From Micromonospora humi (GTDB lineage Bacteria; Actinomycetota; Actinomycetes; Mycobacteriales; Micromonosporaceae), in contig NZ_FMDM01000001.1 in the NCBI RefSeq assembly GCF_900090105.1, positions 496,001 through 560,000 of the forward strand: a stretch of DNA of 64,000 bases, in the 5' to 3' direction. Positions 1 to 64,000 of the stretch are shown here, one piece after another; the first letter of the stretch is position 1; the number at the start of each line of letters is the position of its first letter. A program made the translations under genes and the position numbers. A model generated the notes under the pieces. That model did no database searches, had not been told where the DNA came from, and was given only the letters and a program-made list of their open reading frames with translations.

Positions 1-1
1 G

Positions 2-1234
2 GTGATGTCGCCGGAACTGGACCGGGCCACCGTCCTGGGGGACGAGGCCGCGGCCCGCGGCCACCTGGCCCGGATCTGCTTCAAGACCGGTCCACCCACC
101 CTCACCGGCGTCGAACTGGAATGGACCGTGCACGACGCCGCGGACCCGACCCGTCCGGTCGACCGCGAGCGACTGCGCGAGGCGCTGGGCCGGCACGGCC
201 CCGTCACCCTCGACCCCACCAGCCCGGCCCACGAGCTCCGGCACGGCGGCACCGTGACCGTGGAGCCCGGCGGGCAGGTGGAGATCTCCGCTCCGCCGCG
301 ACCGTCGGTCGCCGCGCTGGTCTGCGCCACCCAGGCCGACATCGACGAGCTGCGAGCCCTGCTGGACGCCGCCGGCCTCGTGCTGGGGGACACCGGGATG
401 GATCCGTGGCGCCCGCCGCGGCCGGTCGTCGACACCCCCCGCTACCGCGCCATGCGCCGCGTCTTCGACCGGCGCGGTCCGGCCGGGCGGGCCATGATGT
501 ACAGCACGGCCGGGCTCCAGGTCTGCCTGGACGCCGGCGAGCCGGACCAGTTGGCCCAGCGGTGGGCCGCCGCGCACGCCGTCGGGCCGCCGCTGCTGGC
601 CGCGTTCGCCACCGCCGACCGGCATGCCGGCCGGCCCACCGGTTGGGTGTCCGCCCGGATGGCCGCCTGGTTGGCGATCGACCCGGCGCGCACCCGCCCG
701 GTGTGGTCGCCGGCGCACGCCGACCGCGACCCGGTCACCGCCTGGACCGGATACGTGCTCGCCGCGCCGCTGCTCTGCGTCCGCGGCGACGGCCCGGACT
801 GGACCCCGCCGGAAGGCGTGACCTTCGCCGGCTGGCTGGCCGGGGCGCTGCCCCACCCGCCCACCACCGACGACCTGGAATACCACGTCAGCACGCTCTT
901 CCCGCCGGTCCGGCCGCGCGGCTACCTGGAGCTGCGCTACCTCGACGCCCAGCCGGGCCGGGAGTGGACCGTCCCGTCGGCGGTGCTGGCCGCGCTCTTC
1001 GCCGAGCCGTCGACCACCCGCGACGCGCTCGCCGCGGCCTCTCCGGTGGCCGACCGGTGGCACGCGGCGGCACGGCGCGGGCTGGCCGAGCGTCCGCTGG
1101 CGACCGCCGCGGCGACCCTGTTCGACCTGGCGCTGACCGCGCTGCCCGCGCTGGACCTGCCGGCCGGGATCCACGACCAGACCCACCGAGCGATCCGGCG
1201 GCACCGCGCCGCCGCGGAGAGGGGACACCGGTGA
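2..1234 (+). CDS. egtA: Glutamate-cysteine ligase EgtA (ergothioneine pathway)
   Basis: Makes gamma-glutamylcysteine, the thiol donor for ergothioneine. The 410-residue product has a GCS2-type fold signature with GVELEW near residue 37 and the arginine-rich substrate region around PRYRAMRR and MMYSTAGLQV, as in actinobacterial EgtA. The reading frame opens with GTG at 2 followed at once by ATG at 5; since the window begins here, an upstream start cannot be excluded. It overlaps egtB by four bases (GTGA), so the two are translationally coupled. Being first in an egtABCD run makes the EgtA assignment much safer than the domain alone, which is shared with other glutamate-cysteine ligases. Confidence 0.9.
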   Translation: MMSPELDRATVLGDEAAARGHLARICFKTGPPTLTGVELEWTVHDAADPTRPVDRERLREALGRHGPVTLDPTSPAHELRHGGTVTVEPGGQVEISAPPRPSVAALVCATQADIDELRALLDAAGLVLGDTGMDPWRPPRPVVDTPRYRAMRRVFDRRGPAGRAMMYSTAGLQVCLDAGEPDQLAQRWAAAHAVGPPLLAAFATADRHAGRPTGWVSARMAAWLAIDPARTRPVWSPAHADRDPVTAWTGYVLAAPLLCVRGDGPDWTPPEGVTFAGWLAGALPHPPTTDDLEYHVSTLFPPVRPRGYLELRYLDAQPGREWTVPSAVLAALFAEPSTTRDALAAASPVADRWHAAARRGLAERPLATAAATLFDLALTALPALDLPAGIHDQTHRAIRRHRAAAERGHR

Positions 1235-2553
1235 CCACCACCGAGCGGCCGGGAACCGACGCCGAGCACCTGCGCACGAGGATCGCGGCGGAGCTGGAGC
1301 GCACCCGGGCCCGCACCGCGTCGCTGACCGACGCGGTGGACGACCACGATCTGGTCCGGCAGCACTCCACCCTGATGTCGCCGCTGGTCTGGGACCTGGC
1401 GCACGTCGGCAACCAGGAGGAGCTGTGGCTGGTGCGCGACGTCGGCGGGCGTGACCCGGTACGCCGCGACATCGACGATCTTTACGACGCGTTCAAGCAG
1501 CCGCGGCGGGACCGGCCGTCGCTGCCGCTGCTGCCGCCGGCCGAGGCGCGCGCCTACGTGCGCACGGTGCGGAACAAGGTGTACGACCTGCTGGACGGCA
1601 TCCGCTTCACCGACCGCCCGTTGGTCGAGGACGGGTTCGCGTTCGGCATGATCGTGCAGCACGAGCAGCAGCACGACGAGACGATGCTCGCCACCCACCA
1701 ACTGCGCGACGGCGTCCCGGTGCTGGACGCCCCGCCCCCGCCCGAGCCCCGGGCGGCCGTCGCCGGCGAGGTGCTGGTGCCGGCCGGGCCGTTCACCATG
1801 GGCACCTCCACCGACCCGTGGGCACTGGACAACGAACGCCCGGCGCACACCGTCGACCTGCCCGCCTATCTCATCGACGCCGCGCCGGTGACGAACGGCG
1901 ACTACCGCGCGTTCATCGCCGACGGGGGCTACGAGCAGTCGCGCTGGTGGAGCGAGACCGGCTGGCGGCACCGGGTCGACGCCGGGCTGAGCGCGCCGCT
2001 GCACTGGCGGCGTGACGGCGACGGCTGGGCGTACCGCCGGTTCGGCCGGTGGTCCGCGGTGCGCGACGACGAGCCGGTGGTGCACGTCTGCTGGTACGAG
2101 GCGCAGGCGTACGCGGCCTGGGCCGGCAAGCGGCTGCCCACCGAGGCCGAGTGGGAGAAGGCGGCCCGCTGGGACCCGGCCACCGGCCGCTCCCGCCGCT
2201 ATCCCTGGGGCGACGAGGACCCCACCGCCGCGCACGCCAACCTGGGGCAGCGTCACCTGTGGCCGGCGCCGGTGGGCGCGTACCCGGCCGGCGCCTCGCC
2301 GCTCGGCGTGCACCAGCTGATCGGCGACGTGTGGGAGTGGACCGCCGGCACCTTCCACGGGCACCCGGGCTTCACCGCGTTCCCGTACCGCGAATACTCG
2401 GAGGTCTTCTTCGGCGCGGAGCACCGGGTGCTGCGCGGCGGCTCGTTCGGCACCGACCGGTCGGCCTGCCGGGGCACGTTCCGCAACTGGGACTACCCGA
2501 TCCGGCGGCAGATCTTCAGCGGCTTCCGCTGCGCCCGCGACGCCGGGGAGTGA
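1231..2553 (+). CDS. egtB: Ergothioneine sulfoxide synthase EgtB
   Basis: Non-heme iron enzyme that joins gamma-glutamylcysteine to hercynine with O2 to give a sulfoxide. The 440-residue product starts at a GTG that overlaps the egtA stop. An N-terminal DinB_2 domain carries the three iron-ligand histidines at H58 (AHVGNQEE), H144 and H148 (QHEQQHDET); the C-terminal half is an FGE-sulfatase domain (FTMGTSTD, RLPTEAEWEKAA, GDVWEWT, RVLRGGSF). Length and domain order fit the actinobacterial EgtB family that uses gamma-glutamylcysteine. A longer open frame beginning near 121 only reads through egtA out of frame and is ignored. Confidence 0.96.
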   Translation: MTTTERPGTDAEHLRTRIAAELERTRARTASLTDAVDDHDLVRQHSTLMSPLVWDLAHVGNQEELWLVRDVGGRDPVRRDIDDLYDAFKQPRRDRPSLPLLPPAEARAYVRTVRNKVYDLLDGIRFTDRPLVEDGFAFGMIVQHEQQHDETMLATHQLRDGVPVLDAPPPPEPRAAVAGEVLVPAGPFTMGTSTDPWALDNERPAHTVDLPAYLIDAAPVTNGDYRAFIADGGYEQSRWWSETGWRHRVDAGLSAPLHWRRDGDGWAYRRFGRWSAVRDDEPVVHVCWYEAQAYAAWAGKRLPTEAEWEKAARWDPATGRSRRYPWGDEDPTAAHANLGQRHLWPAPVGAYPAGASPLGVHQLIGDVWEWTAGTFHGHPGFTAFPYREYSEVFFGAEHRVLRGGSFGTDRSACRGTFRNWDYPIRRQIFSGFRCARDAGE

Positions 2554-2562
2554 ACCGGCCCG

Positions 2563-3309
2563 ATGTGCCGTCACCTCGCGTACCTCGGTCCACCGGTCAC
2601 CCTGGGCAGCCTGCTGCACGACCCGCCGTACGGGCTGCTGCGGCAGTCCTGGGCGCCGCGCGACATGCGGGGCGGCGGCACGATCAACGCCGACGGCTTC
2701 GGCGTCGGCTGGTACCCCGACGGCACCGATCCGGTCCGTTACCGGCGGGCCCAACCGATGTGGAGCGACACGACCCTGCCGGAGCTGGCCGCCGTGACGT
2801 CCGCCGGCGCGGTGCTGGCCGCCGTCCGCTCGGCGACGGTGGGCATGCCGCTGCACGAGACCGCGGCGGCGCCGTTCGCCGAGGGGCGCTGGCTGTTCAG
2901 CCACAACGGGGTGGTCCGGGGCTGGCCGGACAGCCTGGTGCCGCTCGCCGCCGGGCTGCCCGTGCGGGACCTGCTCACCCTGGAGGTGCCGACCGACTCG
3001 GCGGTGCTCTGGGCGCTGGTGCGGCACCGGTTGCGCGCCGGGGAGACGCTCGGCGAGGCGGTGGCCGGCACGGTCGCACGGGTCACCGCCGCCGCGCCTG
3101 GTTCGCGGCTGAACCTGCTGCTGACCGACGGCTCGACGGTGGCGGCGAGCGTGGCCGGGCACGCGCTGTCGGTGCGGCAGCGCCCCGGTTCGGTGGTGCT
3201 GGCCTCCGAGCCGTTCGACGACGACCCCGATTGGCGGGCGGTGCCCGAGGGTCGGTTGGTGCTGGCCACCGCCGCCGGGCTGGACGTCCGTGAGTTGACC
3301 ACCGTCTGA
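2563..3309 (+). CDS. egtC: Gamma-glutamyl hercynylcysteine sulfoxide hydrolase EgtC
   Basis: Class II glutamine amidotransferase-type hydrolase that removes the glutamate from the EgtB product. The 248-residue protein begins MCRHLAYLG, so Cys2 becomes the N-terminal nucleophile after methionine removal, and it has the family motifs NADGFGVGW and FSHNGVV. It starts nine bases after egtB, in the same operon. Confidence 0.95.
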   Translation: MCRHLAYLGPPVTLGSLLHDPPYGLLRQSWAPRDMRGGGTINADGFGVGWYPDGTDPVRYRRAQPMWSDTTLPELAAVTSAGAVLAAVRSATVGMPLHETAAAPFAEGRWLFSHNGVVRGWPDSLVPLAAGLPVRDLLTLEVPTDSAVLWALVRHRLRAGETLGEAVAGTVARVTAAAPGSRLNLLLTDGSTVAASVAGHALSVRQRPGSVVLASEPFDDDPDWRAVPEGRLVLATAAGLDVRELTTV

Positions 3310-3343
3310 CCACCCATCCACCGGTAGGAGAGAGGACGTCTTG

Positions 3344-4315
3344 ATGAGCGCGGAGCCGCTGGAGATCCACCTGGAGGAGCAGGACCTCGACCGGGCGCTG
3401 CGGGAGGACGTACGGGTCGGGTTGACCGCGTCGCCGAAGTGGCTGCCGCCGAAGTGGTTCTACGACGCCCGGGGCAGCGAGCTGTTCGAGGAGATCACCC
3501 GCCTGCCGGAGTACTACCCGACCCGGGCCGAGCGGGCGGCGCTCGCCGCGCACGCCGACGACGTCGCGGCGATGACCGGGGCGAAGACGCTGATCGAGCT
3601 GGGGTCGGGCTCCTCGGAGAAGACCCGGCTGCTGCTGGACGCGTTCACCCGCCAGGGCGGCCTCGGCACGTTCGTGCCGCTGGACGTCTCGGTCAGCGCG
3701 TTGCGCTCCTCCACCGAGCGGATCGCCGCCGCGTACCCGGGGCTGCGGGTGCGGGGCATCGTGGGTGACTTCACCCGCCACCTGGACCGGTTGCCCACCG
3801 GTGGTCGGCGCCTGGTGGCGTTCCTCGGCGGCACCATCGGCAACCTGCTGCCGGCGGAGCGGGCCGGGTTCCTCGCCGCCACGCGCGCGGCGTTGGAGGC
3901 CGGCGACTGGCTGCTGGTCGGCACCGACCTGGTGAAGGACCCGGGCGTGGTCGTCCCCGCCTACGACGACGCGGCCGGGGTGACCGCCGAGTTCAACCGC
4001 AACGTGCTGCGCGTGGTCAACCGGGAGCTGGGGGCCGACTTCGACGTCGAGGCGTTCCGCCACGTGGCGGTCTGGGACCCGGAGCGGGAGTGGATCGAGA
4101 TGCGGCTGCGCGCCGAGCGCCCGACCCGGGTGCGGGTGGCGGCGCTGGGTCTGGACGTCGCGTTCGCCGCCGGGGAGGAGTTGCGGACCGAGGTCTCGGC
4201 CAAGTTCCGGCCGGCCGGGATCGCGGCCGAGCTGGCCGGCGCCGGATTCGTGCGCCAGGCCTTCTGGACCGACCCGGACGGGCTGTTCGGGGTGAGCCTG
4301 GCCCGGGCCGACTGA
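3344..4315 (+). CDS. egtD: Histidine N-alpha-methyltransferase EgtD
   Basis: S-adenosylmethionine-dependent trimethylation of histidine to hercynine, the first committed step of ergothioneine synthesis. The 323-residue product has the Methyltransf_33 signature: PPKWFYDARGSELFE, LPEYYPTRAE, then the SAM loop IELGSGSSEKTRLLL and FLGGTIGN. ATG at 3344 is preferred over TTG at 3341 because the ribosome-binding site (AGGAGAGAGG) ends about eight bases before it. It closes the operon. No egtE lyase gene follows, so the last sulfoxide cleavage must be done by a gene elsewhere. Confidence 0.96.
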   Translation: MSAEPLEIHLEEQDLDRALREDVRVGLTASPKWLPPKWFYDARGSELFEEITRLPEYYPTRAERAALAAHADDVAAMTGAKTLIELGSGSSEKTRLLLDAFTRQGGLGTFVPLDVSVSALRSSTERIAAAYPGLRVRGIVGDFTRHLDRLPTGGRRLVAFLGGTIGNLLPAERAGFLAATRAALEAGDWLLVGTDLVKDPGVVVPAYDDAAGVTAEFNRNVLRVVNRELGADFDVEAFRHVAVWDPEREWIEMRLRAERPTRVRVAALGLDVAFAAGEELRTEVSAKFRPAGIAAELAGAGFVRQAFWTDPDGLFGVSLARAD

Positions 4316-4378
4316 GGCCGGTGGCCTCGCCCACACCCGGCGGGCGCCTGCGGTGGTGATCGGTTAGGCTGGTCGGCG

Positions 4379-4498
4379 CGAAGGGGAGTAGCCCGCAATG
4401 TCGTGGTCGACACACTGGTGCGTTCCGCATCCGGCCACGCGGCCCCGGTCACCGGGGCGGGCGAGACCTTCGACTCAGGCTGTCGCAGCCGGGTCGAG
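4379..4498 (+). promoter_or_regulatory. yybP-ykoY-type manganese riboswitch upstream of UPF0016 gene
   Basis: The 5' leader of the UPF0016 gene has the hallmark conserved strings of this family: AAGGGGAGTAGC at 4381 and GCGAGACCTTCG at 4461. The outer helix P1 is seen as CGAAGG (4379-4384) pairing with CCTTCG (4467-4472), and a competing hairpin CGAC (4471-4474)/GTCG (4493-4496) could form the expression platform just before the start codon. A -10 box TAGGCT at 4365-4370 would start transcription at the aptamer. Members of this class sense Mn2+ and switch on Mn exporters, which matches the downstream gene. Confidence 0.85.
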
Positions 4499-4540
4499 GG
4501 CATCCCTGTCTCTCCTCCCGGCTTGATCGGGAAGGTTCAC

Positions 4541-5128
4541 ATGGAGGGTTTCCTCGTCGCGCTGGTGGTCAGCTTCGGCGTCATCTTCGTCGCCGAGCTG
4601 GGGGACAAGTCCCAGCTCATGGCCCTGACGTTCGCCACGCGTTTCCGCCCGCTGCCGGTGCTCATCGGCATCACCATCGCCACCGCGATCGTCCACCTGG
4701 CCTCGGTGGCCATCGGGGTCGGCCTCAACGCGGCCCTGCCGACGGGCTGGATCTCGTTGATCGCCGGTCTGGCGTTCCTCGGCTTCGGCGCCTGGACGCT
4801 GCGCGGCGACAAGCTGACCGAGGAGGAGAAGCGCAAGGCCGAGCGCAGCACCAAGTCGGCGATCGTCGCGGTCGGTGTGGCGTTCTTCCTCGCCGAGCTG
4901 GGGGACAAGACCATGCTCGCGACCATCACCCTGGCCACCAAGTACGGCTGGTTCGGCACCTGGCTCGGCTCGACGCTGGGCATGGTGGCCGCGGACGCGC
5001 TGGCGATCCTGGTGGGCCGGATGCTCGGCCGGCACCTGCCGGAGCGGGCCATCCGCTACGGCGCGGCAGTGCTGTTCGCCATCTGCGGCCTCTGGCTGAT
5101 CTTCGAGGCGATCCGGGAGCTGAGCTGA
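4541..5128 (+). CDS. UPF0016/TMEM165-GDT1 family cation transporter (probable Mn2+ exporter)
   Basis: A 195-residue membrane protein with the two inverted copies of the family motif E-x-G-D-K-[ST] (VAELGDKSQ near residue 18 and LAELGDKTM near residue 118), about six membrane segments and a charged central loop (TEEEKRKAERSTK). Family members transport Mn2+/Ca2+ against protons. The ATG at 4541 is preferred over an upstream in-frame GTG at 4403 because the longer N-terminus would translate the riboswitch. The riboswitch makes manganese detoxification the most likely job. Confidence 0.9.
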   Translation: MEGFLVALVVSFGVIFVAELGDKSQLMALTFATRFRPLPVLIGITIATAIVHLASVAIGVGLNAALPTGWISLIAGLAFLGFGAWTLRGDKLTEEEKRKAERSTKSAIVAVGVAFFLAELGDKTMLATITLATKYGWFGTWLGSTLGMVAADALAILVGRMLGRHLPERAIRYGAAVLFAICGLWLIFEAIRELS

Positions 5129-5245
5129 GCGGTCCTCGGATGATCAGGAACCACCACCGTGGGTAAGTACCTCCGGTGACGCCGCGCCGGCGCGACGAGC
5201 GCCGCCCGGCGGGCCACCGAATCGGACGACCGGGAGGTTGCGCGC

Positions 5246-5449
5246 ATGAGCAGGCACGACGAGCCCAACGAGTACGGCTTCGCCGGGGGCGCCACGGCAC
5301 CGCAGCCGCCGGCCGGCGGTCGCGCGGACGAGCAGGACCGCGCGGAGGGGGTCGCGGTGCCGGGTGACGACCTCACCGAGCCGTTCGCCGACGCGCTGGA
5401 GGAGACCGAGGACGAGGGCGCCGAACGGCGCGCCGAGCACCGCCGCTGA
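5246..5449 (+). CDS. Small acidic hypothetical protein (67 aa)
   Basis: Short, hydrophilic, low-complexity protein rich in Glu, Asp, Ala and Gly with no recognisable domain or membrane segment. Support for its reality: a GGGAGG ribosome-binding site about eight bases before the ATG, actinobacterial codon usage, and a strong hairpin terminator directly after the stop codon. Function unknown; it is not obviously linked to the transporter on either side. Confidence 0.6.
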   Translation: MSRHDEPNEYGFAGGATAPQPPAGGRADEQDRAEGVAVPGDDLTEPFADALEETEDEGAERRAEHRR

Positions 5450-5456
5450 TCGCCGC

Positions 5457-5495
5457 GCGCCGGCCGCCGTCCCGATGCGGGGCGGCGGCCGGCGC
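5457..5495. terminator. Bidirectional hairpin terminator
   Basis: Perfect 13-bp stem (GCGCCGGCCGCCG / CGGCGGCCGGCGC) with a 13-base loop in the convergent gap between the small + strand gene and nhaA. No T-run, as is usual in high-GC actinobacteria. Confidence 0.75.
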
Positions 5496-5502
5496 GTCCG
5501 GG

Positions 5503-6804
5503 TCAGGCGGGCCGCTCCTGGTAGACGTCGGGGATGCCGTCGCCGTCGTCGTCCCGGCTCTCCCGCTCGCTGATCCGCCGGTGCACCCGGTTGCGGCGCA
5601 GCAGCACGACGGCGGCCAGGGCGGCGGAGATCAGCGAACCGGCCAGCACCGCCGCCTTGACCCGCGCGTCCTCCGGGCTGCCCGGACCGAACGCCAGCTC
5701 GCCGATGAGCAGGGACACCGTGAAGCCGATGCCGGCCAGCAACGCCAGGCCGACCAGGTCCGCCCAGGTGATCTCCTCGTCCAGCTCGGCGCGGGTGAAC
5801 CGGGCGAGCAGGAACGTCGAGCCGAACACCCCGATCACCTTGCCGAGCACCAGGCCGCCGGCCACCCCGAGCACCACCGGGTCGCGGACGACCGCACCCA
5901 GGTCGACGTCGACGAGCGAGACCCCGGCGGCGAAGAACGCGAAGACCGGCACGGCGAGCCCGGCGGAGATCGGCCGCCAGCGGTGCTCCAGCCGCTCGGC
6001 CAGCCCGGGCTCGCCGTTGCGGCCGGCCAGCACCGGCACGGTGAAGCCGAGTAGCACCCCGGCCACCGTGGCGTGCACGCCGGAGGCGTGCACCAGCACC
6101 CAGGCGGCCACCGCGAGCGGGATCAGCGCCCACCACCACGTGCGCCGCCGCTGCACCAGCAGGGCGAACAGGGCGATCGGCAGCAACGCGCCGAGCAGCG
6201 GCAGCGGCCGGAAGTCGGCGGTGTAGAACACGGCGATGACGGTGATCGCCAGCAGGTCGTCGACCACCGCGAGGGTGAGCAGGAAGGCCCGCAACCCCTG
6301 CGGTAGATGGGAGCCGATCACGGCGAGCACGGCCAGCGCGAAGGCGATGTCGGTGGCGGTGGGGATCGCCCAGCCGCGCAGCCCCGCGCCGCCGGCGCTC
6401 GCGGTCACCGCCAGGTAGATCAACGCCGGCACCACCATGCCACCGACCGCGGCGACCACCGGCAGCGCGGCCCGCCGGGGGTCGCGCAGGTCACCGGCGA
6501 CGAACTCGCGCTTGAGTTCCAGCCCGACCACGAAGAAGAAGATCGCCAACAGCCCGTCGGCGGCCCAGGCGGCGAGGCCGAGGTCGAGGTGCAGTGCCGC
6601 GCCGCCGGGCCACGGCACCCACTCGCCCAGCGCGGCGTACGCCGCGCGCCACGGCGAGTTGGCCCAGACGAGCGCGAGGACCGCGCCGAGCAGCAGCAGC
6701 CCGCCGCCGACCGTCTCGGTGCGCAGCACGTCGGCCAGGAAGCGGGCCTCCGGCCAGGACCGGCGGGCCAGCAGGCGGGAGGAGTGCGGAGGGCGATGAG
6801 ACAC
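5503..6804 (-). CDS. nhaA: Na+/H+ antiporter NhaA
   Basis: A 433-residue integral membrane protein that expels Na+ in exchange for H+ for pH and salt homeostasis. It shows the NhaA sequence end to end: [33 protein letters not shown] and the ion-binding aspartate pair in [13 protein letters not shown], about 12 membrane segments, and a charged C-terminal tail ([19 protein letters not shown]). It stands alone, converging on the small gene. Confidence 0.95.
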
Positions 6805-6915
6805 GGGGCGTCCGTTCCGGGAAGAGGGGTCGGCTGATCACATCGCCGACCAGGCTTCCCGGCACACCGGGGTCAACCCTATCGCTGGCGGCGGCCCGGT
6901 GGCGAGTCGGACCGG

Positions 6916-6945
6916 TGCGGGCGCCGCGTCCGCACGGCGCCCGCA
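6916..6945 (-). terminator. Hairpin terminator of the dehydratase gene
   Basis: 11-bp perfect stem TGCGGGCGCCG / CGGCGCCCGCA with an 8-base loop, 12 bases after the stop codon of the minus-strand dehydratase gene. Confidence 0.65.
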
Positions 6946-6957
6946 GCGGGGTGCGCG

Positions 6958-8814
6958 TCAGCGCTGACCGGGCAACGCCGGCAGGGCCGAGCCGACCGTC
7001 TCGCAGAACGCCGCCATCCGCTTGACCAGTTCGTCCGGATCGGCGTACGGGTCCAGCCCGCGCACCTCGTCCGGATCGAGCGGGGGCACCGGCACGTGGG
7101 AGATCAACGGGTGCAGCGGGCGGGTGTCCGACTCGTCGGCGCCGAAGAGATGCTCGTGCAGCTTCTCGCCCGTCCGTAGCCCGGTGTAGACGATCTCCAC
7201 CGGGTGGTCCGCCTCGGCGGCCAGCCGGCGCGCCACGTCGGCGATCCGGACCGGCTCGCCCATGTCGAGCACCAGCGCCTCGCCGCCGCGACCGATGGTG
7301 GCGGCCTGCAGGACCAGGTGGACGGCCTCCTGCACGGTCATGAAGTAGCGGGTCACGTCGGGGTGGGTGACCGTGATCGGCACCCCGGCCCGGATCTGCG
7401 CCTGGAACGCGGTCAGCACCGAGCCCCGGCTGCTCAGCACGTTGCCGAACCGGACGCTCAGGTAGGTGCCGCCCAACTGCTGGGCCTGGTGGGCGGTGAG
7501 CCGTTCGGTGATCCGCTTGGAGTAGCCCAGGACGCTGGCCGGGTTGGCCGCCTTGTCGGTGGAGATGTTGACGAACTGGGCGACGTCGCGGCACGCCTCC
7601 AGCACGTTCAGGGTGCCCCAGACGTTGGTCATGATCGCTTCGCCGGGGTGCCGCTGGAGCATGGTCAGGTGCTTCAGCGCGGCGGCGTGGAACACCACGT
7701 CGGGCTGCCGGTCGGCGACCACCCGGGCGATGCCCTCGGCGTCGCGGATGTCGGCCAGGATCAGTTCGGGGCCGTCCAGCAGCGCCCGGCCGTGCAGGGA
7801 CATCTGCAGCGCGTGCAGCGCCGACTCGTCCCGGTCGAGCATCATCAGCTCGTCCGGCTCGCACCGGGCGATCTGCCGGCACAGCTCGGAGCCGATCGAG
7901 CCGCCGGCGCCGGTCACCAGCACCCGCCGGCCGGCGAGCCCGCCGCGTTCGACGGTCAGCTCGGCCACCCGCTGGGCGCGGCCGAGCAGGTCGGTGAGCT
8001 GGAGGTCGCGGACGTCGGTGGCGGCGACCGGCCGGTCGAGCAGTTCCCGCACCGGGGGCAGGACCTTGAACGCGGCGCCGGCCTCCAGCGTGCGGGTGCG
8101 CACGTCGCGCAGCAGCCCGGCGTCCGAGCAGCTCATCGAGAAGATGACGGTGCGGGCCTGGGTGCCGCGGATGACGGCGCCGACCTGCTCCCGCCCGCCG
8201 AGGACGCGTAGTCCCTCCAGCCGGAGCCCGCGGCTCTCCGGGGCGTCGTCGAGCAGTCCGACCGGCCGGTAGTTGCTCTCCGGGTCGTGCAGCAGCGCGC
8301 GGACGAGTCGTTCGCTGGCCGCGTCCACGCCGTACACCAGGCAGCGTTCGGCGTGCCGCGCGGCGGGACGGTGGCGGTCGGCGTGCGCGCGCCAGAGTCC
8401 GCGACCGGCGGCCATCAGCACCAGCGCGACGGCGCCGCCGACGAGCGGGGTGGTCGCCGGGATCGGTCGCTCGGTCCAGGGCAGCACGGCGGCGAGCGTG
8501 ACGACGGCGGCGATGGTGACCGTGCCGGCGAGGCCGCGGGCGTCGCCGGCACTGCCGATCGGGTAGCGGCCGTAGAGCCGGGACCGCGCGAACGTGAGGA
8601 GCGCGTAGAGCGCGGCGCAGGCGAGGGCGACGGCGAGCACCCGGGCGCCCCCGGTGGCGGTCAGGTCGAACTCGTACCGGGTCCAGGCGGCGCCGAGGAA
8701 TCCTCCGCACCACGCGGCCGTGTCCAGCGTTAACAGGGAGAGGGTGGCGGCGCGGTGGGTGATCCGGCTACGGGGTCGCACGACGTCTTCGGCGGCGGTG
8801 GCGTCACGATCCAT
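6958..8814 (-). CDS. Membrane-bound nucleotide-sugar 4,6-dehydratase/epimerase (FlaA1/CapD/WbpM type)
   Basis: A 618-residue polysaccharide-biosynthesis protein. Four predicted membrane segments occupy roughly residues 25-140, followed by a CoA-binding-like Rossmann region, then a large extended SDR domain with the NAD-binding motif TGAGGSIGSE (near residue 295) and an STDKA...YSK active-site region (near 420). Homologues convert UDP-GlcNAc to 4-keto-6-deoxy sugars for capsule, glycan or S-layer chains. It is divergent from the Wzz/BY-kinase gene, which supports a role in surface polysaccharide production. The exact sugar substrate cannot be told. Confidence 0.9.
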   Translation of the reverse strand: MDRDATAAEDVVRPRSRITHRAATLSLLTLDTAAWCGGFLGAAWTRYEFDLTATGGARVLAVALACAALYALLTFARSRLYGRYPIGSAGDARGLAGTVTIAAVVTLAAVLPWTERPIPATTPLVGGAVALVLMAAGRGLWRAHADRHRPAARHAERCLVYGVDAASERLVRALLHDPESNYRPVGLLDDAPESRGLRLEGLRVLGGREQVGAVIRGTQARTVIFSMSCSDAGLLRDVRTRTLEAGAAFKVLPPVRELLDRPVAATDVRDLQLTDLLGRAQRVAELTVERGGLAGRRVLVTGAGGSIGSELCRQIARCEPDELMMLDRDESALHALQMSLHGRALLDGPELILADIRDAEGIARVVADRQPDVVFHAAALKHLTMLQRHPGEAIMTNVWGTLNVLEACRDVAQFVNISTDKAANPASVLGYSKRITERLTAHQAQQLGGTYLSVRFGNVLSSRGSVLTAFQAQIRAGVPITVTHPDVTRYFMTVQEAVHLVLQAATIGRGGEALVLDMGEPVRIADVARRLAAEADHPVEIVYTGLRTGEKLHEHLFGADESDTRPLHPLISHVPVPPLDPDEVRGLDPYADPDELVKRMAAFCETVGSALPALPGQR

Positions 8815-8999
8815 TGTTGCCCTCGTGTCCTATCCGGAATAAGAAGTTTCAGGTCATGCAAGCATGTTGCGTCGTTTACATTCCATCTGGTCGCCTAACG
8901 TGCTTAATGGGCGGTTCGATCCTGGCATGACGACGGTGGGTTTTAGGGGGCTTTCGTGCAGTTTCATCGGCAGACCGGCGTGTCGCGAGGGGGAGCGTG
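8815..8999. other. Divergent intergenic region of the polysaccharide locus
   Basis: 185 bases, clearly more AT-rich than the flanks, separating two divergent genes. A possible promoter for the kinase gene is TTTACA (8875-8880) with TAACGT (8896-8901), but the 15-base spacing is short. No palindrome stands out. Confidence 0.4.
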
Positions 9000-10454
9000 A
9001 TGGATGTTCTCGGCTACCTGCGCCTGGTCCGACGCCACTGGTGGATCGTGCTGATCACGGTGATGCTCGCCGTCGGCACCGCCGCCCTGGTGACGGTCCG
9101 GACACCGCCGCGGTACCAGGCCACGGTGACGTTCTTCGTCACCACGCCCAGTCAGGGCGTGACCGACGCCTACCAGGGCGGCCTCTTCCTGCAGCAGCGG
9201 GTGAAGTCGTACGGTGACCTGCTCACCAGCGACCGGCTGGCGCAGAGCGTGGTCGCCGACGCGCCGCTCGGGCTCACCGCCGACCAGGTGCGCGGCCGGA
9301 TCACCACATCCGCTACCACCGGCACGGTGCTGCTCAAGGCCACCCTCACCGACACCGACCAGACCCGGGCGCTGAAGACCACCGAGGCGCTCGCCACCAA
9401 GTTCACCGAGCTGGTCCGGAAGGTCGAGACCCCGGGGGACGGCAAGGCCCCGCCGATCAAGATCGAGGTGGTGAGCGGCCCGCGGGTGACGTCCAGCCCG
9501 GTCTCGCCGCAGCCGTTCCGCAACCTGGTCGTGGGTGGACTGCTCGGCCTGCTGGCCGGCGTCGGCCTGGCCGTGCTGCGCGGCCTGGCCGACGTGCGGA
9601 TGCGCGACGCCGCGGCGCTGCAGCGGGTGACCGGCAGTCCGCTGCTGGGGGAGATCCCGTTCGAGTCCGGGGCCAAGGCGGCCCCGCTGATCGTCGGCGA
9701 CGCGGCCACCTCGGCGCGCGCCGAGGCGGTCCGCAAGCTGCGCACCAACCTGCGCTTCGTGGACGTGCACGAGCCGGCCCGGGTCATCGCGGTCACCAGC
9801 GCCCTGCAGGGCGAGGGGAAGACCACGATGGCCTGCAACACCGCCATCGCGCTGGCCGAGGCGGGCTGGCGGGTGCTGCTCATCGACGCCGACCTGCGGC
9901 GCCCGAAGGTGGCCGACTACCTCGGCGTCGACGGCGGGGTCGGGCTGACCGACGTGCTCGTGGGTGACGTCCAGGTCGGTGACGTGGTGCAGCGCTGGGG
10001 CGAGAAGTCGTTGCTGGTGCTGCCCAGTGGCGCCGCCCCGCCGAACCCGAGCGAGCTGCTCGGGTCCAAGGCGATGTCGGACCTGCTGGTGGCGCTGCGC
10101 GAGTCCGCGGACATCGTGATCATCGACACCGCGCCGCTGCTGGCGGTCACCGACGGTGTGGTGGTGGCCGTGCAGGCCGACGGCGCGCTGCTGATCACCC
10201 AGCAGGGGCGGACCTCGCGCGGGCAGGTGGCCGCCGCGGCGCGGTCGCTCAGCTCGGTGTCGGTGCGACTGCTCGGTTGCGTGCTCAACATGGCCAAGGT
10301 GGGCAAGGCGGACGCCTACCAGTACGAGACGTACAAGGTGGTCGTGCCGCCCGCCCCGACCGCGGTGCCCGCGGACCGGGCCGAGGCGGCGCGGCGCGGC
10401 GCGCCACCCGCCGAGGAGAACCGGACGCAGGAACTCACCCGGCTGTCGCGATGA
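9000..10454 (+). CDS. Polysaccharide co-polymerase/tyrosine autokinase (Wzz + BY-kinase fusion)
   Basis: A 484-residue protein with a short Wzz domain (membrane segments near residues 17-36 and 175-195 bracketing the extracytoplasmic loop) fused to a bacterial tyrosine kinase: Walker A GEGKTTMA near residue 275, Walker A' LLIDADLRRP and Walker B IVIIDTAP. A tyrosine cluster Y440, Y442, Y445 near the end is the likely autophosphorylation site. Such proteins set chain length and export of surface polysaccharide. ATG at 9000 follows a GAGGGGGA site; a GTG at 8997 is the alternative. The 3' end overlaps the convergent phosphatase gene by 20 bases. Confidence 0.93.
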   Translation: MDVLGYLRLVRRHWWIVLITVMLAVGTAALVTVRTPPRYQATVTFFVTTPSQGVTDAYQGGLFLQQRVKSYGDLLTSDRLAQSVVADAPLGLTADQVRGRITTSATTGTVLLKATLTDTDQTRALKTTEALATKFTELVRKVETPGDGKAPPIKIEVVSGPRVTSSPVSPQPFRNLVVGGLLGLLAGVGLAVLRGLADVRMRDAAALQRVTGSPLLGEIPFESGAKAAPLIVGDAATSARAEAVRKLRTNLRFVDVHEPARVIAVTSALQGEGKTTMACNTAIALAEAGWRVLLIDADLRRPKVADYLGVDGGVGLTDVLVGDVQVGDVVQRWGEKSLLVLPSGAAPPNPSELLGSKAMSDLLVALRESADIVIIDTAPLLAVTDGVVVAVQADGALLITQQGRTSRGQVAAAARSLSSVSVRLLGCVLNMAKVGKADAYQYETYKVVVPPAPTAVPADRAEAARRGAPPAEENRTQELTRLSR

Positions 10455-10989
10455 GCGCGCATACCGGCCGGATCGACCGTTCGATCTCCTCGGCGCAGCG
10501 ACGGAAGTCGGCCGGGGAGCCACCGATCGGGTCCCACAGGTCGTCCGCGCCGGGGGCGGCGGGTTGCAGCCGCCCCCGGGCGCGGACGGCCGCGGCCACC
10601 GCCGCCCGCACCGGGGTGTCGCCGGTCGCGCCGGCCGGCGCCGCCGCGGCGGCGAACCGGGCGAACTGGTGCAGCGTGAACGTGCGGCCCAGCGCGGCCG
10701 GCGCCAGCGCGGTGCAGGCGGAGCGTTGCTGCCGGGTGGCGGTCAGCACCAGATCGGCCGCGGTCAGGTGCTCCGCCCGTAGCCGGCGGGTCCGGAAGGC
10801 GGTGACGTCCGCGCCCGCCGCGGTGACCACCTCGACGGCGTACGGATGCATGGCCGCGCCGTCGACCGCCTCGGTGCCGGCGCTGGTAGCGGTCACCGGG
10901 AGGTCGGCGAGCAGCCGGCGGGCGATGAACTCGGCCATCGGCGACCGGCACATGTTGGCCTGGCAGACGAAGAGCACCTCGTCGAGCAT
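10435..10989 (-). CDS. Low-molecular-weight protein-tyrosine phosphatase
   Basis: A 184-residue cytosolic phosphatase with the P-loop C-x5-R (CQANMCRS, Cys9 to Arg15) close to the N-terminus and the general-acid loop DLWDPIGGS. It is the expected partner of the BY-kinase encoded on the other strand, dephosphorylating its tyrosine tail to cycle polysaccharide polymerisation. The start was placed at the ATG at 10989; the longer open frame upstream runs antisense to the glycosyltransferase. Tail-to-tail overlap with the kinase gene is unusual, since these pairs are normally co-directional. Confidence 0.92.
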   Translation of the reverse strand: MLDEVLFVCQANMCRSPMAEFIARRLLADLPVTATSAGTEAVDGAAMHPYAVEVVTAAGADVTAFRTRRLRAEHLTAADLVLTATRQQRSACTALAPAALGRTFTLHQFARFAAAAAPAGATGDTPVRAAVAAAVRARGRLQPAAPGADDLWDPIGGSPADFRRCAEEIERSIRPVCALIATAG

Positions 10990-11133
10990 CTGGACCCCTC
11001 TGGTCGGCGCGGTGACACCGCGCGGCGCCGCGACGGTCGGCGGCCGCCGGTCGCGGGTGGTCACGGAGGGGATGCCGGCATCGTACGTGGCACCGGCGCC
11101 GACGGTCCGGCCGGCCGCGCCGGGAGGGTGGAC

Positions 11134-12369
11134 GTGAGAGTCGGCATCCTGACGTACCACTTCCCGCCGGAGCCGGCGTTCGTCCCGGGCAGCCTGGCCG
11201 AGGAGTTGGCCGCCCGCGGGCACGAGGTGCGCGTGCTCACCGGCTTCCCGGACTACCCCGGCGGCCACGTCTATCCGGGCTGGCGGCAGCGGTGGCGGCA
11301 CCGGACGCACAGCGAGCGGTTGACCGTTCGCCGGGTGCCCCGGTATTCCGGCGGCGACGGTTCGACCCGGGCCCGGACCGCCAACTGGCTCTCCTTCGCC
11401 GGCAGCGTCGCGCTCGCCGGCCGCCGCTACTTCCGGGATCTCGACGCCCTCTACGTCTTCCAGCTCCCCGCCGTGACGTTCGCCGCCACCGGCCTGCTGC
11501 GCCTGCTCGGCCGGGTGCCGACGGTGTTGCACGTGCAGGACGTCTGGTCGGAGGAGGACGCGGCCCGGCCGGGGGAGTCGCGCCGCCGGGCGGGCCGGTT
11601 GGACGCCGGCCTGCGCCGGTTGTACCGGGAGGCGGACGTGGTCGTGGTCGGCGCGCCGTCCATGCGCGAGCTGGTGCTGGCCGGCGGCGCCGAGCCGGAA
11701 CGGGTGCGTACGGTGCCCACCTGGACCGACGAGCGTCTGTTCCGGCCGGCCGAAGCCGGTTCCGTGGCGCGCCGACTGATCCGCCGGGACGACCGCTGCG
11801 TGGTGATGCACGCCGGCACGATCGGCGTGCGACAGGGTCTGGAGACGGCGGTGCGGGCGGCGGCCGCGCTCGGTGACCGGATGGACCTGGTCCTGGTCGG
11901 GTCGGGCAGCGAGGAGCGGCGGGTGCGCGGCCTGGCGGCCGAGCTCGGCGCGGACAACGTCCGGTTCGTCGAGCGGCGCTCACCGGCGGACATGCCGCAG
12001 CTGTACGCGGCCGCCGACTACCAGCTCGTCATGCAGCGCGACCTGCCGGAGCTTCGCGCCACCGTGCCCGGCAAGTTGCCGGCCGCGCTCTCCTGTGCCG
12101 CGCCGGTGGTCGCCTCGACCGGCGGTGCCGCCGCTGAGCTGGTGGAGCGGACCCGGGCCGGGCTGTCCTGCCCGCCCGAGGACTGGGCCGCGCTGGCCGA
12201 CCGGTTCTGGCTGGCCGCGGCGATCCCCCCGGCGGCCCGGGTCGACATGGGCCGGCGTGGCCGGGATGCCTACCTCGGGCAGATGTCGCTGCGGGCCGGC
12301 GTCGACCGGATCGAGGAGGCCCTCGGTCAGCTGACCGCACATAGAGGGAAGAAAGCACCAAAAACCTAA
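11134..12369 (+). CDS. Glycosyltransferase family 4 (WbuB-like)
   Basis: A 411-residue GT-B enzyme. N-terminal GT4 acceptor domain starts VGILTYHFPPEP and contains GHEVRVLTGFPDYPGG; the C-terminal donor domain has VVMHAGTIGVRQGLE and a shortened GT4 E-x7-E-like region. It should transfer a nucleotide-activated sugar to a lipid-linked or growing surface glycan in the cytoplasm. GTG at 11134 follows a GGGAGG site by six bases. It is divergent from the phosphatase gene and followed by the DUF4012 gene, so it fits the polysaccharide locus. Confidence 0.88.
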   Translation: MRVGILTYHFPPEPAFVPGSLAEELAARGHEVRVLTGFPDYPGGHVYPGWRQRWRHRTHSERLTVRRVPRYSGGDGSTRARTANWLSFAGSVALAGRRYFRDLDALYVFQLPAVTFAATGLLRLLGRVPTVLHVQDVWSEEDAARPGESRRRAGRLDAGLRRLYREADVVVVGAPSMRELVLAGGAEPERVRTVPTWTDERLFRPAEAGSVARRLIRRDDRCVVMHAGTIGVRQGLETAVRAAAALGDRMDLVLVGSGSEERRVRGLAAELGADNVRFVERRSPADMPQLYAAADYQLVMQRDLPELRATVPGKLPAALSCAAPVVASTGGAAAELVERTRAGLSCPPEDWAALADRFWLAAAIPPAARVDMGRRGRDAYLGQMSLRAGVDRIEEALGQLTAHRGKKAPKT

Positions 12370-12439
12370 AAACATCCTTCATCATGTACATACTGGCTAG
12401 AAAGCAATGTTCTGTCCGGTTGACGCATTGGAGAGTGGT

Positions 12440-14224
12440 GTGACGGAACGCGGTGCTTCGCATCGTCGGCGCAAGCGCTCCCGGCGACGCAGCCGGAGGC
12501 GCGTGCGCCGGGTCCTGCTGACCGGACTGGTCGTGGTGTCGGTGGTGCTGGCCGCCGGTGGCTGGGTCGCGTTCCGGGGCTGGCAGGCCCGCTCCCACCT
12601 GGTCAACGCCGCCGGGCTCGCCAAGGACCTCAGCGTCCAGGTGCTGGAGGGGGACATGGCCCGGGCCCAACGGACGCTCTCCGCGTTGCAGGAGCAGGCC
12701 ACCGCGGCCCGCGGGGCGACCGGGGACCCGGTCTGGTGGCTCGGCCAGCGGACGCCGTACGCCGGCGACGACCTGACCGCGGTCCGCCAGATCTCGGTGG
12801 CGGTGGACGACCTGGCCCGGCTCGCTTTTCCCACCCTGCTCCGGGTCGACCTCGCCTCGCTGGTGCCGAAGCAGGGCCGGCTCGACGTGACCCGCCTGCG
12901 TACCGTCTCAGCTGAGGTGGCCCGCGCCGACCAGGCGGTCCGGCGCAGCTCGGAGCAGTTGCGGGCGGTCCCGCTCGGCGGCCTGGTGGCACAGGTGCGG
13001 GACGCGGTCACCGCCCTGCGGGCGGAGCTGGACCAGCTGGGCGACCTCACCTCGGCGGCCGACCGCGGCGCCCGGCTGCTGCCGCCGCTGCTCGGCGCCG
13101 ACGGCCCGCGCACCTACCTGCTCGTCTCCCAGAATCCAGCCGAGTTGCGTGCCACCGGCGGCATGCTCGGCGCCTACGCGGTGCTGCGGGCGGACGACGG
13201 TCGGATCCGGCTGGCCGGGCAGGGCAACGCGACCGATTTGCTGTACTTCGATCCACCGCTCAAGGTCGCGCCGGAGGTGCGTCGGCTCTGGTCGGACCTG
13301 CCGGGGATGTATCCCGCGGATGTGAACCTCGATCCGGACTTCCCCACCGCTGCCGCGCTCTACCGGGAGATGGTGCGCCGCCGCACCGGGACGACCGTTG
13401 ACGGCGTCCTGGCGGTGGATCCGGTGGTGTTGTCGTACCTTCTCGGCGTGATCGGCCCGGTCGCCGTGCCGGACGGGCCAGAGTTGAGCGGCAGTACCGC
13501 GGTGCGGACTCTGCTCAGCGACTCGTACCGAGACCTGGACGTAAAAGCGCAGGACACGTTCTTCGCGCGGGCCGCCGCGCGGGTGTTCGAGGCGCTGTTC
13601 ACCAAAACGGTGGACGCAAGGGCGCTTCTGACCGTTATGCGGCGCTCAATCCAGGAACGTCGGATATTGTTCTGGAGTGTCCGATCCGAGGAGCAACGCG
13701 TGCTGGCCGGCACCCGGTTGGCCGGGCAACTCCCGGAGAAGGACACCGTGCCGACGGTCGGCGTGTTCCTCAACGACGGCAGCGGCGCGAAGCTCGGCTA
13801 CTACCTCAGGTTCTCGGCCACCCTGACGGTCGGCGCGTGCCAGCCGGACGGTCGCCGCGAACTGCGGCTGCGGGTCACGGTGCACTCCACCGCCCCGCGG
13901 TCGGGCCTCACCGAGTCGGTCACCGGCCTGGCCCTGTCCGGCGACAAGTACACCGCCCGGACCTTCGTCTCGGTGCACACACCGAGCGGGGGTGCGGTCC
14001 TCACCGGCCGGCTGGACGGGCGGGACACCGCGATGGGCGGCGGAACCGACCGCCGGCGCCAGGTGGCGGTGGCGAACGTGGAGGTCGGGCCGGGGCAGAC
14101 CCGGACGCTCGACGTCACACTGCTCACCGGCCAGAACGGCGCGGGCACGGCCGACCTGGTGCTCACGCCCACCGTCACCCCGTGGACCACCCAGATAGTC
14201 ACCGCACCCAGATGTGAACAGTAG
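12440..14224 (+). CDS. DUF4012 domain membrane-anchored protein
   Basis: 594 residues: a very basic N-terminus (RRRKRSRRRSRRR), one membrane segment near residues 25-45, then a large extracytoplasmic DUF4012 domain (TYLLVSQNPAELRATGGMLGAY and the DSYRDLDVKAQDTFF region are typical). The family is common beside actinobacterial polysaccharide genes, but its biochemical role is unknown. The GTG at 12440 has a GGAG site six bases before it; an ATG at 12407 has none. The stop codon TAG is part of the ribosome-binding site of the next gene, so the two are coupled. Confidence 0.85.
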   Translation: MTERGASHRRRKRSRRRSRRRVRRVLLTGLVVVSVVLAAGGWVAFRGWQARSHLVNAAGLAKDLSVQVLEGDMARAQRTLSALQEQATAARGATGDPVWWLGQRTPYAGDDLTAVRQISVAVDDLARLAFPTLLRVDLASLVPKQGRLDVTRLRTVSAEVARADQAVRRSSEQLRAVPLGGLVAQVRDAVTALRAELDQLGDLTSAADRGARLLPPLLGADGPRTYLLVSQNPAELRATGGMLGAYAVLRADDGRIRLAGQGNATDLLYFDPPLKVAPEVRRLWSDLPGMYPADVNLDPDFPTAAALYREMVRRRTGTTVDGVLAVDPVVLSYLLGVIGPVAVPDGPELSGSTAVRTLLSDSYRDLDVKAQDTFFARAAARVFEALFTKTVDARALLTVMRRSIQERRILFWSVRSEEQRVLAGTRLAGQLPEKDTVPTVGVFLNDGSGAKLGYYLRFSATLTVGACQPDGRRELRLRVTVHSTAPRSGLTESVTGLALSGDKYTARTFVSVHTPSGGAVLTGRLDGRDTAMGGGTDRRRQVAVANVEVGPGQTRTLDVTLLTGQNGAGTADLVLTPTVTPWTTQIVTAPRCEQ

Positions 14225-14237
14225 GAGGGAATCCATC

Positions 14238-14867
14238 ATGCGGCTATCCCGCATCATCATGGCGCTCACGGTGGGCCTGGCCGTCGCGGCCGTGCCGACC
14301 GCGGCCGGGGCGGCGCAGCCGCAGCCACCGGTCTACCCGCCGACCACCGTCCGGCTGGACCTGATCAATCCGACCATCTTCGAGGGCCAGACCTTCACCC
14401 TGCGGGGCCGGGGCTTCGGGCCGAACGAGCTGGTCTCGATCCACGTGTCCCGCACCAACCTCCCGATCGCGGCTCCGGCGGAGGGGACGGCGCGGCGCAG
14501 CGACGGCAGCACGGTGGCGATGTCGACGGTGGCGTACACCCCGAATGCCGCACCGCAGCCGGCACCGACCGACTTCACCGTCCGGGCGGACGCGAACGGC
14601 AACTTCACCACCACGTACCGTCCGACCCGTACCGGTCGGTACACGTTCACCGCCACCGGTCAGACGACCGGCCGGACCGCGAGCACGACCGGTACGGTGC
14701 TGCCCAAGCGGCCGCCGCACCCGCCGCGCCCGCCGCACCACGGCGGACACCTGCCCGTCACGGGCGGCAGCATCGGCACGCCGCTGAAGCTCGGTGGCGG
14801 CCTGGCCGGCGCCGGAGCGGTGCTGCTGCTGGCCTCCCTGGCCTGGCGCCGCCGTCGCCTCGGCTGA
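14238..14867 (+). CDS. Secreted protein with LPVTG sortase-anchoring signal
   Basis: 209 residues: a signal peptide ending near AAGAAQ, one Ig-like/IPT-style beta domain (LDLINPTIFEGQTFTLRGRGFGPNELVSI ... TGRYTFTATG type arrangement), a Pro/His-rich wall-spanning stretch, then LPVTGG, a hydrophobic segment and an RRRR tail. This is a standard sortase cell-wall sorting signal. ATG at 14238 follows TAGGAGGGA. It lies directly after the DUF4012 gene and before a strong terminator, so the two probably form one operon. No sortase is encoded in this window. Confidence 0.85.
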   Translation: MRLSRIIMALTVGLAVAAVPTAAGAAQPQPPVYPPTTVRLDLINPTIFEGQTFTLRGRGFGPNELVSIHVSRTNLPIAAPAEGTARRSDGSTVAMSTVAYTPNAAPQPAPTDFTVRADANGNFTTTYRPTRTGRYTFTATGQTTGRTASTTGTVLPKRPPHPPRPPHHGGHLPVTGGSIGTPLKLGGGLAGAGAVLLLASLAWRRRRLG

Positions 14868-14898
14868 CCCGAGGCGAGCCGGGGTGGACCCGGCACGT

Positions 14899-14937
14899 CG
14901 TGAGTGCCCGCCGGACCTCGTCCGGCGGGCACTCACG
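14899..14937 (+). terminator. Strong hairpin terminator after the LPVTG gene
   Basis: Perfect 17-bp stem starting CGTGAGTGCCCGCCGGA with a 5-base loop CCTCG, 32 bases after the stop codon. Among the longest perfect hairpins in the window; it separates the surface polysaccharide locus from the phosphatase gene. Confidence 0.85.
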
Positions 14938-14965
14938 TGTCTCCGCCACGCCGCACAATGACCCG

Positions 14966-15385
14966 ATGGACCCGACGACGCCGTGGACGGACCCGGCCGG
15001 TCTGCTCACGCTGCCCGATGGCGCCACCGTGCGTGGACGTCGGATCGCCGCGCCGGCCACGCCCGCCGACTTCACCCTGGTGCTGGCGCCCGGGCCGGAG
15101 CCGGGGTGGCCGTCCCGGCGGATCCGCTGGCCCGACTTCTGGCTCCCGCTCGACCGCGCCGACGCGCTCGACGCGCTGCGCGAGGCGTGGCGACGCGCGT
15201 ACGCCGGCCAGCGGGTCGAGGCCGCCTGCCACGGCGGCGTCGGCCGGACCGGCACCGCGCTGGCCGCCCTCGCCGTGCTCGACGGGCTGGACCCCGGCCG
15301 GGCGGTGGCCTGGGTGCGCGCGCACTACCACCCACGCGCGGTGGAGACGCCGTGGCAGCGGCGGTGGCTGCGCGGCGTCCGGTGA
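14966..15385 (+). CDS. Dual-specificity/tyrosine phosphatase-like protein
   Basis: 139-residue protein with the cysteine-phosphatase signature ACHGGVGRTGTALA (C-x5-R-T) near residue 83 and an Asp-containing region upstream that could supply the general acid. The compact size matches the actinobacterial protein-tyrosine phosphatase-like family. The ATG at 14966 was chosen because the longer frame would begin inside the preceding terminator. No operon partner; substrate unknown. Confidence 0.78.
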   Translation: MDPTTPWTDPAGLLTLPDGATVRGRRIAAPATPADFTLVLAPGPEPGWPSRRIRWPDFWLPLDRADALDALREAWRRAYAGQRVEAACHGGVGRTGTALAALAVLDGLDPGRAVAWVRAHYHPRAVETPWQRRWLRGVR

Positions 15386-15489
15386 CGGCGCTCGTGCCGA
15401 CCACGGCGTGGGACCGCCGGATCGGCACAGCGTCACCGAGCGGGTGAGCCGCGTCGACCCGGACGCCGCGCTCGGTATGGTGCCTCTTC

Positions 15490-16761
15490 ATGAGAGCCCG
15501 GGTCCTGGCCCCCGTCACCGCCGTCACGCTGCTCGTCGCCGGGGTGCCCACCCCGGCCGCCGGCGCACCGGCGGCCCCCGCGGCCCGCGCCGCCGCCGTG
15601 CCCTGCCCGCGACTGCCGGCCCCGAAGGTCACCCGGCCGCCGCGTCCCGTCCCGCCCGCGTCGGTGCCCGAACAGCAGGTGGTGGGCGGCGAGGCGCTGG
15701 CGGCGCCGGGCCTCGTCACCCCGCCCGGCGCGACCGCGCCGCCGGCGGTCACCGCCACCACCTGGCTGGTCGCCGACCTGGACAGCGGCGCCGTGCTGGG
15801 CTCCTGCGGACCCCATGTGTACGGCACGCCCGCGAGCACCCAGAAGCTGCTGCTGGCCGCCACCATGCTGGACCGCCTCGACCCGAAGCAGGTGGCCGTC
15901 GCCACCCGCGACGACCTGGACATCGAACCGGGCAGCTCGGCCGTGGGCCTGTTGGTGGGTGGCCGCTACCGGGTCGAGACGCTCTGGCTGGGGCTGCTGC
16001 TCCAGTCCGGCAACGACGCGGCCAACATGCTGGCGCGGCTGGGAGCCGGCAGCGCCCGGGCGGGGGTGGGCGAGATGAACGCGGAGGCCCGCCGGCTCGG
16101 CGCGCTGCAGACCCACGCCGTCACGCCGTCCGGCCTGGACGGTCCGGGACAGTTCACCAGCGCGTACGACCTGGCGTTGATCGCCCGGGCCTGCTTCGCC
16201 GACCCCCGCTTCGGCCGGTACGCGCTGACCGAGCGGGCCCAGATCCCGGCCCAGCCCGCGCTGAAGAAGGGCGGATTCCAGATCCAGAACGAGAACCAGC
16301 TGATCTACCGCTATCCCGGGGCGCTCGGCGGCAAGACCGGCTTCACCGAGCTGGCCCGGCACAGCTACGTCGGGGCCGCCCAACGCGGCGGACGCCGGCT
16401 GGTGGTCACGCTGCTCGGCGCCGAGGCCCGGCCGGTGCGCGGCTGGCAGCAGGGCGCGCAGCTGCTCGACTGGGGTTTCTCGCTGCCCCGGGACGCCTCG
16501 GTCGGCAAGCTGGTCGAGCCGGGCGAACTGGACGCCGTGACGGACGAGCCGCCGGGCGACGCGCCGCTGGCCGCGGCGCCCGCCGGTGGCGAGCCGAAGC
16601 CGTGGCGGGGGCCGGCGGGAACCGCGCTGCACCGGATGGCCGACGGCGACTGGCAGGTCATCGTACCGGCCGCCGGGATCCTGGCGCTCGCCGTCGGCGG
16701 CGTCGCGGCGGTGTTCGCCGCCCGCAGCCGGACCCGCCGTCGTGGTCGCCGTCGCGCCTGA
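15490..16761 (+). CDS. D-alanyl-D-alanine carboxypeptidase, peptidase S11 (copy 1)
   Basis: A 423-residue low-molecular-weight penicillin-binding protein that trims the terminal D-Ala of peptidoglycan stem peptides outside the membrane. Signal peptide at residues 1-25, then the three active-site motifs: S-x-x-K as STQK, S-x-N as SGN, and K-T-G as GGKTGFT; a C-terminal membrane anchor with a basic tail (RSRTRRRGRRR) holds it on the outer face. It is strongly similar, including long near-identical DNA stretches, to the second copy at 18.9 kb. Confidence 0.93.
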   Translation: MRARVLAPVTAVTLLVAGVPTPAAGAPAAPAARAAAVPCPRLPAPKVTRPPRPVPPASVPEQQVVGGEALAAPGLVTPPGATAPPAVTATTWLVADLDSGAVLGSCGPHVYGTPASTQKLLLAATMLDRLDPKQVAVATRDDLDIEPGSSAVGLLVGGRYRVETLWLGLLLQSGNDAANMLARLGAGSARAGVGEMNAEARRLGALQTHAVTPSGLDGPGQFTSAYDLALIARACFADPRFGRYALTERAQIPAQPALKKGGFQIQNENQLIYRYPGALGGKTGFTELARHSYVGAAQRGGRRLVVTLLGAEARPVRGWQQGAQLLDWGFSLPRDASVGKLVEPGELDAVTDEPPGDAPLAAAPAGGEPKPWRGPAGTALHRMADGDWQVIVPAAGILALAVGGVAAVFAARSRTRRRGRRRA

Positions 16762-16949
16762 CCTCCGCCCGACCGCCCGCGCCCGCCGCCCCTGCGGTCG
16801 TGCGGGCGCGGCCGCGCTGCGGGCCTCCCAGACGGTACCGCCCGGTCGTGCGGGCGGCCGCGCTGCGGGCCGCCCGGTCGTGGGAGCGCGGCCGGGCCGA
16901 GCTGCTGGGCCGGCCGCGTGGACGCCGCCCGCGTGGGTATGCGCCGCCC
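16762..16949. other. GC-rich gap with a short direct repeat
   Basis: 188 bases between two co-directional genes. Two imperfect copies of a 30-odd base block beginning CGGTCGTGCGGGCG lie near 16795 and 16851, both containing CCGCGCTGCGGGCC. The frame of the next gene is open through this gap, so an upstream GTG start for that gene (for example near 16847) is possible. No promoter is obvious. Confidence 0.4.
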
Positions 16950-18119
16950 ATGGAGCACCCGGGACGGATCGTGGTGGTCTCCGCGGACATCGGCGCCGGG
17001 CACGACCGGGCCGCCGACGAGCTGGCGGCGCGACTGCGCGGCCGGGGCTTCGAGGTGGACCGGCTGAACCTCCTGCACCTGCTGCCCGGCCCGGTGCACC
17101 GGGCGGTGCGGGAGACGTACCGGGGAGTGCTGCAGCGGCTCCCCTGGAGCTACCACCTGCTCTTCCGTCTCACCAGTCGCTCCCGGACGTCGGTGCGCGC
17201 CATCCGCGTGCTGCTGCGGCCGTTCCGGGCCCGGATCCGCCGCCGCATCCCGCCGGACACCCGGGCGGTGGTGAGCACCTACCCGTTCGCCAACCAGCTC
17301 CTCGGGCCGCTGCGGCGTCGTGGGCGGCTCCGCGTGCCGGTTCTCACCTACGTGACCGATCTGGTGGTGCACCCGACCTGGCTGGCGCCCGGCGTGGACG
17401 TCTACTGCACGGTGCGCCACGCGGAGCTGCGGCGGCCCGACGGGGTCGACGTCACGCTGGTCGAGCCGTTGGTGTCGGGTGCCTTCGGCGGCGATGACAA
17501 GGTCGACCGGCGCCGGGCCCGGCAACGGTTCGGCCTGCCGCAGGACGGCGTGCTCGCCCTGATCGTGGCCGGTTCCTGGGGGGCCGGCGAGGTGGCGGCC
17601 ACGGCCGCGGAGGTGCTGTCGACCGGGGTCCGGCCGGTGGTGTTCTGCGGCCGGAACCGGGCGCTGTACCGGCGGTTGAGCGGCGCCGGGCGGCACGTGC
17701 TCGGCTGGGTGGACGACATGCCGGCGCTGATGCGGGCTGTCGACGTCGTGGTCGAGAACGCCGGCGGGTTGACCTGCCAGGAGGCGCTCGCCGCCGGAGT
17801 GCCGGTGGTCACCTACCGTCCCCTTCCCGGGCACGGCAGGGCGAACGCCACCATTCTGGCCCGCTCCGGCCTCACCCGCTGGGCCGGCACGCCCGAACAG
17901 CTCGGGCCGGTACTCGCGGCCGTCGTCGGCGCGGACCCGCCGGCCGCGCCGCGGGACGGCCCGCCACCCGAGGACCCGGCCGGGCTGGTCGCCGCGGCCG
18001 CCCGCCGGGCCGCCCCCGCCGGTCCGGCCGAGCCGGAGCGCCGGCCGCTGCTCGATCCGGTCGGTGACGCGGTGGCCGTGGTCGCCGCGCTGCTGCAGTC
18101 GACCGGCGGTCTGCGGTGA
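16950..18119 (+). CDS. MGDG synthase/UgtP-like glycosyltransferase (GT28 family)
   Basis: A 389-residue GT-B glycosyltransferase. N-terminal MGDG_synth domain reads IVVVSADIGAGHDRAADELAARL, which matches processive diacylglycerol glycosyltransferases and MurG relatives; the C-terminal donor domain has VFCGRNRALYRRL, GWVDDMPALMRAVDVVVENAGGLTCQEALA and the E-A-x3-G-V-P-V-V motif. It probably makes glycolipids for the membrane or a lipid anchor for envelope glycan. The stop overlaps the next gene's GTG (GTGA), so it is coupled to the deacetylase. The start is uncertain. Confidence 0.82.
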   Translation: MEHPGRIVVVSADIGAGHDRAADELAARLRGRGFEVDRLNLLHLLPGPVHRAVRETYRGVLQRLPWSYHLLFRLTSRSRTSVRAIRVLLRPFRARIRRRIPPDTRAVVSTYPFANQLLGPLRRRGRLRVPVLTYVTDLVVHPTWLAPGVDVYCTVRHAELRRPDGVDVTLVEPLVSGAFGGDDKVDRRRARQRFGLPQDGVLALIVAGSWGAGEVAATAAEVLSTGVRPVVFCGRNRALYRRLSGAGRHVLGWVDDMPALMRAVDVVVENAGGLTCQEALAAGVPVVTYRPLPGHGRANATILARSGLTRWAGTPEQLGPVLAAVVGADPPAAPRDGPPPEDPAGLVAAAARRAAPAGPAEPERRPLLDPVGDAVAVVAALLQSTGGLR

Positions 18120-18838
18120 GGCTCGCCGCCCTGGCCCGGGTCGCGGCGGTGGCGCTGCCGGTGGTCCAGGTGGCGCCGGCGGTGACCGCGCTGCCGGCGC
18201 TCCGCCGGCGCCTGCTGCCCGGCCTGCACGGCCTCGGGCCGCCCGACCGGGTCGCGCTGACCTTCGACGACGGTCCGGACCCGGAGTCCACGCCCCACTT
18301 CCTGGACGCGCTCGCCGCGCACCGGGTCCGGGCCACCTTCTTCGTGCTCGGCGCGATGCTGCGCCGGCATCCGGACCTGGGCCGGCGGCTGGTCGCCGAC
18401 GGCCACGAGGTGGCCCTGCACGGCTGGGCGCACGACAACCTCCTGCTGCGCGGGCCGGCCGGCACCGTCCGCGACCTGACCCGGGCGTACGACGTGGTCG
18501 CGGACGTGACCGGCCGGCCGCCGCGGTTCCTGCGCCCGCCGTACGGGGTGCTGACCGGCGCGACCCTGCTGGCCGCCCGGCGGCTGCGCCTGCGCCCGGT
18601 GCTGTGGAGCTGCTGGGGGCGGGACTGGACCGCGTCGGCGACCGGGGACGGCGTCCGGCGGCGGGTACTGGCCGGGTTGCACGGCGGCGGCACGGTCCTG
18701 CTGCACGACTCCTCCGGCGCCGCCGAGCCGGGTGCCTGGCGGTCCGCGCTCGCCGCGCTGCCCGGGCTGATCGACGAGTGCCGTCGACGGGGGTGGCACG
18801 TCGGCCCGCTCGCCGCGCACGGCCTCACCGCGCGCTGA
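18116..18838 (+). CDS. Polysaccharide deacetylase (NodB/CE4 family)
   Basis: A 240-residue CE4 enzyme with an N-terminal hydrophobic segment that should place it at or beyond the membrane. Motif 1 TFDDGPD supplies the catalytic base and metal Asp, motif 2 HGWAHDN has the two metal histidines (H-x3-H), and motif 3 RPPYG is present; the late LLHDS motif is also intact. It likely removes N-acetyl groups from peptidoglycan or another surface glycan. Translationally coupled to the glycosyltransferase, suggesting both act on the same envelope molecule. Confidence 0.92.
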   Translation: MRLAALARVAAVALPVVQVAPAVTALPALRRRLLPGLHGLGPPDRVALTFDDGPDPESTPHFLDALAAHRVRATFFVLGAMLRRHPDLGRRLVADGHEVALHGWAHDNLLLRGPAGTVRDLTRAYDVVADVTGRPPRFLRPPYGVLTGATLLAARRLRLRPVLWSCWGRDWTASATGDGVRRRVLAGLHGGGTVLLHDSSGAAEPGAWRSALAALPGLIDECRRRGWHVGPLAAHGLTAR

Positions 18839-18935
18839 CCCGAGTGGTGCGGCACCCTACCCCGCGGCACCCGTCCCGGGACGCGAATCCCGGAGCCGGC
18901 GACCCGTTCGGGTCGGCGTGGCTAGCGTGCGGGGC

Positions 18936-20234
18936 ATGAGGACCTGGGGACCGTCCGTGGCGCTTGCCGCCGCCCTCCTGCTGCCGCTGTCGACGCCGGC
19001 GACACCCGCCGTGGCGGGGACGAGGCCCGGCGCCGCGTCCGCCCGCCGGCTCCCGGGCGCCGCGCCGCCCTGCCCGAACGTGCCGGCCCCGGTGACCCGC
19101 CCACCGCAGGCCCCGCCGGCACCCGATCCGGCCGCCCGCTCGATCGGCGGCGCCGCGCTCGACACCACCGGGCTCGTCGTGCCGCCCGCGGCGACCGCGC
19201 CGCCACCGGTGACCGCGACCTCGTGGCTGGTCGCGGACCTGGACACCGGCGCGGTGCTCGGGGGCTGCGGCCCGCACGAGTACGGCGCCCCGGCCAGCGT
19301 GCAGAAGCTGCTGCTGACCGCGACCATGCTGCCCCGGCTGGACCCGAACCGGGAGGTCACCGTGACCGCCGGTGACGTGGCGATCGAGCCGGGCAGCTCG
19401 GCGGTCGGGCTCGCCGAGGGCGGGCGCTACCGGATCGAGACGATCTGGCTGGGTCTGCTGCTGAAGTCGGGCAACGAGGCGGCCAACGCCCTGGCCCGGC
19501 TCGGTGGCGGGCCGGACGGGCTGGCCGGTGGCGTGCGGGCGATGAACGCCGAGGCCCAGCACCTCGGCGCCCGGCAGACGCACGCGGTCACGCCGTCCGG
19601 TCTGGACGGACCGGGACAGTTCACCAGCGCGTACGACCTGGCGTTGATCGCCCGCGCGTGTTTCCACGAACCGGCCTTCCGCCGCTACACCGTCACCCGG
19701 ACCGCGCAGGTGCCCGCCCAGCCGGCACTGCACGAGAAGGCCTTCCAGATCCAGAACGACAACATGCTGCTGGACCACTACCCGGGTGCGATCGGCGGGA
19801 AGACCGGCTTCACCGACCTGGCCCGGCACACCTACGTGGGCGCGGCCGAGCGGGGCGGGCGTCGGCTCGTGGTGACGGTGCTCGGCGCGGAGACTCCCAC
19901 CCAGCGGGGCTGGCAGCAGGGCGCGGCGCTGCTGGACTGGGGATTCGGGACGCCCCGGGACGCGACGGTCGGCCGGCTGGTGGAGCCGGGCGAGCTGGAC
20001 CGCTCGGCGGCGCCCGCGACCGGTGCGGCGTCGGCCCTGGCCGGACACGCCGACCTGGGTGCCGGCGCGGCTGCCCCGGGTACCCGGCCGGGCGCCGGCC
20101 TGACGGTCGCGGTGGGCGCGGTGCTGGTGGCCGGGGGCGGGGTGCTGCTGGCCCGGCGGCGTCGGCACGCCGCGGCGACGGCCATGTCGACCGGCACCGT
20201 CCTGCGGGAGTCGAAAATTCCGGAAGAGGACTGA
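18936..20234 (+). CDS. D-alanyl-D-alanine carboxypeptidase, peptidase S11 (copy 2)
   Basis: A 432-residue paralogue of the 15.5-kb gene with the same plan: signal peptide, S-x-x-K as SVQK, SGN, GGKTGFT, then a Gly/Ala-rich linker and a C-terminal membrane anchor. The 50-odd residues around HAVTPSGLDGPGQFTSAYDL are nearly identical in the two copies. ATG at 18936 sits seven bases after a -10-like TAGCGT, so the mRNA is probably leaderless and this copy has its own promoter. Confidence 0.92.
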   Translation: MRTWGPSVALAAALLLPLSTPATPAVAGTRPGAASARRLPGAAPPCPNVPAPVTRPPQAPPAPDPAARSIGGAALDTTGLVVPPAATAPPPVTATSWLVADLDTGAVLGGCGPHEYGAPASVQKLLLTATMLPRLDPNREVTVTAGDVAIEPGSSAVGLAEGGRYRIETIWLGLLLKSGNEAANALARLGGGPDGLAGGVRAMNAEAQHLGARQTHAVTPSGLDGPGQFTSAYDLALIARACFHEPAFRRYTVTRTAQVPAQPALHEKAFQIQNDNMLLDHYPGAIGGKTGFTDLARHTYVGAAERGGRRLVVTVLGAETPTQRGWQQGAALLDWGFGTPRDATVGRLVEPGELDRSAAPATGAASALAGHADLGAGAAAPGTRPGAGLTVAVGAVLVAGGGVLLARRRRHAAATAMSTGTVLRESKIPEED

Positions 20235-20249
20235 GAAGGACCGGTCCGG

Positions 20250-21275
20250 CTACCGGCCGGCGGGGCCCGCGGTGCTGTCCCGCAGCACCAACTCGGTGGC
20301 CAGTTCGATCCGCGGCGACTCGATCTCCTCGCCCTGGGCCAGGCGCAGCACGGTGCGGGCGGCGAGCCGACCCATCTCCACCAGCGGCTGGCGCACGGTG
20401 GTCAGCGGCGGGGAGGCCCACCGCGCCTCCGGCAGGTCGTCGAAGCCCACCACGGAGACGTCGTCGGCGACCCGCAGCCCACGGCGACGCACCGCCTCGT
20501 AGACCCCGAAGGCCATCTGGTCGCTGGCCGCGAAGATCGCCGTGGGCGGGTCGTCGAGGTCGAGCAGCGCGCCGCCGGCGGTGTAACCGGAGGCGTGGTA
20601 GAAGTCGCCGGGATGGACCAGGCAGTCGTCGGTGGGCACGCCGGCCGCGGCCAGCGCCGCCCGGTAACCGTCCAGCCGGGCGCGGCTGCACAGCAGGTGC
20701 GGCGGGCCGGCGACGAAGCCGATCCGCCGGTGGCCCAGCTTCAACAGGTGCTCGGTGGCGGACAGGCCGCCGGTCCAGTTGGTGGCGCCGATCGCCGGGA
20801 CGTCCGTCCCGGCCACGCCGGCGTCCGGGTCGACCACGACGACCGGCACGTTGAGCCGGCGCAGCTGCGCCTGCACCGCAGGGCTCAGGTGCGACGTCAC
20901 CACGATCACGCCGTCCGAGGCGCGGGCGCGCAGGTTGTGCAGCCACTGTCGGGTGGAGCTGGACTCCCGGTGCACGGCCGAGATCACCACGCCCACCCCG
21001 GCGGCGTGGCCGACGTCCTCCACCCCGCGGATGATCTCCACGGCCCAGGGGCTGTCCAGGTCGTTGAAGACCAGGTCGACCAGGTCCGCCCGGCGCACCG
21101 TACGGCTGCCGCGACGCCGGTAGCCGTGGTGGCGCAGCAGCTTCTCGACCCGCTCCCGGGTGTCCGGGGCGACGTCGGAGCGCCCGTTGAGCACCCGTGA
21201 CACGGTCGGCACCGAGACACCGGCCTCCCGTGCGATCGCGGTGATGGTCACCCTGCGCTCGTCGTCCCCGCTCAC
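20250..21275 (-). CDS. LacI-family transcriptional repressor
   Basis: A 341-residue regulator with the LacI helix-turn-helix (ITAIAREAGVSVPTVSRVLNG) at the N-terminus and a periplasmic-binding-protein-type sugar-sensing domain (GVIVVTSHLS, RRIGFVAGP, VSVVGFDDLPEARW). The GTG at 21275 was chosen since it puts the DNA-binding helix about ten residues in, the normal place; the frame extends to 21332. It is divergent from an acetyl esterase gene and two similar inverted repeats lie between them, so it probably represses the esterase and itself in the absence of an acetylated or plant-derived sugar. Confidence 0.93.
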   Translation of the reverse strand: MSGDDERRVTITAIAREAGVSVPTVSRVLNGRSDVAPDTRERVEKLLRHHGYRRRGSRTVRRADLVDLVFNDLDSPWAVEIIRGVEDVGHAAGVGVVISAVHRESSSTRQWLHNLRARASDGVIVVTSHLSPAVQAQLRRLNVPVVVVDPDAGVAGTDVPAIGATNWTGGLSATEHLLKLGHRRIGFVAGPPHLLCSRARLDGYRAALAAAGVPTDDCLVHPGDFYHASGYTAGGALLDLDDPPTAIFAASDQMAFGVYEAVRRRGLRVADDVSVVGFDDLPEARWASPPLTTVRQPLVEMGRLAARTVLRLAQGEEIESPRIELATELVLRDSTAGPAGR

Positions 21276-21307
21276 CCGTGTTCCCTTCGCCGGCTGCCGG
21301 AACCGAC

Positions 21308-21322
21308 CGGAAAACCGTTCCG
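21308..21322. promoter_or_regulatory. Candidate LacI-family operator, regulator side
   Basis: Inverted repeat CGGAAAACCGTTCCG, similar to the second copy near 21395, in the leader of the LacI gene. Likely an autoregulatory site of the adjacent regulator. Confidence 0.5.
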
Positions 21323-21353
21323 CCCCACGCACATCTTGCCGTACGCCGAGGCC

Positions 21354-21407
21354 TTGACGACAGATCGGTGCGGTCCTAGCGTTCGGTCAAGTTACGGAAA
21401 CCTTCCG
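21354..21407 (+). promoter_or_regulatory. Esterase promoter with overlapping downstream operator
   Basis: -35 TTGACG (21354-21359), 17-base spacer, -10 TAGCGT (21377-21382), then an inverted repeat CGGAAACCTTCCG at 21395-21407, just past the expected transcription start. An operator here would block promoter clearance, the usual action of LacI-type repressors. Confidence 0.65.
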
Positions 21408-21474
21408 GAAATACGCCGGATGCCGGTGCGGTGACGCGCGCCGGCCGGCCCACGAATCGACAGAAAGCCGAGGC

Positions 21475-22437
21475 GTGTTCACCGACCTGCCCGAGGCGGA
21501 ACTCCGCCAGCACCGCAGCGACCTGTGCGAACCGTCCGACTTCGACGCCTTCTGGGCCGACACGCTGGCCGAGGCGCGCTCGTGCGGCGATCCGGTCGCG
21601 GCGACACCGGTGTCCACCCCGCTGGCGGGGGTGGACGTCTTCGACGTGACGTTCCCCGGGTTCGCCGGGCAGCCGGTGCGGGCCTGGCTGCGGGTTCCGC
21701 GCGGCGCTCCCGGGCCGCTGCCGACCGTCGTGCAGTACGTCGGCTACGGCGGCGGGCGCGGCCACCCGCTGGAGAACCTGCTCTGGTCCGCCGCCGGCTT
21801 CGCCCACCTCCAGATGGACACCCGCGGTCAGGGCTCCGGGTGGAGCCGCGGCGACACGCCCGACGTGGCGGCGGCCGGGCCGCAGGCGCCCGGGATGGCC
21901 ACCCGCGGCGTCGACGACCCGCGCCGCTACTACTACCGGCGGTTCCTCACCGACGCGGTGCGGGCGGTCGACGCCGTTGTCGACCTGCCGGGCGTCGACC
22001 CCGGTCGGGTCGCCGTGCTCGGGCACAGCCAGGGCGGGGCCGCGGCGCTGGCCGCCGCCGCGCTGGCGCCCCGGGTCCGGGCGGCGGTGGCACACGTGCC
22101 GTTCCTCTGCGACATCCCGCGTGCCGTCACGCTCACCGACTCGGCGCCGTACCGGGAGATCCGCGACTACCTGGCCGTGCACCGCGACCGCGAGGAGCAG
22201 GTGCGGCGCACGCTCTCCTACGTCGACGGGGTCGCCTTCGCCCGGCGCGCCACCGTGCCGGCCCGCTTCTCCGTGGCGTTGATGGACGAGATCGTCCCAC
22301 CGTCGACCGTCTACGCCGCCTACCACGACTACCGCGGCGAGAAGGAGTTGACGGTGTGGCGCTTCAACGGCCACGAGGCGGGCGGCATCGACGACGACGC
22401 CGCCGCGGTCGACTTCTTCCTCGCTGCGCTCGGGTAA
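21475..22437 (+). CDS. Acetyl xylan esterase/cephalosporin-C deacetylase family (CE7) hydrolase
   Basis: A 320-residue alpha/beta hydrolase. AXE1 features run throughout: an N-terminal DLPEAELRQHRSDLCEPSDFDAFWADTLAEAR, the RGQG-like stretch DTRGQGSGWSRGDT, the nucleophile elbow GHSQGGAAAL, an Asp in MDEIVPPSTVYAAY and the His in GHEAGG. It deacetylates small acetylated xylo-oligosaccharides, usually inside the cell. GTG is the likely start after a GAGG site. Control by the divergent LacI repressor fits a role in plant polysaccharide use. Confidence 0.9.
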   Translation: MFTDLPEAELRQHRSDLCEPSDFDAFWADTLAEARSCGDPVAATPVSTPLAGVDVFDVTFPGFAGQPVRAWLRVPRGAPGPLPTVVQYVGYGGGRGHPLENLLWSAAGFAHLQMDTRGQGSGWSRGDTPDVAAAGPQAPGMATRGVDDPRRYYYRRFLTDAVRAVDAVVDLPGVDPGRVAVLGHSQGGAAALAAAALAPRVRAAVAHVPFLCDIPRAVTLTDSAPYREIRDYLAVHRDREEQVRRTLSYVDGVAFARRATVPARFSVALMDEIVPPSTVYAAYHDYRGEKELTVWRFNGHEAGGIDDDAAAVDFFLAALG

Positions 22438-22486
22438 GGAGGGGCCCCTTGTTAACAGACGTCGGTTGACAAGGGGCCCCTCCTTA
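22435..22486. repeat. GGGGCCCC-cored inverted repeat (copy 1), likely terminator
   Basis: 22-base arms (TAAGGAGGGGCCCCTTG followed by TTAAC, and its complement with one mismatch) separated by eight bases, beginning in the stop codon of the esterase gene. Same family as 25069-25116 and 36506-36556. It would fold into a very stable hairpin. Confidence 0.8.
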
Positions 22487-22507
22487 CCCCGTGGTAGACA
22501 CGGCTGC

Positions 22508-23317
22508 GTGCGCAGACGTACGGCAGCGGTTGTCCTGGTCGTGGTGGTCGCGGCCGTCGCGACGGCCTGCCAGCGGCCCGCGCCGCGCCCGGCGCCGTCG
22601 CCCACCCCGACCGGGCCGCGCGCGCCGGCCGACATCGTCGACCTGGCCGCCGTCGACCCCACCGTGCGCACCGACATCCGGTACGCCTCGGCGCACAACT
22701 TCGTCGGGCGGCCGATCGACGGCTACCCCGAGCCGCTCTGCCTGCTCACCCGGCGGGCGGCCGAGGCGCTGCGTCGGGTGCAGGCCGCCGCGCTGGCCCG
22801 GGGGCGCAGCCTGAAGGTGTACGACTGCTACCGCCCGCAGCGCGCCGTGAACGAGTTCGTCGCCTGGGCGAAGCGCCCGGCGGAGCAGCAGATGAAGGCG
22901 GAGTTCTACCCGGGCCTGCCGAAGGACCGGCTCTTCGCCGACGGCTACATCGGCGCGCCCACCGCGCACAGCCGGGGCAGCACGCTCGACCTGACGCTGG
23001 TCCCGGTACCCACCCCCGCGCAGCCCGACTACACGCCCGGTGAACCCCTGCTGCCCTGCACCGACCCCGCCGGCCGCCGCTTCGCCGACGACTCGGTCGA
23101 CATGGGCACCGGGTTCGACTGCTTCGACCCGCGGGCCCACACCGCCGACCCGAGGATCACCGGCGCCGCCCGGGCGAACCGTGGGCTGCTGAAGCGACTG
23201 ATGACCGAGCAGGGTTTCGAGAACTACCCGCGCGAGTGGTGGCACTACCGGTACGTGGACGAGCCCTACCCGGACACCTGGTTCGACTTCCCGGTGACCC
23301 GCTCCTCGCTGCGGTAA
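22508..23317 (+). CDS. D-Ala-D-Ala dipeptidase-like lipoprotein (peptidase M15D, VanX family)
   Basis: 269 residues. Signal sequence ending in a lipobox-like VATAC (Cys21), so probably lipid-anchored outside the membrane, unlike cytoplasmic VanX. The M15D zinc site is intact: HSRGSTLDL supplies a His and Asp ligand, and REWWHYRY supplies the catalytic Glu and last His. It should hydrolyse D-Ala-D-Ala or related muropeptide ends; extracytoplasmic location points to cell-wall turnover rather than vancomycin resistance. GTG at 22508 was chosen since the 22466 start lies in the preceding repeat. Confidence 0.88.
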   Translation: MRRRTAAVVLVVVVAAVATACQRPAPRPAPSPTPTGPRAPADIVDLAAVDPTVRTDIRYASAHNFVGRPIDGYPEPLCLLTRRAAEALRRVQAAALARGRSLKVYDCYRPQRAVNEFVAWAKRPAEQQMKAEFYPGLPKDRLFADGYIGAPTAHSRGSTLDLTLVPVPTPAQPDYTPGEPLLPCTDPAGRRFADDSVDMGTGFDCFDPRAHTADPRITGAARANRGLLKRLMTEQGFENYPREWWHYRYVDEPYPDTWFDFPVTRSSLR

Positions 23318-23385
23318 TACCGTTGCTCCATGATCCATGACCGCTAGGCTCCCGGTGTCCGCACACCTGCCCGGAAGGATGTCCC

Positions 23386-23892
23386 GTGGAGACCGAACGG
23401 ATCGGCCCGCCACTGCTGGCCGGCGAACGGGAGACGCTGCGCGCGTTCCTCGACTTCCACCGGGCCACCCTGGCCCTCAAGTGCGAGGGGCTGACCGACG
23501 AGCAGTTGCGCCGGGCCGCCTCGCCGCCGTCGACGCTGTCCCTGCTCGGCCTGGTCCGGCACATGGCCGAGGTGGAACGCACCTGGTTCCGCCGCGTCAT
23601 CGCCGCCGAGGACGTGCCGCTGGTCTGGTCGGACAGCGGCGACTTCCAGGTGGCGTACGACGCACGCGAGGCCGACCGCGCGGAGGCGTTCGAGGCGTGG
23701 CGGCGGGAGGTCGAGCACGCCCGCCGGATCGAGCGGGAGGCCGAGTCGCTCGACGTGACCGGCCACCAGGCCCGCTGGGGCGAGGACGTCTCGCTGCGCC
23801 TGGTGATGGTGCACATGCTGCACGAGTACGCCCGGCACAACGGCCACGCCGACCTCATCCGCGAAGCCCTCGACGGCACCGTCGGCGTGTAG
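23386..23892 (+). CDS. DinB-superfamily protein (DUF664)
   Basis: A 168-residue four-helix-bundle protein. The DinB/DUF664 pattern has metal-ligand histidines in LVRHMAEVERTWF and in the terminal MLHEYARHNGHADLIRE. Members are mycothiol-dependent S-transferases or uncharacterised metal proteins; function here cannot be fixed. GTG follows GGAAGGA by seven bases, and a -10-like TAGGCT at 23344-23349 lies upstream. Confidence 0.85.
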   Translation: METERIGPPLLAGERETLRAFLDFHRATLALKCEGLTDEQLRRAASPPSTLSLLGLVRHMAEVERTWFRRVIAAEDVPLVWSDSGDFQVAYDAREADRAEAFEAWRREVEHARRIEREAESLDVTGHQARWGEDVSLRLVMVHMLHEYARHNGHADLIREALDGTVGV

Positions 23893-23912
23893 GGCGGGGC
23901 CCCCGCTCAACA
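23893..23912. repeat. Single arm of the GGGGCCCC repeat family
   Basis: GGCGGGGCCCCCGC followed by TCAAC, directly after the DUF664 stop codon. It matches one arm of copies 1 and 2 but no second arm follows, so it may be a decayed or solo copy. Confidence 0.55.
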
Positions 23913-24022
23913 GGTCGATCATGGAGCGCGGGACCGACGTCCCGCGCTCCGGGTCCTCCGGCCCTGCCACCCGCCACCACCGGGGAGAAGCGTGGTGGGT
24001 GACAACGGCGTGAGGAGGAGCC

Positions 24023-25060
24023 ATGAAGGCGCTCGTGTACGGCGGGCCGGGCGAGAAGTCCTGGTCCGAGATCCCGGACCCCACCATCGCCGGCCCGCGG
24101 GACGCGATCGTCCGCGTCGACGCGGTGACCATCTGCGGCACCGACCTGCACATCCTCGGCGGCGACGTGCCTGAGGTCGAGCCGGGTCGGGTGCTCGGCC
24201 ACGAGGCGGTCGGCACGGTCGTGGCGGTCGGCGAGGGCGTCGCCAACCTGACCCCGGGTGACCGGGTCCTCGCCTCCTGCATCTCCGCGTGCGGCGTCTG
24301 CCGGTACTGCCGCGACGGCGTCTACGGGCAGTGCCTCGGTGGCGGCGGGTGGATCCTCGGGCACACCGTCGACGGCGTGCAGGCCGAGTACGCCCGGATC
24401 CCGTTCGCCGACCTCTCCACGTACCGCCTGCCGGAGAGCGTCTCCGACGAGTCGGCCGTGCTGCTGGCCGACATCCTGCCCACCTCGTACGAGGTGGGCG
24501 TGCTCAACGGCGGGGTGCGGCCCGGCGACACGGTCGTGGTGGTCGGCGCCGGCCCGATCGGCCTGGCCGCGATCCAGACCGCGCGGCTCTTCTCGCCCAC
24601 CCACGTGATCGCCGTCGACAAGGCGCAGAGCCGGCTCGACGCGGCCAAGCGGTTCGGCGCCGACCTGACCGTGCTCGCCGACGCCGACCCGCTCGACGCG
24701 GTCCGCGCGGTCACCGGCGGGCTCGGTGCGGACGTGGCGATCGAGGCGGTCGGCGTGCCGGCGAGCTTCGAGCTGTGCACCACGCTGGTCCGCCCCGGCG
24801 GGCGGGTCGCGAACATCGGTGTGCACGGCGCGCCGGCCACGCTGCACCTGGAGCGGCTCTGGATCCGCGACGTCACCATCACCACCGGCCTCGTCGACAC
24901 CCGCACCACGCCGAAGCTGCTGGACATGCTGGTCGCCGGCCAGCTCGACACCGCGCACATGGTGACCCACCGGTACGCGCTGGAGGAGATCGTCGAGGCG
25001 TACGACGTGTTCGCCCGGCCGGCCGAGACCGGCGCGCTGAAGGTCGTGCTCACCCGCTGA
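24023..25060 (+). CDS. Zinc-dependent alcohol dehydrogenase (MDR superfamily)
   Basis: A 345-residue medium-chain dehydrogenase. Catalytic zinc ligands Cys38 (ICGTD) and His60/Glu61 (GHEAVG) and the four structural-zinc cysteines 90, 93, 96 and 104 (CGVCRYCRDGVYGQC) are all present, followed by the NAD-binding VVVVGAGPIGLAAIQ. The pattern fits broad-substrate threonine/sorbitol-type or secondary alcohol dehydrogenases. ATG follows GAGGAG. It stands alone between repeats; the in vivo substrate is unknown. Confidence 0.92.
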   Translation: MKALVYGGPGEKSWSEIPDPTIAGPRDAIVRVDAVTICGTDLHILGGDVPEVEPGRVLGHEAVGTVVAVGEGVANLTPGDRVLASCISACGVCRYCRDGVYGQCLGGGGWILGHTVDGVQAEYARIPFADLSTYRLPESVSDESAVLLADILPTSYEVGVLNGGVRPGDTVVVVGAGPIGLAAIQTARLFSPTHVIAVDKAQSRLDAAKRFGADLTVLADADPLDAVRAVTGGLGADVAIEAVGVPASFELCTTLVRPGGRVANIGVHGAPATLHLERLWIRDVTITTGLVDTRTTPKLLDMLVAGQLDTAHMVTHRYALEEIVEAYDVFARPAETGALKVVLTR

Positions 25061-25068
25061 GGGGGGTT

Positions 25069-25116
25069 AGGCGGGGCCCCCGCCCATACCGAATGCGTTA
25101 ACCGGGGGCCCCGCCT
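25069..25116. terminator. GGGGCCCC-family inverted repeat (copy 2) acting as bidirectional terminator
   Basis: Perfect 14-bp arms AGGCGGGGCCCCCG (25069-25082) and its complement (25103-25116) around a loop containing ATACCGAATGCGTTAA. It sits between the converging dehydrogenase and esterase genes. The loop is shared with copy 3 at 36.5 kb. Confidence 0.8.
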
Positions 25117-25886
25117 CACCTCCGCAGGGGGAGCCAGGCCAGGACGGCGGCGATCTGCGCGTCCCAGTACGCCCAGTCGTGGTCGCCCGGGCCGAAGTCG
25201 ACGGCGAGCGGCCGGCCGAGGCGGCGCGCGGTGTCGACGAAGCGCACGCTGTCCTCGTACAGGAAGTCCTCGGTGCCGCAGGCGACGTAGAGCGCCGGCA
25301 GGTCGTCGCCGGCCCGCTCCAGCAGCGCCACGGTGTCGTCCTCGTCCGGCGGGGGGCGGTCGCCCCAGACGGTGTGCCACACCGCCGGGTCGACCGGGCT
25401 GGACGGGTGGTCGCGTCGCCGCGCCACGTCGAGCGCCCCGGAGAGGCTGGCCGCCGCGGCGAACCGGTCGGGGTGGCGCAGCGCCCACTTCACCGCGCCG
25501 TAGCCACCCATCGACAGGCCGGCGACGAACGTGTCCTCCCGCCGGGTGGAGAGGCGGAAGAACGACCGGCACACCTCGGGCAGTTCCTCGCTGAGGAACG
25601 TCCAGTAGCGGTTGCCGTGCTCCTCGTCGCGATAGAAGCTCCGCTGCACCTGCGGCATCACCACGGCCAGCCCCAGCGGGGCGACGTAGCGTTCGATCGA
25701 CGACCGCCGGGTCCACGCGGTGTCGTCGTCGGTGAGGCCGTGCAGCAGGTAGAGCACCGGCGGGTCGCCGTCGCCGGCGGCACCGGCCATGCCGATCCCG
25801 GCCGCGCCGCGGTCGGGCAGCAGCACGGTCATCGAGGTGCCCATGCCGAGCGCCTCGGAGAAGAAGTCACAGCGGATCCGCGCCAT
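25116..25886 (-). CDS. Esterase D/tributyrin-esterase-type alpha/beta hydrolase
   Basis: A 256-residue hydrolase with LLHGLTDDDTAWTRRSSIERY (oxyanion-hole region), the nucleophile elbow AGLSMGGYGAVKW (Ser125), and a late GPGDHDWAYWD that supplies the catalytic His. The layout matches the EstA/FrmB esterase group; an acyl-glycan or S-formyl thiol substrate are both possible. Start ATG at 25886 begins the canonical MARIRCDFFSEAL, where family members align. No signal peptide, so cytoplasmic. Confidence 0.85.
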   Translation of the reverse strand: MARIRCDFFSEALGMGTSMTVLLPDRGAAGIGMAGAAGDGDPPVLYLLHGLTDDDTAWTRRSSIERYVAPLGLAVVMPQVQRSFYRDEEHGNRYWTFLSEELPEVCRSFFRLSTRREDTFVAGLSMGGYGAVKWALRHPDRFAAAASLSGALDVARRRDHPSSPVDPAVWHTVWGDRPPPDEDDTVALLERAGDDLPALYVACGTEDFLYEDSVRFVDTARRLGRPLAVDFGPGDHDWAYWDAQIAAVLAWLPLRR

Positions 25887-26039
25887 GAACCGGCAGCGTA
25901 CCCGCGACCCGATGGGGGGTTGATCGACCGTTCCTATTGCCGCGGGCCACCCGGGCGGGACAGGATGGGCAGGCGTGTCGGAAACGTGTTCGTAACCTGC
26001 GCGCTGCTGGTCTCTGTCACGAGGAAGTGGGAGTCAGGC

Positions 26040-26432
26040 ATGAGCGACGTCTCGGCGGCACTGGGTGTGCGCCTCTACCCGGATCTGGTCGAGCCCGGCG
26101 GCCTCGCTCCCGCGCTCGCGCAGACCGCGACCGCCCACCAGCTCGACGTCGGCCAGGTGACCGCTCCCGAGCAGGGCCGCAGCCGGTTCACCTGCGCGGA
26201 GCTGACCTCGAAGCGGGGCGTGGTCTGCGTCAGCCTCGGCGCCCAGGCCCGCTATTTCATGATCGATCTACGGGTCGACGGCGAGGTCGAGGCCCGGGGC
26301 GACGCCACCGACCTCCTCCAGGTCGCGCAGGTGGCCGACGCCTGGCGGGCCGGGACCACGCTCGCCGACCTCACCGCGCGCTTCCCGTTCATGGAGCAGA
26401 TGAAGCGCCACCCGGTGACGCAGGCCGGGTAA
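26040..26432 (+). CDS. Hypothetical protein, possible DUF6193-type
   Basis: 130 residues with no membrane segment. The pattern GVRLYPDLVEPGGLAPALAQTA, a central VSLGAQARYFMIDLRVDGEVEARG and the end WRAGTTLADLTARFPFMEQ resembles DUF6193 proteins seen near actinobacterial natural-product genes, but I am not certain of this. ATG at 26040 follows a GGGAG site. The 150-base gap upstream, from the divergent esterase, should hold the promoter. Confidence 0.6.
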   Translation: MSDVSAALGVRLYPDLVEPGGLAPALAQTATAHQLDVGQVTAPEQGRSRFTCAELTSKRGVVCVSLGAQARYFMIDLRVDGEVEARGDATDLLQVAQVADAWRAGTTLADLTARFPFMEQMKRHPVTQAG

Positions 26433-26473
26433 AGGAGTGGCGCGTCGTCGCAGTGTGCCGTGATGCTGCGCCG

Positions 26474-27481
26474 ATGACCGCTTCCGCGTCGCCTCCGCTG
26501 CTCCGGCCCCGCGCCCTGGCTCCGGGGGACCTCGTCGTCGTCGCGTCGCTGTCCGGGCCGTTGCACGCCGCCTACGAGCCCGACCTGGAGCAGGCGGTGG
26601 CCGTGCTGGAGCGGATGGGTTTCCGCGGACGCCGGGCGCCGTTGCTCGAGGCGGGTCGGCGCCACTGGTGGAGCGCGGCCCGGCCGGCGGAGATCGCCGC
26701 CGAGCTCAACGGCCTCCTGCGCGACCCCGAGGTGCGCGCGATCGTCGCCCACGACGGCGGCCAGACGGCCCTCGGCTACCTCGACCTGATCGACGTCGAG
26801 GCGATCGCCGCCGACCCCAAGCCGATCCTCGGCTACAGCGACATCTCGCTGCTGCACCTGGTGCTCCACGCGCGCACCGGGCTGGTCGGCTTCCACGCCG
26901 ACCTGGCCACGCCCGGCCTCGGCGGTTCGTGGCAGGCCGCGCCGGCGGCGCGCCGGGCCGACCTGGAGAGGCTCTACGCGACGCTGCTGACCGCCGTCGA
27001 ACCGATCGGCGCGCTGCCGACGAGCCCCGCGTGGGAGTGCTGGCGCCCCGGCCGGGTCGAGGGCCAGCTGATCGGCGGCGTACTCAACCGCGTCATGCGG
27101 GCCCAGGCGACGCGGTGGGCGCTGCCGCTCGACCGGTTCGACGGCGCGGTGCTGTTCTGGGAGGAGATGGGCGGCTACGCGTCGTGGGTGTGGAGCGACC
27201 TGCAGGTGCTGCGACACGGCGGTGTGCTGGACCGGATCGCCGGCATGGTGGTGGGCGTCCCGCACGCGATCGACGGCCTCGGGACCCCCGACGCCTCGCC
27301 GACCCTGCCCGAGATCGTGCTCGACGTCCTCGGCGATCGGGACATCCCGGTGCTGGGCAACGTCGAGTTCGGCCACGCCGGCCCGAACCTGCCGATGCCG
27401 GTCGGCATCCGGGTCGCCCTGGACGCGGAGCGACGCACGCTCGCTCTGCTCGAACCGGCGGTCCGGGCCGCTCACCGTTGA
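26474..27481 (+). CDS. LD-carboxypeptidase/MccF-like serine peptidase (S66)
   Basis: A 335-residue peptidase. Family motifs are the nucleophile Ser122 in PILGYSDISLLHL, the GRVEGQLIGGVLN loop, the glutamate in LFWEEMGGY and the His in EFGHAGPNLPMPVG. LdcA members recycle murein tetrapeptides inside the cell, while MccF members cleave microcin C-type aminoacyl nucleotides and give immunity; the sequence alone does not separate the two. Follows the DUF6193-like gene by 41 bases and may be co-transcribed. Confidence 0.9.
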   Translation: MTASASPPLLRPRALAPGDLVVVASLSGPLHAAYEPDLEQAVAVLERMGFRGRRAPLLEAGRRHWWSAARPAEIAAELNGLLRDPEVRAIVAHDGGQTALGYLDLIDVEAIAADPKPILGYSDISLLHLVLHARTGLVGFHADLATPGLGGSWQAAPAARRADLERLYATLLTAVEPIGALPTSPAWECWRPGRVEGQLIGGVLNRVMRAQATRWALPLDRFDGAVLFWEEMGGYASWVWSDLQVLRHGGVLDRIAGMVVGVPHAIDGLGTPDASPTLPEIVLDVLGDRDIPVLGNVEFGHAGPNLPMPVGIRVALDAERRTLALLEPAVRAAHR

Positions 27482-27511
27482 CCGGAGCGCCGGGTGGGGC
27501 CGATCGCCGGC

Positions 27512-27892
27512 CTACGCGGTGTCCGGGCGCTCGGCGTCGCTGCGTACCACACAGAACTCGTTGCCCTCCGGATCCGCCATCACCACCCAGCCGCTGCCGT
27601 CCGGATGACGCCTGTCGTCGACGATGGCGGCACCGAGGGCCCCGACCCGCTCGACCTCCTGATCGCGTGGCCCGTCGGGCTGCAGGCAGATGTGCACTCG
27701 GTTCTTGACGCTCTTGCGCTCCGGCACCCGCTGGAAGTAGAGCCTGCCGCCGCCGGGCGGCTCGATGGCCACCTCCTCGTCGTCGGGCTGGAACCCGGGG
27801 TCGACCGGGCACTCGAAGACCTCGGCCCAGAAGTGCGCCAGTTCGTACGGGTCGGCGCAGTCGAATGCGATGTTGCGGATGACGGTCCCCAT
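27512..27892 (-). CDS. VOC-superfamily (glyoxalase-like) protein
   Basis: A 126-residue protein of the Glyoxalase_6 type: IRNIAFDCADPYELAHFWAEVF at the start and WVVMADPEGNEFCVV near the end. Such actinobacterial VOC proteins are mostly uncharacterised; a metal-binding dioxygenase, isomerase or resistance role is possible. Start was set at ATG 27892, where the family begins; the longer frame to 28060 would cover the leader of the rtcB unit. Confidence 0.85.
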   Translation of the reverse strand: MGTVIRNIAFDCADPYELAHFWAEVFECPVDPGFQPDDEEVAIEPPGGGRLYFQRVPERKSVKNRVHICLQPDGPRDQEVERVGALGAAIVDDRRHPDGSGWVVMADPEGNEFCVVRSDAERPDTA

Positions 27893-27971
27893 CCGGCCAG
27901 CTTGCGGCCTGCCCGGGACGAAGGTCAACTCGGCCCGCGGCCGGGCGCGAGAGACTGCCGCCGATATCCGG

Positions 27972-28001
27972 TTGTCGCCCCGGACCCGGCCGCCGTACCG
28001 T
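27972..28001 (+). promoter_or_regulatory. Putative promoter of the leader-tRNA-rtcB unit
   Basis: -35 TTGTCG (27972-27977), 18-base spacer, -10 TACCGT (27996-28001). Transcription would begin about 30 bases before the leader ORF start and run through the terminator, tRNA and rtcB. Confidence 0.5.
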
Positions 28002-28040
28002 GAGCGGGCAACACCGAAACGATCCACTGGGGAGCACACC

Positions 28041-28163
28041 GTGTCGCAGCAGAATCGCACCCGCGTCGAGCGGTCCGTGCCGCGCGCCGGTGCCCTGCTG
28101 CCCGAGTCGGGCTGCGGTGGCTACCGGGAGCAGCGGTGGCAATCAGGGTGGTGGCGCGTCTAG
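28041..28163 (+). CDS. Leader ORF, 40 codons, ending in Trp codons
   Basis: Short ORF starting GTG, six bases after a strong GGGGAG site. It encodes 40 residues with Trp at 33, 37 and 38 near the stop; the tail is RWQSGWWRV. It is followed by small hairpins (GGCGC/GCGCC at 28153-28167 and CGCGA/TCGCG at 28170-28184) and an intrinsic terminator. A 6-bp alternative pairing (GGGTGG at 28146-28151 with CCGCCC at 28189-28194) would compete with the terminator stem. This looks like a Trp-type attenuator. No homologue is recognised, and it could instead be a free small peptide. Confidence 0.6.
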   Translation: MSQQNRTRVERSVPRAGALLPESGCGGYREQRWQSGWWRV

Positions 28164-28186
28164 CGCCGACGCGACGATCTCGCGCG

Positions 28187-28222
28187 AACCGCCCGCCCCA
28201 GACCGGAGCCGGGCGGTTTTTT
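28187..28222 (+). terminator. Intrinsic terminator between leader ORF and tRNA
   Basis: 9-bp stem AACCGCCCG (28187-28195) / CGGGCGGTT (28210-28218) with a 14-base loop, running into T6 at 28217-28222. Unlike most hairpins in this window it has a true T-tract, so factor-independent termination or attenuation is likely. It ends 15 bases before the tRNA. Confidence 0.85.
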
Positions 28223-28236
28223 CGTCCGCCCGTCAC

Positions 28237-28309
28237 GGGCCGTTGGAGCAATTGGCAGCTCACCCGGTTCTCACCCGGGAGGCTACGGGTTCGAGTCCCG
28301 TACGGCCTA
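28237..28309 (+). tRNA. tRNA with CTC anticodon (Glu-type, atypical)
   Basis: Folds as a complete cloverleaf: acceptor GGGCCGT/ACGGCCT with a G-T first pair, D-stem GAGC/GCTC with loop AATTGGCA, anticodon stem CCCGG/CCGGG with loop TTCTCAC (anticodon CTC at 28270-28272), 5-base variable loop AGGCT, T-stem ACGGG/CCCGT with loop TTCGAGT. CTC reads Glu GAG. Usual bacterial tRNA-Glu features are missing: position 11-24 is A-T instead of T-A and the variable loop is five bases. CCA is not encoded. It lies 25 bases before rtcB. Confidence 0.8.
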
Positions 28310-28334
28310 CACCCCCACGAACGAGGAGACGACG

Positions 28335-29534
28335 ATGGGTTTCACCCCGCTGGCCGGTACCCGGGCGCCGGTCCGGGTCTGGACCGACCCGTACACGATC
28401 GAGGCGCAGGCGGCCCGGCAGCTGCGCAACATCGGCGCGCTGCCCTGGGTCCAGGGTGTCGCGGTGATGCCGGACGTGCACTTCGGCAAGGGCGCGACCG
28501 TCGGCTCGGTGATCGCCATGCGGCAGGCCGTGTCGCCGGCCGCGGTCGGCGTCGACATCGGCTGCGGCATGTCCGCGGTGCGGACCTCGCTCACCGCCGC
28601 CGACCTGCCCGACGACCTGGGGCCGCTGCGTTCGGCGATCGAGGCGGCCATCCCGGTCGGCTTCGCGATGCGCGACGACGCGGTCGACCCGCGCCGGGTA
28701 CGCGGGCTGGAGCAGGCCGGCTGGGACGAGTTCTGGCGGCGGTTCGGCACGCTCGACCGGAGGGTGGCGCAGCTGGAGACGCGGGCGCAGCGGCAGCTCG
28801 GCACGCTCGGCGGCGGCAACCACTTCATCGAGGTCTGCCTTGAGCAGGGTGGCCCGGACGACGGGCGGGTCTGGTTGATGCTGCACTCCGGTTCCCGCAA
28901 CATCGGCAAGGAGTTGGCGGAGCGGCACATGGCGGTGGCGCGCGGCCTGCCGCACAACACCGGCCTGCCCGACCGTGATCTCGCGGTGTTCCTCGCCGGC
29001 ACGCCGGAGATGGACGCCTACCGCCGGGACCTGTGGTGGGCGCAGGAGTACGCGCGGCGCAACCGGGCGGTCATGCTGGCCCTGCTCGGCCAGGTGGTCC
29101 GGGACGCGTTTCCGCAGGTCGGCTACGACGAGCCGATCTCCTGCCACCACAACTACGTGGCCGAGGAGCGCTACGACGGGGTGGACGTGCTGGTCACCCG
29201 CAAGGGCGCGATCCGGGCCGGCGCGGGCGACCTGGGCATCATCCCGGGCTCGATGGGCACCGGCTCGTACATCGTGCGCGGTCGGGGCAACGTCGACGCG
29301 TACTGCTCGGCGTCGCACGGGGCGGGTCGGCGGATGTCGCGGGGGCAGGCGAAGCGGACGTTCAGCACGGACGATCTGGCCGCGCAGACGGCCGGGGTGG
29401 AGTGCCGCAAGGACGCCGGGGTGGTCGACGAGATCCCCGGCGCCTACAAGGACATCACCGAGGTGATGGCCCAGCAGGAGGACCTGGTCGAGGTGGTCGC
29501 CCACCTCAAGCAGGTGGTCTGTGTGAAGGGCTGA
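28335..29534 (+). CDS. rtcB: RNA-splicing ligase RtcB
   Basis: A 399-residue GTP- and Mn-dependent ligase that joins RNA 2',3'-cyclic phosphate or 3'-phosphate ends to 5'-OH ends, used for tRNA and rRNA repair. All family motifs are present in order: DVHFGKGATVG, GVDIGCGM (metal Cys), GTLGGGNHFIEV, LHSGSRNIG, CHHNY, RKGAIRAG, GSMGTGSYIVRG and SASHGAGR, whose His takes the GMP. Length is typical of the short bacterial form. ATG follows GAGGAG by five bases. No rtcA, archease or PrfH gene is adjacent; the closest neighbour is the tRNA. Confidence 0.97.
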   Translation: MGFTPLAGTRAPVRVWTDPYTIEAQAARQLRNIGALPWVQGVAVMPDVHFGKGATVGSVIAMRQAVSPAAVGVDIGCGMSAVRTSLTAADLPDDLGPLRSAIEAAIPVGFAMRDDAVDPRRVRGLEQAGWDEFWRRFGTLDRRVAQLETRAQRQLGTLGGGNHFIEVCLEQGGPDDGRVWLMLHSGSRNIGKELAERHMAVARGLPHNTGLPDRDLAVFLAGTPEMDAYRRDLWWAQEYARRNRAVMLALLGQVVRDAFPQVGYDEPISCHHNYVAEERYDGVDVLVTRKGAIRAGAGDLGIIPGSMGTGSYIVRGRGNVDAYCSASHGAGRRMSRGQAKRTFSTDDLAAQTAGVECRKDAGVVDEIPGAYKDITEVMAQQEDLVEVVAHLKQVVCVKG

Positions 29535-29538
29535 GGCA

Positions 29539-29567
29539 GGGCCGGCGTCGAGGGGGCGCCGGCCCTA
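29539..29567. terminator. Hairpin terminator after rtcB
   Basis: 10-bp stem AGGGCCGGCG/CGCCGGCCCT with a 9-base loop between converging genes; its right arm includes the stop codon of the 54-residue membrane protein gene. Confidence 0.7.
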
Positions 29568-29729
29568 CCGGGGGCGACGGGCGTGGCGCGCGACGACGGC
29601 GACCGCGCCGATGACGAGCAGAGCGGAGAGGAGTTGAAGCCCGGGGGAGTCGTCGGCCTCCCCGTACACCAGTCCGGCGACGCCGAGCGCGGCGGCGAGG
29701 ACGACGACGGCGGCCAGCAGGATTCTCAT
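29565..29729 (-). CDS. Small membrane protein, 54 aa
   Basis: Two hydrophobic segments (residues 3-21 and 31-48) joined by a short acidic loop and ending in a basic tail. ATG at 29729 overlaps the stop of the XRE gene by four bases (ATGA), so it is the third gene of the DUF2975/XRE operon and not a longer protein starting at 29792. No family recognised. Confidence 0.6.
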   Translation of the reverse strand: MRILLAAVVVLAAALGVAGLVYGEADDSPGLQLLSALLVIGAVAVVARHARRPR

Positions 29730-29944
29730 CGCTCGTCCCCGTCGTCGACCCACTCCAGCAGATCGCCGGGTTGGCAGTCGAGGACCCGGCACATCGCCTC
29801 CAGGGTGCTGAACCGGACGGCCTTGGCGCGGCCGTTCTTCAGCACGGCGACGTTGGCCGGGGTCAGCCCGACGCGTTCGGCGAACTCGCCGACGCTCATC
29901 TTGCGCCGGGCCAGCTCGACGTCGATGCGCACGACGATGGGCAT
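29726..29944 (-). CDS. XRE-family transcriptional regulator (YozG-like)
   Basis: A 72-residue single-domain helix-turn-helix protein (MSVGEFAERVGLTPANVAVLKNGRAKAVRFSTLEAMCRVLDCQPGDLLEW). This family nearly always follows a DUF2975 gene, and here the ATG shares its A with the DUF2975 stop. Target and ligand unknown; autoregulation through the promoter ahead of the operon is the simplest guess. Confidence 0.9.
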   Translation of the reverse strand: MPIVVRIDVELARRKMSVGEFAERVGLTPANVAVLKNGRAKAVRFSTLEAMCRVLDCQPGDLLEWVDDGDER

Positions 29945-30423
29945 CAGATCACCGCTTCCATGTCGGTGCGCAGCGTGGTGGCCTGCCGCAGCAGCGCGCG
30001 CATCACGACCATCAGCAGCCCCAGCACGCTGACCCCGGTGCTGAGCAGGAAGAGCAGCAGCGGCAGGCCCGGGTCGTCGGCGTGAAACCCGACCCAGAGG
30101 AAGACACCGACCAGGCTCGCCCAGCCGGCGGCGATCGCCCAGACGATGCCGTCGACCCAGGCCAGGGACGCCTCGGTGAAGATCCGATCGTGTTTGACCA
30201 GAGTGAGGAGTTGCCAGGTGCAAACGATCACCACCTGCACGCAGAGTACCCAGAACACCGTGACCGCGGTAGCCGGCCACCGGAGATACGCGTCGTCCGG
30301 GTTCTCCCGGGCCATGTGCGCGAACTGCCCGGGCAGCGACATCGTCTGGAACAGCACCAGGATCCCGAACAGGAGGACGAGGAAGGCGCGGAGTGCGGTC
30401 ACCGCGCGCTCGGTAGTCAACAT
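29944..30423 (-). CDS. DUF2975 membrane protein
   Basis: A 159-residue protein with four hydrophobic segments (about residues 9-27, 50-72, 91-108 and 120-140), matching DUF2975. Such proteins pair with the small XRE regulator, perhaps as membrane partners that control it. The -10 box lies only six bases before the ATG, so the mRNA is probably leaderless. Confidence 0.85.
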   Translation of the reverse strand: MLTTERAVTALRAFLVLLFGILVLFQTMSLPGQFAHMARENPDDAYLRWPATAVTVFWVLCVQVVIVCTWQLLTLVKHDRIFTEASLAWVDGIVWAIAAGWASLVGVFLWVGFHADDPGLPLLLFLLSTGVSVLGLLMVVMRALLRQATTLRTDMEAVI

Positions 30424-30429
30424 ATATCG

Positions 30430-30458
30430 ACTATCGCGCGCAACCTATCGAAAGTCAA
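30430..30458 (-). promoter_or_regulatory. Promoter of the DUF2975/XRE operon
   Basis: Read on the minus strand: -35 TTGACT (30458-30453), 17-base spacer, -10 GATAGT (30435-30430), start codon six bases further. CTATCG occurs twice (30431-30436 and 30445-30450) with a related TATCGA at 30425, possible XRE operator repeats. Confidence 0.65.
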
Positions 30459-30469
30459 TCGACCCGCTG

Positions 30470-31363
30470 TCATCCGGTTGACGCCAGCGTGACCGGGACG
30501 CGCACCACGTCAACCCGGGAACCGTCCCGCGCCGACACCTGGAACACCTCCACCACGCCGGCTCCGGCCGCCGCACGCCGGTAGCGGACCGCCATCCGGT
30601 ACGTGCCGCGGCAGCCGGAGCCGCACGAGGCCGTGGTGAAACCGGTGCCGACCTCCCGTCCTGCCGCGTCCAGCACCCGCACGCTGACGGTGGCCTCGAA
30701 GACGTCGGCGCTCCCGGTGACGGTGACCGGGCTGGCCACCCGGTCGCCGGCCACCGGGGCGGTCACCACGATCGGGGGCAGCAGGTCGACGTAGTCGTCC
30801 CGGCCGGTCGCCGTGCCGGCCGGGGCGAAGGCGACCCGCCGGACGGTGGGGAACTGGGTGAGCGTCCAGACCACCTGGGCCCGTCGCGTCCGGACGACGA
30901 CGGCCCCACCGGCGTCGAACCCGGGTGGCGGAACCACTGTCGCGACGCCGCCGGCGATGCGGGTCACCTCCGCGCCGGCCGGCACCAGGGTGGTCAGGCC
31001 GTCGACGCGCTCCGCCGGGGACGGGCCGGCGGCCAGTTCGGCGAGCGCCAGGCGGGACGTGGCGACGGTGGCGGGAAGCGCGTGCCGGGTGGGCGCGAGC
31101 CGGCCGGCCCGGACGAACCAGAGCTGGACGTCCCGCGTCCCGTCCGGCCCGCCGGGTGCCCGCAGCGTCGGCGTACCCGAACCGGCCGGCGGGCCGGCGC
31201 CGGGGGCGCGGGTGGCGGGCGGAGCCGGCGCGGCGGTGGTGGCCGGCGCGGTGGTGGTGGCCGACGGGGCGGCCGGCGCCGGCCCGAGGGCGCCGGTGCG
31301 CGGCGGGGCACAACCGGCGGCGACCAGCAGCAGCGCGACGAGGGGTGGGATCAGGCGTCGCAT
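30470..31363 (-). CDS. Lipoprotein with GerMN and Gmad2 domains
   Basis: 297 residues. Signal peptide with lipobox VAAGC (Cys18), a Thr/Ala/Pro-rich linker to about residue 75, a GerMN domain (DVQLWFVRAGRLAPTRHALP ... QVVWTLTQFPTVRRVAFA), and a C-terminal Ig-like Gmad2 domain (IVVTAPVAGDRVASPVTVTGSADVFEATVSVRV). It is anchored outside the membrane. It overlaps the histidine kinase stop by one base, so it belongs to the same operon and may tune the sensor, like LpqB in the MtrAB system, though this is not LpqB itself. Confidence 0.88.
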   Translation of the reverse strand: MRRLIPPLVALLLVAAGCAPPRTGALGPAPAAPSATTTAPATTAAPAPPATRAPGAGPPAGSGTPTLRAPGGPDGTRDVQLWFVRAGRLAPTRHALPATVATSRLALAELAAGPSPAERVDGLTTLVPAGAEVTRIAGGVATVVPPPGFDAGGAVVVRTRRAQVVWTLTQFPTVRRVAFAPAGTATGRDDYVDLLPPIVVTAPVAGDRVASPVTVTGSADVFEATVSVRVLDAAGREVGTGFTTASCGSGCRGTYRMAVRYRRAAAGAGVVEVFQVSARDGSRVDVVRVPVTLASTG

Positions 31364-32742
31364 CAGGTGTCCCCGGTGGCATCGATCGGCAGGGTGAGAC
31401 GGAACCGGGTACCGTGCCCCACCTCGCTGGTCACGTCGAGCCGGCCGCCGAGCAGCCGGGCGTTCTCCCGGGCGATGGCCAGCCCGAGCCCGCTGCCGGG
31501 TCCGGTGCGGGCCGGGTCGACCTTGTAGAAGCGCTCGAAGATGTGGGCCAGGTGCTCGGCGGGGATGCCCGGGCCGTGGTCGGCCACCTCGACCACCAGT
31601 TCGGCACCGGCGCGCCGGACCTCGACGCCGAGCCGGCCCCCGCCGTGGGTGATCCCGTTGCCCACCAGGTTCGTCAGGATCCGCTCCAGCCGGCGTGGAT
31701 CGGTCACCACCGGCGGCACGTCCACCGCCACCCCGACCCGGGCGCCCGGGTCGGCGGCGGTGATCCGCCGCAGCAGCGCCGCGACGTCCACCGGGCGGAC
31801 CGCGAGCGACTCCCGCCCCGCGTCCAGACGGGAGATCTCCAGCAGGTCCTCGACCAGCCGGCGCAGCCGGACCACGTCGGCCACGAGCAGTTCGGCCGCC
31901 GGCACCGCGCCGGCCGGCAGGGCGTCCATCTCGTCGGCCAGCAGCGAGGCCGCCGCCACCAGGGCGGTGACCGGGGTACGCAACTCGTGCGCCACGTCGG
32001 CGGTGAACCGCCGCTCCCGGGCCTGGGCCCGGGACAGCGCCTCGATCTTGACTTCCAGCGCCTCGGCCATCTCGTTGAAGGCGACGGCCCAGTCGCTGAA
32101 CTCGTCGCGGCCGCGCACCGGCAGCCGGGTGCGCAGCAGCCCCTCGGCCACGGCCCGGGCGGCCCGGCTGGCCCGGCCGACGGGTTCCAGGGTGCGGCGC
32201 GCGAGGGCGTGCCCCACGGCGGCGGCGACCAGCACCACCGCCACCCAGCCCAGCACCGAGGCGGTACGGAGCTGGTCCAGCGCGTCGACGAGGTCGTCCT
32301 CGACGGTCACCACGTACAGCTCGGCGGTGGATCCGGGGATCCGGCCCCCGACGACCAGCAGGTGGGGCCGACCGGGGGTGCGCTGGAAGCCGAGCTGCCC
32401 GGCGGCGACGGTGGCCCGCAGGTCCGCCCCCGGCGTGGGCGCGTACCGGGGGTTGGAGGCCCGGGTCCGGTCGGTGACGAGCAGCACGTGCCGGCCCGAC
32501 TCCTCGAAGCTGGCCAGCAGGTCGGCGCGGCGGGTCTCGGTCAGCGGCAGGAACTGGGCGGCGACCACCAGTTGGTAGCGGGCGTCGGCGGCGGCGCGTT
32601 GCAGGGAGCCGTCGAACCGGGCCTGCCGCAGCATGAGGTAGGAGCCGCCGGCCAACGTCCCGGCGGACAGGCCGGCGACCAGCACGAATGCGACGACCAG
32701 CCGGCGCCGCAGCCGGCCGGGCGCGACAGTGCCAGCCGCCAC
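31363..32742 (-). CDS. Sensor histidine kinase
   Basis: A 459-residue membrane kinase: membrane segments near residues 14-36 and 160-180 bracket an extracytoplasmic sensor, followed by HAMP, an H-box with FTADVAHELRTPVTALVAA, and an HATPase domain with ILTNLVGNGITHG, DHGPGIP and GSGLGLAIA. Overall plan is MtrB-like. It starts seven bases after the response regulator stop. The signal is unknown. Confidence 0.94.
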   Translation of the reverse strand: MAAGTVAPGRLRRRLVVAFVLVAGLSAGTLAGGSYLMLRQARFDGSLQRAAADARYQLVVAAQFLPLTETRRADLLASFEESGRHVLLVTDRTRASNPRYAPTPGADLRATVAAGQLGFQRTPGRPHLLVVGGRIPGSTAELYVVTVEDDLVDALDQLRTASVLGWVAVVLVAAAVGHALARRTLEPVGRASRAARAVAEGLLRTRLPVRGRDEFSDWAVAFNEMAEALEVKIEALSRAQARERRFTADVAHELRTPVTALVAAASLLADEMDALPAGAVPAAELLVADVVRLRRLVEDLLEISRLDAGRESLAVRPVDVAALLRRITAADPGARVGVAVDVPPVVTDPRRLERILTNLVGNGITHGGGRLGVEVRRAGAELVVEVADHGPGIPAEHLAHIFERFYKVDPARTGPGSGLGLAIARENARLLGGRLDVTSEVGHGTRFRLTLPIDATGDT

Positions 32743-32749
32743 GGCGCGC

Positions 32750-33436
32750 TCACCCCGTCGCCAGTTTGTAGCCGGCGCCGCGCACGGTGCGGATCAGGGC
32801 CGGCGCGCGGGGGTCGTCCTCCACCTTGGCGCGCAGGCGTTGCACCGCCACGTCGACCAGCCGGGAGTCGCCGAGGTGGTCGTACCCCCAGACCCGGTGG
32901 AGCAGCAGCTCGCGGGTGAACACCTGGCCGGGACGTCGGGCCAACTCCAGCAGCAGCCGGAACTCGGTGGCCGTGAGGGTGAGCTCGCGCCCCCGGAGGC
33001 GGGCCTCGAAGCGCGCCGGGTCGATCTCCAGCGGACCGGCGGTCACGGTGGCCTCGGGCGGCGGCGCGACGGTCCGGCGGAGCACGGCGCGGACCCGGGC
33101 GACCAACTCCGGAAGGTCGAACGGCTTGCGCAGGTAGTCGTCGGCGCCGCACTCCAGGCCGACCACCACGTCGATGGTGTCGGTGCGTGCGGTGAGCATG
33201 AGGATCGGCACCCGACTGGTGCGTCGGATCTCCCGGCACACCTCGAATCCGTCCAGCCGGGGAAGCATCACGTCGAGCACGATGAGGTCGGTCGGGCCCG
33301 CTCGCCAGACGGCGAGGGCGGCCGGACCGTCGGCGGCGGTGGTCACCCGGAAACCTGCGCGGCGCAGACCGAGAGCCGACACCTCCCGGATGGAGGCGTC
33401 GTCCTCGACGACCAGCACGCGGCCCTCCACGATCAC
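32750..33436 (-). CDS. OmpR-family response regulator
   Basis: 228 residues: receiver domain with VLVVEDDASIREV, the phospho-acceptor Asp in LIVLDVMLPRLDG, and Lys in YLRKPFDLPEL; then a winged helix with LTLTATEFRLLLELARRPGQVFTRELLLHRVWGYD and LIRTVRGAGYKL. Close to MtrA/PrrA-type regulators. The start at GTG 33436 is just after a TACCCT -10-like box, so the transcript may be leaderless. Operon order: regulator, kinase, lipoprotein. Confidence 0.94.
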   Translation of the reverse strand: MIVEGRVLVVEDDASIREVSALGLRRAGFRVTTAADGPAALAVWRAGPTDLIVLDVMLPRLDGFEVCREIRRTSRVPILMLTARTDTIDVVVGLECGADDYLRKPFDLPELVARVRAVLRRTVAPPPEATVTAGPLEIDPARFEARLRGRELTLTATEFRLLLELARRPGQVFTRELLLHRVWGYDHLGDSRLVDVAVQRLRAKVEDDPRAPALIRTVRGAGYKLATG

Positions 33437-33525
33437 CGAGGGTAGTCCTGCGGAACCCCGGGTGGCGTGGGCGGATCGGACGGTGCCGAGGGGCCGACCG
33501 GCCCTTCGGCACCTCGCCACGTGGT

Positions 33526-34080
33526 TCACGCCTGCCACTGGTGGGCGACGTCGATCACGATCCGGCCGTGCGTGCCGGGGCCGCTGAGCACGAGGACGCG
33601 GAACGGCAGTTGGGCGCGGACCCCCACCGCGAAGGTGGTGTAGCCCTCGAAGCTGCCGCCGAAGACGACGTCGCGCGACGTGCGGGAACCCAGCGCGGTC
33701 CCGGCGTGCTCACCGACGCGATACGGCACGGTCGCGACGTGCCCGGCGTCGTACGCGGGCGCCCGCAGCGACACCGACAGCAGCGCCCCGCCGGCGGTGT
33801 ACGGGCTCAACGCGAGGCCCTGACCCTCGGTGTACGTCTCGCCGTAGGCGACGGAGTAGCCGTTCACCGGCCCGGCGAACTCGAAGACGACCCGGTCCCA
33901 GCAGTCCTGCCGTTCGGTGGCGACGCCGACCAGCGGGGCGGCGCTCAGGGTGCCGGCCGACCTGGCCGTGCTGCCCCAGGTGATCCCGCAGTACGGCGCC
34001 GCCGCGCTCGCGCCGCTCACGCCGACGACCAGCCCGCCGAGCAGGACGACGAGCGCCAGCAGTGTTCTCCTCAGTCTCAT
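33526..34080 (-). CDS. Secreted AMIN-like domain protein
   Basis: 184 residues: signal peptide (LLALVVLLGGLVVGVSGASA), then a beta-rich domain with YCGITWGSTARSAG near the N-terminus, a disulphide-like Cys pair, and DRVVFEFAGPVNGYSVAYGETY. Matches the actinobacterial AMIN-like proteins of unknown role. ATG at 34080 follows a perfect GGGAGG seven bases before it. It lies upstream of the two-component genes with its own start, so a regulatory link is possible but unproven. Confidence 0.8.
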   Translation of the reverse strand: MRLRRTLLALVVLLGGLVVGVSGASAAAPYCGITWGSTARSAGTLSAAPLVGVATERQDCWDRVVFEFAGPVNGYSVAYGETYTEGQGLALSPYTAGGALLSVSLRAPAYDAGHVATVPYRVGEHAGTALGSRTSRDVVFGGSFEGYTTFAVGVRAQLPFRVLVLSGPGTHGRIVIDVAHQWQA

Positions 34081-34188
34081 GGTGACCTCCCGTGTGCCGG
34101 GACCCCGCTCGGGTGTCCCTGCCCCGACGGTCGACGGGCCCGGCAACAGCGCCTTCGCAGCGGCGTAACCGTCGGGTAACAGCCGGCC

Positions 34189-35421
34189 TCACCGTCGGGC
34201 CTCGCCGGTGACCCGCTCCCGGGCGCGGTAGAGCGGCAGCCAGGTCAGCGCGGCGCCGATCGCCCCGGCCCAGAGCGGGACGCGTGGTCCGGCGTACTGG
34301 CCCAGCAGGCCGGCGAGCCCGGCGCCGACCGCGATGGCGCCGGTCAGCAGGAACCGGAACGTGGCGTTCATCCGGCCGAGCAGCCGGTCCGGGGTCACCC
34401 GCTGCCGCAGGCTCACCCCGATCACGTTGCCGATGCCGGTCCGCCAGGCCAGGGCCAGCCAGCCGAGACCGGCCGACCACAGCCAGGGTCCGCGGTCGAT
34501 CATCGCCACCAGCGCGCCGGCCGGGGCGACCAGCAGCCCGGGCAGCCACAGCGTGCGTCCGACGCCGATCCGGGCCGCCAGCGGGCGGGCGGTCATCGCG
34601 CCGAGCAGCGCACCGACCCCGCCGACGGCCAGGAAGAGGCCGAGCGCGCCGGCACCGAGCCCGAGTTCTCGCAGGAAGACCAGGGGCAGCATGGTGGTCA
34701 TCAGGTTCACCGTGAGGTTGACACCGGCCAGGGAGACGGCCAGTGGACGCAGCACCCCCCGGCCCAGCACGTGCCGCACCCCCTCGCCCAACTCCCGGCC
34801 GAAGCCGCCGGTCGGCCGCGTCCCCGTGGCGGCCGCCGCGGGGCGGACCCGGGTCAGGACCACCGCGGCGAGCAGGTGGGTGACCGCGTTCAAGGCCAGC
34901 GCGAGGGGCGCGCCGAGCGCCTGCACGAACAGGCCGCCGAGCCCCCGGCCGCCGATCTGGACGGTGGCGTTGGTGGTCATCAGCAGCGAGTTCGCCGCCA
35001 CCAGGCGCTCCCGGCCGATCAGCTCCGGCAGGACGCTCTGCGACGCCACGTCGCCGAAGACGGTGGCGACGCCGACGAGCAGCACCACCGCGTAGAGCTG
35101 GCCGAGCGTCAGCCCGCCCGCCCACCGGGCGAGCGGGACCGAGGCGTAGAGCGCGGCGCAGGCCAGGCCGGCGGTCACCAGCACGGTGCGACGGGGGATC
35201 CGGTCCACCCACACCCCGGCGGGCAGGCCGATCAGCAGGAACGCGGCGGTGCTCAGCACCGCGAGCAGGCCGACCTGACCGGGCGTGGCCGCCAGCACCG
35301 ACACGGCCAGCACCGGTACGGCGAGCTGCCCCACCTGGAAGCCGACGCCCTCGACGAGGTTGGCCGCGTAGACGTGGCGGAACGCGCGGGGCCAGCGGGC
35401 GGGTGGGGCGGTGGTGGTCAT
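34189..35421 (-). CDS. Major facilitator superfamily exporter
   Basis: A 410-residue protein with about twelve membrane segments and the MFS loop motif GVWVDRIPRRTVLVT after segment 2, of the MFS_3 (enterobactin exporter EntS-like / macrolide-tetracycline) type. Probably exports a small hydrophobic compound or drug. Divergent from an ArsR-type regulator gene only 70 bases away, which is likely its controller. Confidence 0.9.
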   Translation of the reverse strand: MTTTAPPARWPRAFRHVYAANLVEGVGFQVGQLAVPVLAVSVLAATPGQVGLLAVLSTAAFLLIGLPAGVWVDRIPRRTVLVTAGLACAALYASVPLARWAGGLTLGQLYAVVLLVGVATVFGDVASQSVLPELIGRERLVAANSLLMTTNATVQIGGRGLGGLFVQALGAPLALALNAVTHLLAAVVLTRVRPAAAATGTRPTGGFGRELGEGVRHVLGRGVLRPLAVSLAGVNLTVNLMTTMLPLVFLRELGLGAGALGLFLAVGGVGALLGAMTARPLAARIGVGRTLWLPGLLVAPAGALVAMIDRGPWLWSAGLGWLALAWRTGIGNVIGVSLRQRVTPDRLLGRMNATFRFLLTGAIAVGAGLAGLLGQYAGPRVPLWAGAIGAALTWLPLYRARERVTGEARR

Positions 35422-35491
35422 GCCGGGAGCCTGTCCCGTGCCACCGGCGCCGGTCGATTAGTTTGAGCCTGGTCGAATCCGGGAGGCGTCG

Positions 35492-36487
35492 GTGCTGCGG
35501 GTCGCGTTGGGAGTGCGGGATCTCGCCGGGGTGCGCTTCGCGATCTCGCCGCTCTGGGAGGTGGTCGCGAGCGTCCGGGCGCTGCGGCGGCCCGAGTTCT
35601 TCCCCGCCCACCAGCTCTGGCGCGACCAGGTCGCGCCGCGACTGGCCGGGGTGGACTGGCGCCTGCTCGCCGACCTGGTGCCGGAGCCGACCGTGGTGAT
35701 CCCGGGCTTCGTCTGCCCGGCGCCACCGGCCGCGCTGCCGGCGCTGGAGACGGAACTGGCCGCGCTCGTGGCCACCCCGCCGGCCGTGGTCCGCGCCGGC
35801 GTGGCCGAACTGCCGGGGGCCCGCTCGCCCCGGCTGGCCGCCCTCCACGCCGACCCGACGGCCGGGCTGGCCCGCCTCGCGTCGGTGATCGGCGACTACG
35901 CCGCGGTGGCGATCGCGCCGTACTGGCCGCGCATGCGATCCCTGCTGGAGCGGGAGATCATGGTGGCGGCCGGGCGGATGGCGACCGACGGGCTGCGCGG
36001 CCTGCTCGACGGGATCGACAGGTACGTGTCCTGGGACGACGGCACGCTGCGCGTCGATCACCTGACCCGCGCCGGCGCGGTCGACCTCGGTGGGCGCGGT
36101 CTGGTGCTCGTCCCGTCCGTCTTCGCCGGGGCGCGGGTCTGGTCCAACCTGACCGAGCGGCCGACCCAGCCGCTGCTGCGTTACCCGGCCGGGGCCGTCG
36201 GCACGCTCTGGGAGCGCAGCGCCGCCCCGCCGAGCGCGGCGCTCGCCCGCGTGCTCGGTCGGTCCCGCGCCGTCCTGCTGCACGAGCTGGCGGTGCCGGC
36301 CTCCACCACGGAACTGGCCGGGCGCTGCGGGTTGAGCGCCGGCACGATCTCCCACCATCTCACCGCGCTGCGCGACGCCGGCCTGGTCGGCACCCACCGG
36401 GCAGGGCGCTACCTCCTGTACGCGCGGACCGGCCCGTCGCAGGCGCTGATCGACGCCGCCGGCTCACCAGGCCCGCGTGGACCGTAA
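35492..36487 (+). CDS. ArsR-type winged-helix regulator with DUF5937-like N-terminus
   Basis: 331 residues. The N-terminal ~220 residues match the long domain common in actinobacterial ArsR-like regulators (VRFAISPLWEVVASVRALRRPEFFPAHQLW ... PRRLLVVPS type), and the C-terminal ~80 residues are a winged helix (TTELAGRCGLSAGTISHHLTALRDAGLV). GTG start follows GGGAGGC. Divergent from the MFS exporter, it probably represses it until its substrate is bound. Confidence 0.85.
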   Translation: MLRVALGVRDLAGVRFAISPLWEVVASVRALRRPEFFPAHQLWRDQVAPRLAGVDWRLLADLVPEPTVVIPGFVCPAPPAALPALETELAALVATPPAVVRAGVAELPGARSPRLAALHADPTAGLARLASVIGDYAAVAIAPYWPRMRSLLEREIMVAAGRMATDGLRGLLDGIDRYVSWDDGTLRVDHLTRAGAVDLGGRGLVLVPSVFAGARVWSNLTERPTQPLLRYPAGAVGTLWERSAAPPSAALARVLGRSRAVLLHELAVPASTTELAGRCGLSAGTISHHLTALRDAGLVGTHRAGRYLLYARTGPSQALIDAAGSPGPRGP

Positions 36488-36505
36488 TCCGTACCGTCCG
36501 GTGGT

Positions 36506-36556
36506 TAAAAGGGGGCCCCTCCTCTACCGAATCCGTTAAGAGGGGGCCCCTCCTTA
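36506..36556. repeat. GGGGCCCC-family repeat (copy 3)
   Basis: Two 20-base near-identical units, GTTAAAAGGGGGCCCCTCCT and GTTAAGAGGGGGCCCCTCCT, flank CTACCGAATCC. The middle matches the loop of copy 2 (TACCGAATGCGTTAA). Located between converging genes, so it can also terminate both. Confidence 0.8.
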
Positions 36557-36562
36557 CGTTGC

Positions 36563-37156
36563 TCAGCCCAACACCGGGTGCTCGGCCTGGAAGGCCAGCC
36601 GGTGGTCCGCGCCGGCCGCCAGCTCGGCGAGCACGTCGTCGAGGTCCAGGAACGTCTGCCACGCCTCCTGCCCGGTGATGCCGGCGAGCCGGTCCACCAC
36701 GAGCTGCTCCAGGTCGGTGGCCCGGCGGCCCTTCCAGACCTTGTCGGCGAGGCTGACCAGCAGGTCCTCCAGTTGCACGCCGGGGGAGTGCCAGTCGGCG
36801 TGGGTGGCGGCGAAGCGGGCCCGTTCCTCGGGCACGCCGAAGCGCAACAGCAGCTGGAAGCCGGCCTCCTCGTGCGCCGACCCGGGGCCGGTCAGCTCGG
36901 CCGGGTGCTCGACCTTGCCGATGTCGTGCACGGCCGCGCCGAACAGCACCGCCTGCCGGTCGAACGGCACCGCGGCGAAGCGGTCGGCGAACGCGGCGGT
37001 GAGGTGCCACGCCACGTCGTGCACCAGCCGCAGGTGGGCGCCGAGCCGGGGCGGCGCGGCGAGGGCGTCCAGCAGCTCGACCGCCACGCCGGGCAGCGGG
37101 AGCAGTGGCGGGTCACCCGGGTCGGTCAGGGCGTGTCGCAACGCGTCGGAGGTCAC
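36563..37156 (-). CDS. HD-domain phosphohydrolase
   Basis: 197 residues with an HD-type metal site: a leading His in HLRLVHDVAWHLT, the HD pair in GAAVHDIGKVEHPAEL, and a later His/Asp in FAATHADWHSPG. HD proteins of this size hydrolyse nucleotides, phosphate monoesters or tRNA ends; substrate unknown. Starts ATG at 37156. Confidence 0.85.
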   Translation of the reverse strand: MTSDALRHALTDPGDPPLLPLPGVAVELLDALAAPPRLGAHLRLVHDVAWHLTAAFADRFAAVPFDRQAVLFGAAVHDIGKVEHPAELTGPGSAHEEAGFQLLLRFGVPEERARFAATHADWHSPGVQLEDLLVSLADKVWKGRRATDLEQLVVDRLAGITGQEAWQTFLDLDDVLAELAAGADHRLAFQAEHPVLG

Positions 37157-37296
37157 CGGGGCGAGGGTACCGGCCGGCCCGGCCGGTCACCCCCTGTCCT
37201 GGCCGAGTGGCCGACGGTGAACGGTCCGCTCACCCGATCCCCCGGTGAGCGTCCGATCAGGAGGGTGGGGCGGACGTCCATCACGGGGAGACCACC

Positions 37297-38256
37297 ATGA
37301 CCGCACTGAACCGCCGTACCCTCCTGCGCGCCGCCACCCTGACCGGCGCCGCCGCCGCGACCGGCCTGGCCGGTGGCCTGGTCTCCGCCGCGCCGGCCTC
37401 GGCCGCCGAGGTCGTCAACGGGCCGTGGCTGGTGAGCGTGGGCTGGGGTGTGCTCCGGATCGACCCGGGCCACACCACGCCACGGTCGCTGCTGCCGGAC
37501 GGGGACCACGCCAAGACCTCGCCGGACGGCCGGTACGTGGCCTGGGTGAACAACGCCTGGTCGGGTGACGGCACGCTGCTGCCCTACGTGGCGGTGCACG
37601 ACCGCGTCACCGGCGCGAAGCGCACCCTGCTCGCCGACCCGCCCGGCGTGCTCTACGGCGCGCCGACCTGGTCGCCGGACGGCCGGGAGATCGCCCTGGT
37701 GACGGGGAAGGACAGGGACACGCTGATCGCGGTCGACGTGGCGACCGGCGGCACCCGGGTGCTGGCCCAGGGCCATGGCATGGGTTCGCCGGACTGGTCC
37801 CGGGACGGCTCGATGATCGTCATGCACTGGCTCAGCCGCTCCGAGGGCCTGCAACTGCGCGTCCTGGAGCTGGCGACCGGCACGGTGCGGCGGCTCTACG
37901 CCCCGCTGGCGGGGGAGCGCTTCAGCGGGCCGGTGTTCACCCCCGACTCCCAGCGCGTCGTCTTCTGCACCACCCGGTGGTATCCGGACCGGGACACCTA
38001 CAACCAGTCGCTGGGGTCGGTGCGGATCGGCGGCGACGGCCTGAAGAAGCTCACCGACGAGCCGCAGTTCTACCTGTCGCCGGTGTTCTCCCCGGACGGC
38101 CGCTACTGCGCCGCGCTGTCGATCCCACCGGCCAACCAGGAATACCCCGACGGTGGCAACATCACGGTCTTCACCAGGGGTTTCGACGCCCAGTGGTGGA
38201 TCGCCGGCGACGAGTACGACGACAGCACCCGGCTGGACTGGGCCCGGGCGATCTGA
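37297..38256 (+). CDS. Tat-exported TolB-like beta-propeller protein
   Basis: 319 residues. Twin-arginine signal NRRTLLRAATLTGAAAATG with a hydrophobic run ending near ASAAE, then a PD40/TolB-like propeller: repeated SPDGRYVAWVN, WSPDGREIALVTG, WSRDGSMIVMHW, FTPDSQRVVFCT and FSPDGRYCAALS. Likely folded in the cytoplasm and exported by Tat. No active-site signature is recognised, so role unknown. GGGGAG lies seven bases before the ATG. Confidence 0.85.
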   Translation: MTALNRRTLLRAATLTGAAAATGLAGGLVSAAPASAAEVVNGPWLVSVGWGVLRIDPGHTTPRSLLPDGDHAKTSPDGRYVAWVNNAWSGDGTLLPYVAVHDRVTGAKRTLLADPPGVLYGAPTWSPDGREIALVTGKDRDTLIAVDVATGGTRVLAQGHGMGSPDWSRDGSMIVMHWLSRSEGLQLRVLELATGTVRRLYAPLAGERFSGPVFTPDSQRVVFCTTRWYPDRDTYNQSLGSVRIGGDGLKKLTDEPQFYLSPVFSPDGRYCAALSIPPANQEYPDGGNITVFTRGFDAQWWIAGDEYDDSTRLDWARAI

Positions 38257-38396
38257 CGCGTCCGCACCGACGCGGCGGCCGGCGACGGCCGCCGCGTCGG
38301 CGTATCCGGAGTGGATGTGCGCCCCGTCGGGCACGCGCGGTGCGAGGCTTGGGGAGGACGCCGCCGAGGGGGCCGGCGACCGCTGGGGGAGGTGCG

Positions 38397-39173
38397 ATGC
38401 CCGAGCCGCCGACCGGGACCTCGGCGCAGCGCGCGCAGGCGCACGGCCGGCACGCCAACCACCACAGCTACCACGACGGCGCGCAGGTCGACGGGTACGT
38501 CGACGACCCGTACCACCGGGTGCGCCGAGCCGTCGCGGCCCGGCTGGTGGCCGAGGGGGTGACCGGCGGCGGCCCGGTTCTCGAACTGGGCTGCGGCTCG
38601 CGCGGCATGCTCGACCCGGCCGCGTTGCCCGGGCCGCTGCTGCTCGCCGACATGGCCGAGGCCGCGCTGGGCACCGCCCGGCGGGCGGCCGGCGGGCGGG
38701 TGCTGCCGGTCTGCCTGGACGCCACCCGAGAGCTGCCGTTCCGGGCGGGCAGCTTCGCCGGCCTGCTCGCCGGTGAGCTGATCGAACACGTCTACGACCC
38801 GCTGGCGCTGCTGCGCGAGTGCCACCGGGTGCTCGCCCCGGACGGCCTGCTGGTGCTCACCACCCCCAACCTGGCGCCGGTGCAGGACCGGCTGGCGTTC
38901 CTCGCCGGGCGGGCGCCGCGCCAGGTCGACCCGCTGCACCCCTACCTGTGGCTGCACATCCGACCGTTCACCGCGTCGCTGCTGCGGCGCACCCTGCGCC
39001 GAGCCGGGTTCGCCCCGCTGGCGATCCGCTCCAACGAGGTCGGATGGCGGCTGCCGGGTGGACGGTGGGTCACGTCGCGGTGGCTGGCCCGGGCCGCACC
39101 GGGGCTCGGCGGGTCGCTGATCTGTGCCGCCCGGCGGCGCGGCGCACCGCCACCGCCCCGGAACAGGGCGTGA
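38397..39173 (+). CDS. SAM-dependent methyltransferase (Methyltransf_11 type)
   Basis: 258 residues with SAM motif I VLELGCGSRGMLDP, motif II-like RAGSFAGLLAGELIEHVYDP and LRECHRVLAPDGLLVLTTPN. The N-terminus has HANHHSYHDG, the C-terminal part a hydrophobic cap. Similar enzymes act on sugars or lipids. ATG follows GGGGAGG by six bases. Substrate unknown. Confidence 0.85.
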   Translation: MPEPPTGTSAQRAQAHGRHANHHSYHDGAQVDGYVDDPYHRVRRAVAARLVAEGVTGGGPVLELGCGSRGMLDPAALPGPLLLADMAEAALGTARRAAGGRVLPVCLDATRELPFRAGSFAGLLAGELIEHVYDPLALLRECHRVLAPDGLLVLTTPNLAPVQDRLAFLAGRAPRQVDPLHPYLWLHIRPFTASLLRRTLRRAGFAPLAIRSNEVGWRLPGGRWVTSRWLARAAPGLGGSLICAARRRGAPPPPRNRA

Positions 39174-39228
39174 TCGCGACATTGACAAAGGGCTATCATG
39201 GAGGCTCCGTCGTCGACCGGGGGTTGTC

Positions 39229-40230
39229 ATGGCGCGCCTGATCGGCTGGGTCGTCACCAATCTCGACGCGTTCATCGGTCTGGTGCTGGCCGTCACGGTC
39301 GCGGTCCTGGGCCTGACCAACACGGTCAGCCAGGACGTGGTCAACAGCGCCATCCTGCTGGTCCTCGGCCTGCTCGCGCAGGCGGTGCTGCGCGACCGGC
39401 TGCGCCGCCGCACCGCCGAGCAGGAGGTCCGCCAGGTCATCGTGGACACCCGGGAGCGGCTCACCGACCTGGTGCCGCCGATGCGCGAGCTGACCGGCCC
39501 GGAGGGTGCGCTGAGCCGGGCCCGGGAGGCGATCCACAGCTCCTCCATGGTGCGGGTGCTGCACGGCAGCGAGGTCGGCCAAGCGCTCGCCGAGGCGCGT
39601 CAGCACACCGACCGGTGGGACTTCAAGGGCGGCACCGGCACCTACCTGCGCGCGGTCACGCTGCCCGAGTGCCTCAAGCTGGCCCGCCGGCGCAACGCCA
39701 CGCTCACCGTCGCCGTCGAGATCATCGACCCGACCGACGAGGAGGTCTGCGAGCGGTACGCGCGTTTCCGGCGCAGCCTGGAGTCGGACGAGCCGACCGA
39801 GCCGTGGACGGTCGACCGCACCCGCAAGGAGTCGTACGCGACGGTGCTCGCCGCCTGCTGGTACGCGCAGCGCTCCGGCCTGCTCACGGTCGACCTGCGG
39901 CTCACCGCGCAGATGACCACGTTCCGCTACGACCTCTCCTCCTCCTGCGTGGTCATCACCCAGGAGAACCCGCAGACCCCGGCGCTGCGCATCGACCGCG
40001 GCGAGGTCTACTACAACCGGTTCACCATCGAGCTGGACTACAGCCGCCGGCAGAGCCGGCGGGTGCCGATCGAGTCCGCCGGTCAGGTCCGGCTCGACGA
40101 CGAGCCGTCGGTCGAGCAGGTGCGTCGGCTGTTCACCGCGCTCGGCCTGGCCCTGCCCCGGTCCTTCGGCGACCGGGAGGTCGCCGACGTCGTGCGCAAG
40201 GCCCTCCAGGCGAGGAACCCCTACACATGA
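39229..40230 (+). CDS. Unrecognised membrane-anchored protein, first gene of a three-gene unit
   Basis: 333 residues. Two hydrophobic segments near residues 4-25 and 33-52 leave most of the protein on one side. The soluble part begins with a coiled, charged stretch (LRRRTAEQEVRQVIVDTRERLTD), then a conserved-looking domain with VRVLHGSEVG, WDFKGGTGTYLRAVTLPECLKLARRR, VEIIDPTDEEVCERYARFRRS and a beta-rich C-terminus. I do not recognise the family. Its stop overlaps the next gene's ATG (ATGA), and a CysQ-like phosphatase gene follows, so these three likely work together, perhaps on a phosphorylated small molecule. Confidence 0.75.
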   Translation: MARLIGWVVTNLDAFIGLVLAVTVAVLGLTNTVSQDVVNSAILLVLGLLAQAVLRDRLRRRTAEQEVRQVIVDTRERLTDLVPPMRELTGPEGALSRAREAIHSSSMVRVLHGSEVGQALAEARQHTDRWDFKGGTGTYLRAVTLPECLKLARRRNATLTVAVEIIDPTDEEVCERYARFRRSLESDEPTEPWTVDRTRKESYATVLAACWYAQRSGLLTVDLRLTAQMTTFRYDLSSSCVVITQENPQTPALRIDRGEVYYNRFTIELDYSRRQSRRVPIESAGQVRLDDEPSVEQVRRLFTALGLALPRSFGDREVADVVRKALQARNPYT

Positions 40231-40880
40231 CGAGCTACGCCGACCTGGAACGGGAGATCGACCGGGGCACCCGGCCGGAGCTGCTGCGCGACTGGGTGCT
40301 CGGCGTGCTCGGCGACGTCGCCGACGGGCGGCGGCCGCTGCGGGCGGTCCGGCACCCGCTCGGCTTCACCTGCCTGCCGGTGGAACGCGACGGCCCGGAC
40401 GGGATCTGCGTGCACGCCTGGCCGGCCGAGCCGCCGCCGGTGCGCCCGAGCACCTCGGCCATGCACTCGCACAGCTGGGACCTGCTCAGCCACGTGCTGT
40501 ACGGCACGGTCCGCAACGAGCTGATCGACGTCACCGACACGCCCGCCGACCCGTCCTGGCGGGTCTACCAGGTGCACAGCCTCGGCGAGGTCGACGAGGT
40601 GGCCGCCACCGACCGGTTGGTCACCGCGACGACCGCGACAGTGGAGACGCACGCCGCGGGCGACTCGTACGCGCTGCGCGCCGGTGGCTTCCACACCTCG
40701 GAGGTGACCGCCGGCGCGCCCGCGGTCACCGTGGCGCTCGGCCGGACCACCCCCGGCGCGTGCGACCTGAGCCTCGGCGCGGTGGACGGACGCAGCCACC
40801 GGGTACGCCGGGACCGCTGCGACGCGGCGGAGACCGCGCGGATGGCGCGACAGATCGCGCGACTGGTGGCACGGGGCTGA
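40227..40880 (+). CDS. Cupin-like metalloprotein (unknown family)
   Basis: 217 residues, no signal or membrane segment. A cupin-style metal site is suggested by MHSHSWDLLSHVLYG (three His within twelve residues) and a later GFHTSEV, as in cysteine-dioxygenase-like or isomerase cupins. The N-terminal DWVLGVLGDVADGRRPLRAVRHPLGFTCLP region has no match I recognise. Translationally coupled to the upstream membrane gene and 21 bases before the IMPase-like gene. Confidence 0.7.
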   Translation: MTSYADLEREIDRGTRPELLRDWVLGVLGDVADGRRPLRAVRHPLGFTCLPVERDGPDGICVHAWPAEPPPVRPSTSAMHSHSWDLLSHVLYGTVRNELIDVTDTPADPSWRVYQVHSLGEVDEVAATDRLVTATTATVETHAAGDSYALRAGGFHTSEVTAGAPAVTVALGRTTPGACDLSLGAVDGRSHRVRRDRCDAAETARMARQIARLVARG

Positions 40881-40901
40881 CTGGCTGGAGGAGCCGTGGA
40901 C

Positions 40902-41798
40902 GTGGAGCCGAACAGAGACGCGCCCGACCTGCGCGACGCGCACCGGTTCGCGGTGCAGGCGGCCCGGGCGGCCGGCCGGCTGCTGCGCCGTGGCGTCCGG
41001 GGTGAGGTGCACGCCCGGGCCAAGGACGACTCCGGCGACCTGGTCACCGACCTCGACCTGGCCGCCGAGCGGCTGATCGTCGACCGGATCCGGGCCCGCT
41101 GGCCGGAGCACGGGGTGATCGCCGAGGAGGGCGGCGAGTACGCGCCGGACACCACCTGGGCGTGGCTGGTGGACCCGCTCGACGGCACCAACAACGTGGC
41201 GATCGGGCTGCCCGCGTACGTGGTCGGCATCGCGCTGTGCGAACGCGGCTCCCCGGTGCTCGGGGTGGTGCACGACCCGATCGCCGGCCGAACGTGGTCC
41301 GCGGTCCGCGGTCAGGGCGCCTTCGTGCACGGCGCCGACCTGGTCGGGCACCCGCTGCGCGCCGCGCGCCGGCCGGTGCCGGCCGCGCCGGTGCTGGCCT
41401 GGACCCAGGGGCACGGGGTACGCCGGGACGACAGCACCGCCCGGGCGTTGAAGGTCGTCCTCGACACCACCGCCCGCCGGGTGCTGCAACTGTGGGCGCC
41501 GCTGCTGGCCTGGGTGATGCTGGCCCGGGGCGACATCGACGGGATCGTCGGCTACCGCCCCGAGGCGGTCGACCTGCCGGCCGGGGTGCTGCTGGCCGCC
41601 GAGGCCGGGATGGCCGTGCGCGCGCTGGACGGCGGCACGTTCGACGACCGGTACGGCTGCCCGGCGGACCGGCGCAGCTTCGTGGCCGGCCCGCCGGAGA
41701 CGATCGACCGGCTGGTCAAGCTGGTCACCGCGGCACAGTGGATCGAGCCGCAGGTGCGCCGGCTGACCCCGGTCAGTCTGGGCTCGGTCGGTTGGTGA
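40902..41798 (+). CDS. Inositol monophosphatase/3'(2'),5'-bisphosphate nucleotidase family (CysQ-like)
   Basis: A 298-residue Mg-dependent phosphatase: motif DLVTDLDLAAERLI (metal), EEGGEYAP (metal Glu), WAWLVDPLDGTNN (metal and phosphate), and the late VDLPAGVLLAAEAG. The family removes phosphate from inositol-1-P, PAP/PAPS or histidinol-P; target not resolvable. GTG at 40902 is preferred to 40896 because the GGAGGAG site is then eight bases away. Third gene of the unit. Confidence 0.88.
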   Translation: MEPNRDAPDLRDAHRFAVQAARAAGRLLRRGVRGEVHARAKDDSGDLVTDLDLAAERLIVDRIRARWPEHGVIAEEGGEYAPDTTWAWLVDPLDGTNNVAIGLPAYVVGIALCERGSPVLGVVHDPIAGRTWSAVRGQGAFVHGADLVGHPLRAARRPVPAAPVLAWTQGHGVRRDDSTARALKVVLDTTARRVLQLWAPLLAWVMLARGDIDGIVGYRPEAVDLPAGVLLAAEAGMAVRALDGGTFDDRYGCPADRRSFVAGPPETIDRLVKLVTAAQWIEPQVRRLTPVSLGSVGW

Positions 41799-41836
41799 GC
41801 TGACCGGCGCCATCGAGATCCGGTAGCGTCACCTCG

Positions 41837-42241
41837 ATGGCCGCCAGACAGCTCAAGCTCGGGCTCCGCGTCCGCGACCTGGACCGCTCCCACCGGTTCT
41901 ACCTCCGGCTGGGCTTCCGGCAGATCCCGCAGCCCGACCAGCCCAACCTGCGCTACCTGACCTTCGGCCACACCTGGCTGATCCTGTCCGACCTGCACCG
42001 GCACGGGCACCACAACGCCGAGCGGGAACGCGCCACCAGGGACGGTCCGCCCGGCCTCGGCGTCGTGCTGACCGTGCCCACACCGGACCTCGACGCCGCG
42101 TACGCGCTGTGGTGCGCCGAAGGGCTGCCGGTGACGCTGGAGCCGGAGGACGTCGGCTGGGCCCGCATCTTCTACGGCCTCGACCCGGATGGGTACGAGG
42201 TCATGTGCGAGCAGTTCCACCCGCCGGCCGGTCCGGGCTGA
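41837..42241 (+). CDS. VOC-superfamily protein
   Basis: 134-residue glyoxalase-fold protein (LKLGLRVRDLDRSHRFYLRLGFRQ, GVVLTVPTPDLDAAYALWCAEGLP, GLDPDGYEVMCEQF). Metal-ligand positions look incomplete (ends EVMCEQ). A TAGCGT -10 box nine bases before the ATG suggests a leaderless mRNA. Its 3' end overlaps the convergent SDR gene by 41 bases. Confidence 0.8.
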   Translation: MAARQLKLGLRVRDLDRSHRFYLRLGFRQIPQPDQPNLRYLTFGHTWLILSDLHRHGHHNAERERATRDGPPGLGVVLTVPTPDLDAAYALWCAEGLPVTLEPEDVGWARIFYGLDPDGYEVMCEQFHPPAGPG

Positions 42242-43010
42242 ACGACCCGCGCCCGAGACGCTCGGCCAGGAAGTCGTCCCAGGTCCGTACGCCCCGCGTC
42301 GCGCCCGGCCGGGCCAGGTTCGCCCCGTCGCGGTAGGCCCGCCCGACCCGGCCGGGGATCCGCACCGGCAGCCGCAACCGGCGTCGTCCGGTGGCGGCCA
42401 GGTAGCCGGCCAGCAACTCGTCGAGGCCGTGCGTGGCCGGTCCGGCGAGGTCGGGCACCAGCCCGGCCGGCGCGCCGAGCGTCAGGTCCACCAGCCGCGC
42501 GGCCACCTCGGCGGCGTCGACCGGTTGCAGCCGCAGGCCGCCGGGGACCGGTGCCACCGGCAGCCTCGTCATCGCGGTCAGCATCCTCAGCACCAGGTCG
42601 TGGATCTGCGCGGCCCGCAGTACCGTCCACGGCAGGCCGGAGTCGGCGACCGCCCGCTCGGCGTCGAGCTTGGCCCGCAACCAGGCCAGCGGCACCCGGT
42701 CGACGCCGGTCACGGAGATGTGCACCAGGTGCGTCACCTCGGCCCGGCGCGCGGCGCGGACCAGATTCGCGGCGGCCCGGTCGTCGCCCTTGGCGCCGCC
42801 GGCCAGGTGCAGCACGGTGGTCACGCCGCGCAACGCCGGTGCGAGGCCGGTGTCGGTGCGCAGGTCCGCGGTGACGTGGGTGACCCCGTCGCCGGGCGGG
42901 CCGCCGCGCCGGCTGAGCACGCGGACCGGGTGCCCGGCCGCGCGCAGCAGCGGTACGACGTGCCGGCCGAGCGTGCCGGTGCCGCCGGTGACCAGGATGG
43001 GAGTGTGCAT
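42201..43010 (-). CDS. NmrA-like atypical SDR (ECF41 target-type oxidoreductase/epimerase)
   Basis: 269 residues with an N-terminal NAD(P)-binding motif ILVTGGTGTLGRHVVP and VLHLAGGAKGDD, typical of atypical SDR_a/NmrA proteins. It is divergent from an ECF41 sigma factor gene; such sigma factors are usually paired with a COE gene (carboxymuconolactone decarboxylase, oxidoreductase or epimerase) carrying their promoter, and a matching promoter precedes this gene. ATG follows GGAGGACGAC. Confidence 0.85.
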   Translation of the reverse strand: MHTPILVTGGTGTLGRHVVPLLRAAGHPVRVLSRRGGPPGDGVTHVTADLRTDTGLAPALRGVTTVLHLAGGAKGDDRAAANLVRAARRAEVTHLVHISVTGVDRVPLAWLRAKLDAERAVADSGLPWTVLRAAQIHDLVLRMLTAMTRLPVAPVPGGLRLQPVDAAEVAARLVDLTLGAPAGLVPDLAGPATHGLDELLAGYLAATGRRRLRLPVRIPGRVGRAYRDGANLARPGATRGVRTWDDFLAERLGRGSFSPDRPAGGTART

Positions 43011-43043
43011 GTCGTCCTCCAGGATCAGGTGCGGTGACGGGTC

Positions 43044-43118
43044 GACCCGCCGGGCCGGTCCGGTGTGACCGATGTGACCGGCGTCACCGGTTGTCACACC
43101 GGCGGCGCGCCGCGGGTC
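43044..43118. promoter_or_regulatory. Divergent ECF41-type promoter pair
   Basis: Toward the sigma gene: -35 TGTCACA (43092-43098), N16, -10 GGTC (43115-43118). Toward the SDR gene on the minus strand: GGTCACA (43070-43064), N16, GGTC (43047-43044). Both are close to the known ECF41 consensus TGTCACA-N16-CGTC, with matching spacing, so the sigma factor probably drives both genes. Confidence 0.7.
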
Positions 43119-43143
43119 GGGAGGGTGCGGAGAGGAGACCGGG

Positions 43144-44022
43144 ATGAACGGCGACACCGGGCTGGCGGAGCGGTTCGAGCGGGAACGGCCGCGCCTGCGC
43201 GCGGTGGCCTACCGGCTGCTCGGCTCGCTGACCGAGGCCGAGGACGCCGTGCAGGAGACCTGGCTGCGGCTGGCCCGCACCGACGCCGCCGCGGTCGACA
43301 ACCTGGACGCCTGGCTGACCACAGTGGTGGCCCGGGTCAGCCTGAACATGCTGCGGTCGCGCGCCGCCCGCCGGGAGGAGCCGCTGGAGGTACGCCTGCC
43401 CGACCCGGTGGTCGAGACGCCGCGGCCGGATGCCGACCCGGCGCACGCCGCGGTGCTCGCCGACTCGGTGGGCCTGGCGCTGCTGGTGGTGCTGGACACG
43501 CTGAACCCGACCGAGCGGCTCGCGTTCGTGCTGCACGACATGTTCGGGGTGCCGTTCGACGAGATCGGCCCGCTGGTCGACCGCTCGCCGGCGGCGGCCC
43601 GGCAACTCGCCAGCCGGGCCCGCCGCCGGGTACGCGGCCAGGCGCCCACGCCGGACCCGGACCTGGGCCGCCAGCGGGCGGTGGTGGACGCGTTCCTGAC
43701 CGCCGCCCGCGACGGGGACTTCGACGCGCTGATCGCGGTGCTGCACCCGGACGTGGTGCTCCGCTCCGACGGCGGTTCCGCCCGCGCCCGGCACACCACC
43801 GTGCTGACCGGCGCGCCGGAGGTCGCCGCGCAGGCCACCACGTTCGGCCGGCTCTTCCCGTACGCGCGGCCGGTGCTGGTCAACGGCGCCGCCGGGGTGC
43901 TGGTGAGCGCCGGCGGCCGGCCGCTGTCGGTGATGGCGTTCACGGTCACCGGCGGGCTGGTCGTCGCCGTCGACGTGATCGCCGACCCACGCCGACTGGC
44001 CGTGCTCGGCCTCGACGACTGA
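43144..44022 (+). CDS. ECF sigma factor, ECF41 group (SigJ-type)
   Basis: 292 residues: sigma region 2 (FERERPRLRAVAYRLLGSLTEAEDAVQETWLRL), region 4 (LNPTERLAFVLHDMFGVPFDEIGPLVDRSPAAARQLASRARRR), then a SnoaL-like C-terminal extension with FLTAARDGDFDALIAVLHPDVVLRSDGGS and an end motif ADPRRLAVLG comparable to the regulatory NPDKL region. In this group the extension acts in place of an anti-sigma factor. Ribosome-binding site AGAGGAG. Confidence 0.9.
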   Translation: MNGDTGLAERFERERPRLRAVAYRLLGSLTEAEDAVQETWLRLARTDAAAVDNLDAWLTTVVARVSLNMLRSRAARREEPLEVRLPDPVVETPRPDADPAHAAVLADSVGLALLVVLDTLNPTERLAFVLHDMFGVPFDEIGPLVDRSPAAARQLASRARRRVRGQAPTPDPDLGRQRAVVDAFLTAARDGDFDALIAVLHPDVVLRSDGGSARARHTTVLTGAPEVAAQATTFGRLFPYARPVLVNGAAGVLVSAGGRPLSVMAFTVTGGLVVAVDVIADPRRLAVLGLDD

Positions 44023-44028
44023 CGCCGG

Positions 44029-44916
44029 TCAGGGCACGACGACCAGGTTGGCCATGTCCACCACCGGCCGGAAGCCGAGGCGGGCGTAGAGCCGGTTCGA
44101 CGTCGGGTTCGCCTGGTCGGTGAAGAGACACACCCGCGCGCCCTCGGCCCGCAGCAACCGGCTCACCTCGGCGACCGCGTTGCCGGCCCACCCCCGGCCG
44201 CGCTGCTGCGGCGGTGTGTAGACCGGTCCCACCCGGGCGACGCCGAACGCCGGCGGGTTCGCGGCGGTGAGGTGCACCGGCCGGCCCGCCGCGTCGGTCC
44301 AGAACCAGATCCGGCCGCCCCGGATCCGGCGGAGCAGTTCGTCGCGGTCGGGTGTCTCGTGGGCGCTGGCGCCGCGGGGGCGGCCCGCCTGTTCGTCGGC
44401 GTCGGCCATGAACGCGCCGAACCAGGCGGCGACCAGGTCGACGTCGTCCTCGCCGACGACCGTCAGCGCGCCGGGCGCCGGCGCGGGCGGCACCAGTGTG
44501 TCGAGTTCGTGCAGCCGGGTGTGCTGGGCGACCTCCACCCGGCCGCCGCACAGGCGCGCCACCTCGGCGGCGCAGTCGCGCGCCGCGGGCAGCGCGCCGT
44601 TGACCGCCGACACCCGCTCGCCGCGTTCGTGCCAGGTCCGGGCCAGCGCGACCGCCGCCTCCGCCGGCATCGGCAGCAGGAACGGCGGGAACGGCGCGGC
44701 CCGCATCCCGGCGCCGACCACCGCACCGGACGCGTCCCGGACCACCAGCCACCAGTCGTCCGCCGGCAGGCCGATCCCCTCGGCCCGGCGGGCGGCCGTC
44801 CGGTACGCGACGGAGGCGACCACGGTGTTGACCACCGGATCGGCGGCCAGATGGTCGCCGGCGGCGTCGAGGAACTCGGCCGGGTCGGCGTGGAAGTGCA
44901 GGGTGGCGGCGGTCAT
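44029..44916 (-). CDS. GNAT-family N-acetyltransferase
   Basis: 295 residues. A helical N-terminal domain of about 150 residues precedes a GNAT fold with the acetyl-CoA loop PPQQRGRGWAGNAV and NRLYARLGFRPV. Cytosolic; substrate not evident. Starts ATG at 44916, end converges on the ECF gene with only six bases between stops. Confidence 0.85.
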   Translation of the reverse strand: MTAATLHFHADPAEFLDAAGDHLAADPVVNTVVASVAYRTAARRAEGIGLPADDWWLVVRDASGAVVGAGMRAAPFPPFLLPMPAEAAVALARTWHERGERVSAVNGALPAARDCAAEVARLCGGRVEVAQHTRLHELDTLVPPAPAPGALTVVGEDDVDLVAAWFGAFMADADEQAGRPRGASAHETPDRDELLRRIRGGRIWFWTDAAGRPVHLTAANPPAFGVARVGPVYTPPQQRGRGWAGNAVAEVSRLLRAEGARVCLFTDQANPTSNRLYARLGFRPVVDMANLVVVP

Positions 44917-44971
44917 CCGGGCACGGTAGTCGGTGCGCGGAGCGCAGCCGTACCGGATTTCCGGTGCCCTC

Positions 44972-45724
44972 TCAGGCGGCAACCAGTTCCGCGAACCAGC
45001 GACCGCCGTCCGGGCGCAGGTCCCGCACGACGAGCCCGGCCGCGGCGGCCGGCGCGTGCACCGAACGGGTGTCCAGCCGCGCCCAGCCGAAGCTGGGTCC
45101 CCGCCGCTGGCCGGACACCACGTGCGCCTGGCCCCGCCACGCGCCGGTGCCCGGCGGGTCCAGCTCGACCAGCACGGTGCCGTCCGGGCGAAGCAGGGCC
45201 CGACACCGGCGCAGCAGCCGTTCCGGGTCTCCGCCGATGCCGACGTTGCCGTCCAGCAGCACCACGTGCCGCCACCGCCCCTCGGCGGGCAGCGGCGCGA
45301 ACAGGTCGGCCCGCACCGCGACCGCGCCCCGCGCCCGGGTCAACGCCACCGCCCGTGGACACACGTCGACCCCGACGGTGGTGACGCCGGCCCGGGTCAG
45401 CGCCGCGGCGAGCCGGCCCGGCCCGCATCCGAGGTCCAGCGTCGGTCCGTGGCACCGGCCCACCACCGCGGCGGTCGCCGGCTCCGCCGGGCCGTGCCAC
45501 CGCTCCACCGGCAACCGGCGACGCACCCCGTCGGCCTGCACCAGCCAGTGCGCGCCGGCCCGCCGCCGCAGCGCCGCCCCGAACCCGTCCCCACCGGCCC
45601 GTATCCCCGGCTCGCTCCTCGCGCTCGCGGTGCCGGCTTCGGCTCGCGACTGCGGGGCTCGCAAGCCCGGCTCGCTCCTCGCGCTCGCGGTGCCGGCTTC
45701 GGTTCGCGACTGCGGGCCCCTCAC
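44972..45724 (-). CDS. Class I SAM-dependent methyltransferase with repeat-extended N-terminus
   Basis: 250 residues when started at GTG 45724, which overlaps the preceding gene stop (GTGA). Residues 1-40 are encoded by a 60-bp tandem repeat and read QSRTEAGTASARSEPG twice; the conserved part begins near residue 45 (FGAALRRRAGAHWLVQADGV). SAM motif TLDLGCGPGRLAAAL, then VVLLDGNVGIGGDPERLLRRC and LVELDPPG. The repeat probably inserted into the 5' end and stayed in frame. Part of the sugar-transfer operon. Confidence 0.8.
   Translation of the reverse strand: MRGPQSRTEAGTASARSEPGLRAPQSRAEAGTASARSEPGIRAGGDGFGAALRRRAGAHWLVQADGVRRRLPVERWHGPAEPATAAVVGRCHGPTLDLGCGPGRLAAALTRAGVTTVGVDVCPRAVALTRARGAVAVRADLFAPLPAEGRWRHVVLLDGNVGIGGDPERLLRRCRALLRPDGTVLVELDPPGTGAWRGQAHVVSGQRRGPSFGWARLDTRSVHAPAAAAGLVVRDLRPDGGRWFAELVAA
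45601..45720. repeat. 60-bp tandem direct repeat inside the methyltransferase gene
   Basis: Two units offset by exactly 60 bases (45601-45660 and 45661-45720). The shared 50 bases (45607-45656, 45667-45716) differ at one position and contain CGGCTCGCTCCTCGCGCTCG. Exactly 20 codons, so the frame is kept. Confidence 0.9.
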
Positions 45725-46401
45725 CGGTGCCCCACCAGGGTGGGCCGCAGCGCGGCGACCTCGCGGGCGAACCGGCCGGTGGGCGCGTCCCGGGCCACCG
45801 CCCGCGCGTCCGCCCAATCGTCCACGTCGCGCAGCGTCGGCAGCGCGGCCACCCGGAGGCCGGCCGCGACCAGCGCCGCGTGGGTGAGCCGGCCGGTGTC
45901 GGCGGTGGACATCGGCACGCCGCGCAGCGCCGCCGCCCACCGGGGGTCGCGCAGACCCAGACCCCACCAGCCGCCGTCCGCGGCCGGGCCGAGCACCGCG
46001 TCGACGCCGGGGGTCGACAACCGGCGTACGACGGCGGCGAGCCGCGCCGGCGTCAGCTGCGGGGTGTCCATGCCGATCTGCACCACCGGCCGCCCCGGGT
46101 ACGCCCCGGCCACGTCGGCGTGGGCGTACGCGAGCCGGTCGGCCAGGCCGTCGCCGCGCTGCGGCAGCACCGGCCACCCGGCGACCGTGGCGGCCAGCCC
46201 AACGCCGTCCTCGGCGTCGGTGAGGCGCCCGGCCAGCGCCAGCACCGGCCGGACGCCCCCGGTGGCGGCGACCGCCTCCAGCGTGTCGCGCAGCGCGGCG
46301 GCGGCGATCCGGGCCGCCTGCGCCGGAGTGGCCGGGGGACAGAGCCGGGTCTTCACCGCTCCGGGCACCGGCGCCTTCGCCACCACCAGCAGGACGGTCA
46401 C
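45721..46401 (-). CDS. DUF2064/TIGR04282-type glycosyltransferase-like protein
   Basis: 226 residues of the GT-A-like DUF2064 family (CofC relatives): LLVVAKAPVPGAVKTRLCPPATPAQAA, VQIGMDTPQLTPARL and VLGPAADGGWWGLGL are diagnostic. Proteins of this type are nucleotidyl- or glycosyltransferases of unknown acceptor that co-occur with a GT2 gene, as here. GTG start overlaps the GT2 stop (GTGA). Confidence 0.9.
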   Translation of the reverse strand: MTVLLVVAKAPVPGAVKTRLCPPATPAQAARIAAAALRDTLEAVAATGGVRPVLALAGRLTDAEDGVGLAATVAGWPVLPQRGDGLADRLAYAHADVAGAYPGRPVVQIGMDTPQLTPARLAAVVRRLSTPGVDAVLGPAADGGWWGLGLRDPRWAAALRGVPMSTADTGRLTHAALVAAGLRVAALPTLRDVDDWADARAVARDAPTGRFAREVAALRPTLVGHR

Positions 46402-47072
46402 CGGGGGCCGTCCACGCTGCGCAGCACCGTCAGGAAGTCCCGGGTGGCGCGGACCGTGCCGCGGACCGAGCCGGACACCTTGGACTTCGTGCCGGTGGCG
46501 CGCGGGGCGTACCGGACGTCGTGCTCGTGGATCCGCCAGCCGGCCGCCGCGGCGCGGATCATCAGCTCCAGCGGATAGCCGAAGGCCCGGTCGGTGACGC
46601 CGAGCGCGAGCAGCTCCACGCGCCGGGCGACCCGGATCGGGCTGAGGTCGCGCAACGGCACCCCGCGCTGCCGCAGCAACGCGGCGACCAGCGCGGTGCC
46701 GGCCCGCGCATGCCACGGCCAGGCGCCGATGGACACCGGCCGGCGGCGGCCCACCGCCAGGTCGGCCGTGCCCGCCGCGACCGGGGCGACGAGCGCCGGC
46801 AGCTCCCCGGGGTCGAAGGAGCCGTCCGCGTCCAGCACGCAGACCAGCTCGGTCCCGGCGGCCTCCAGCCCGGTGTGCACGGCCGCGCCGTAACCGCGGC
46901 GGGGTTCGCGTACCACCCGCGCGCCGTGCCGGGCGGCCACCTCGGGCGAGCCGTCCCGGGAGCCGTTGTCCACCACGATCGCCCGGTAGCCGGGCGGCAG
47001 CGCGCCCAGCACCCCGGGCAGCGCGGCGGCCTCGTCCAGGCACGGCAACACCACGTCGATCTGTGTCCGCAT
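46398..47072 (-). CDS. Glycosyltransferase family 2
   Basis: 224 residues: VVLPCLDEAAALPGVLGALP, VDNGSRDGSPEVAARHGARVVREPRRGYGAAVHTG, and the metal motif VLDADGSFDPGEL. Dolichyl-phosphate-mannose-synthase-like, but with no membrane anchor. First gene of the minus-strand operon with DUF2064 and methyltransferase. Confidence 0.9.
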   Translation of the reverse strand: MRTQIDVVLPCLDEAAALPGVLGALPPGYRAIVVDNGSRDGSPEVAARHGARVVREPRRGYGAAVHTGLEAAGTELVCVLDADGSFDPGELPALVAPVAAGTADLAVGRRRPVSIGAWPWHARAGTALVAALLRQRGVPLRDLSPIRVARRVELLALGVTDRAFGYPLELMIRAAAAGWRIHEHDVRYAPRATGTKSKVSGSVRGTVRATRDFLTVLRSVDGPR

Positions 47073-47217
47073 GCCGCCGACGCTAGGCCGGCAGTCGCCC
47101 GGACGAGCCCCGATCGTGCTTACGGAACCCTTACCGAGCAGGCATTTCTTACCGTCCCGTGACGGGTCGGCGATTGTCGACCCGGCCGGCGCCGGTGGGC
47201 CGTACCGTCCGGTCGTC

Positions 47218-48636
47218 ATGAGATCCGCACCCACGCTGCGCCGCGCCCCCACCGCGGACCGGGCCGGGCCCCCGCACCGGGGCGACCTGGTCGCGGTCGC
47301 CGTCGAGGCGGCGCTGCTCGCCGCCGCCGTGGTGGTCGGGCTGGTGCTCAACCGGCGCGGCGTCGGCCTGCACGCCGACGCCGCGCCGCTCTACGCCACC
47401 TGGCGACCGCACCTCGGCTGGGGTACCCCGCTCGCGGTGGCCGTCGCGCTGGTCGTGCTCGGGCCGGGGCTGCGCTGGTCGCGGACCGCGCGGTGGGGGC
47501 CGCTGCTGTCCGCCGGCTGGCTGGCCGCGGTGGCCTGGACGCTGGCGCTGGCCCTGATCGACGGCTGGTCCGCGGGGCTGACCCGGCGGCTGACCCCGCA
47601 GGCGGAGTACCTGCACGAGGTGCCCGGGGTGACCGACATCCCGGGCATGCTGGCCGGCTTCACCGGGCGCATCCTGGACTTCCAGCCCGACTCGTGGTCC
47701 ACCCACACCGCCGGGCACCCGCCGGGCGCGCTGCTGGTCTTCGTCTGGCTGGACCGGGTCGGGCTCGGTGGTGGCACCGCCGCCGCGCTCTGCTGCGTGC
47801 TGGTCGGGGCGACCGCCGTGGTCACCGTGCCGACCACGCTGCGCGCGTTGGGCGCGGCCGACGCGGCCCGGGCGGTGCTGCCGTTCCTGGTGCTGCTGCC
47901 CGGCGCGGTGTGGCTGGGCGCCTCCGCCGACGCGGTGTTCACCGGCGTGGTGGCCGCCGGGTTGGCGCTGCTGGCGGTACGCGGGCCGGGAGCCGCGCTG
48001 GCCGGCGGGCTGCTGCTCGGCTTCGCCCTGCACCTGTCCTACGGGTTCGTGCTGGTCGGGGCGCTGGCGGTGACCGTGCTGGCGTTGCGGCCCGACCGTC
48101 GCCGGGCCGCCCTGCTCGCCGCGACCGCCGGCGTCGCGACCGTCACCGGAGTCTTCGTGCTGGCCGGCTTCCGCTGGTGGGAGGGGTACGACCAGGTCGT
48201 CGAGCGCTACTACCAGGGCTGGGCGGCGGACCGCCCGTACGCCTACTGGGTGTGGGCGAACCTGGCCGCGCTGCTGCTCTCGGCCGGGCCGGTGCTCGGC
48301 CCGGCGCTGCGCCGCACCGTCGTCGCCGCCCGCGCCACCTGGCGTGCCGCCGACGCGTCGTCGTCCGTCGGTGGGTCGGCGGCGTGGGCCGTCCGGGCGC
48401 GGCGGGTCGGCGGGCTCGGGCCGGCGGTGCTGCTGCCGGGCACCGCCGCGCTGGTGGTGACCGCCGCCGACCTGTCCGGGATGAGCAAGGCCGAGGTGGA
48501 GCGGATCTGGCTGCCGTTCGTGGTCTGGCTACTGGTCGCCGCCGCGCACCTGCCCCCGCCGACCCGCCGCCGCTGGCTCGCCGCCCAGGCCCTGACCGCC
48601 CTCCTGGTCAACCACCTGCTCCTGACCGTCTCCTGA
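47218..48636 (+). CDS. Polytopic membrane protein, probable glycosyltransferase-like (GT-C type)
   Basis: 472 residues with about ten to eleven membrane segments. A first external loop has HADAAPLYATWRPH and a later WSTHTAGHPPGALLVF, reminiscent of mannosyltransferase-like GT-C proteins; no catalytic signature is certain. ATG at 47218 is close to a TACCGT -10-like box, so leaderless. Divergent from the GT2 operon, suggesting a shared role. Confidence 0.7.
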   Translation: MRSAPTLRRAPTADRAGPPHRGDLVAVAVEAALLAAAVVVGLVLNRRGVGLHADAAPLYATWRPHLGWGTPLAVAVALVVLGPGLRWSRTARWGPLLSAGWLAAVAWTLALALIDGWSAGLTRRLTPQAEYLHEVPGVTDIPGMLAGFTGRILDFQPDSWSTHTAGHPPGALLVFVWLDRVGLGGGTAAALCCVLVGATAVVTVPTTLRALGAADAARAVLPFLVLLPGAVWLGASADAVFTGVVAAGLALLAVRGPGAALAGGLLLGFALHLSYGFVLVGALAVTVLALRPDRRRAALLAATAGVATVTGVFVLAGFRWWEGYDQVVERYYQGWAADRPYAYWVWANLAALLLSAGPVLGPALRRTVVAARATWRAADASSSVGGSAAWAVRARRVGGLGPAVLLPGTAALVVTAADLSGMSKAEVERIWLPFVVWLLVAAAHLPPPTRRRWLAAQALTALLVNHLLLTVS

Positions 48637-48705
48637 CCCACCCCACCCCAGCCGAACACCCACGGCCCCCGTCGGACCTGCCCCGCCCCCCGCCCCCCGC
48701 CCTCC

Positions 48706-48797
48706 AGACACCCATCGCGTTCCACCCACCACGCCGCTGGGGCGTGACTGGAACGCTGTGGGTGTCTCAGGCCCTCCCAGACACCCATCGCGTTCCA
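48706..48797. repeat. Three copies of a 19-base element (two direct, one inverted)
   Basis: AGACACCCATCGCGTTCCA at 48706-48724 and again at 48779-48797; between them its complement with two changes at 48749-48767. Copies 1 and 2 form a hairpin. Confidence 0.9.
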
Positions 48798-48881
48798 CCC
48801 GAGCGCCACCGGAATCCGCGGGGCGCTCTCCGGCCCGCAAGCGCTCTGGACACGGCGCTCACCGGACTGGCCGTGGCTCGC

Positions 48882-48951
48882 CGATCTTGGAGTTGTGGCG
48901 CCCAGGATGTCGGATCAGGCCCCTATCAGAGGTGCCATAACTCCAAGATCG
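48882..48951. repeat. 18-bp inverted repeat with 34-base loop
   Basis: CGATCTTGGAGTTGTGGC (48882-48899) and GCCATAACTCCAAGATCG (48934-48951), one mismatch. Looks like a small palindromic mobile element or terminator near converging genes. Confidence 0.9.
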
Positions 48952-49027
48952 ACGATGCGGTCAGGTCGGGAGTGCGTGCCGCCCTTCCGTGCCGTGCCGT
49001 GCCGCGCCGGGGCGGGGCGGGGCGGGG

Positions 49028-50098
49028 TCAGGCGGGTTGGGGGGAGAGGGTGGCGGGGGAGCGTTGGGGGTCGGTGGCGAAGGCGGTGACGCCCTCGGTG
49101 AAGGTGACCGTCGCGGTGTAGCCGAGCAGGTCGCGGGCGCGGGCGGGGTCGGCGACCACGTGTCGGACGTCGGCCGCGCGGGCGCCGCCGGCCACCACCG
49201 GCGCCGGACCGGCCATGGCCGCCGCCAGCGCGGCGGCCAGGTCGCCCACCGTGTGCGGCTCACCGGAGCAGACGTTCACCGGCACCAGGCCGTCCGGCGG
49301 CGGCGCGGTCAGCGCCAGCAGGTTCGCCCGGGCCACGTCCGTGACGTGCACGAAGTCCCGGCGCTGGCGGCCGTCCTCCAGCACCACCGGCGCGCGGCCG
49401 TCGGCCAGCGCGGAGCGGAACAGCGAGGCCACCCCGGCGTACGGGGTGTCGCGGGGCATCCGCGGGCCGTAGACGTTGTGGTAGCGCAACGCCCACACCC
49501 CGCCGCCGGTCTGCCGGGCCCACGCGGCGGCGTAGTGCTCCTGGGCGAGCTTGCTGGCCGCGTACGTGCTGCGCGGCTCCAGCGGCGCGTCCTCGGGCAC
49601 CAGCGCCGGGGCGAGCGTGCCGCCGCAGTCGGGGCAGGTCGGGTCGTACCGGCCGGCGGCCAGGTCGGCGGCGCGGCGCGCGGCGGGACGGACCACGCCG
49701 TGCCGGTCGCAGGTGTAGCGGCCCTCGCCGTAGACCACCATCGAGCTGGCCAGCACCAGCCGGCGTACCCCGGCGGAGTGCATGGCGGCCAGCAGCGTCG
49801 CCGTGCCGAGGTCGTTGTGCGCCGCGTAGTCGGGCGCGTCGGACGGGTCGAGCCCGTGCCCGACCATGGCCGCCTGGTGGCAGACCGCGTCCACCCCGGA
49901 CAGCAGCCGGCCGAGCAGCGTGGCGTCGCGCACGTCGCCGACCACCGGGTCGTGCCGCCGGGACCACTCCGGCAGCGCCCCGCCGTGCGCCTGCGGCAGC
50001 AGGGCGTCGAGGCAGACCGGCTCGTGGCCCTCGGCCGCCAGCAGGTCGGCGATCTGCGATCCGATGAACCCGGCCGCGCCGGTGACGAGTACCCGCAT
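49028..50098 (-). CDS. NAD-dependent epimerase/dehydratase (dTDP-rhamnose 4-epimerase-like)
   Basis: 356 residues, extended SDR: LVTGAAGFIGSQIADLL, active-site STYAASK (Y-x3-K), and the family VYGPRMPRDTPYAGVAS. An insert with CDRHGVVRPAARRAADLAAGRYDPTCPDCGG holds a Cys-x2-Cys knuckle, as seen in dTDP-L-rhamnose 4-epimerase relatives. Likely makes a modified sugar for the neighbouring transferases; substrate inferred only. Confidence 0.85.
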   Translation of the reverse strand: MRVLVTGAAGFIGSQIADLLAAEGHEPVCLDALLPQAHGGALPEWSRRHDPVVGDVRDATLLGRLLSGVDAVCHQAAMVGHGLDPSDAPDYAAHNDLGTATLLAAMHSAGVRRLVLASSMVVYGEGRYTCDRHGVVRPAARRAADLAAGRYDPTCPDCGGTLAPALVPEDAPLEPRSTYAASKLAQEHYAAAWARQTGGGVWALRYHNVYGPRMPRDTPYAGVASLFRSALADGRAPVVLEDGRQRRDFVHVTDVARANLLALTAPPPDGLVPVNVCSGEPHTVGDLAAALAAAMAGPAPVVAGGARAADVRHVVADPARARDLLGYTATVTFTEGVTAFATDPQRSPATLSPQPA

Positions 50099-50289
50099 AC
50101 CGGCCCACGCTAGGGCACCCGGATCGGCTCGGACGGCGGTTCACGCCGGATGTCAGCGGTCCGTAAGGGACCGCGGCGGTAAGGCATCGGTAATGCGGCA
50201 AACGCCGTCACGGGCCGCCGGAGGCGTCTAGCGTCCCATCGGTGGAAGCGCCGGCCGCCCGGGTCGGCCCCGCCGCCGGAGGAGGTGCC

Positions 50290-51642
50290 GTGCCCACCGA
50301 CGCCCCACCCCCGGACGGCCCCGCGCCCGTCGAGGTCGCACCGCGGGCCCGCCCGGCGTACGCCGCGCCGGCCCGGCTCTGGCGTGCCCTGGACCGCCAC
50401 CGACCGCCGGGCGTCGACGTGGTCGACCGGGCCTGGCGCAGCCCGGTACGCGGGCCGTGGCTGACCTCCGTGCTGGGCGCGGTGCTGCTGGCCACCCTGC
50501 CGCTGGTGATCGTCACCGGGCTGCTCGACTGGATCGCCTACGGTCCCCGCTTCGACCAGGCGTTCCCCCGGGACGTGGGTTGGCTGCACCCGCCGGTGTT
50601 CGACTGGCCGACCCGGCCGGCCTGGCTGTTCCGGCTCACCCAGGGGCTGCACGTGACGCTCGGCATCGTGCTGGTGCCGGTGGTGCTGGCGAAGCTCTGG
50701 TCGGTGGTGCCGAAGCTGTTCGCCTGGCCGCCGGCCCGCTCGGTCGCGCAGGTGCTGGAGCGGCTGTCGTTGCTGCTGCTGGTCGGCGGCATCCTGTTCC
50801 AGAGCGTGACCGGCCTGCTCAACGTCCAGTACGCCTACCTGTTCGGCTTCGACTTCTACACCGCGCACTGGTACGGCGCGTGGATCTTCACGGCGGCGCT
50901 GGTCACGCACGTGGCGATCAAACTGCCCCGGATGGTGACGGCGCTGCGCGGGCCGGGCTTCGCGCGTACCCCGGTGGGGCGGACCGCGCCGGAGCCGGCG
51001 GATCCGGACGGCCTGGTGGCCCGCCGCCCCGGCCCGGCGACGATGAGCCGCCGCGGCGTGCTGGCGCTGGCCGGCGGTGGCGCGCTGCTGCTGGCCGCGC
51101 TGACCGTGGGGCAGAGCGTGGACGCGCTGCGGCGCACCGCGCTGCTGCTGCCCCGCAGCCGGCGCGTCGACGACGGGCCGACCGGCTTCCCGGTCAACCG
51201 CACCGCCGCCGCGGCCGGCGTGACCGCCGACCGCACCGGCCCGGGCTGGCGGCTGTCGCTGCGGGCCGGCGACCGCACCGTCACGCTGGACCGGGCCGGG
51301 CTGCTCGCGCTGCCGCAGCACACCGCCACGCTGCCGATCGCCTGCGTGGAGGGCTGGTCCACGTCACAGACCTGGACCGGGGTACGCCTGCGTGACCTGG
51401 CCGCCCTGGTCGGCGCCGCCGATCCGGCCGCCGCACGGGTCCGGTCGCTGGAGCGCAGCGGCCTGTTCCACCGGGCCACCCTGCACGGCGGCCAGGTCAC
51501 CGACCCGGACGCGCTGCTCGCGCTGCGGGTCAACGGCGTCGACCTGAGCCCCGACCACGGCTTCCCGGCCCGGGTCGTGGTGCCCGCACTGCCCGGCGTG
51601 CACTGCACCAAGTGGGTGGAGGAGATCGTGTTCGATGGCTGA
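50290..51642 (+). CDS. Molybdopterin-dependent oxidoreductase with N-terminal cytochrome b561-like membrane domain
   Basis: 450 residues. Four or five membrane segments in residues 50-235 (with His in LTQGLHVTLG and THVAIKLP suited to heme) are fused to a sulfite-oxidase-type molybdopterin domain containing the cofactor cysteine in LPIACVEGWSTSQTWTG and HCTKWVEEI. A twin-arginine-like SRRGVLALAGGGALLLAAL lies at the junction. GTG at 50290 has GGAGGAGG upstream; GTG at 50242, seven bases past a TAGCGT box, is the leaderless alternative. Probably an electron-transfer oxidoreductase on the outer membrane face. Confidence 0.85.
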   Translation: MPTDAPPPDGPAPVEVAPRARPAYAAPARLWRALDRHRPPGVDVVDRAWRSPVRGPWLTSVLGAVLLATLPLVIVTGLLDWIAYGPRFDQAFPRDVGWLHPPVFDWPTRPAWLFRLTQGLHVTLGIVLVPVVLAKLWSVVPKLFAWPPARSVAQVLERLSLLLLVGGILFQSVTGLLNVQYAYLFGFDFYTAHWYGAWIFTAALVTHVAIKLPRMVTALRGPGFARTPVGRTAPEPADPDGLVARRPGPATMSRRGVLALAGGGALLLAALTVGQSVDALRRTALLLPRSRRVDDGPTGFPVNRTAAAAGVTADRTGPGWRLSLRAGDRTVTLDRAGLLALPQHTATLPIACVEGWSTSQTWTGVRLRDLAALVGAADPAAARVRSLERSGLFHRATLHGGQVTDPDALLALRVNGVDLSPDHGFPARVVVPALPGVHCTKWVEEIVFDG

Positions 51643-52063
51643 CCTGCGGCGGGCGTACGGCGCGGCGGCGTGGCACCTGCTGCTGACGGTCGGCTGCCTG
51701 GCGGTGGCCGGATGGGTCGCGCTGCGGCTGGCCGGCGAGCCGACCGCCGGCCGGATACTGCTCTGGTTCGTCGGCGCGGCGGTCGTCCACGACCTGGTGC
51801 TGTTCCCGGCGTACGCGGTGGCCGACCGGGCGTTGGGGCGGGCCGGCCGGTCGCTGCGCAACCACGTCCGGGTCCCGGCGTACGCCTCCGCGCTGCTGTT
51901 CCTGGTCTACCTGCCCGGCGTGCTCGGCCTCGGCGACGGCACCTACGCGGCGGCCACCGGCCTCGCCCCGGAACCGCTGCTCGGCCGCTGGCTGGCGCTC
52001 AGCGCCGGGTTCTTCGCCGTCAGCGCGCTGCTCTACGCCGCCCGCCGGCTGCGCCGGAGCTGA
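51635..52063 (+). CDS. Small integral membrane protein, four segments
   Basis: 142 residues with four hydrophobic segments (about residues 10-30, 40-62, 80-100 and 115-137) and a basic end. It overlaps the oxidoreductase gene by eight bases, so it is co-translated and may be its membrane partner. No family recognised. Confidence 0.75.
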   Translation: MADLRRAYGAAAWHLLLTVGCLAVAGWVALRLAGEPTAGRILLWFVGAAVVHDLVLFPAYAVADRALGRAGRSLRNHVRVPAYASALLFLVYLPGVLGLGDGTYAAATGLAPEPLLGRWLALSAGFFAVSALLYAARRLRRS

Positions 52064-52081
52064 CCGGCCGGGGAAGGGCGG

Positions 52082-53329
52082 TCACGCGCCCGGGCCGACC
52101 AGCAGTGCGGCCACGGTGCACGCGGTGGCCAGCGCGGCCAGCGCGGCGCTGGTGGCCACGAACCGGCCCAGCGGCACCGTCAACCCGGCCGCCCGACACC
52201 GCTCGTACCAGATCAGCGTGGCCAGCGACGCCCACGGCGTGGCCAGCGGGCCGACGTTCGTGCCGATCAGCAGCGCCAGCAGCTGGGTGTGCCGGTCGGC
52301 GGCGATGACCGCCTCGCCGGCCACGTACGCGGGCAGGTTGTTGACCACGTTGCTGAACAACGCGCCGACGGCACCCGCCCGCAGCGCGCCCTCCGCGCCC
52401 GGGTCGGCGCCGATCAACGCGCCCATCACCGTGTCCAGCCCGTGCCGGCCGATGGTCTGCACGACCAGGAACAGCCCGGTGACGAACACGAGCAGCCGCC
52501 ACGGCACCAGCGCCGGGCGCAGCCGGTGCCGGGCCCGCACCGCGAAGCCGGCCACCAGGATCGCGGCGGCCACCGCCGAGGCGACGCCGATCTCGACGCC
52601 GGCCAGCACCCCGGCGACGAAGAGCAGGCAGGCGACCAGCGCGGTCCGGTAGACCAGGCGGTCCGGCGGCACGTACGGCGGCGGCGGGACGAACGGATCG
52701 GCGCCGGCCCGGGCCGGGCGCCAGTACCACCACCACAGCAGCAGCATGGTGATGGCGATGGCGACCAACTGCGGCCACCACATCCGGGCCGCCCATGGCA
52801 CCGGGGCCAGCCCGATCCGGTCGCTGGCCAGGATGTTGGTCAGGTTGGACACCGGCAGCAGCAGGCTCGCGGTGTTGGCCAGCCAGACCGTGGTCATGGC
52901 CAGCGGCGTCGCCGGCACGTTCAGCGTCCGGGCCAGGGCGATCATCACCGGCGTCAGCAGCACCGCCGTGGTGTCCAGGTTGAGGGCGATCGTGGTCACC
53001 GACGCGAAGCCGACGCAGAGCCAGAACAGCGCCCGGAAGCTGCCCCGCGCGGTGATCGCCACCCGGGCGGCGAGCGCGTCGAAGACCCCGGCCACCGCGG
53101 TCAGCTCCGCCAGCACCACCACGGTGCCGAGGAAGATCAGGATGGGCACGATACGGCGTACGGTGGCCTCGGCGTCGGCGCGCGGCAGCAGCCCGGTGAG
53201 CACGCAGAGCACGCCGACGACGGCCAGCGCGATCGCGATCCAGTCCAGCACGTGCAGGCGCCGACGGGGCCGGTCCGGCGCGGCGGACGGCGGTTCGCCG
53301 ACGGTCTCCACGAACGCTGATCCTCGCAC
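52082..53329 (-). CDS. ArsB/SLC13-type ion permease
   Basis: 415 residues with about 11 membrane segments; paired family motifs TIALNLDTTAVLLTPVMIALAR and VVNNLPAYVAGEAVIA resemble ArsB/NhaD (IT superfamily) carriers. Probably exports an oxyanion or exchanges cations; substrate unknown. GTG at 53329 begins the open frame; GTG at 53314 (VETVGEPP) is an alternative. Divergent from the TIR protein gene. Confidence 0.85.
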   Translation of the reverse strand: MRGSAFVETVGEPPSAAPDRPRRRLHVLDWIAIALAVVGVLCVLTGLLPRADAEATVRRIVPILIFLGTVVVLAELTAVAGVFDALAARVAITARGSFRALFWLCVGFASVTTIALNLDTTAVLLTPVMIALARTLNVPATPLAMTTVWLANTASLLLPVSNLTNILASDRIGLAPVPWAARMWWPQLVAIAITMLLLWWWYWRPARAGADPFVPPPPYVPPDRLVYRTALVACLLFVAGVLAGVEIGVASAVAAAILVAGFAVRARHRLRPALVPWRLLVFVTGLFLVVQTIGRHGLDTVMGALIGADPGAEGALRAGAVGALFSNVVNNLPAYVAGEAVIAADRHTQLLALLIGTNVGPLATPWASLATLIWYERCRAAGLTVPLGRFVATSAALAALATACTVAALLVGPGA

Positions 53330-53403
53330 ATCCGGCCCCGGCCGGTCCGGCCCGACGCGATCGTCACGTCGAGCTGCCGACGGTGTCGATCTGTTGACCG
53401 TCG

Positions 53404-53420
53404 GTGGTCATAATGACCAC
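53404..53420. promoter_or_regulatory. 17-bp palindrome over the -10 of the TIR-NACHT gene (candidate operator)
   Basis: Perfect palindrome GTGGTCAT-A-ATGACCAC, ending one base before the start codon. The -10 box CATAAT (53409-53414) lies within it, and the start codon is six bases past the box, so the transcript is leaderless. A bound repressor would fully block the promoter. The -35 region is weak (TGTCGA at 53384-53389). Confidence 0.75.
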
Positions 53421-56400
53421 GTGGCTGTAGGCGCGCACCCCACCCGGTCCGACCGCCCCATCGACTTCTTCATCAGCTACTCACCGGCCGACGAACGGTG
53501 GGCGACGTGGCTGGCCTGGGAGTTCGAGAAGGCCGGCTACCGCACGATGATCCAGGCGTGGGACTTCGTCGCCGGCACCAACTTCATCGACTTCATGGAC
53601 CGCGGGGTCCGCGAGGCCGAGGTGGTGGTGGCGGTGCTGTCCGAACGCTACCTGCACTCGACGTACGGCAAGCTGGAGTGGCAGGCGGCGTTGCGCGCCG
53701 ACCCCGACGGCACCGGCAACAAGCTGGTCACCGTGCGGGTCGAGGACTGCCCGATCGACGGCCTGCTCGCCACCATCACCTACGTCGACCTGGTCGGGGT
53801 GGACGACCCGGCGCAGGCGCGCGCCCGGGTGCTGAACCGGATCCGCGAGACGCTCGACGGCCGGGCCAAGCCGATGCGCCAGCCCGTGTTCCCGCTGCAC
53901 CTCGACGACCCCGCCGACGTGCTGGCGGCACCGGTCGCGGGCGCGCCGGCGCAGCGCCGCCCCCGGCGTACCCCGATCAACCCGCCGCCGTTCCCGCCGG
54001 CCGCGACCGCGCCGCCCACGGCCCGCGACACCGTCACGGTGCTGCAGGTGGGCGGGCCCCGTTTCGGCCGCGGGGTGATCGAGCCGGGCGCCCCGGTCAC
54101 GCCCGGCGAGTTGCAGGAGCACCTGATGGGTGACCTGACGCTGCTGATGAACGACGGGGTGCCCCGCCCGGATCTGCTGGTGGTGGCCGGCAACCTGACC
54201 GAGTCGGGCAGCCCGCGCGAGTTCTCCGACGCGCTGAGCTTCCTCACCGGGCTGCGGGTGCTGCTCGGCCTGGAGCCGCACCGCCTGGTCGTGGTGCCCG
54301 GCCCGCGCGACGTGACGATGGCCGCCTGCCGGGCCTACTTCGCCACCTGCGAGGCCGACGACGTGGACCCGCAGCCGCCCTACTGGCCGAAGTGGCGGCA
54401 CTACGCGCGCCTCTTCGACGACCTGTTCCAGGGCCTCGAGGACCGGATCTTCGACAGCGAGCAACCGTGGACGCTGTTCCCGGTGCCCGACCTGCGGGTG
54501 GTGGTGGCCGGGTTGAACTCGACGATCGCCATCACCCACCGCGAGGAGGACCGCTACGGCTTCCTCGGCGAGGCGCAGTCGAGCTGGTTCGCCCAGCGGC
54601 TGCGCCACTACCAGCAGTCCGGCTGGCTGCGGCTGGGCGCGATGGCGCACGCGCCGGGCCCGCGCAGCCCGTACGCCGACGAGGCCCCACCGGACCGGGT
54701 GTCGCTGCGCGACCGCGGTTCGGTCAACCGGCTGGTCGGCCCGATGCTCAACCTGCTGCTCTCGGACGCCGCGCCGGCCGGCCGGGCCGACCCGGTGGTG
54801 CCGCTGGCCGCCGCCCCGCGCGACGGCCGGGCCCAGGTGCTGCGTCTCGGGGCGGACGGGATGACCCGCTGGGTGCTCGGCCGCGACGACCGGCTGGACG
54901 GCGGCGAGTCCACAGTGGTGGCGTGGCCGCGGGCCGACGCGACGTTCGGCGCGGCCGGCCCGGCGCAGGTGCCGGATCCGCGTCGTCCCGCCGAGGTCGA
55001 GGGCGCCACCCGGCGCGAGGCCACGCCCGCGGCCGGGACGCCGGTGGAGCGGCTGCTCGACCGGCTGGCCGAGGTGTGCGAGGCGCGCTACGACCGGGTG
55101 GTGGTGCGCCGGGTCGAGGCCGACCCGCCGCACCTGTACGTCAGCTACCGCTCCGACGGCGTGGTGCGCCAGCAGCGGGTCGGCGCGCACGTCGGCACCC
55201 CGGCGCCGGCCGACCTGGACCGGTTCGCCCGCCGGGTGCACGCCGCCGACCCGGACATCGCCTCCGAGCTGGTCTACGACGGCGACCGGGTGCCGCGCGG
55301 GCTGGCCGAGGAGGCGCAGCGGCGCGGCGTGCGGGTGCTGCACCTGACCGAGTTCCAGGGCCTGCTCGACCTGCGCGACTACGTCGCCGCGCAGACCGCC
55401 CGGCTCCAGGCCGACCGGCTCTACCCGCCGGGGCAGTACGTGCCGCAGCGCTACCGGCACCTGGTCGGCGCCGACCAGCGGGTCCGCGACGACGTGGTGG
55501 ACGAGCTGCTGGAGACCGTCTCCGCGCCGGACGGCCGGTTCGTGCTGGTGCTCGGCGACTTCGGGCGGGGCAAGACGTTCGCGTTGCGCGAGGTGGCCCG
55601 CCGGCTGCCGACCGCCGCGCCGGACCTGATCCCGATCCTGGTGGAGCTGCGCGCGCTGGACAAGGCGCACTCCGTCGACGGCCTGGTCGCCGCGCACCTG
55701 GCTAACCACGGCGAGCAGGTGATCGACCTCAAGGCGTTCCGCTACATGCTGCGACAGGGCCGCATCGTGCTGCTCTTCGACGGGTTCGACGAGCTGGTGG
55801 CCCGGGTGACCTACGACCGGGCGGCCGACCACCTGGAGACGCTGCTCCAGGCCGCCGACGGCGCGGCCAAGATCGTGGTGAGCAGCCGGACCCAGCACTT
55901 CAAGACCAACTCGCAGGTGCTGACCGCGCTGGGCGAGCGGGTCGGGCTGCTGCCGCACCGCCGGGTGCTGGCCGTGGAGGACTTCACCCCCGGCCAGATC
56001 GAGGCGTTCCTGCGCAACCGCTACGGCGGTGACGAGCAGGCCGCCCGGGAGCGGATGACCCTGCTCGGCGGCGTCAAGGACCTGCTCGGCCTCTCCCGCA
56101 ACCCGCGCATGCTCGGCTTCATCGCCAACCTGGACGAGGGCCGGTTGGCCGCGGTGGCCGGTGCCGGCGGCACGTTCAGCGCCGCCGCGCTCTACCGCGA
56201 GATCCTGGAGTCCTGGCTGGACTTCGAGGAGCGGCGTACCCAGGGCATCCCGGGGGCGCCGGTCAGCCTGCGCCGGCCGGAGCTGTGGCAGGCGGTGAGC
56301 CGGCTGGCGTTCCAACTCTGGGAGAGCGGCGAGGCCTACCTGCGGCTGGCCGAGCTGGCCGAGTCCACCGGCCAGCTCGCCGGGCGGGCCGACTCGCGGC

Positions 56401-59192
56401 TGTCCGGGCCGCAGGCCACCCACGCGGTCGGCGCGGGCAGCCTGCTGGTCCGCACCGACGACGGGCTGTTCGGCTTCATCCACACCTCGGTGATGGAGTG
56501 GCTGGTCGCCGAGGGCGTGGCCGAGCAGCTCAACCGGGGTGAGGAGCCGGCCGCGCTGGCGGTGCGGTCGTTGTCCGCGCTGGCCGTGGAGTTCCTCGGT
56601 GACCTCGCCGACCCGGCCCGCTGCACGGCGTGGACGGCCCGGGTGCTCGGCGACGAGGCGGCCGGCGAGACGCTGCGGGCCAACGCGCTGCGGCTCAGCG
56701 CCCGGCTGCGCCTGCCCGACCGGGCGGACCTGCGCGGCGCGGTGCTGCGCGGCGAGGACCTGTCGCACCGGGAGCTGGCCGGCGCCGACCTCACCGGCGC
56801 CGACCTGACCGACACCCGGCTGGTCGCCACGAACCTGACCGAGGCGCGGCTGGAGCACGCCCGGCTGCGCGGCGCCCGCCTGGACCAGGCCCGCCTGTCC
56901 GGGGCGGACCTGCGCGGCGCGGAACTGGCCGGCGCCCGGCTGTTCCGGGCCGACCTGCGTGGGGCGCGGATCGCCGGCAGCAGCTGGCACCGCACCGCGC
57001 TGATCGACGTCAGCGCCGACCCGGCGACGCTGCGCGCGCCGGAACTGCGCGGCGCCGTGGTCGCGCCGGGCCGCCCGGTGGCGCCCGGCCTGGCCCCGCC
57101 CGCGGTGGGCGTGGGGTACGGCTTCGAGGTGGGACGCCTGCCGGTGCCGGTCGCGTACAGCCCGGACGGTGCGGTGCTGGCGGTGGGCAGCGACGACGGT
57201 GGCGTGCTGCTCTGCGACACGGCCACCGGGTTGCCGGTGCGCACCCTGCCGGGACACCGGTCCCGGGTCTACGCGGTCCGCTACGACGCCGCCTCGCACC
57301 AGTTGGTCACCGGCGCGGCCGACCTCACCGTGCGGCTGTGGGACGCCGACCACGGCGACGTGCGGCACGTCATCGAGGACGTCTTCGCCGGCTGGGTCTG
57401 GCCGCTGCTCACCGACGGGCGCCGAGGGCGGCTGGTGGTCGGCGACGCGGCCGGCGTGGTCCGGCTCTTCGACACCCGCACCGCCCGGCTGCGGCACGAG
57501 TGGCCGGGGCACGTCGCGCCGATCTGGGGCACCTCGTTCAGCCCGGACGGCCGGCGGGTGGTGGTGGCGGACAGCGCCGGCACGGTGCGCGGCTGGGACA
57601 TCCACACCGGCCGGCAGGCGTTCGAGGTGCGCGAGCCGGAGGTGGTCTACCGGGTGGTGCACTCACCGGACGGGCGACTGCTGGTCGCCGTCGGGCAGCA
57701 CGGCCGGGTGTGGATCCGCCGGGCCACCGACGGCGAGCTGCTGCGCCAGCCGCGCGGCCACGAGGCCGACGTGTACGCGCTCGACGTCAGCCCCGACGGC
57801 ACGCTGATGGCCACCGGTGACACGCACGGCGCCCTGCGGCTGTGGGAGACGGAGACCGGCCGGCCGGTGCGGGTGCTCGGCCGGCAGCGTGGCGCCATCT
57901 ACAGCGTCCGGTTCAACGGCGACGGCAGCCTGCTCGCCACCGCCGCCAGCGACGGCGCGATCCAGCTCTGGGACACCGCCGACGGTCAGGTGCGGCACGA
58001 GCTGACCCGGCACCGCGGCTCGGTCTGGCCGGTGGTCTGGCGGCCGGACCAGAACCAGGTCGCGACCAGCAGCAACGACGGCACCACCCGGCTGTGGGAC
58101 GTGCACACCGGGCAGCTCCAGCACACGTTGCGCGGGCACGGCCGGCGGGTCACCGCGCTCTCCTTCCGCGACGACGGGGAGGTGCTGGCGGCGTGCGGCA
58201 ACGACGGCGTGATCCGGCTCTGGGAGCCGCGTACGGGGCGCCTGCTGGGGCAGCTCGCCAGCCCGGCCGACCGCCTGCTGTCGGTGGTCTTCTGCCCGGA
58301 CGAGCCGCTGGTCGCCACGCCCAGCGGCGACGGCGGCGTGCACCTGTGGAACACCGACACGGGCGCCGACGAGCGGGAACTCAACGTGGACACCGACCAC
58401 GTCTGGGCGGTCGCGTTCAGCCCGGACGGCGACGCGCTCGCGACCGCGAACGACGACGACACCGTGCGGCTGTGGTACCGCCGTACCGGCCGGCACTTCG
58501 CCACGCTCACCCCGCACCGGGGGCGGGTGCGCACGGTGGCGTTCAGCCCGGACGGCGAGACCATCGCCACCGGCTGTGACGACCAGATGGTCCGGCTCTG
58601 GGACGCGGCCACCGCCACCTGCCGGCTGACCCTGGAACACCACACCGACCGGGTCTACTCGGTCGGGTTCAACAGCGAGGGGACGCTGTTGGCCAGCGCC
58701 GGCAACGACGGCACGGCGGTGATCTGGGACGTGGCCACCGGCGAGCGGCGCCTCGTGCTCGACGAGCACGTCGGGCGGCTCTGGTCGTGCGCGTTCAGCC
58801 CGGACGGCAACCTGCTCGCCACCGCCGGCGACGACCTGGTGATCCGACTCTGGGACCCGGTCACCGGCCGGCTGCACGGCACCCTGGCCGCGCACACCCG
58901 GCGGGTGTGGTCGGTGCACTTCAGCCCGGACAGCAGCCTGCTCGCCAGCGCCGGCGACGACGGCACGGTCCGGCTGTGGGACGTGGCGGACCCGGAGCAC
59001 GCGCAGTTGCGGACCACGCTGATCGGCCTGGCGGACGGCTGGGCGGCGGTGAGCCCGGACGGCCGGTACAAGCTGGACGGCGACCCGGGTGGCCAGTTCT
59101 GGCACGTCATCGGCACCTGCCGCTTCGAGGTCGGCGAACTGGACCCCTACCTCACCCAGGTCCGCCGCCTGGCCGTCGACGCCCCCTTCTGA
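53421..59192 (+). CDS. TIR / metallophosphoesterase-like / NACHT-STAND / pentapeptide / WD40 multidomain protein (putative immune sensor)
   Basis: 1,923 residues. Residues 13-150 are a TIR_2 domain (DFFISYSPADE, QAWDF, catalytic Glu86 in KLEWQAAL). Residues about 203-420 follow a metallophosphoesterase fold but lack the usual ligands (GNLTESG at 257 and GPRD at 294 replace GD and GNHD). Residues 541-690 form an unrecognised domain. NACHT Walker A is GDFGRGKT (Lys718), Walker B LLFDGFDE (Asp787-Glu791). Pentapeptide repeats span about 1102-1190, then 15 WD40 blades (42-residue period) from about 1244 to the end. TIR enzymes of this class cleave NAD+; STAND proteins sense a trigger with their repeats. 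The inferred role is anti-phage or stress-induced cell death. GTG start fits the leaderless promoter. Confidence 0.9.
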   Translation: MAVGAHPTRSDRPIDFFISYSPADERWATWLAWEFEKAGYRTMIQAWDFVAGTNFIDFMDRGVREAEVVVAVLSERYLHSTYGKLEWQAALRADPDGTGNKLVTVRVEDCPIDGLLATITYVDLVGVDDPAQARARVLNRIRETLDGRAKPMRQPVFPLHLDDPADVLAAPVAGAPAQRRPRRTPINPPPFPPAATAPPTARDTVTVLQVGGPRFGRGVIEPGAPVTPGELQEHLMGDLTLLMNDGVPRPDLLVVAGNLTESGSPREFSDALSFLTGLRVLLGLEPHRLVVVPGPRDVTMAACRAYFATCEADDVDPQPPYWPKWRHYARLFDDLFQGLEDRIFDSEQPWTLFPVPDLRVVVAGLNSTIAITHREEDRYGFLGEAQSSWFAQRLRHYQQSGWLRLGAMAHAPGPRSPYADEAPPDRVSLRDRGSVNRLVGPMLNLLLSDAAPAGRADPVVPLAAAPRDGRAQVLRLGADGMTRWVLGRDDRLDGGESTVVAWPRADATFGAAGPAQVPDPRRPAEVEGATRREATPAAGTPVERLLDRLAEVCEARYDRVVVRRVEADPPHLYVSYRSDGVVRQQRVGAHVGTPAPADLDRFARRVHAADPDIASELVYDGDRVPRGLAEEAQRRGVRVLHLTEFQGLLDLRDYVAAQTARLQADRLYPPGQYVPQRYRHLVGADQRVRDDVVDELLETVSAPDGRFVLVLGDFGRGKTFALREVARRLPTAAPDLIPILVELRALDKAHSVDGLVAAHLANHGEQVIDLKAFRYMLRQGRIVLLFDGFDELVARVTYDRAADHLETLLQAADGAAKIVVSSRTQHFKTNSQVLTALGERVGLLPHRRVLAVEDFTPGQIEAFLRNRYGGDEQAARERMTLLGGVKDLLGLSRNPRMLGFIANLDEGRLAAVAGAGGTFSAAALYREILESWLDFEERRTQGIPGAPVSLRRPELWQAVSRLAFQLWESGEAYLRLAELAESTGQLAGRADSRLSGPQATHAVGAGSLLVRTDDGLFGFIHTSVMEWLVAEGVAEQLNRGEEPAALAVRSLSALAVEFLGDLADPARCTAWTARVLGDEAAGETLRANALRLSARLRLPDRADLRGAVLRGEDLSHRELAGADLTGADLTDTRLVATNLTEARLEHARLRGARLDQARLSGADLRGAELAGARLFRADLRGARIAGSSWHRTALIDVSADPATLRAPELRGAVVAPGRPVAPGLAPPAVGVGYGFEVGRLPVPVAYSPDGAVLAVGSDDGGVLLCDTATGLPVRTLPGHRSRVYAVRYDAASHQLVTGAADLTVRLWDADHGDVRHVIEDVFAGWVWPLLTDGRRGRLVVGDAAGVVRLFDTRTARLRHEWPGHVAPIWGTSFSPDGRRVVVADSAGTVRGWDIHTGRQAFEVREPEVVYRVVHSPDGRLLVAVGQHGRVWIRRATDGELLRQPRGHEADVYALDVSPDGTLMATGDTHGALRLWETETGRPVRVLGRQRGAIYSVRFNGDGSLLATAASDGAIQLWDTADGQVRHELTRHRGSVWPVVWRPDQNQVATSSNDGTTRLWDVHTGQLQHTLRGHGRRVTALSFRDDGEVLAACGNDGVIRLWEPRTGRLLGQLASPADRLLSVVFCPDEPLVATPSGDGGVHLWNTDTGADERELNVDTDHVWAVAFSPDGDALATANDDDTVRLWYRRTGRHFATLTPHRGRVRTVAFSPDGETIATGCDDQMVRLWDAATATCRLTLEHHTDRVYSVGFNSEGTLLASAGNDGTAVIWDVATGERRLVLDEHVGRLWSCAFSPDGNLLATAGDDLVIRLWDPVTGRLHGTLAAHTRRVWSVHFSPDSSLLASAGDDGTVRLWDVADPEHAQLRTTLIGLADGWAAVSPDGRYKLDGDPGGQFWHVIGTCRFEVGELDPYLTQVRRLAVDAPF

Positions 59193-59201
59193 CCCCCTGT
59201 C

Positions 59202-59648
59202 TCAGAGTTCGACCAGGGCCAGCGTCCACTGGCCGTGATCGTCTTCCCAGAGCGTGACGATCTCGCCGACCGGCACCGAGTTGTACGCGTGCCGCTCGTC
59301 CTCCTCGGAGTAGTCGCCGTCCTCCTCGATCGCCGCGACGATGCGCAGGGCGTCCTCGCGGGTGCCGTCGGTGGCCGCCCGGATGCGGGAGACCCGCCAC
59401 GTGACACCGCTGAGGTCGCGACCGACGAGCTCACGACCGGGGACGAGATTCTTGTCGTCGTGATCGATCTCGAAGAAGGTGCCGGCACCGTCGACCAGCA
59501 GCGTGTCGGTGTCGCCGATCATCAGGTTCGCATCGACGACCTGTTGGTCGCCGCGCAGCACCGCCGGGTCGAGCCAGGCCGGCCGCCGGTCGAGTCCGAC
59601 CTCGCTGATGAAGTTTCCCCAGGCGTAGAGCGCGTACATGCGCGGCAT
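59202..59648 (-). CDS. Hypothetical protein, 148 aa
   Basis: Acidic cytosolic protein with no recognised family; it contains a beta-rich central part (TDTLLVDGAGTFFEIDHDDKNL) and an acidic EEDGDYSEEDERHAY segment. ATG at 59648 and 59639 are both possible starts. It ends ten bases after the TIR-protein stop on the opposite strand. Confidence 0.65.
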   Translation of the reverse strand: MPRMYALYAWGNFISEVGLDRRPAWLDPAVLRGDQQVVDANLMIGDTDTLLVDGAGTFFEIDHDDKNLVPGRELVGRDLSGVTWRVSRIRAATDGTREDALRIVAAIEEDGDYSEEDERHAYNSVPVGEIVTLWEDDHGQWTLALVEL

Positions 59649-59675
59649 GCTATCGAGCGTGAACTCGACGCTCCG

Positions 59676-60275
59676 CTACGGGTGCGCGGCCGGGCCGGTC
59701 CACCGGAGTTCGCCGTCGTGCCACACGTCGGTGGCGGCCAGGCCGCAGGCCGTGGCCACCGCCGCCGACGCGCGGTGGTCGGGATGGATGTGGGCCACGA
59801 GGGTACGCACACCGCGTCGCCCCAACCAGCCGGTCATGCCCCGCGCGGCCTCGGTGGCTATTCCGCGCCCCTGCCAGGGCGTCCCCACCACCCAGGCGAT
59901 CTCCGCGACCGGCCCGGCGTCGACCGGCGTCGCGTCGTGGAGGTGCCGGTGGCCGACCGCGCGGGCGCCCGCCGTGTCGGCGTGTCGGGCCGGGCGCTCG
60001 GGCGCGGTCACGGTGGCCTGGACGTAGCCGGCCAGCCGGCCGTCGTCGCGCAGGCGCACGACCCAGTTGCACCACGTCTCGGCCGGGTCGGGCGAGCCGG
60101 CGACCAGCCGCTCGTAGCGGGCCCGCAACGCGGCCGTCGCGGCCGGCTCGCCGCCGATGAAGGTGTGCAACGCCGGGTCGGCGAGCACGACGGCCATCTC
60201 CTCGGCGTGCGCGACGGCCAGCGGCAGCAGGAGCAGCCGTGCGGTCTCGACGGGCTCCGGCGCGAACCCGCTCAT
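59676..60275 (-). CDS. GNAT acetyltransferase (RimJ-like)
   Basis: 199 residues: ETARLLLLPLAVAHAEEMAVVL at the N-terminus and acetyl-CoA motif VVGTPWQGRGIATEAARGMTGW, with a loop insertion (DTAGARAVGHRHLHDATPVD). Substrate unknown; stands alone. Confidence 0.85.
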   Translation of the reverse strand: MSGFAPEPVETARLLLLPLAVAHAEEMAVVLADPALHTFIGGEPAATAALRARYERLVAGSPDPAETWCNWVVRLRDDGRLAGYVQATVTAPERPARHADTAGARAVGHRHLHDATPVDAGPVAEIAWVVGTPWQGRGIATEAARGMTGWLGRRGVRTLVAHIHPDHRASAAVATACGLAATDVWHDGELRWTGPAAHP

Positions 60276-60280
60276 CGGCG

Positions 60281-60472
60281 TCAGCGCCGGCGCGTCAGGT
60301 GGGCGACGAAGGCTCGCCAGGCCGGCGGCCCGAAGACGAGGACGGGTCCGCCGGGATCCTTGGAGTCACGCACGCCGACCACGGCAGCCAGGTTGTCGGC
60401 CACCTCGACGCAGTCGCCGCCGTTGTTGCCGCTCTTCGTGCTCTTGCGCCACCGCGCACCGGTCAGGCCCAT
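60281..60472 (-). CDS. DUF397 domain protein
   Basis: 63 residues with the family pattern WRKSTKSGNNGGDCVEVAD ... VGVRDSKDPGGPVLVFGPPAWRAFVAHL. In actinobacteria DUF397 proteins are encoded beside XRE/DUF5753 regulators and act as small effectors of them. Here its ATG overlaps the regulator stop by ten bases. Confidence 0.93.
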   Translation of the reverse strand: MGLTGARWRKSTKSGNNGGDCVEVADNLAAVVGVRDSKDPGGPVLVFGPPAWRAFVAHLTRRR

Positions 60473-61260
60473 GAACGTGCCGCTTCTCTGATGACGTCGA
60501 GGGAGTGTGCCCTGGACAGCGCCTCGCCGCGCAGCCGCTGCCAGCGCCGCTCCAGGGTAGCAATCTCCTCAGCTTTCTCGATGATCTGCGCCTGCGCCTG
60601 ACTGTCCACGTGCGCGACCCGCCCGCCGTCCGGCAGTTCCGCCAGGGTGAACGGTCCGCCGAGTCCCGGATACATGCCGGCCGACAGCGGCACGACGTAG
60701 ACCTGGACCGCGGACAGTTCGGCGCACTCCGTCAGGTAGTCGAGTTGCTCTGCCATCAACTCCCGATCGTCGCCGGCTGTCCGTCTGAGGACGGACTCGT
60801 CGATTACCGCGATCAGGAGCGGCGGCCGGTCTCGACGCAGGATGGCGTGCCGGGCGATGCGGGCGGAGGTCAGGCCTGCGATCTCGGCGTCCGACAGGGC
60901 CTCGCCCGCCAGGGTTGCCCGTGCGTAGGCCTCGGTCTGCAGCAGGCCGGGGATCCAGGCCAGTTGGAAGGTTCGGAGCGACAGTGCTTCGCGTTCGATG
61001 TCGGCCCAGGGGCGGAACCACGCGGGCTCGCGCCGCTTGAGCGCGTCCGGCCACAACTCGGCGGCGTCCCTGCCGAGCAGGTCGGCGACCTGGGCGCGGT
61101 GCCGGGTCTGCGGGATCCGGCCCTGGCTTGCCCAGCGGGCGGCGGTCTTCGGGTCGACGCCGACCCGCTCGGCCAGACTCTCGGCGGTGTGCCCGGCCTC
61201 GGACATCGCCGCTGCCACGGCACGGTTCATCCCGATGCGCTCCTCGAACGTCCCGATCAT
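60463..61260 (-). CDS. XRE-family regulator with DUF5753
   Basis: 265 residues: helix-turn-helix at 19-60 (HTAESLAERVGVDPKTAARWASQGRIP) and a DUF5753 domain with REALSLRTFQLAWIPGLLQTEAYARA and QLDYLTECAELSAVQVYVVPLSAG. Common actinobacterial BldB-type partner system with DUF397. Start chosen at ATG 61260; an upstream frame reads through the divergent zinc-finger-like gene region. Confidence 0.92.
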   Translation of the reverse strand: MIGTFEERIGMNRAVAAAMSEAGHTAESLAERVGVDPKTAARWASQGRIPQTRHRAQVADLLGRDAAELWPDALKRREPAWFRPWADIEREALSLRTFQLAWIPGLLQTEAYARATLAGEALSDAEIAGLTSARIARHAILRRDRPPLLIAVIDESVLRRTAGDDRELMAEQLDYLTECAELSAVQVYVVPLSAGMYPGLGGPFTLAELPDGGRVAHVDSQAQAQIIEKAEEIATLERRWQRLRGEALSRAHSLDVIREAARSWA

Positions 61261-61350
61261 CCCGACACCATCCTGCAACGCAGTGTGATGGGCCCGCAAC
61301 GGTCGGCAGGGTTCTGGTGGACGGTGTGTCGAGCGACGGAGGGGTGCCCG

Positions 61351-61698
61351 ATGGCGGAGGACCAGACGCGCGTCGAGCGGCCGGACGTACCCACCGGGGA
61401 ACCGGACGAGTCGCGGACGGCGCCGGAGGTGACCGCGTCGCACTCGACGGCCGCTCCGGCCTGGGTCTGCGACGGCTGCGGCGCGGACTGGCCGTGTCCG
61501 GCGTGGACATCGGCGCCGACGGACGCGGCGCGGCGGGCGGAGCTGTTGCCGGAGTTCGTCCGGTTGACCCGGCGGGCCATCCGTGACCTGCGCGGGCGTC
61601 CCGGAGGGCCGCAGCCGCCGGAGATCGTGCGGCGGTTCCTGTGGTTCCTGCCGTTGAGCGACGAGGAGGCGCGCGCGGTCGCGCTGAGGCTGCGGTGA
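61351..61698 (+). CDS. Small protein with C-x2-CG-x3-WPC zinc-ribbon-like motif (copy 1)
   Basis: 115 residues. Disordered N-terminal third, then WVCDGCGADWPCPAW and a helical tail (RRAELLPEFVRLTRRAIRDLRG). Start ATG follows GGAGGGG. Divergent from XRE-DUF5753 and coupled to the next gene (GTGA). Role unknown; the paired layout with XRE/DUF397 suggests a regulatory unit. Confidence 0.7.
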   Translation: MAEDQTRVERPDVPTGEPDESRTAPEVTASHSTAAPAWVCDGCGADWPCPAWTSAPTDAARRAELLPEFVRLTRRAIRDLRGRPGGPQPPEIVRRFLWFLPLSDEEARAVALRLR

Positions 61699-61937
61699 GC
61701 CGGGAGCACGTCCCGTCCCGACCGACCTGGCGGTGCCGGGCCTGCGGGATCGCCTGGCCCTGCTCGCCGGCGAAGCTGCGGCTGCTCGCCGCCTTTCGGG
61801 ACGCCCGGCCGGCGCTGCTGGTGCACCTGGCCACGCTGTGGGCGGAGGCCGAGGCGGAGCGACCCGCGCCGGACGGCGGGGCGGCGGACCGCTACCGGCG
61901 CTTCGTCGGCTGGGCGCGGCGCCGGGGCGGGCGGTGA
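61695..61937 (+). CDS. Small protein with C-x2-CG-x3-WPC motif (copy 2)
   Basis: 80 residues: WRCRACGIAWPCSPAKLRLLAAFRD followed by LVHLATLWAEAEAERP. Same cysteine spacing as the preceding protein, so the two are probably duplicates that bind zinc. GTG start overlaps the previous stop by four bases. Confidence 0.7.
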   Translation: MSREHVPSRPTWRCRACGIAWPCSPAKLRLLAAFRDARPALLVHLATLWAEAEAERPAPDGGAADRYRRFVGWARRRGGR

Positions 61938-61965
61938 GCGCCGCCCGCCCCGGCTCACCGGGCGG

Positions 61966-63201
61966 TCAGCGCCGCCACTTCTGGTTGGCGGTGCCGCCGC
62001 ACTCCCAGATCTGCAGCCGGGTGCCGTCGGCCGAGCTGTTCCCGGTGGCGTCCAGGCACTTGTTGGCCTGCGGGTTCACGATGTCCCCGGCGGCGCTGAA
62101 CACCCACTTCTGCGCGCCGGAACCGTTGCAGTCGTAGAGCTGCACCTTGGCGCCGTTGGCGGTCGACCCGGACGTCACGTCGAGGCACTTGCCGAGCGCG
62201 CGCACCGAACCGTCGGCGGCCCAGGTCCAGCGTTGGGCGGCGGTGCCGTTGCAGGTCCAGAGCTGCACCGGGGTGCCGTTGGCGGTGTTCGCGCTGGCCA
62301 CGTCGACGCACTTGTCGCCGTATCCGACGATCTGCCCGCCGGTGCCCCCGCCGCCGTTGTCCCAGGCCTGCACCCGGACGTAGTCGACGGTCATGGTCTG
62401 CGGGAACGCGGTGGAGCCGTCCGGCGAGCCGGGCCAGTTGCCGCCGACCGCCACGTTCATGATCATGAAGAACGGGTGGTCGAAGACCCAGCGGTTGCCG
62501 CCCGCGTCGGCCGGCGTCTTGCGGGAGTACTGCACGCCGTCGAGGTACCAGGTGATCGAGTCCGGCGCCCAGTCCACCGCGAACGTGTGGAACGCGTCGG
62601 CGAGGGCCTGGCCGCCGGGCAGCGAGGTGGACGCGCCGATGCCGTTGCCGCCGGAGTAGCCCGGGCCGTGCAGCGTGCCCCACACGGTGGACGGGGCGTA
62701 GCCGACGTTCTCCATGATGTCGATCTCGCCGCTGTTGGGCCACGGGTTGCTGCCGATGTCGTTGCCGAGCATCCAGAACGCCGGCCACAGCCCCTGCCCG
62801 CGCGGGATCTTGATGCGCGCCTCGAACCGACCGTACGCCTGCGTGAACGTGCCGTTGGTGAGCAGCCGGGCCGAGGTGTACTGGCAGCTTCCGTACCAGC
62901 AGTTGTAGCCGGCCGGGTTCTCCCTGCGGGCGGTGATCACCAGGTTGCCGTTGCCGTCGAGCGCGGCGTTGCGGGTGCTGTTGGTGTAGTACTGCAACTC
63001 GTTGTTGCCCCAACCGCCGCCGCCGATGTCGTAGCGCCACTTGCTCGCGTCAGGGGCGGCGCCGGCCGGGCCGGTGAAGTCGTCGGACCAGGTGACCGCG
63101 CCCGGGGCGGCCACCGCTGGGGTGCTCGGGACGGTGGTGAGGGCGGCGGTGAGGCCGACCGTCGCCATCGCCAGGGCGGCGACGGTACGGAAACTGCGCA
63201 C
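61966..63201 (-). CDS. Secreted GH16 endo-beta-1,3-glucanase with ricin-type CBM13
   Basis: 411 residues: signal peptide (ending near AVAAPG), GH16 domain with the catalytic E-x-D-x2-E in GEIDIMENVG and WAPDSITWYLDGVQY, a Gly linker, then a 3-fold ricin B lectin (QLWTCNGTAAQRW, QLYDCNGSGAQKW and QIWECGGTANQKW repeats). It is exported and cuts laminarin-type beta-glucans of fungi or algae. GTG start has AGGAGG seven bases before it. Confidence 0.95.
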   Translation of the reverse strand: MRSFRTVAALAMATVGLTAALTTVPSTPAVAAPGAVTWSDDFTGPAGAAPDASKWRYDIGGGGWGNNELQYYTNSTRNAALDGNGNLVITARRENPAGYNCWYGSCQYTSARLLTNGTFTQAYGRFEARIKIPRGQGLWPAFWMLGNDIGSNPWPNSGEIDIMENVGYAPSTVWGTLHGPGYSGGNGIGASTSLPGGQALADAFHTFAVDWAPDSITWYLDGVQYSRKTPADAGGNRWVFDHPFFMIMNVAVGGNWPGSPDGSTAFPQTMTVDYVRVQAWDNGGGGTGGQIVGYGDKCVDVASANTANGTPVQLWTCNGTAAQRWTWAADGSVRALGKCLDVTSGSTANGAKVQLYDCNGSGAQKWVFSAAGDIVNPQANKCLDATGNSSADGTRLQIWECGGTANQKWRR

Positions 63202-63381
63202 GGGGTGCCTCCTGCGGTGGTGGGTTCGCTCACCGTGCGGTCGGCCGGCCCCGTCGAACGGTAAACAAACTATAAAGATAGGCTTCGATGAAGGTATGAA
63301 CGAAGTCGCTCGCTGTCAAGAGAGCGCTTCCCACCACTCCGGCCCGGGATTTCGCTGCCGCGCCACAGGCTGCGGCCGGCG
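63202..63381. other. AT-richer leader/promoter gap of the GH16 gene
   Basis: 180 bases with the glucanase promoter and operator at 63291-63333; the untranslated leader (63202-63290) carries an AT-rich stretch TATAAAGATAGG. No other gene seen. Confidence 0.5.
63291..63333 (-). promoter_or_regulatory. GH16 promoter with adjacent LacI-type operator
   Basis: On the minus strand: -35 TTGACA (63319-63314), 17-base spacer, -10 TACCTT (63296-63291). Just upstream, TGGGAAGCGCTCTC (63333-63320) holds the AGCGCT core of LacI/CebR-type sugar-regulator boxes, touching the -35. Confidence 0.7.
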
Positions 63382-63993
63382 CTACCGCTCGGCCTCGGCG
63401 ATCGCCCGCCTCACCCGGTCCAGCCAGAGGTCGACCTGCCATTCGTCGTACCCGTTGAAGCGCACCCGGAAGACGACATCGTGCACCTCCTGGGCGGTCA
63501 ATGGCGCACCGGCACGCGCGCCACCGTGTTGGTAATGGAACAGCGTGTCGTCGATGCGCTCGGCGAACGCGTCGACCTCGTCGGGGTCGTAGCCACGACG
63601 CAGGCGTTGACGTGGGAAGCGTTGTCCCCGTGCTGTCGACCTGGGCGTCGTCAGGTCGAGGGTGGGCGGGCCGGTCTCAGTGGAGGTCGCCAGGTCGACG
63701 GTGGGCTCGCTGGTCTCGGTCGAGGTCGTCAGGTCGACCGTCGGCTCGTTGGTCTCGGTCGACGTGGCCAGGTCGACCGTCGGCTCGCCGGTCGGTGCAA
63801 CCAGGGCCCGGATCTCGTAGGCGGTCAACGCCAGGCGGATGGGCGTGCCGGGATTCACCACCATCGTGGCGCTGGACGGCCACACCGATGCCACCTCGCG
63901 GAAGGGCCAGGGGCCGGACGGCCGCTCGCTGAAGCGCTGCGGTGCGGTGACGAGGACGATCTCATCGATCACGCCGTCTCGGCGGCTCCTCAA
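63382..63993 (-). CDS. DivIVA-like protein with Thr/Ser tandem repeats (5' end may be cut)
   Basis: At least 203 residues, possibly starting beyond the window since no stop precedes TTG 63993 (GTG at 63972 is another start). The central EPTVDLATSTET unit repeats three to four times with a 13-residue period, then two DivIVA-type segments: LRRGYDPDEVDAFAERI and LTAQEVHDVVFRVRFNGYDEWQVDLWLDRV. Polar-growth proteins have this helix, so a link to cell shape is possible; function is not known. Confidence 0.7.
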   Translation of the reverse strand: MRSRRDGVIDEIVLVTAPQRFSERPSGPWPFREVASVWPSSATMVVNPGTPIRLALTAYEIRALVAPTGEPTVDLATSTETNEPTVDLTTSTETSEPTVDLATSTETGPPTLDLTTPRSTARGQRFPRQRLRRGYDPDEVDAFAERIDDTLFHYQHGGARAGAPLTAQEVHDVVFRVRFNGYDEWQVDLWLDRVRRAIAEAER

Positions 63994-64000
63994 CGCGGCG

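What the first reader, a model, noticed from the sequence alone, without database searches (positions are those of the whole stretch)
53421..59192. Single-gene TIR-STAND-WD40 immune-like sensor with a metallophosphoesterase-like module
One 1,923-residue frame combines a TIR_2 domain with intact catalytic Glu86, an MPE-like fold, an unassigned 541-690 domain, a NACHT NTPase with intact Walker A and B, pentapeptide repeats and 15 WD40 blades. Known bacterial TIR and STAND proteins in phage defence pair an effector with a sensor repeat; having TIR as effector and 15 WD blades as sensor in one chain, with an MPE-like module between, is a plausible new variant.
Basis: partly seen in the sequence, partly recalled or inferred. 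Interest (0 to 1): 0.88.

Follow-up and report, generated by a model that had tools for sequence, protein, structure and literature searches.

The report
TIR immune-like receptor with companion genes
This bacterial gene encodes a large alarm protein that looks able to destroy the cell's NAD when its sensor is triggered; it carries two worn-out enzyme domains as structural parts and tends to travel with companion genes, so it is probably one piece of an undescribed system.

Summary
Three things change the reading. (1) The MPE fold is real (AlphaFold model closest to Rv0805) but empty: 0 of 8 ligand residues remain, and 89 of 92 TIR-MPE proteins (window included) keep 3 or fewer. The 'unassigned' domain is Pfam NA-iREase3, an inactive restriction-endonuclease fold. 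(2) MPE, iREase and NACHT form a core whose head is swapped: TIR, trypsin or HTH; in 5 of 5 HTH-headed genomes the TIR is in a separate nearby TIR-MPE gene. (3) It is not a lone gene. A divergent ArsB/CitMHS-like transporter adjoins 67 of 68 close relatives, and an operon (pseudo-phospholipase-D, cupin-like, inositol-monophosphatase-like) travels with it: IMPase in 40 of 41 Micromonospora carriers and 0 of 119 others; in Streptomyces 12-13 of 14 carriers against 0-3% of others. The WD40 part is not hypervariable; none of ten window neighbours is a convincing defence gene. Best reading: an NLR-like TIR switch on a pseudo-enzyme scaffold inside a conserved actinomycete cassette. Phage defence is possible but unshown.

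The parts
53421..59192 (+). TIR-pseudoMPE-iREase-NACHT-pentapeptide-WD40 receptor gene (1,923 aa)
   Evidence: Open frame; Pfam; 77 related loci
53466..53825 (+). TIR_2 domain, residues 16-135, Glu86 kept
   Evidence: Pfam TIR_2 2.3e-34; Glu in 76 of 80 rows
54024..54890 (+). Metallophosphoesterase fold, residues ~202-490, 0 of 8 ligand residues kept
   Evidence: AlphaFold and Foldseek/VIA: Rv0805; ligand score
55047..55373 (+).
   Evidence: Pfam PF22739 1.6e-35
55536..56018 (+). NACHT NTPase, residues ~706-866, Walker A at 715, Walker B at 784
   Evidence: Pfam NACHT 1.8e-9; motifs
56718..57059 (+). Pentapeptide repeats, residues ~1100-1213
   Evidence: Pfam Pentapeptide 1.7e-22
57147..58988 (+). 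15 WD40 units, residues 1243-1856
   Evidence: Self-built blade model; Pfam WD40
52082..53329 (-). Divergent ArsB/CitMHS-like transporter, 91 bp from the receptor start
   Evidence: Pfam CitMHS 1.2e-30, ArsB 4.6e-22; adjacent and divergent in 67 of 68 testable close loci
39229..40230 (+). M325: protein with an N-terminal helical hairpin (probably two TM helices) and a PLD-like fold lacking HKD; cassette gene
   Evidence: AlphaFold/Foldseek; HxKxxxxD in 0 of 65; cassette
40227..40880 (+). CUP: cupin-like protein; ATGA overlap with M325
   Evidence: cassette
40896..41798 (+). IMP: inositol-monophosphatase-family protein, motif DPLDGT
   Evidence: Pfam Inositol_P 1.6e-43; co-occurrence

Best explanation
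An NLR-like STAND receptor. Inferred mechanism: at rest the WD40 propellers hold NACHT in the ADP state; a ligand releases it, NACHT exchanges nucleotide and oligomerises, and the clustered N-terminal TIRs cleave NAD+, killing the cell or making it dormant (or making a nucleotide signal). The dead MPE and inactive REase folds are non-catalytic scaffold or adaptor modules that hold the swappable effector head on the NACHT ring. The gene works with a cassette (pseudo-PLD, cupin-like, IMPase, divergent transporter) whose two intact-looking enzymes probably make, remove or report the ligand or the TIR product. The sensor is probably tuned to an invariant, possibly endogenous, cue. Shown: domains, residue losses, head swapping, and co-occurrence of the cassette. 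Inferred: oligomerisation, NADase activity, what is sensed, and what each partner does.
For: Domains and intact TIR/Walker residues. MPE fold with 0 of 8 ligands; 89 of 92 TIR-MPE proteins, window included, keep 3 or fewer, yet other MPE positions are strongly conserved. Head swapping: of 137 family proteins 92 are TIR-MPE-iRE-NACHT, 30 MPE-iRE-NACHT, 13 TIR-iRE-NACHT, 2 iRE-NACHT; Trypsin_2 in four and HTH in two heads submitted to Pfam. HTH-headed receptors have a nearby TIR-MPE gene in 5 of 5 genomes. Cassette in testable close loci: TR 67/68, IMP 59/67, CUP 59/66, M325 54/64; Micromonospora IMP in 40 of 41 carriers, 0 of 119 others; Streptomyces IMP 12 of 14 and 0 of 185, CUP 13/14 and 2/66, M325 13/14 and 1/66. 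Apart from antisense shadows, only cassette genes recur in three or more of my genus groups within about 8 kb. WD40 is as conserved as the MPE.
Against: No activity was measured. TIR domains can act as scaffolds only. Carriers within a genus may be one or a few clades, so the Fisher values overstate independence. In the window the operon lies 12-14 kb away; in 36 Micromonospora genomes with both on one contig the IMP-receptor distance runs from 2.8 to 42 kb. The transporter also occurs without the receptor: 12 of 185 receptor-negative Streptomyces, and close homologues in Micromonospora G099 and G123; its tree distances follow the others less well (0.60-0.73 over all loci, against 0.92-0.96 among the other four), and such correlation is expected from plain vertical descent as well. 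Relatives with the same core often lack the cassette: 0 of 10 trypsin-headed, 0 of 13 TIR without MPE, and among class-level TIR-MPE loci only TR 3/19, IMP 4/17, CUP 5/17, M325 4/16. Two TIR-fused relatives keep 8 of 8 MPE ligands (L207, L212), so the MPE is not dead in the whole family.
Confidence: 0.6

Rival explanations
1. A classical single-gene anti-phage STAND sensor: WD40 blades recognise a phage protein and TIR causes abortive infection; neighbours are bystanders.
For: Architecture like known bacterial NLRs and TIR defences (papers seen in passages); patchy presence, 14 of 199 Streptomyces and 44 of 160 Micromonospora genomes.
Against: Co-occurring cassette; no convincing PADLOC hit among ten window neighbours; WD40 not hypervariable.
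Confidence: 0.2
2. A physiological switch (developmental cell death or a metabolic/membrane stress sensor) that serves the IMPase-cupin-transporter module; the TIR output limits NAD under that stress.
For: Conserved neighbours, correlated tree distances of receptor, IMP, CUP and M325 (0.92-0.96), sensor not hypervariable.
Against: No substrate known; trypsin heads and a Trypco1 neighbour of one of them are typical of conflict systems (PMC7159879, passages).
Confidence: 0.3
3. The TIR is a signalling scaffold, not an NADase; the HTH-headed relatives show the family is mainly a transcription-factor family of the MalT kind (label recalled) that controls the neighbouring TIR-MPE gene.
For: HTH heads in one clade (100*, four rows) near TIR-MPE and CUP genes.
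Against: No HTH match in window residues 1-186; Glu86 is kept in all 76 in-frame TIRs of the N-terminal alignment; TIR is among the most conserved parts.
Confidence: 0.12
4. Passive synteny: the cassette is ordinary vertical gene order.
For: Within Actinomadura the flanks also share other genes (13 to 17 loci per cluster; by eye uvrB, coaE and others, not checked with Pfam). Correlated trees fit vertical descent.
Against: Across genus groups only cassette genes recur; IMP, CUP and M325 are largely absent from non-carriers; in G964 the receptor frame is interrupted, IMP is a fragment, and CUP and M325 are not found.
Confidence: 0.1

Closest known systems
Bacterial STAND/NLR-like proteins (eLife 2020 PMC7159879 and eLife 2021 PMC8195603, passages seen)
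   Same: Effector, STAND NTPase and superstructure repeats; TIR, trypsin and calcineurin-like domains named among effectors
   Different: Here the MPE is catalytically empty, lies behind the true head together with an inactive REase fold, and the gene has a specific cassette
Effector-associated domains (EADs) of PMC7159879 (section 30 read)
   Same: A second copy of a domain fused to an effector in a nearby gene (TIR-MPE next to HTH-MPE-iRE-NACHT)
   Different: MPE is large and of enzyme origin; the nearby copies are not each other's closest
Pfam NA-iREase3 (PF22739)
   Same: The domain at 543-651, 1.6e-35
   Different: The Pfam entry is a domain model; no description of this cassette or head swapping was found in searches
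Rv0805 and GpdQ phosphodiesterases; DNA polymerase delta/epsilon B-subunits
   Same: Calcineurin-like fold; the polymerase B-subunits (weaker matches, E 5e-3 to 4e-2) are, from recall, dead versions used as scaffolds
   Different: Here fused into an NLR-like protein
Swarozyc and human TEP1 (DUF4062; PMC13174449, passages seen)
   Same: TIR-like NADase domain before NACHT and WD40 in TEP1
   Different: Different TIR-like family; no MPE or iREase insert is mentioned in the passages seen

Membership tests
TIR NADase | TIR fold with catalytic Glu | tested here: met
   TIR_2 2.3e-34; Glu86 in 76 of 80 rows, the other four without in-frame TIR; that this Glu is the catalytic one is recalled
TIR NADase | NAD+ cleavage | not testable with these tools
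   Needs an assay
STAND/NACHT NLR-like receptor | NACHT with Walker A and B | tested here: met
   patterns found in 131 and 130 of 137 family proteins
STAND/NACHT NLR-like receptor | C-terminal repeat sensor | tested here: met
   15 WD40 units
STAND/NACHT NLR-like receptor | Ligand-induced oligomerisation | not testable with these tools
   Needs an experiment
Active metallophosphoesterase | Metal ligands DxH, GD, GNH, H, GHxH (recalled) | tested here: not met
   0 of 8 in the window protein
Calcineurin-like fold | Fold | tested here: met
   Rv0805 E 1.4e-10, TM by target 0.75; Z 19.7, rmsd 3.1, 216 aligned
NA-iREase3 | Profile over its cut-off | tested here: met
   122.7 bits against cut-off 27
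EAD adaptor | Second copy fused to an effector in an adjacent gene | tested here: met
   5 of 5 HTH-type loci, within about 2 kb and in some with one or two genes between; not seen in the window itself
EAD adaptor | Adjacent copies closest to each other | tested here: not met
   MPE tree
EAD adaptor | Small, no enzymatic features | tested here: not met
   About 290 residues, enzyme fold
Anti-phage defence system | Known defence genes nearby | tested here: inconclusive
   Ten window neighbours tested, only weak RmrA matches to one; other loci not tested
Anti-phage defence system | Protection against phage | not testable with these tools
   Needs an experiment

The most novel reading that the evidence does not exclude
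A dead phosphoesterase, backed by an inactive restriction-endonuclease fold, has become the docking module of an actinomycete NLR family: interchangeable TIR, protease or transcription-factor heads are mounted on it in cis, or a separate TIR-MPE protein docks on the receptor's MPE in trans. In the window's lineage it is the alarm of an undescribed five-gene cassette (receptor, transporter, pseudo-PLD, cupin-like, IMPase) that watches an invariant internal cue rather than a variable phage epitope.
Probability: 0.3. Interest if true: 0.88.

Novelty: new variant of a known kind. Interest (0 to 1): 0.74.

Why it matters
It would give bacterial NLR biology a testable case where pseudo-enzymes are the scaffold between sensor switch and effector, and a family where one core accepts several effectors. 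The cassette offers specific partners through which to ask what a conserved bacterial TIR-NLR senses and how its signal is made or cleared, a question that in my judgement is still open for most bacterial STAND proteins.

Tried and rejected
Tried and rejected. (a) MPE as active second effector: rejected for the window protein (0 of 8 ligands); kept open for L142, L149, L202, L207, L212 (8 of 8, counting Q for H at motif I) and the trypsin-headed L104 protein (7 of 8). (b) A simple rule 'TIR present means MPE dead': fails, since L207 and L212 have TIR and 8 of 8, and several TIR-less receptors are dead too. (c) EAD membership: one listed feature met, two not. (d) Conserved operator: GGTCATAATGACC at 53406-53418 is a perfect palindrome, but relatives keep a promoter-like block rather than the palindrome. 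(e) The transporter test in Streptomyces is weaker than IMP, CUP and M325 (10 of 14 against 12 of 185); up to nine candidates per genome were scored, so carriers may have been missed. (f) Literature: searches listed no paper that I recognised as describing the cassette; only open-licence papers are held and only the listed abstracts' beginnings were seen. Papers opened: PMC7159879, passages and its section 30; PMC8195603, PMC13174449 and PMC13236601, passages only; all others listings only. (g) Solved structures: only weak TIR matches (best 1.5e-4) and none for the NACHT stretch.

Limits of method. The trees are quick trees with SH-aLRT support only. ORFs were taken stop to stop, so N-terminal lengths before the first domain are uncertain. 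Trypsin and HTH heads were picked by motif; Pfam was run on four and two of them, and the trypsin motif count (His and Ser motifs in 11 of 11) is partly circular because such motifs helped to pick them. The 137 proteins were cleared only of copies identical over the last 600 residues; near-copies remain. dN/dS of two stand-alone TIR-MPE genes, 0.197/0.534 or about 0.37, includes untrimmed upstream codons. Genus groups were assigned by me from record titles (Kitasatospora and Streptacidiphilus counted with Streptomyces).
Full report
What is there. The finding's frame is real and intact: GTG at 53421, stop at 59190-59192, 1,923 residues. Pfam gives TIR_2 (16-135), NA-iREase3 (543-651), NACHT (about 706-866), pentapeptide repeats and WD40; a blade model built from the protein finds 15 WD40 units between 1243 and 1856, one of them partial. 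The genome is a Micromonospora by its closest named relatives; the window is on contig C17 of a 6.66 Mb assembly.

The MPE-like module. Sequence libraries barely see it (PhoD E 0.15; DS9_1 phosphoesterase 3.5e-11 but far under its cut-off). An AlphaFold model of residues 195-690 from 46 sequences (mean pLDDT 81.0, pTM 0.64) matches Rv0805 (E 1.4e-10, TM by target 0.75; Z 19.7, rmsd 3.1, 216 aligned). The fold is thus a calcineurin-like phosphoesterase. The residues that would bind metal are gone: in place of D, H/Q, D, N, H, H, H, H the window protein has G, R, N, P, R, A, A, P. Of 92 proteins with TIR and MPE, window included, 89 keep 3 or fewer, one keeps 5 and two keep all 8. The motif set, and which of two histidines in motif IV is the ligand, are recalled; the second histidine is kept in 79 of 80 rows. 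The iREase part gave only weak matches to restriction enzymes (AspBHI 6.8e-3, MspJI).

A core with swapped heads. Of 137 family proteins, 92 are TIR-MPE-iRE-NACHT, 30 MPE-iRE-NACHT, 13 TIR-iRE-NACHT and 2 iRE-NACHT. Some of the 30 are cut by contig ends or frame breaks (for example L042, L101, L197, L215). Pfam finds Trypsin_2 before the MPE in the four trypsin-like heads submitted and HTH in the two HTH-like heads submitted; by motif 11 proteins are trypsin-headed and 5 HTH-headed. MPE scores are 8, 8, 7, 5, 5, 2, 2, 2, 1, 0, 0 in the trypsin-headed and 5, 3, 2, 2, 2 in the HTH-headed set. Two long N-terminal regions (L138+, L151) and a shorter one (L150) match nothing in Pfam. A trypsin-headed receptor in L143 has a Trypco1 gene directly before it, a pairing like that described for conflict systems in PMC7159879. 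On an iRE-NACHT tree of 68 rows the HTH heads form one clade (100*) and trypsin heads lie in at least two places.

Distribution of the iREase domain. PF22739 was found in 21 of 150 genomes of the family, 37 of 394 of the class, 14 of 199 of the streptomycete genus and, in a thin draw over the phylum, in 1 of 296, the window's own genome; 0 of 14 control genomes matched.

The split form. In all five HTH-type genomes (G012, G097, G160, G243, G254) a separate gene of about 460 to 770 codons as called encodes TIR plus MPE and no NACHT, within about 2 kb of the receptor; in G160 a methyltransferase-like gene and the cupin-like gene lie between, and in G097 the match has a gap in the TIR part. All five also have the cupin-like gene next to the receptor. 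This resembles the effector-associated-domain principle of PMC7159879, but the MPE of the stand-alone gene groups with the TIR-fused MPEs (96*), not with its partner's, so one EAD criterion fails.

The cassette. Scanning the flanks of the loci (the best 80 of 98 matches, 77 distinct) showed a divergent transporter beside nearly every close relative. Among TIR-MPE loci with enough upstream sequence the counts are transporter 67 of 68, IMPase 59 of 67, cupin-like 59 of 66, M325 54 of 64. The eight loci without IMPase within 8 kb are seven Micromonospora and one Plantactinospora; in Micromonospora the operon can lie farther off, in the window 12-14 kb upstream. Against this stand the deeper samples: of TIR-MPE loci from class-level genomes 3 of 19 have the divergent transporter, 4 of 17 the IMPase, 5 of 17 the cupin, 4 of 16 M325; of two from the family draw 1 of 2 each; trypsin-headed (0 of 10) and TIR-without-MPE (0 of 13) receptors lack all four; of eight TIR-less 'unknown head' loci of the family draw three have the transporter and one a weak M325. 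In L095 (Frankia) and L204 the IMPase, cupin and M325 genes lie directly upstream on the receptor's strand, and in L199 and L201 the cupin alone does; in L095, L199, L201, L204, L208 and L215 a distant transporter homologue (32-34% identity) follows the receptor on the same strand. Within about 8 kb of the named loci, the only families found in three or more of my genus groups are the receptor, the transporter, IMP/CUP and M325, besides two clusters that by position are antisense shadows of CUP and IMP.

Co-occurrence. Micromonospora: 160 genomes examined; 44 match the MPE-iRE query, of which 41 have the close receptor and three have only distant types (G012, G097, G018); the IMPase orthologue (E <= 1e-80; the weakest hit is 2.6e-169) is in 40 genomes, all among the 41; the exception, G058, is an assembly of 990 contigs. 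Streptomyces: 199 examined; PF22739 in 14; IMPase at E <= 1e-60 in 12, all carriers. A closer look shows the thirteenth (G959) has the IMPase at 55% identity, under the threshold, and the fourteenth (G964) only a fragment; non-carriers were not looked at that closely. In a chosen set of 80 of these genomes (14 carriers, 12 transporter-only, 54 others) the cupin is in 13 of 14 and 2 of 66, M325 in 13 of 14 and 1 of 66. G964, without cupin and M325, also has an interrupted receptor frame; G959, with a complete cassette, has one as well, so frame breaks alone prove nothing. G1002 has M325 and a cupin side by side without PF22739. Carriers share ancestry, so these counts are not independent events. 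Tree distances of receptor, IMP, CUP and M325 correlate at 0.92-0.96 over the loci that have all genes, those with the transporter at 0.60-0.73; vertical descent alone can give this.

The partners. IMP belongs to Inositol_P (1.6e-43) and has DPLDG[TS] in 65 of 67; NCBIfam places it near several phosphatases without reaching any cut-off. CUP has no Pfam match in the window but HxHSW[DE] in 63 of 65 and an FH motif in 65 of 65, which I read as a cupin metal site; the only Pfam cupin match is a weak one to a relative (0.038). M325 has no Pfam match; its AlphaFold model (mean pLDDT 81.4, helical N-terminus 62-68) resembles the phospholipase-D fold (PssA 9.4e-5 with TM by query 0.33; Nuc 4.8e-3); two N-terminal helices look membrane-spanning by eye, and 0 of 65 have HxKxxxxD. 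The transporter matches CitMHS and ArsB but is far below ArsB cut-offs in NCBIfam.

How it most likely works. The anatomy fits an NLR: repeat sensor, NTPase switch, N-terminal effector. I infer that ligand binding frees NACHT to oligomerise, and that TIR proximity yields NAD+ cleavage. The MPE and REase folds are conserved as folds, in this lineage not as enzymes, and stay while heads change, which suggests a mounting platform. The sensor does not look diversifying: the mean minor-residue fraction over 28 cross-genus sequences is 0.27-0.29 for WD40 against 0.28 for MPE, 0.16 for NACHT and 0.15 for TIR. With a cassette that keeps two intact-looking enzymes, this favours an invariant cue, perhaps a metabolite the cassette handles. 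Phage defence remains possible.

Verdict. The protein is a new variant of bacterial TIR-NLRs; the pseudo-enzyme platform and the cassette are the new parts. I did not find it in print in the searches named, which cover open-licence papers only.

Noticed in passing
L147:4574-19900 (genome G165): Three trypsin-headed MPE-iRE-NACHT receptors in tandem, MPE scores 1, 0 and 0 of 8; a similar pair (2 and 2) in L153.
   Followed up: partly
L138:3130-5022 (+) and L151:2497-4635 (-): N-terminal regions of about 620-700 residues (stop to stop) before the MPE with no Pfam match; a possible further head type.
   Followed up: partly
L192, L193, L198, L200, L206, L209, L210, L213, L214, L216, L217, L222, L223: TIR-iRE-NACHT receptors in which the MPE model finds no MPE, so the MPE seems dispensable in some lineages.
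   Followed up: partly
L142, L149, L202, L207, L212: Relatives whose MPE keeps all eight ligand positions (with Q for H in motif I): candidates for an active phosphodiesterase.
   Followed up: no
L270:7296-8922 (genome G1002): M325 and CUP side by side in a Streptomyces without a PF22739 receptor; no receptor domain among the genes called in the 19.5 kb fetched.
   Followed up: partly
L095, L199, L201, L204, L208, L215: A distant homologue of the transporter (32-34% identity) follows the receptor on the same strand, so the transporter link may be older than the divergent arrangement.
   Followed up: no
window 53390-53430: Conserved promoter-like block (TTGAC ... CATAAT) ending about 6 nt before the GTG start in 15 aligned Micromonospora loci, suggesting a leaderless transcript; in the window it contains the palindrome GGTCATAATGACC.
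   Followed up: partly
window 53481-57662 (-): A 1,393-codon open frame antisense to the receptor; most likely a high-GC shadow.
   Followed up: no
L143:1455-15717 (genome G254): Cupin-like gene, HTH receptor, TIR-MPE, Trypco1 and trypsin receptor in one divergent cluster; the trypsin receptor's MPE keeps 7 of 8 ligands.
   Followed up: yes
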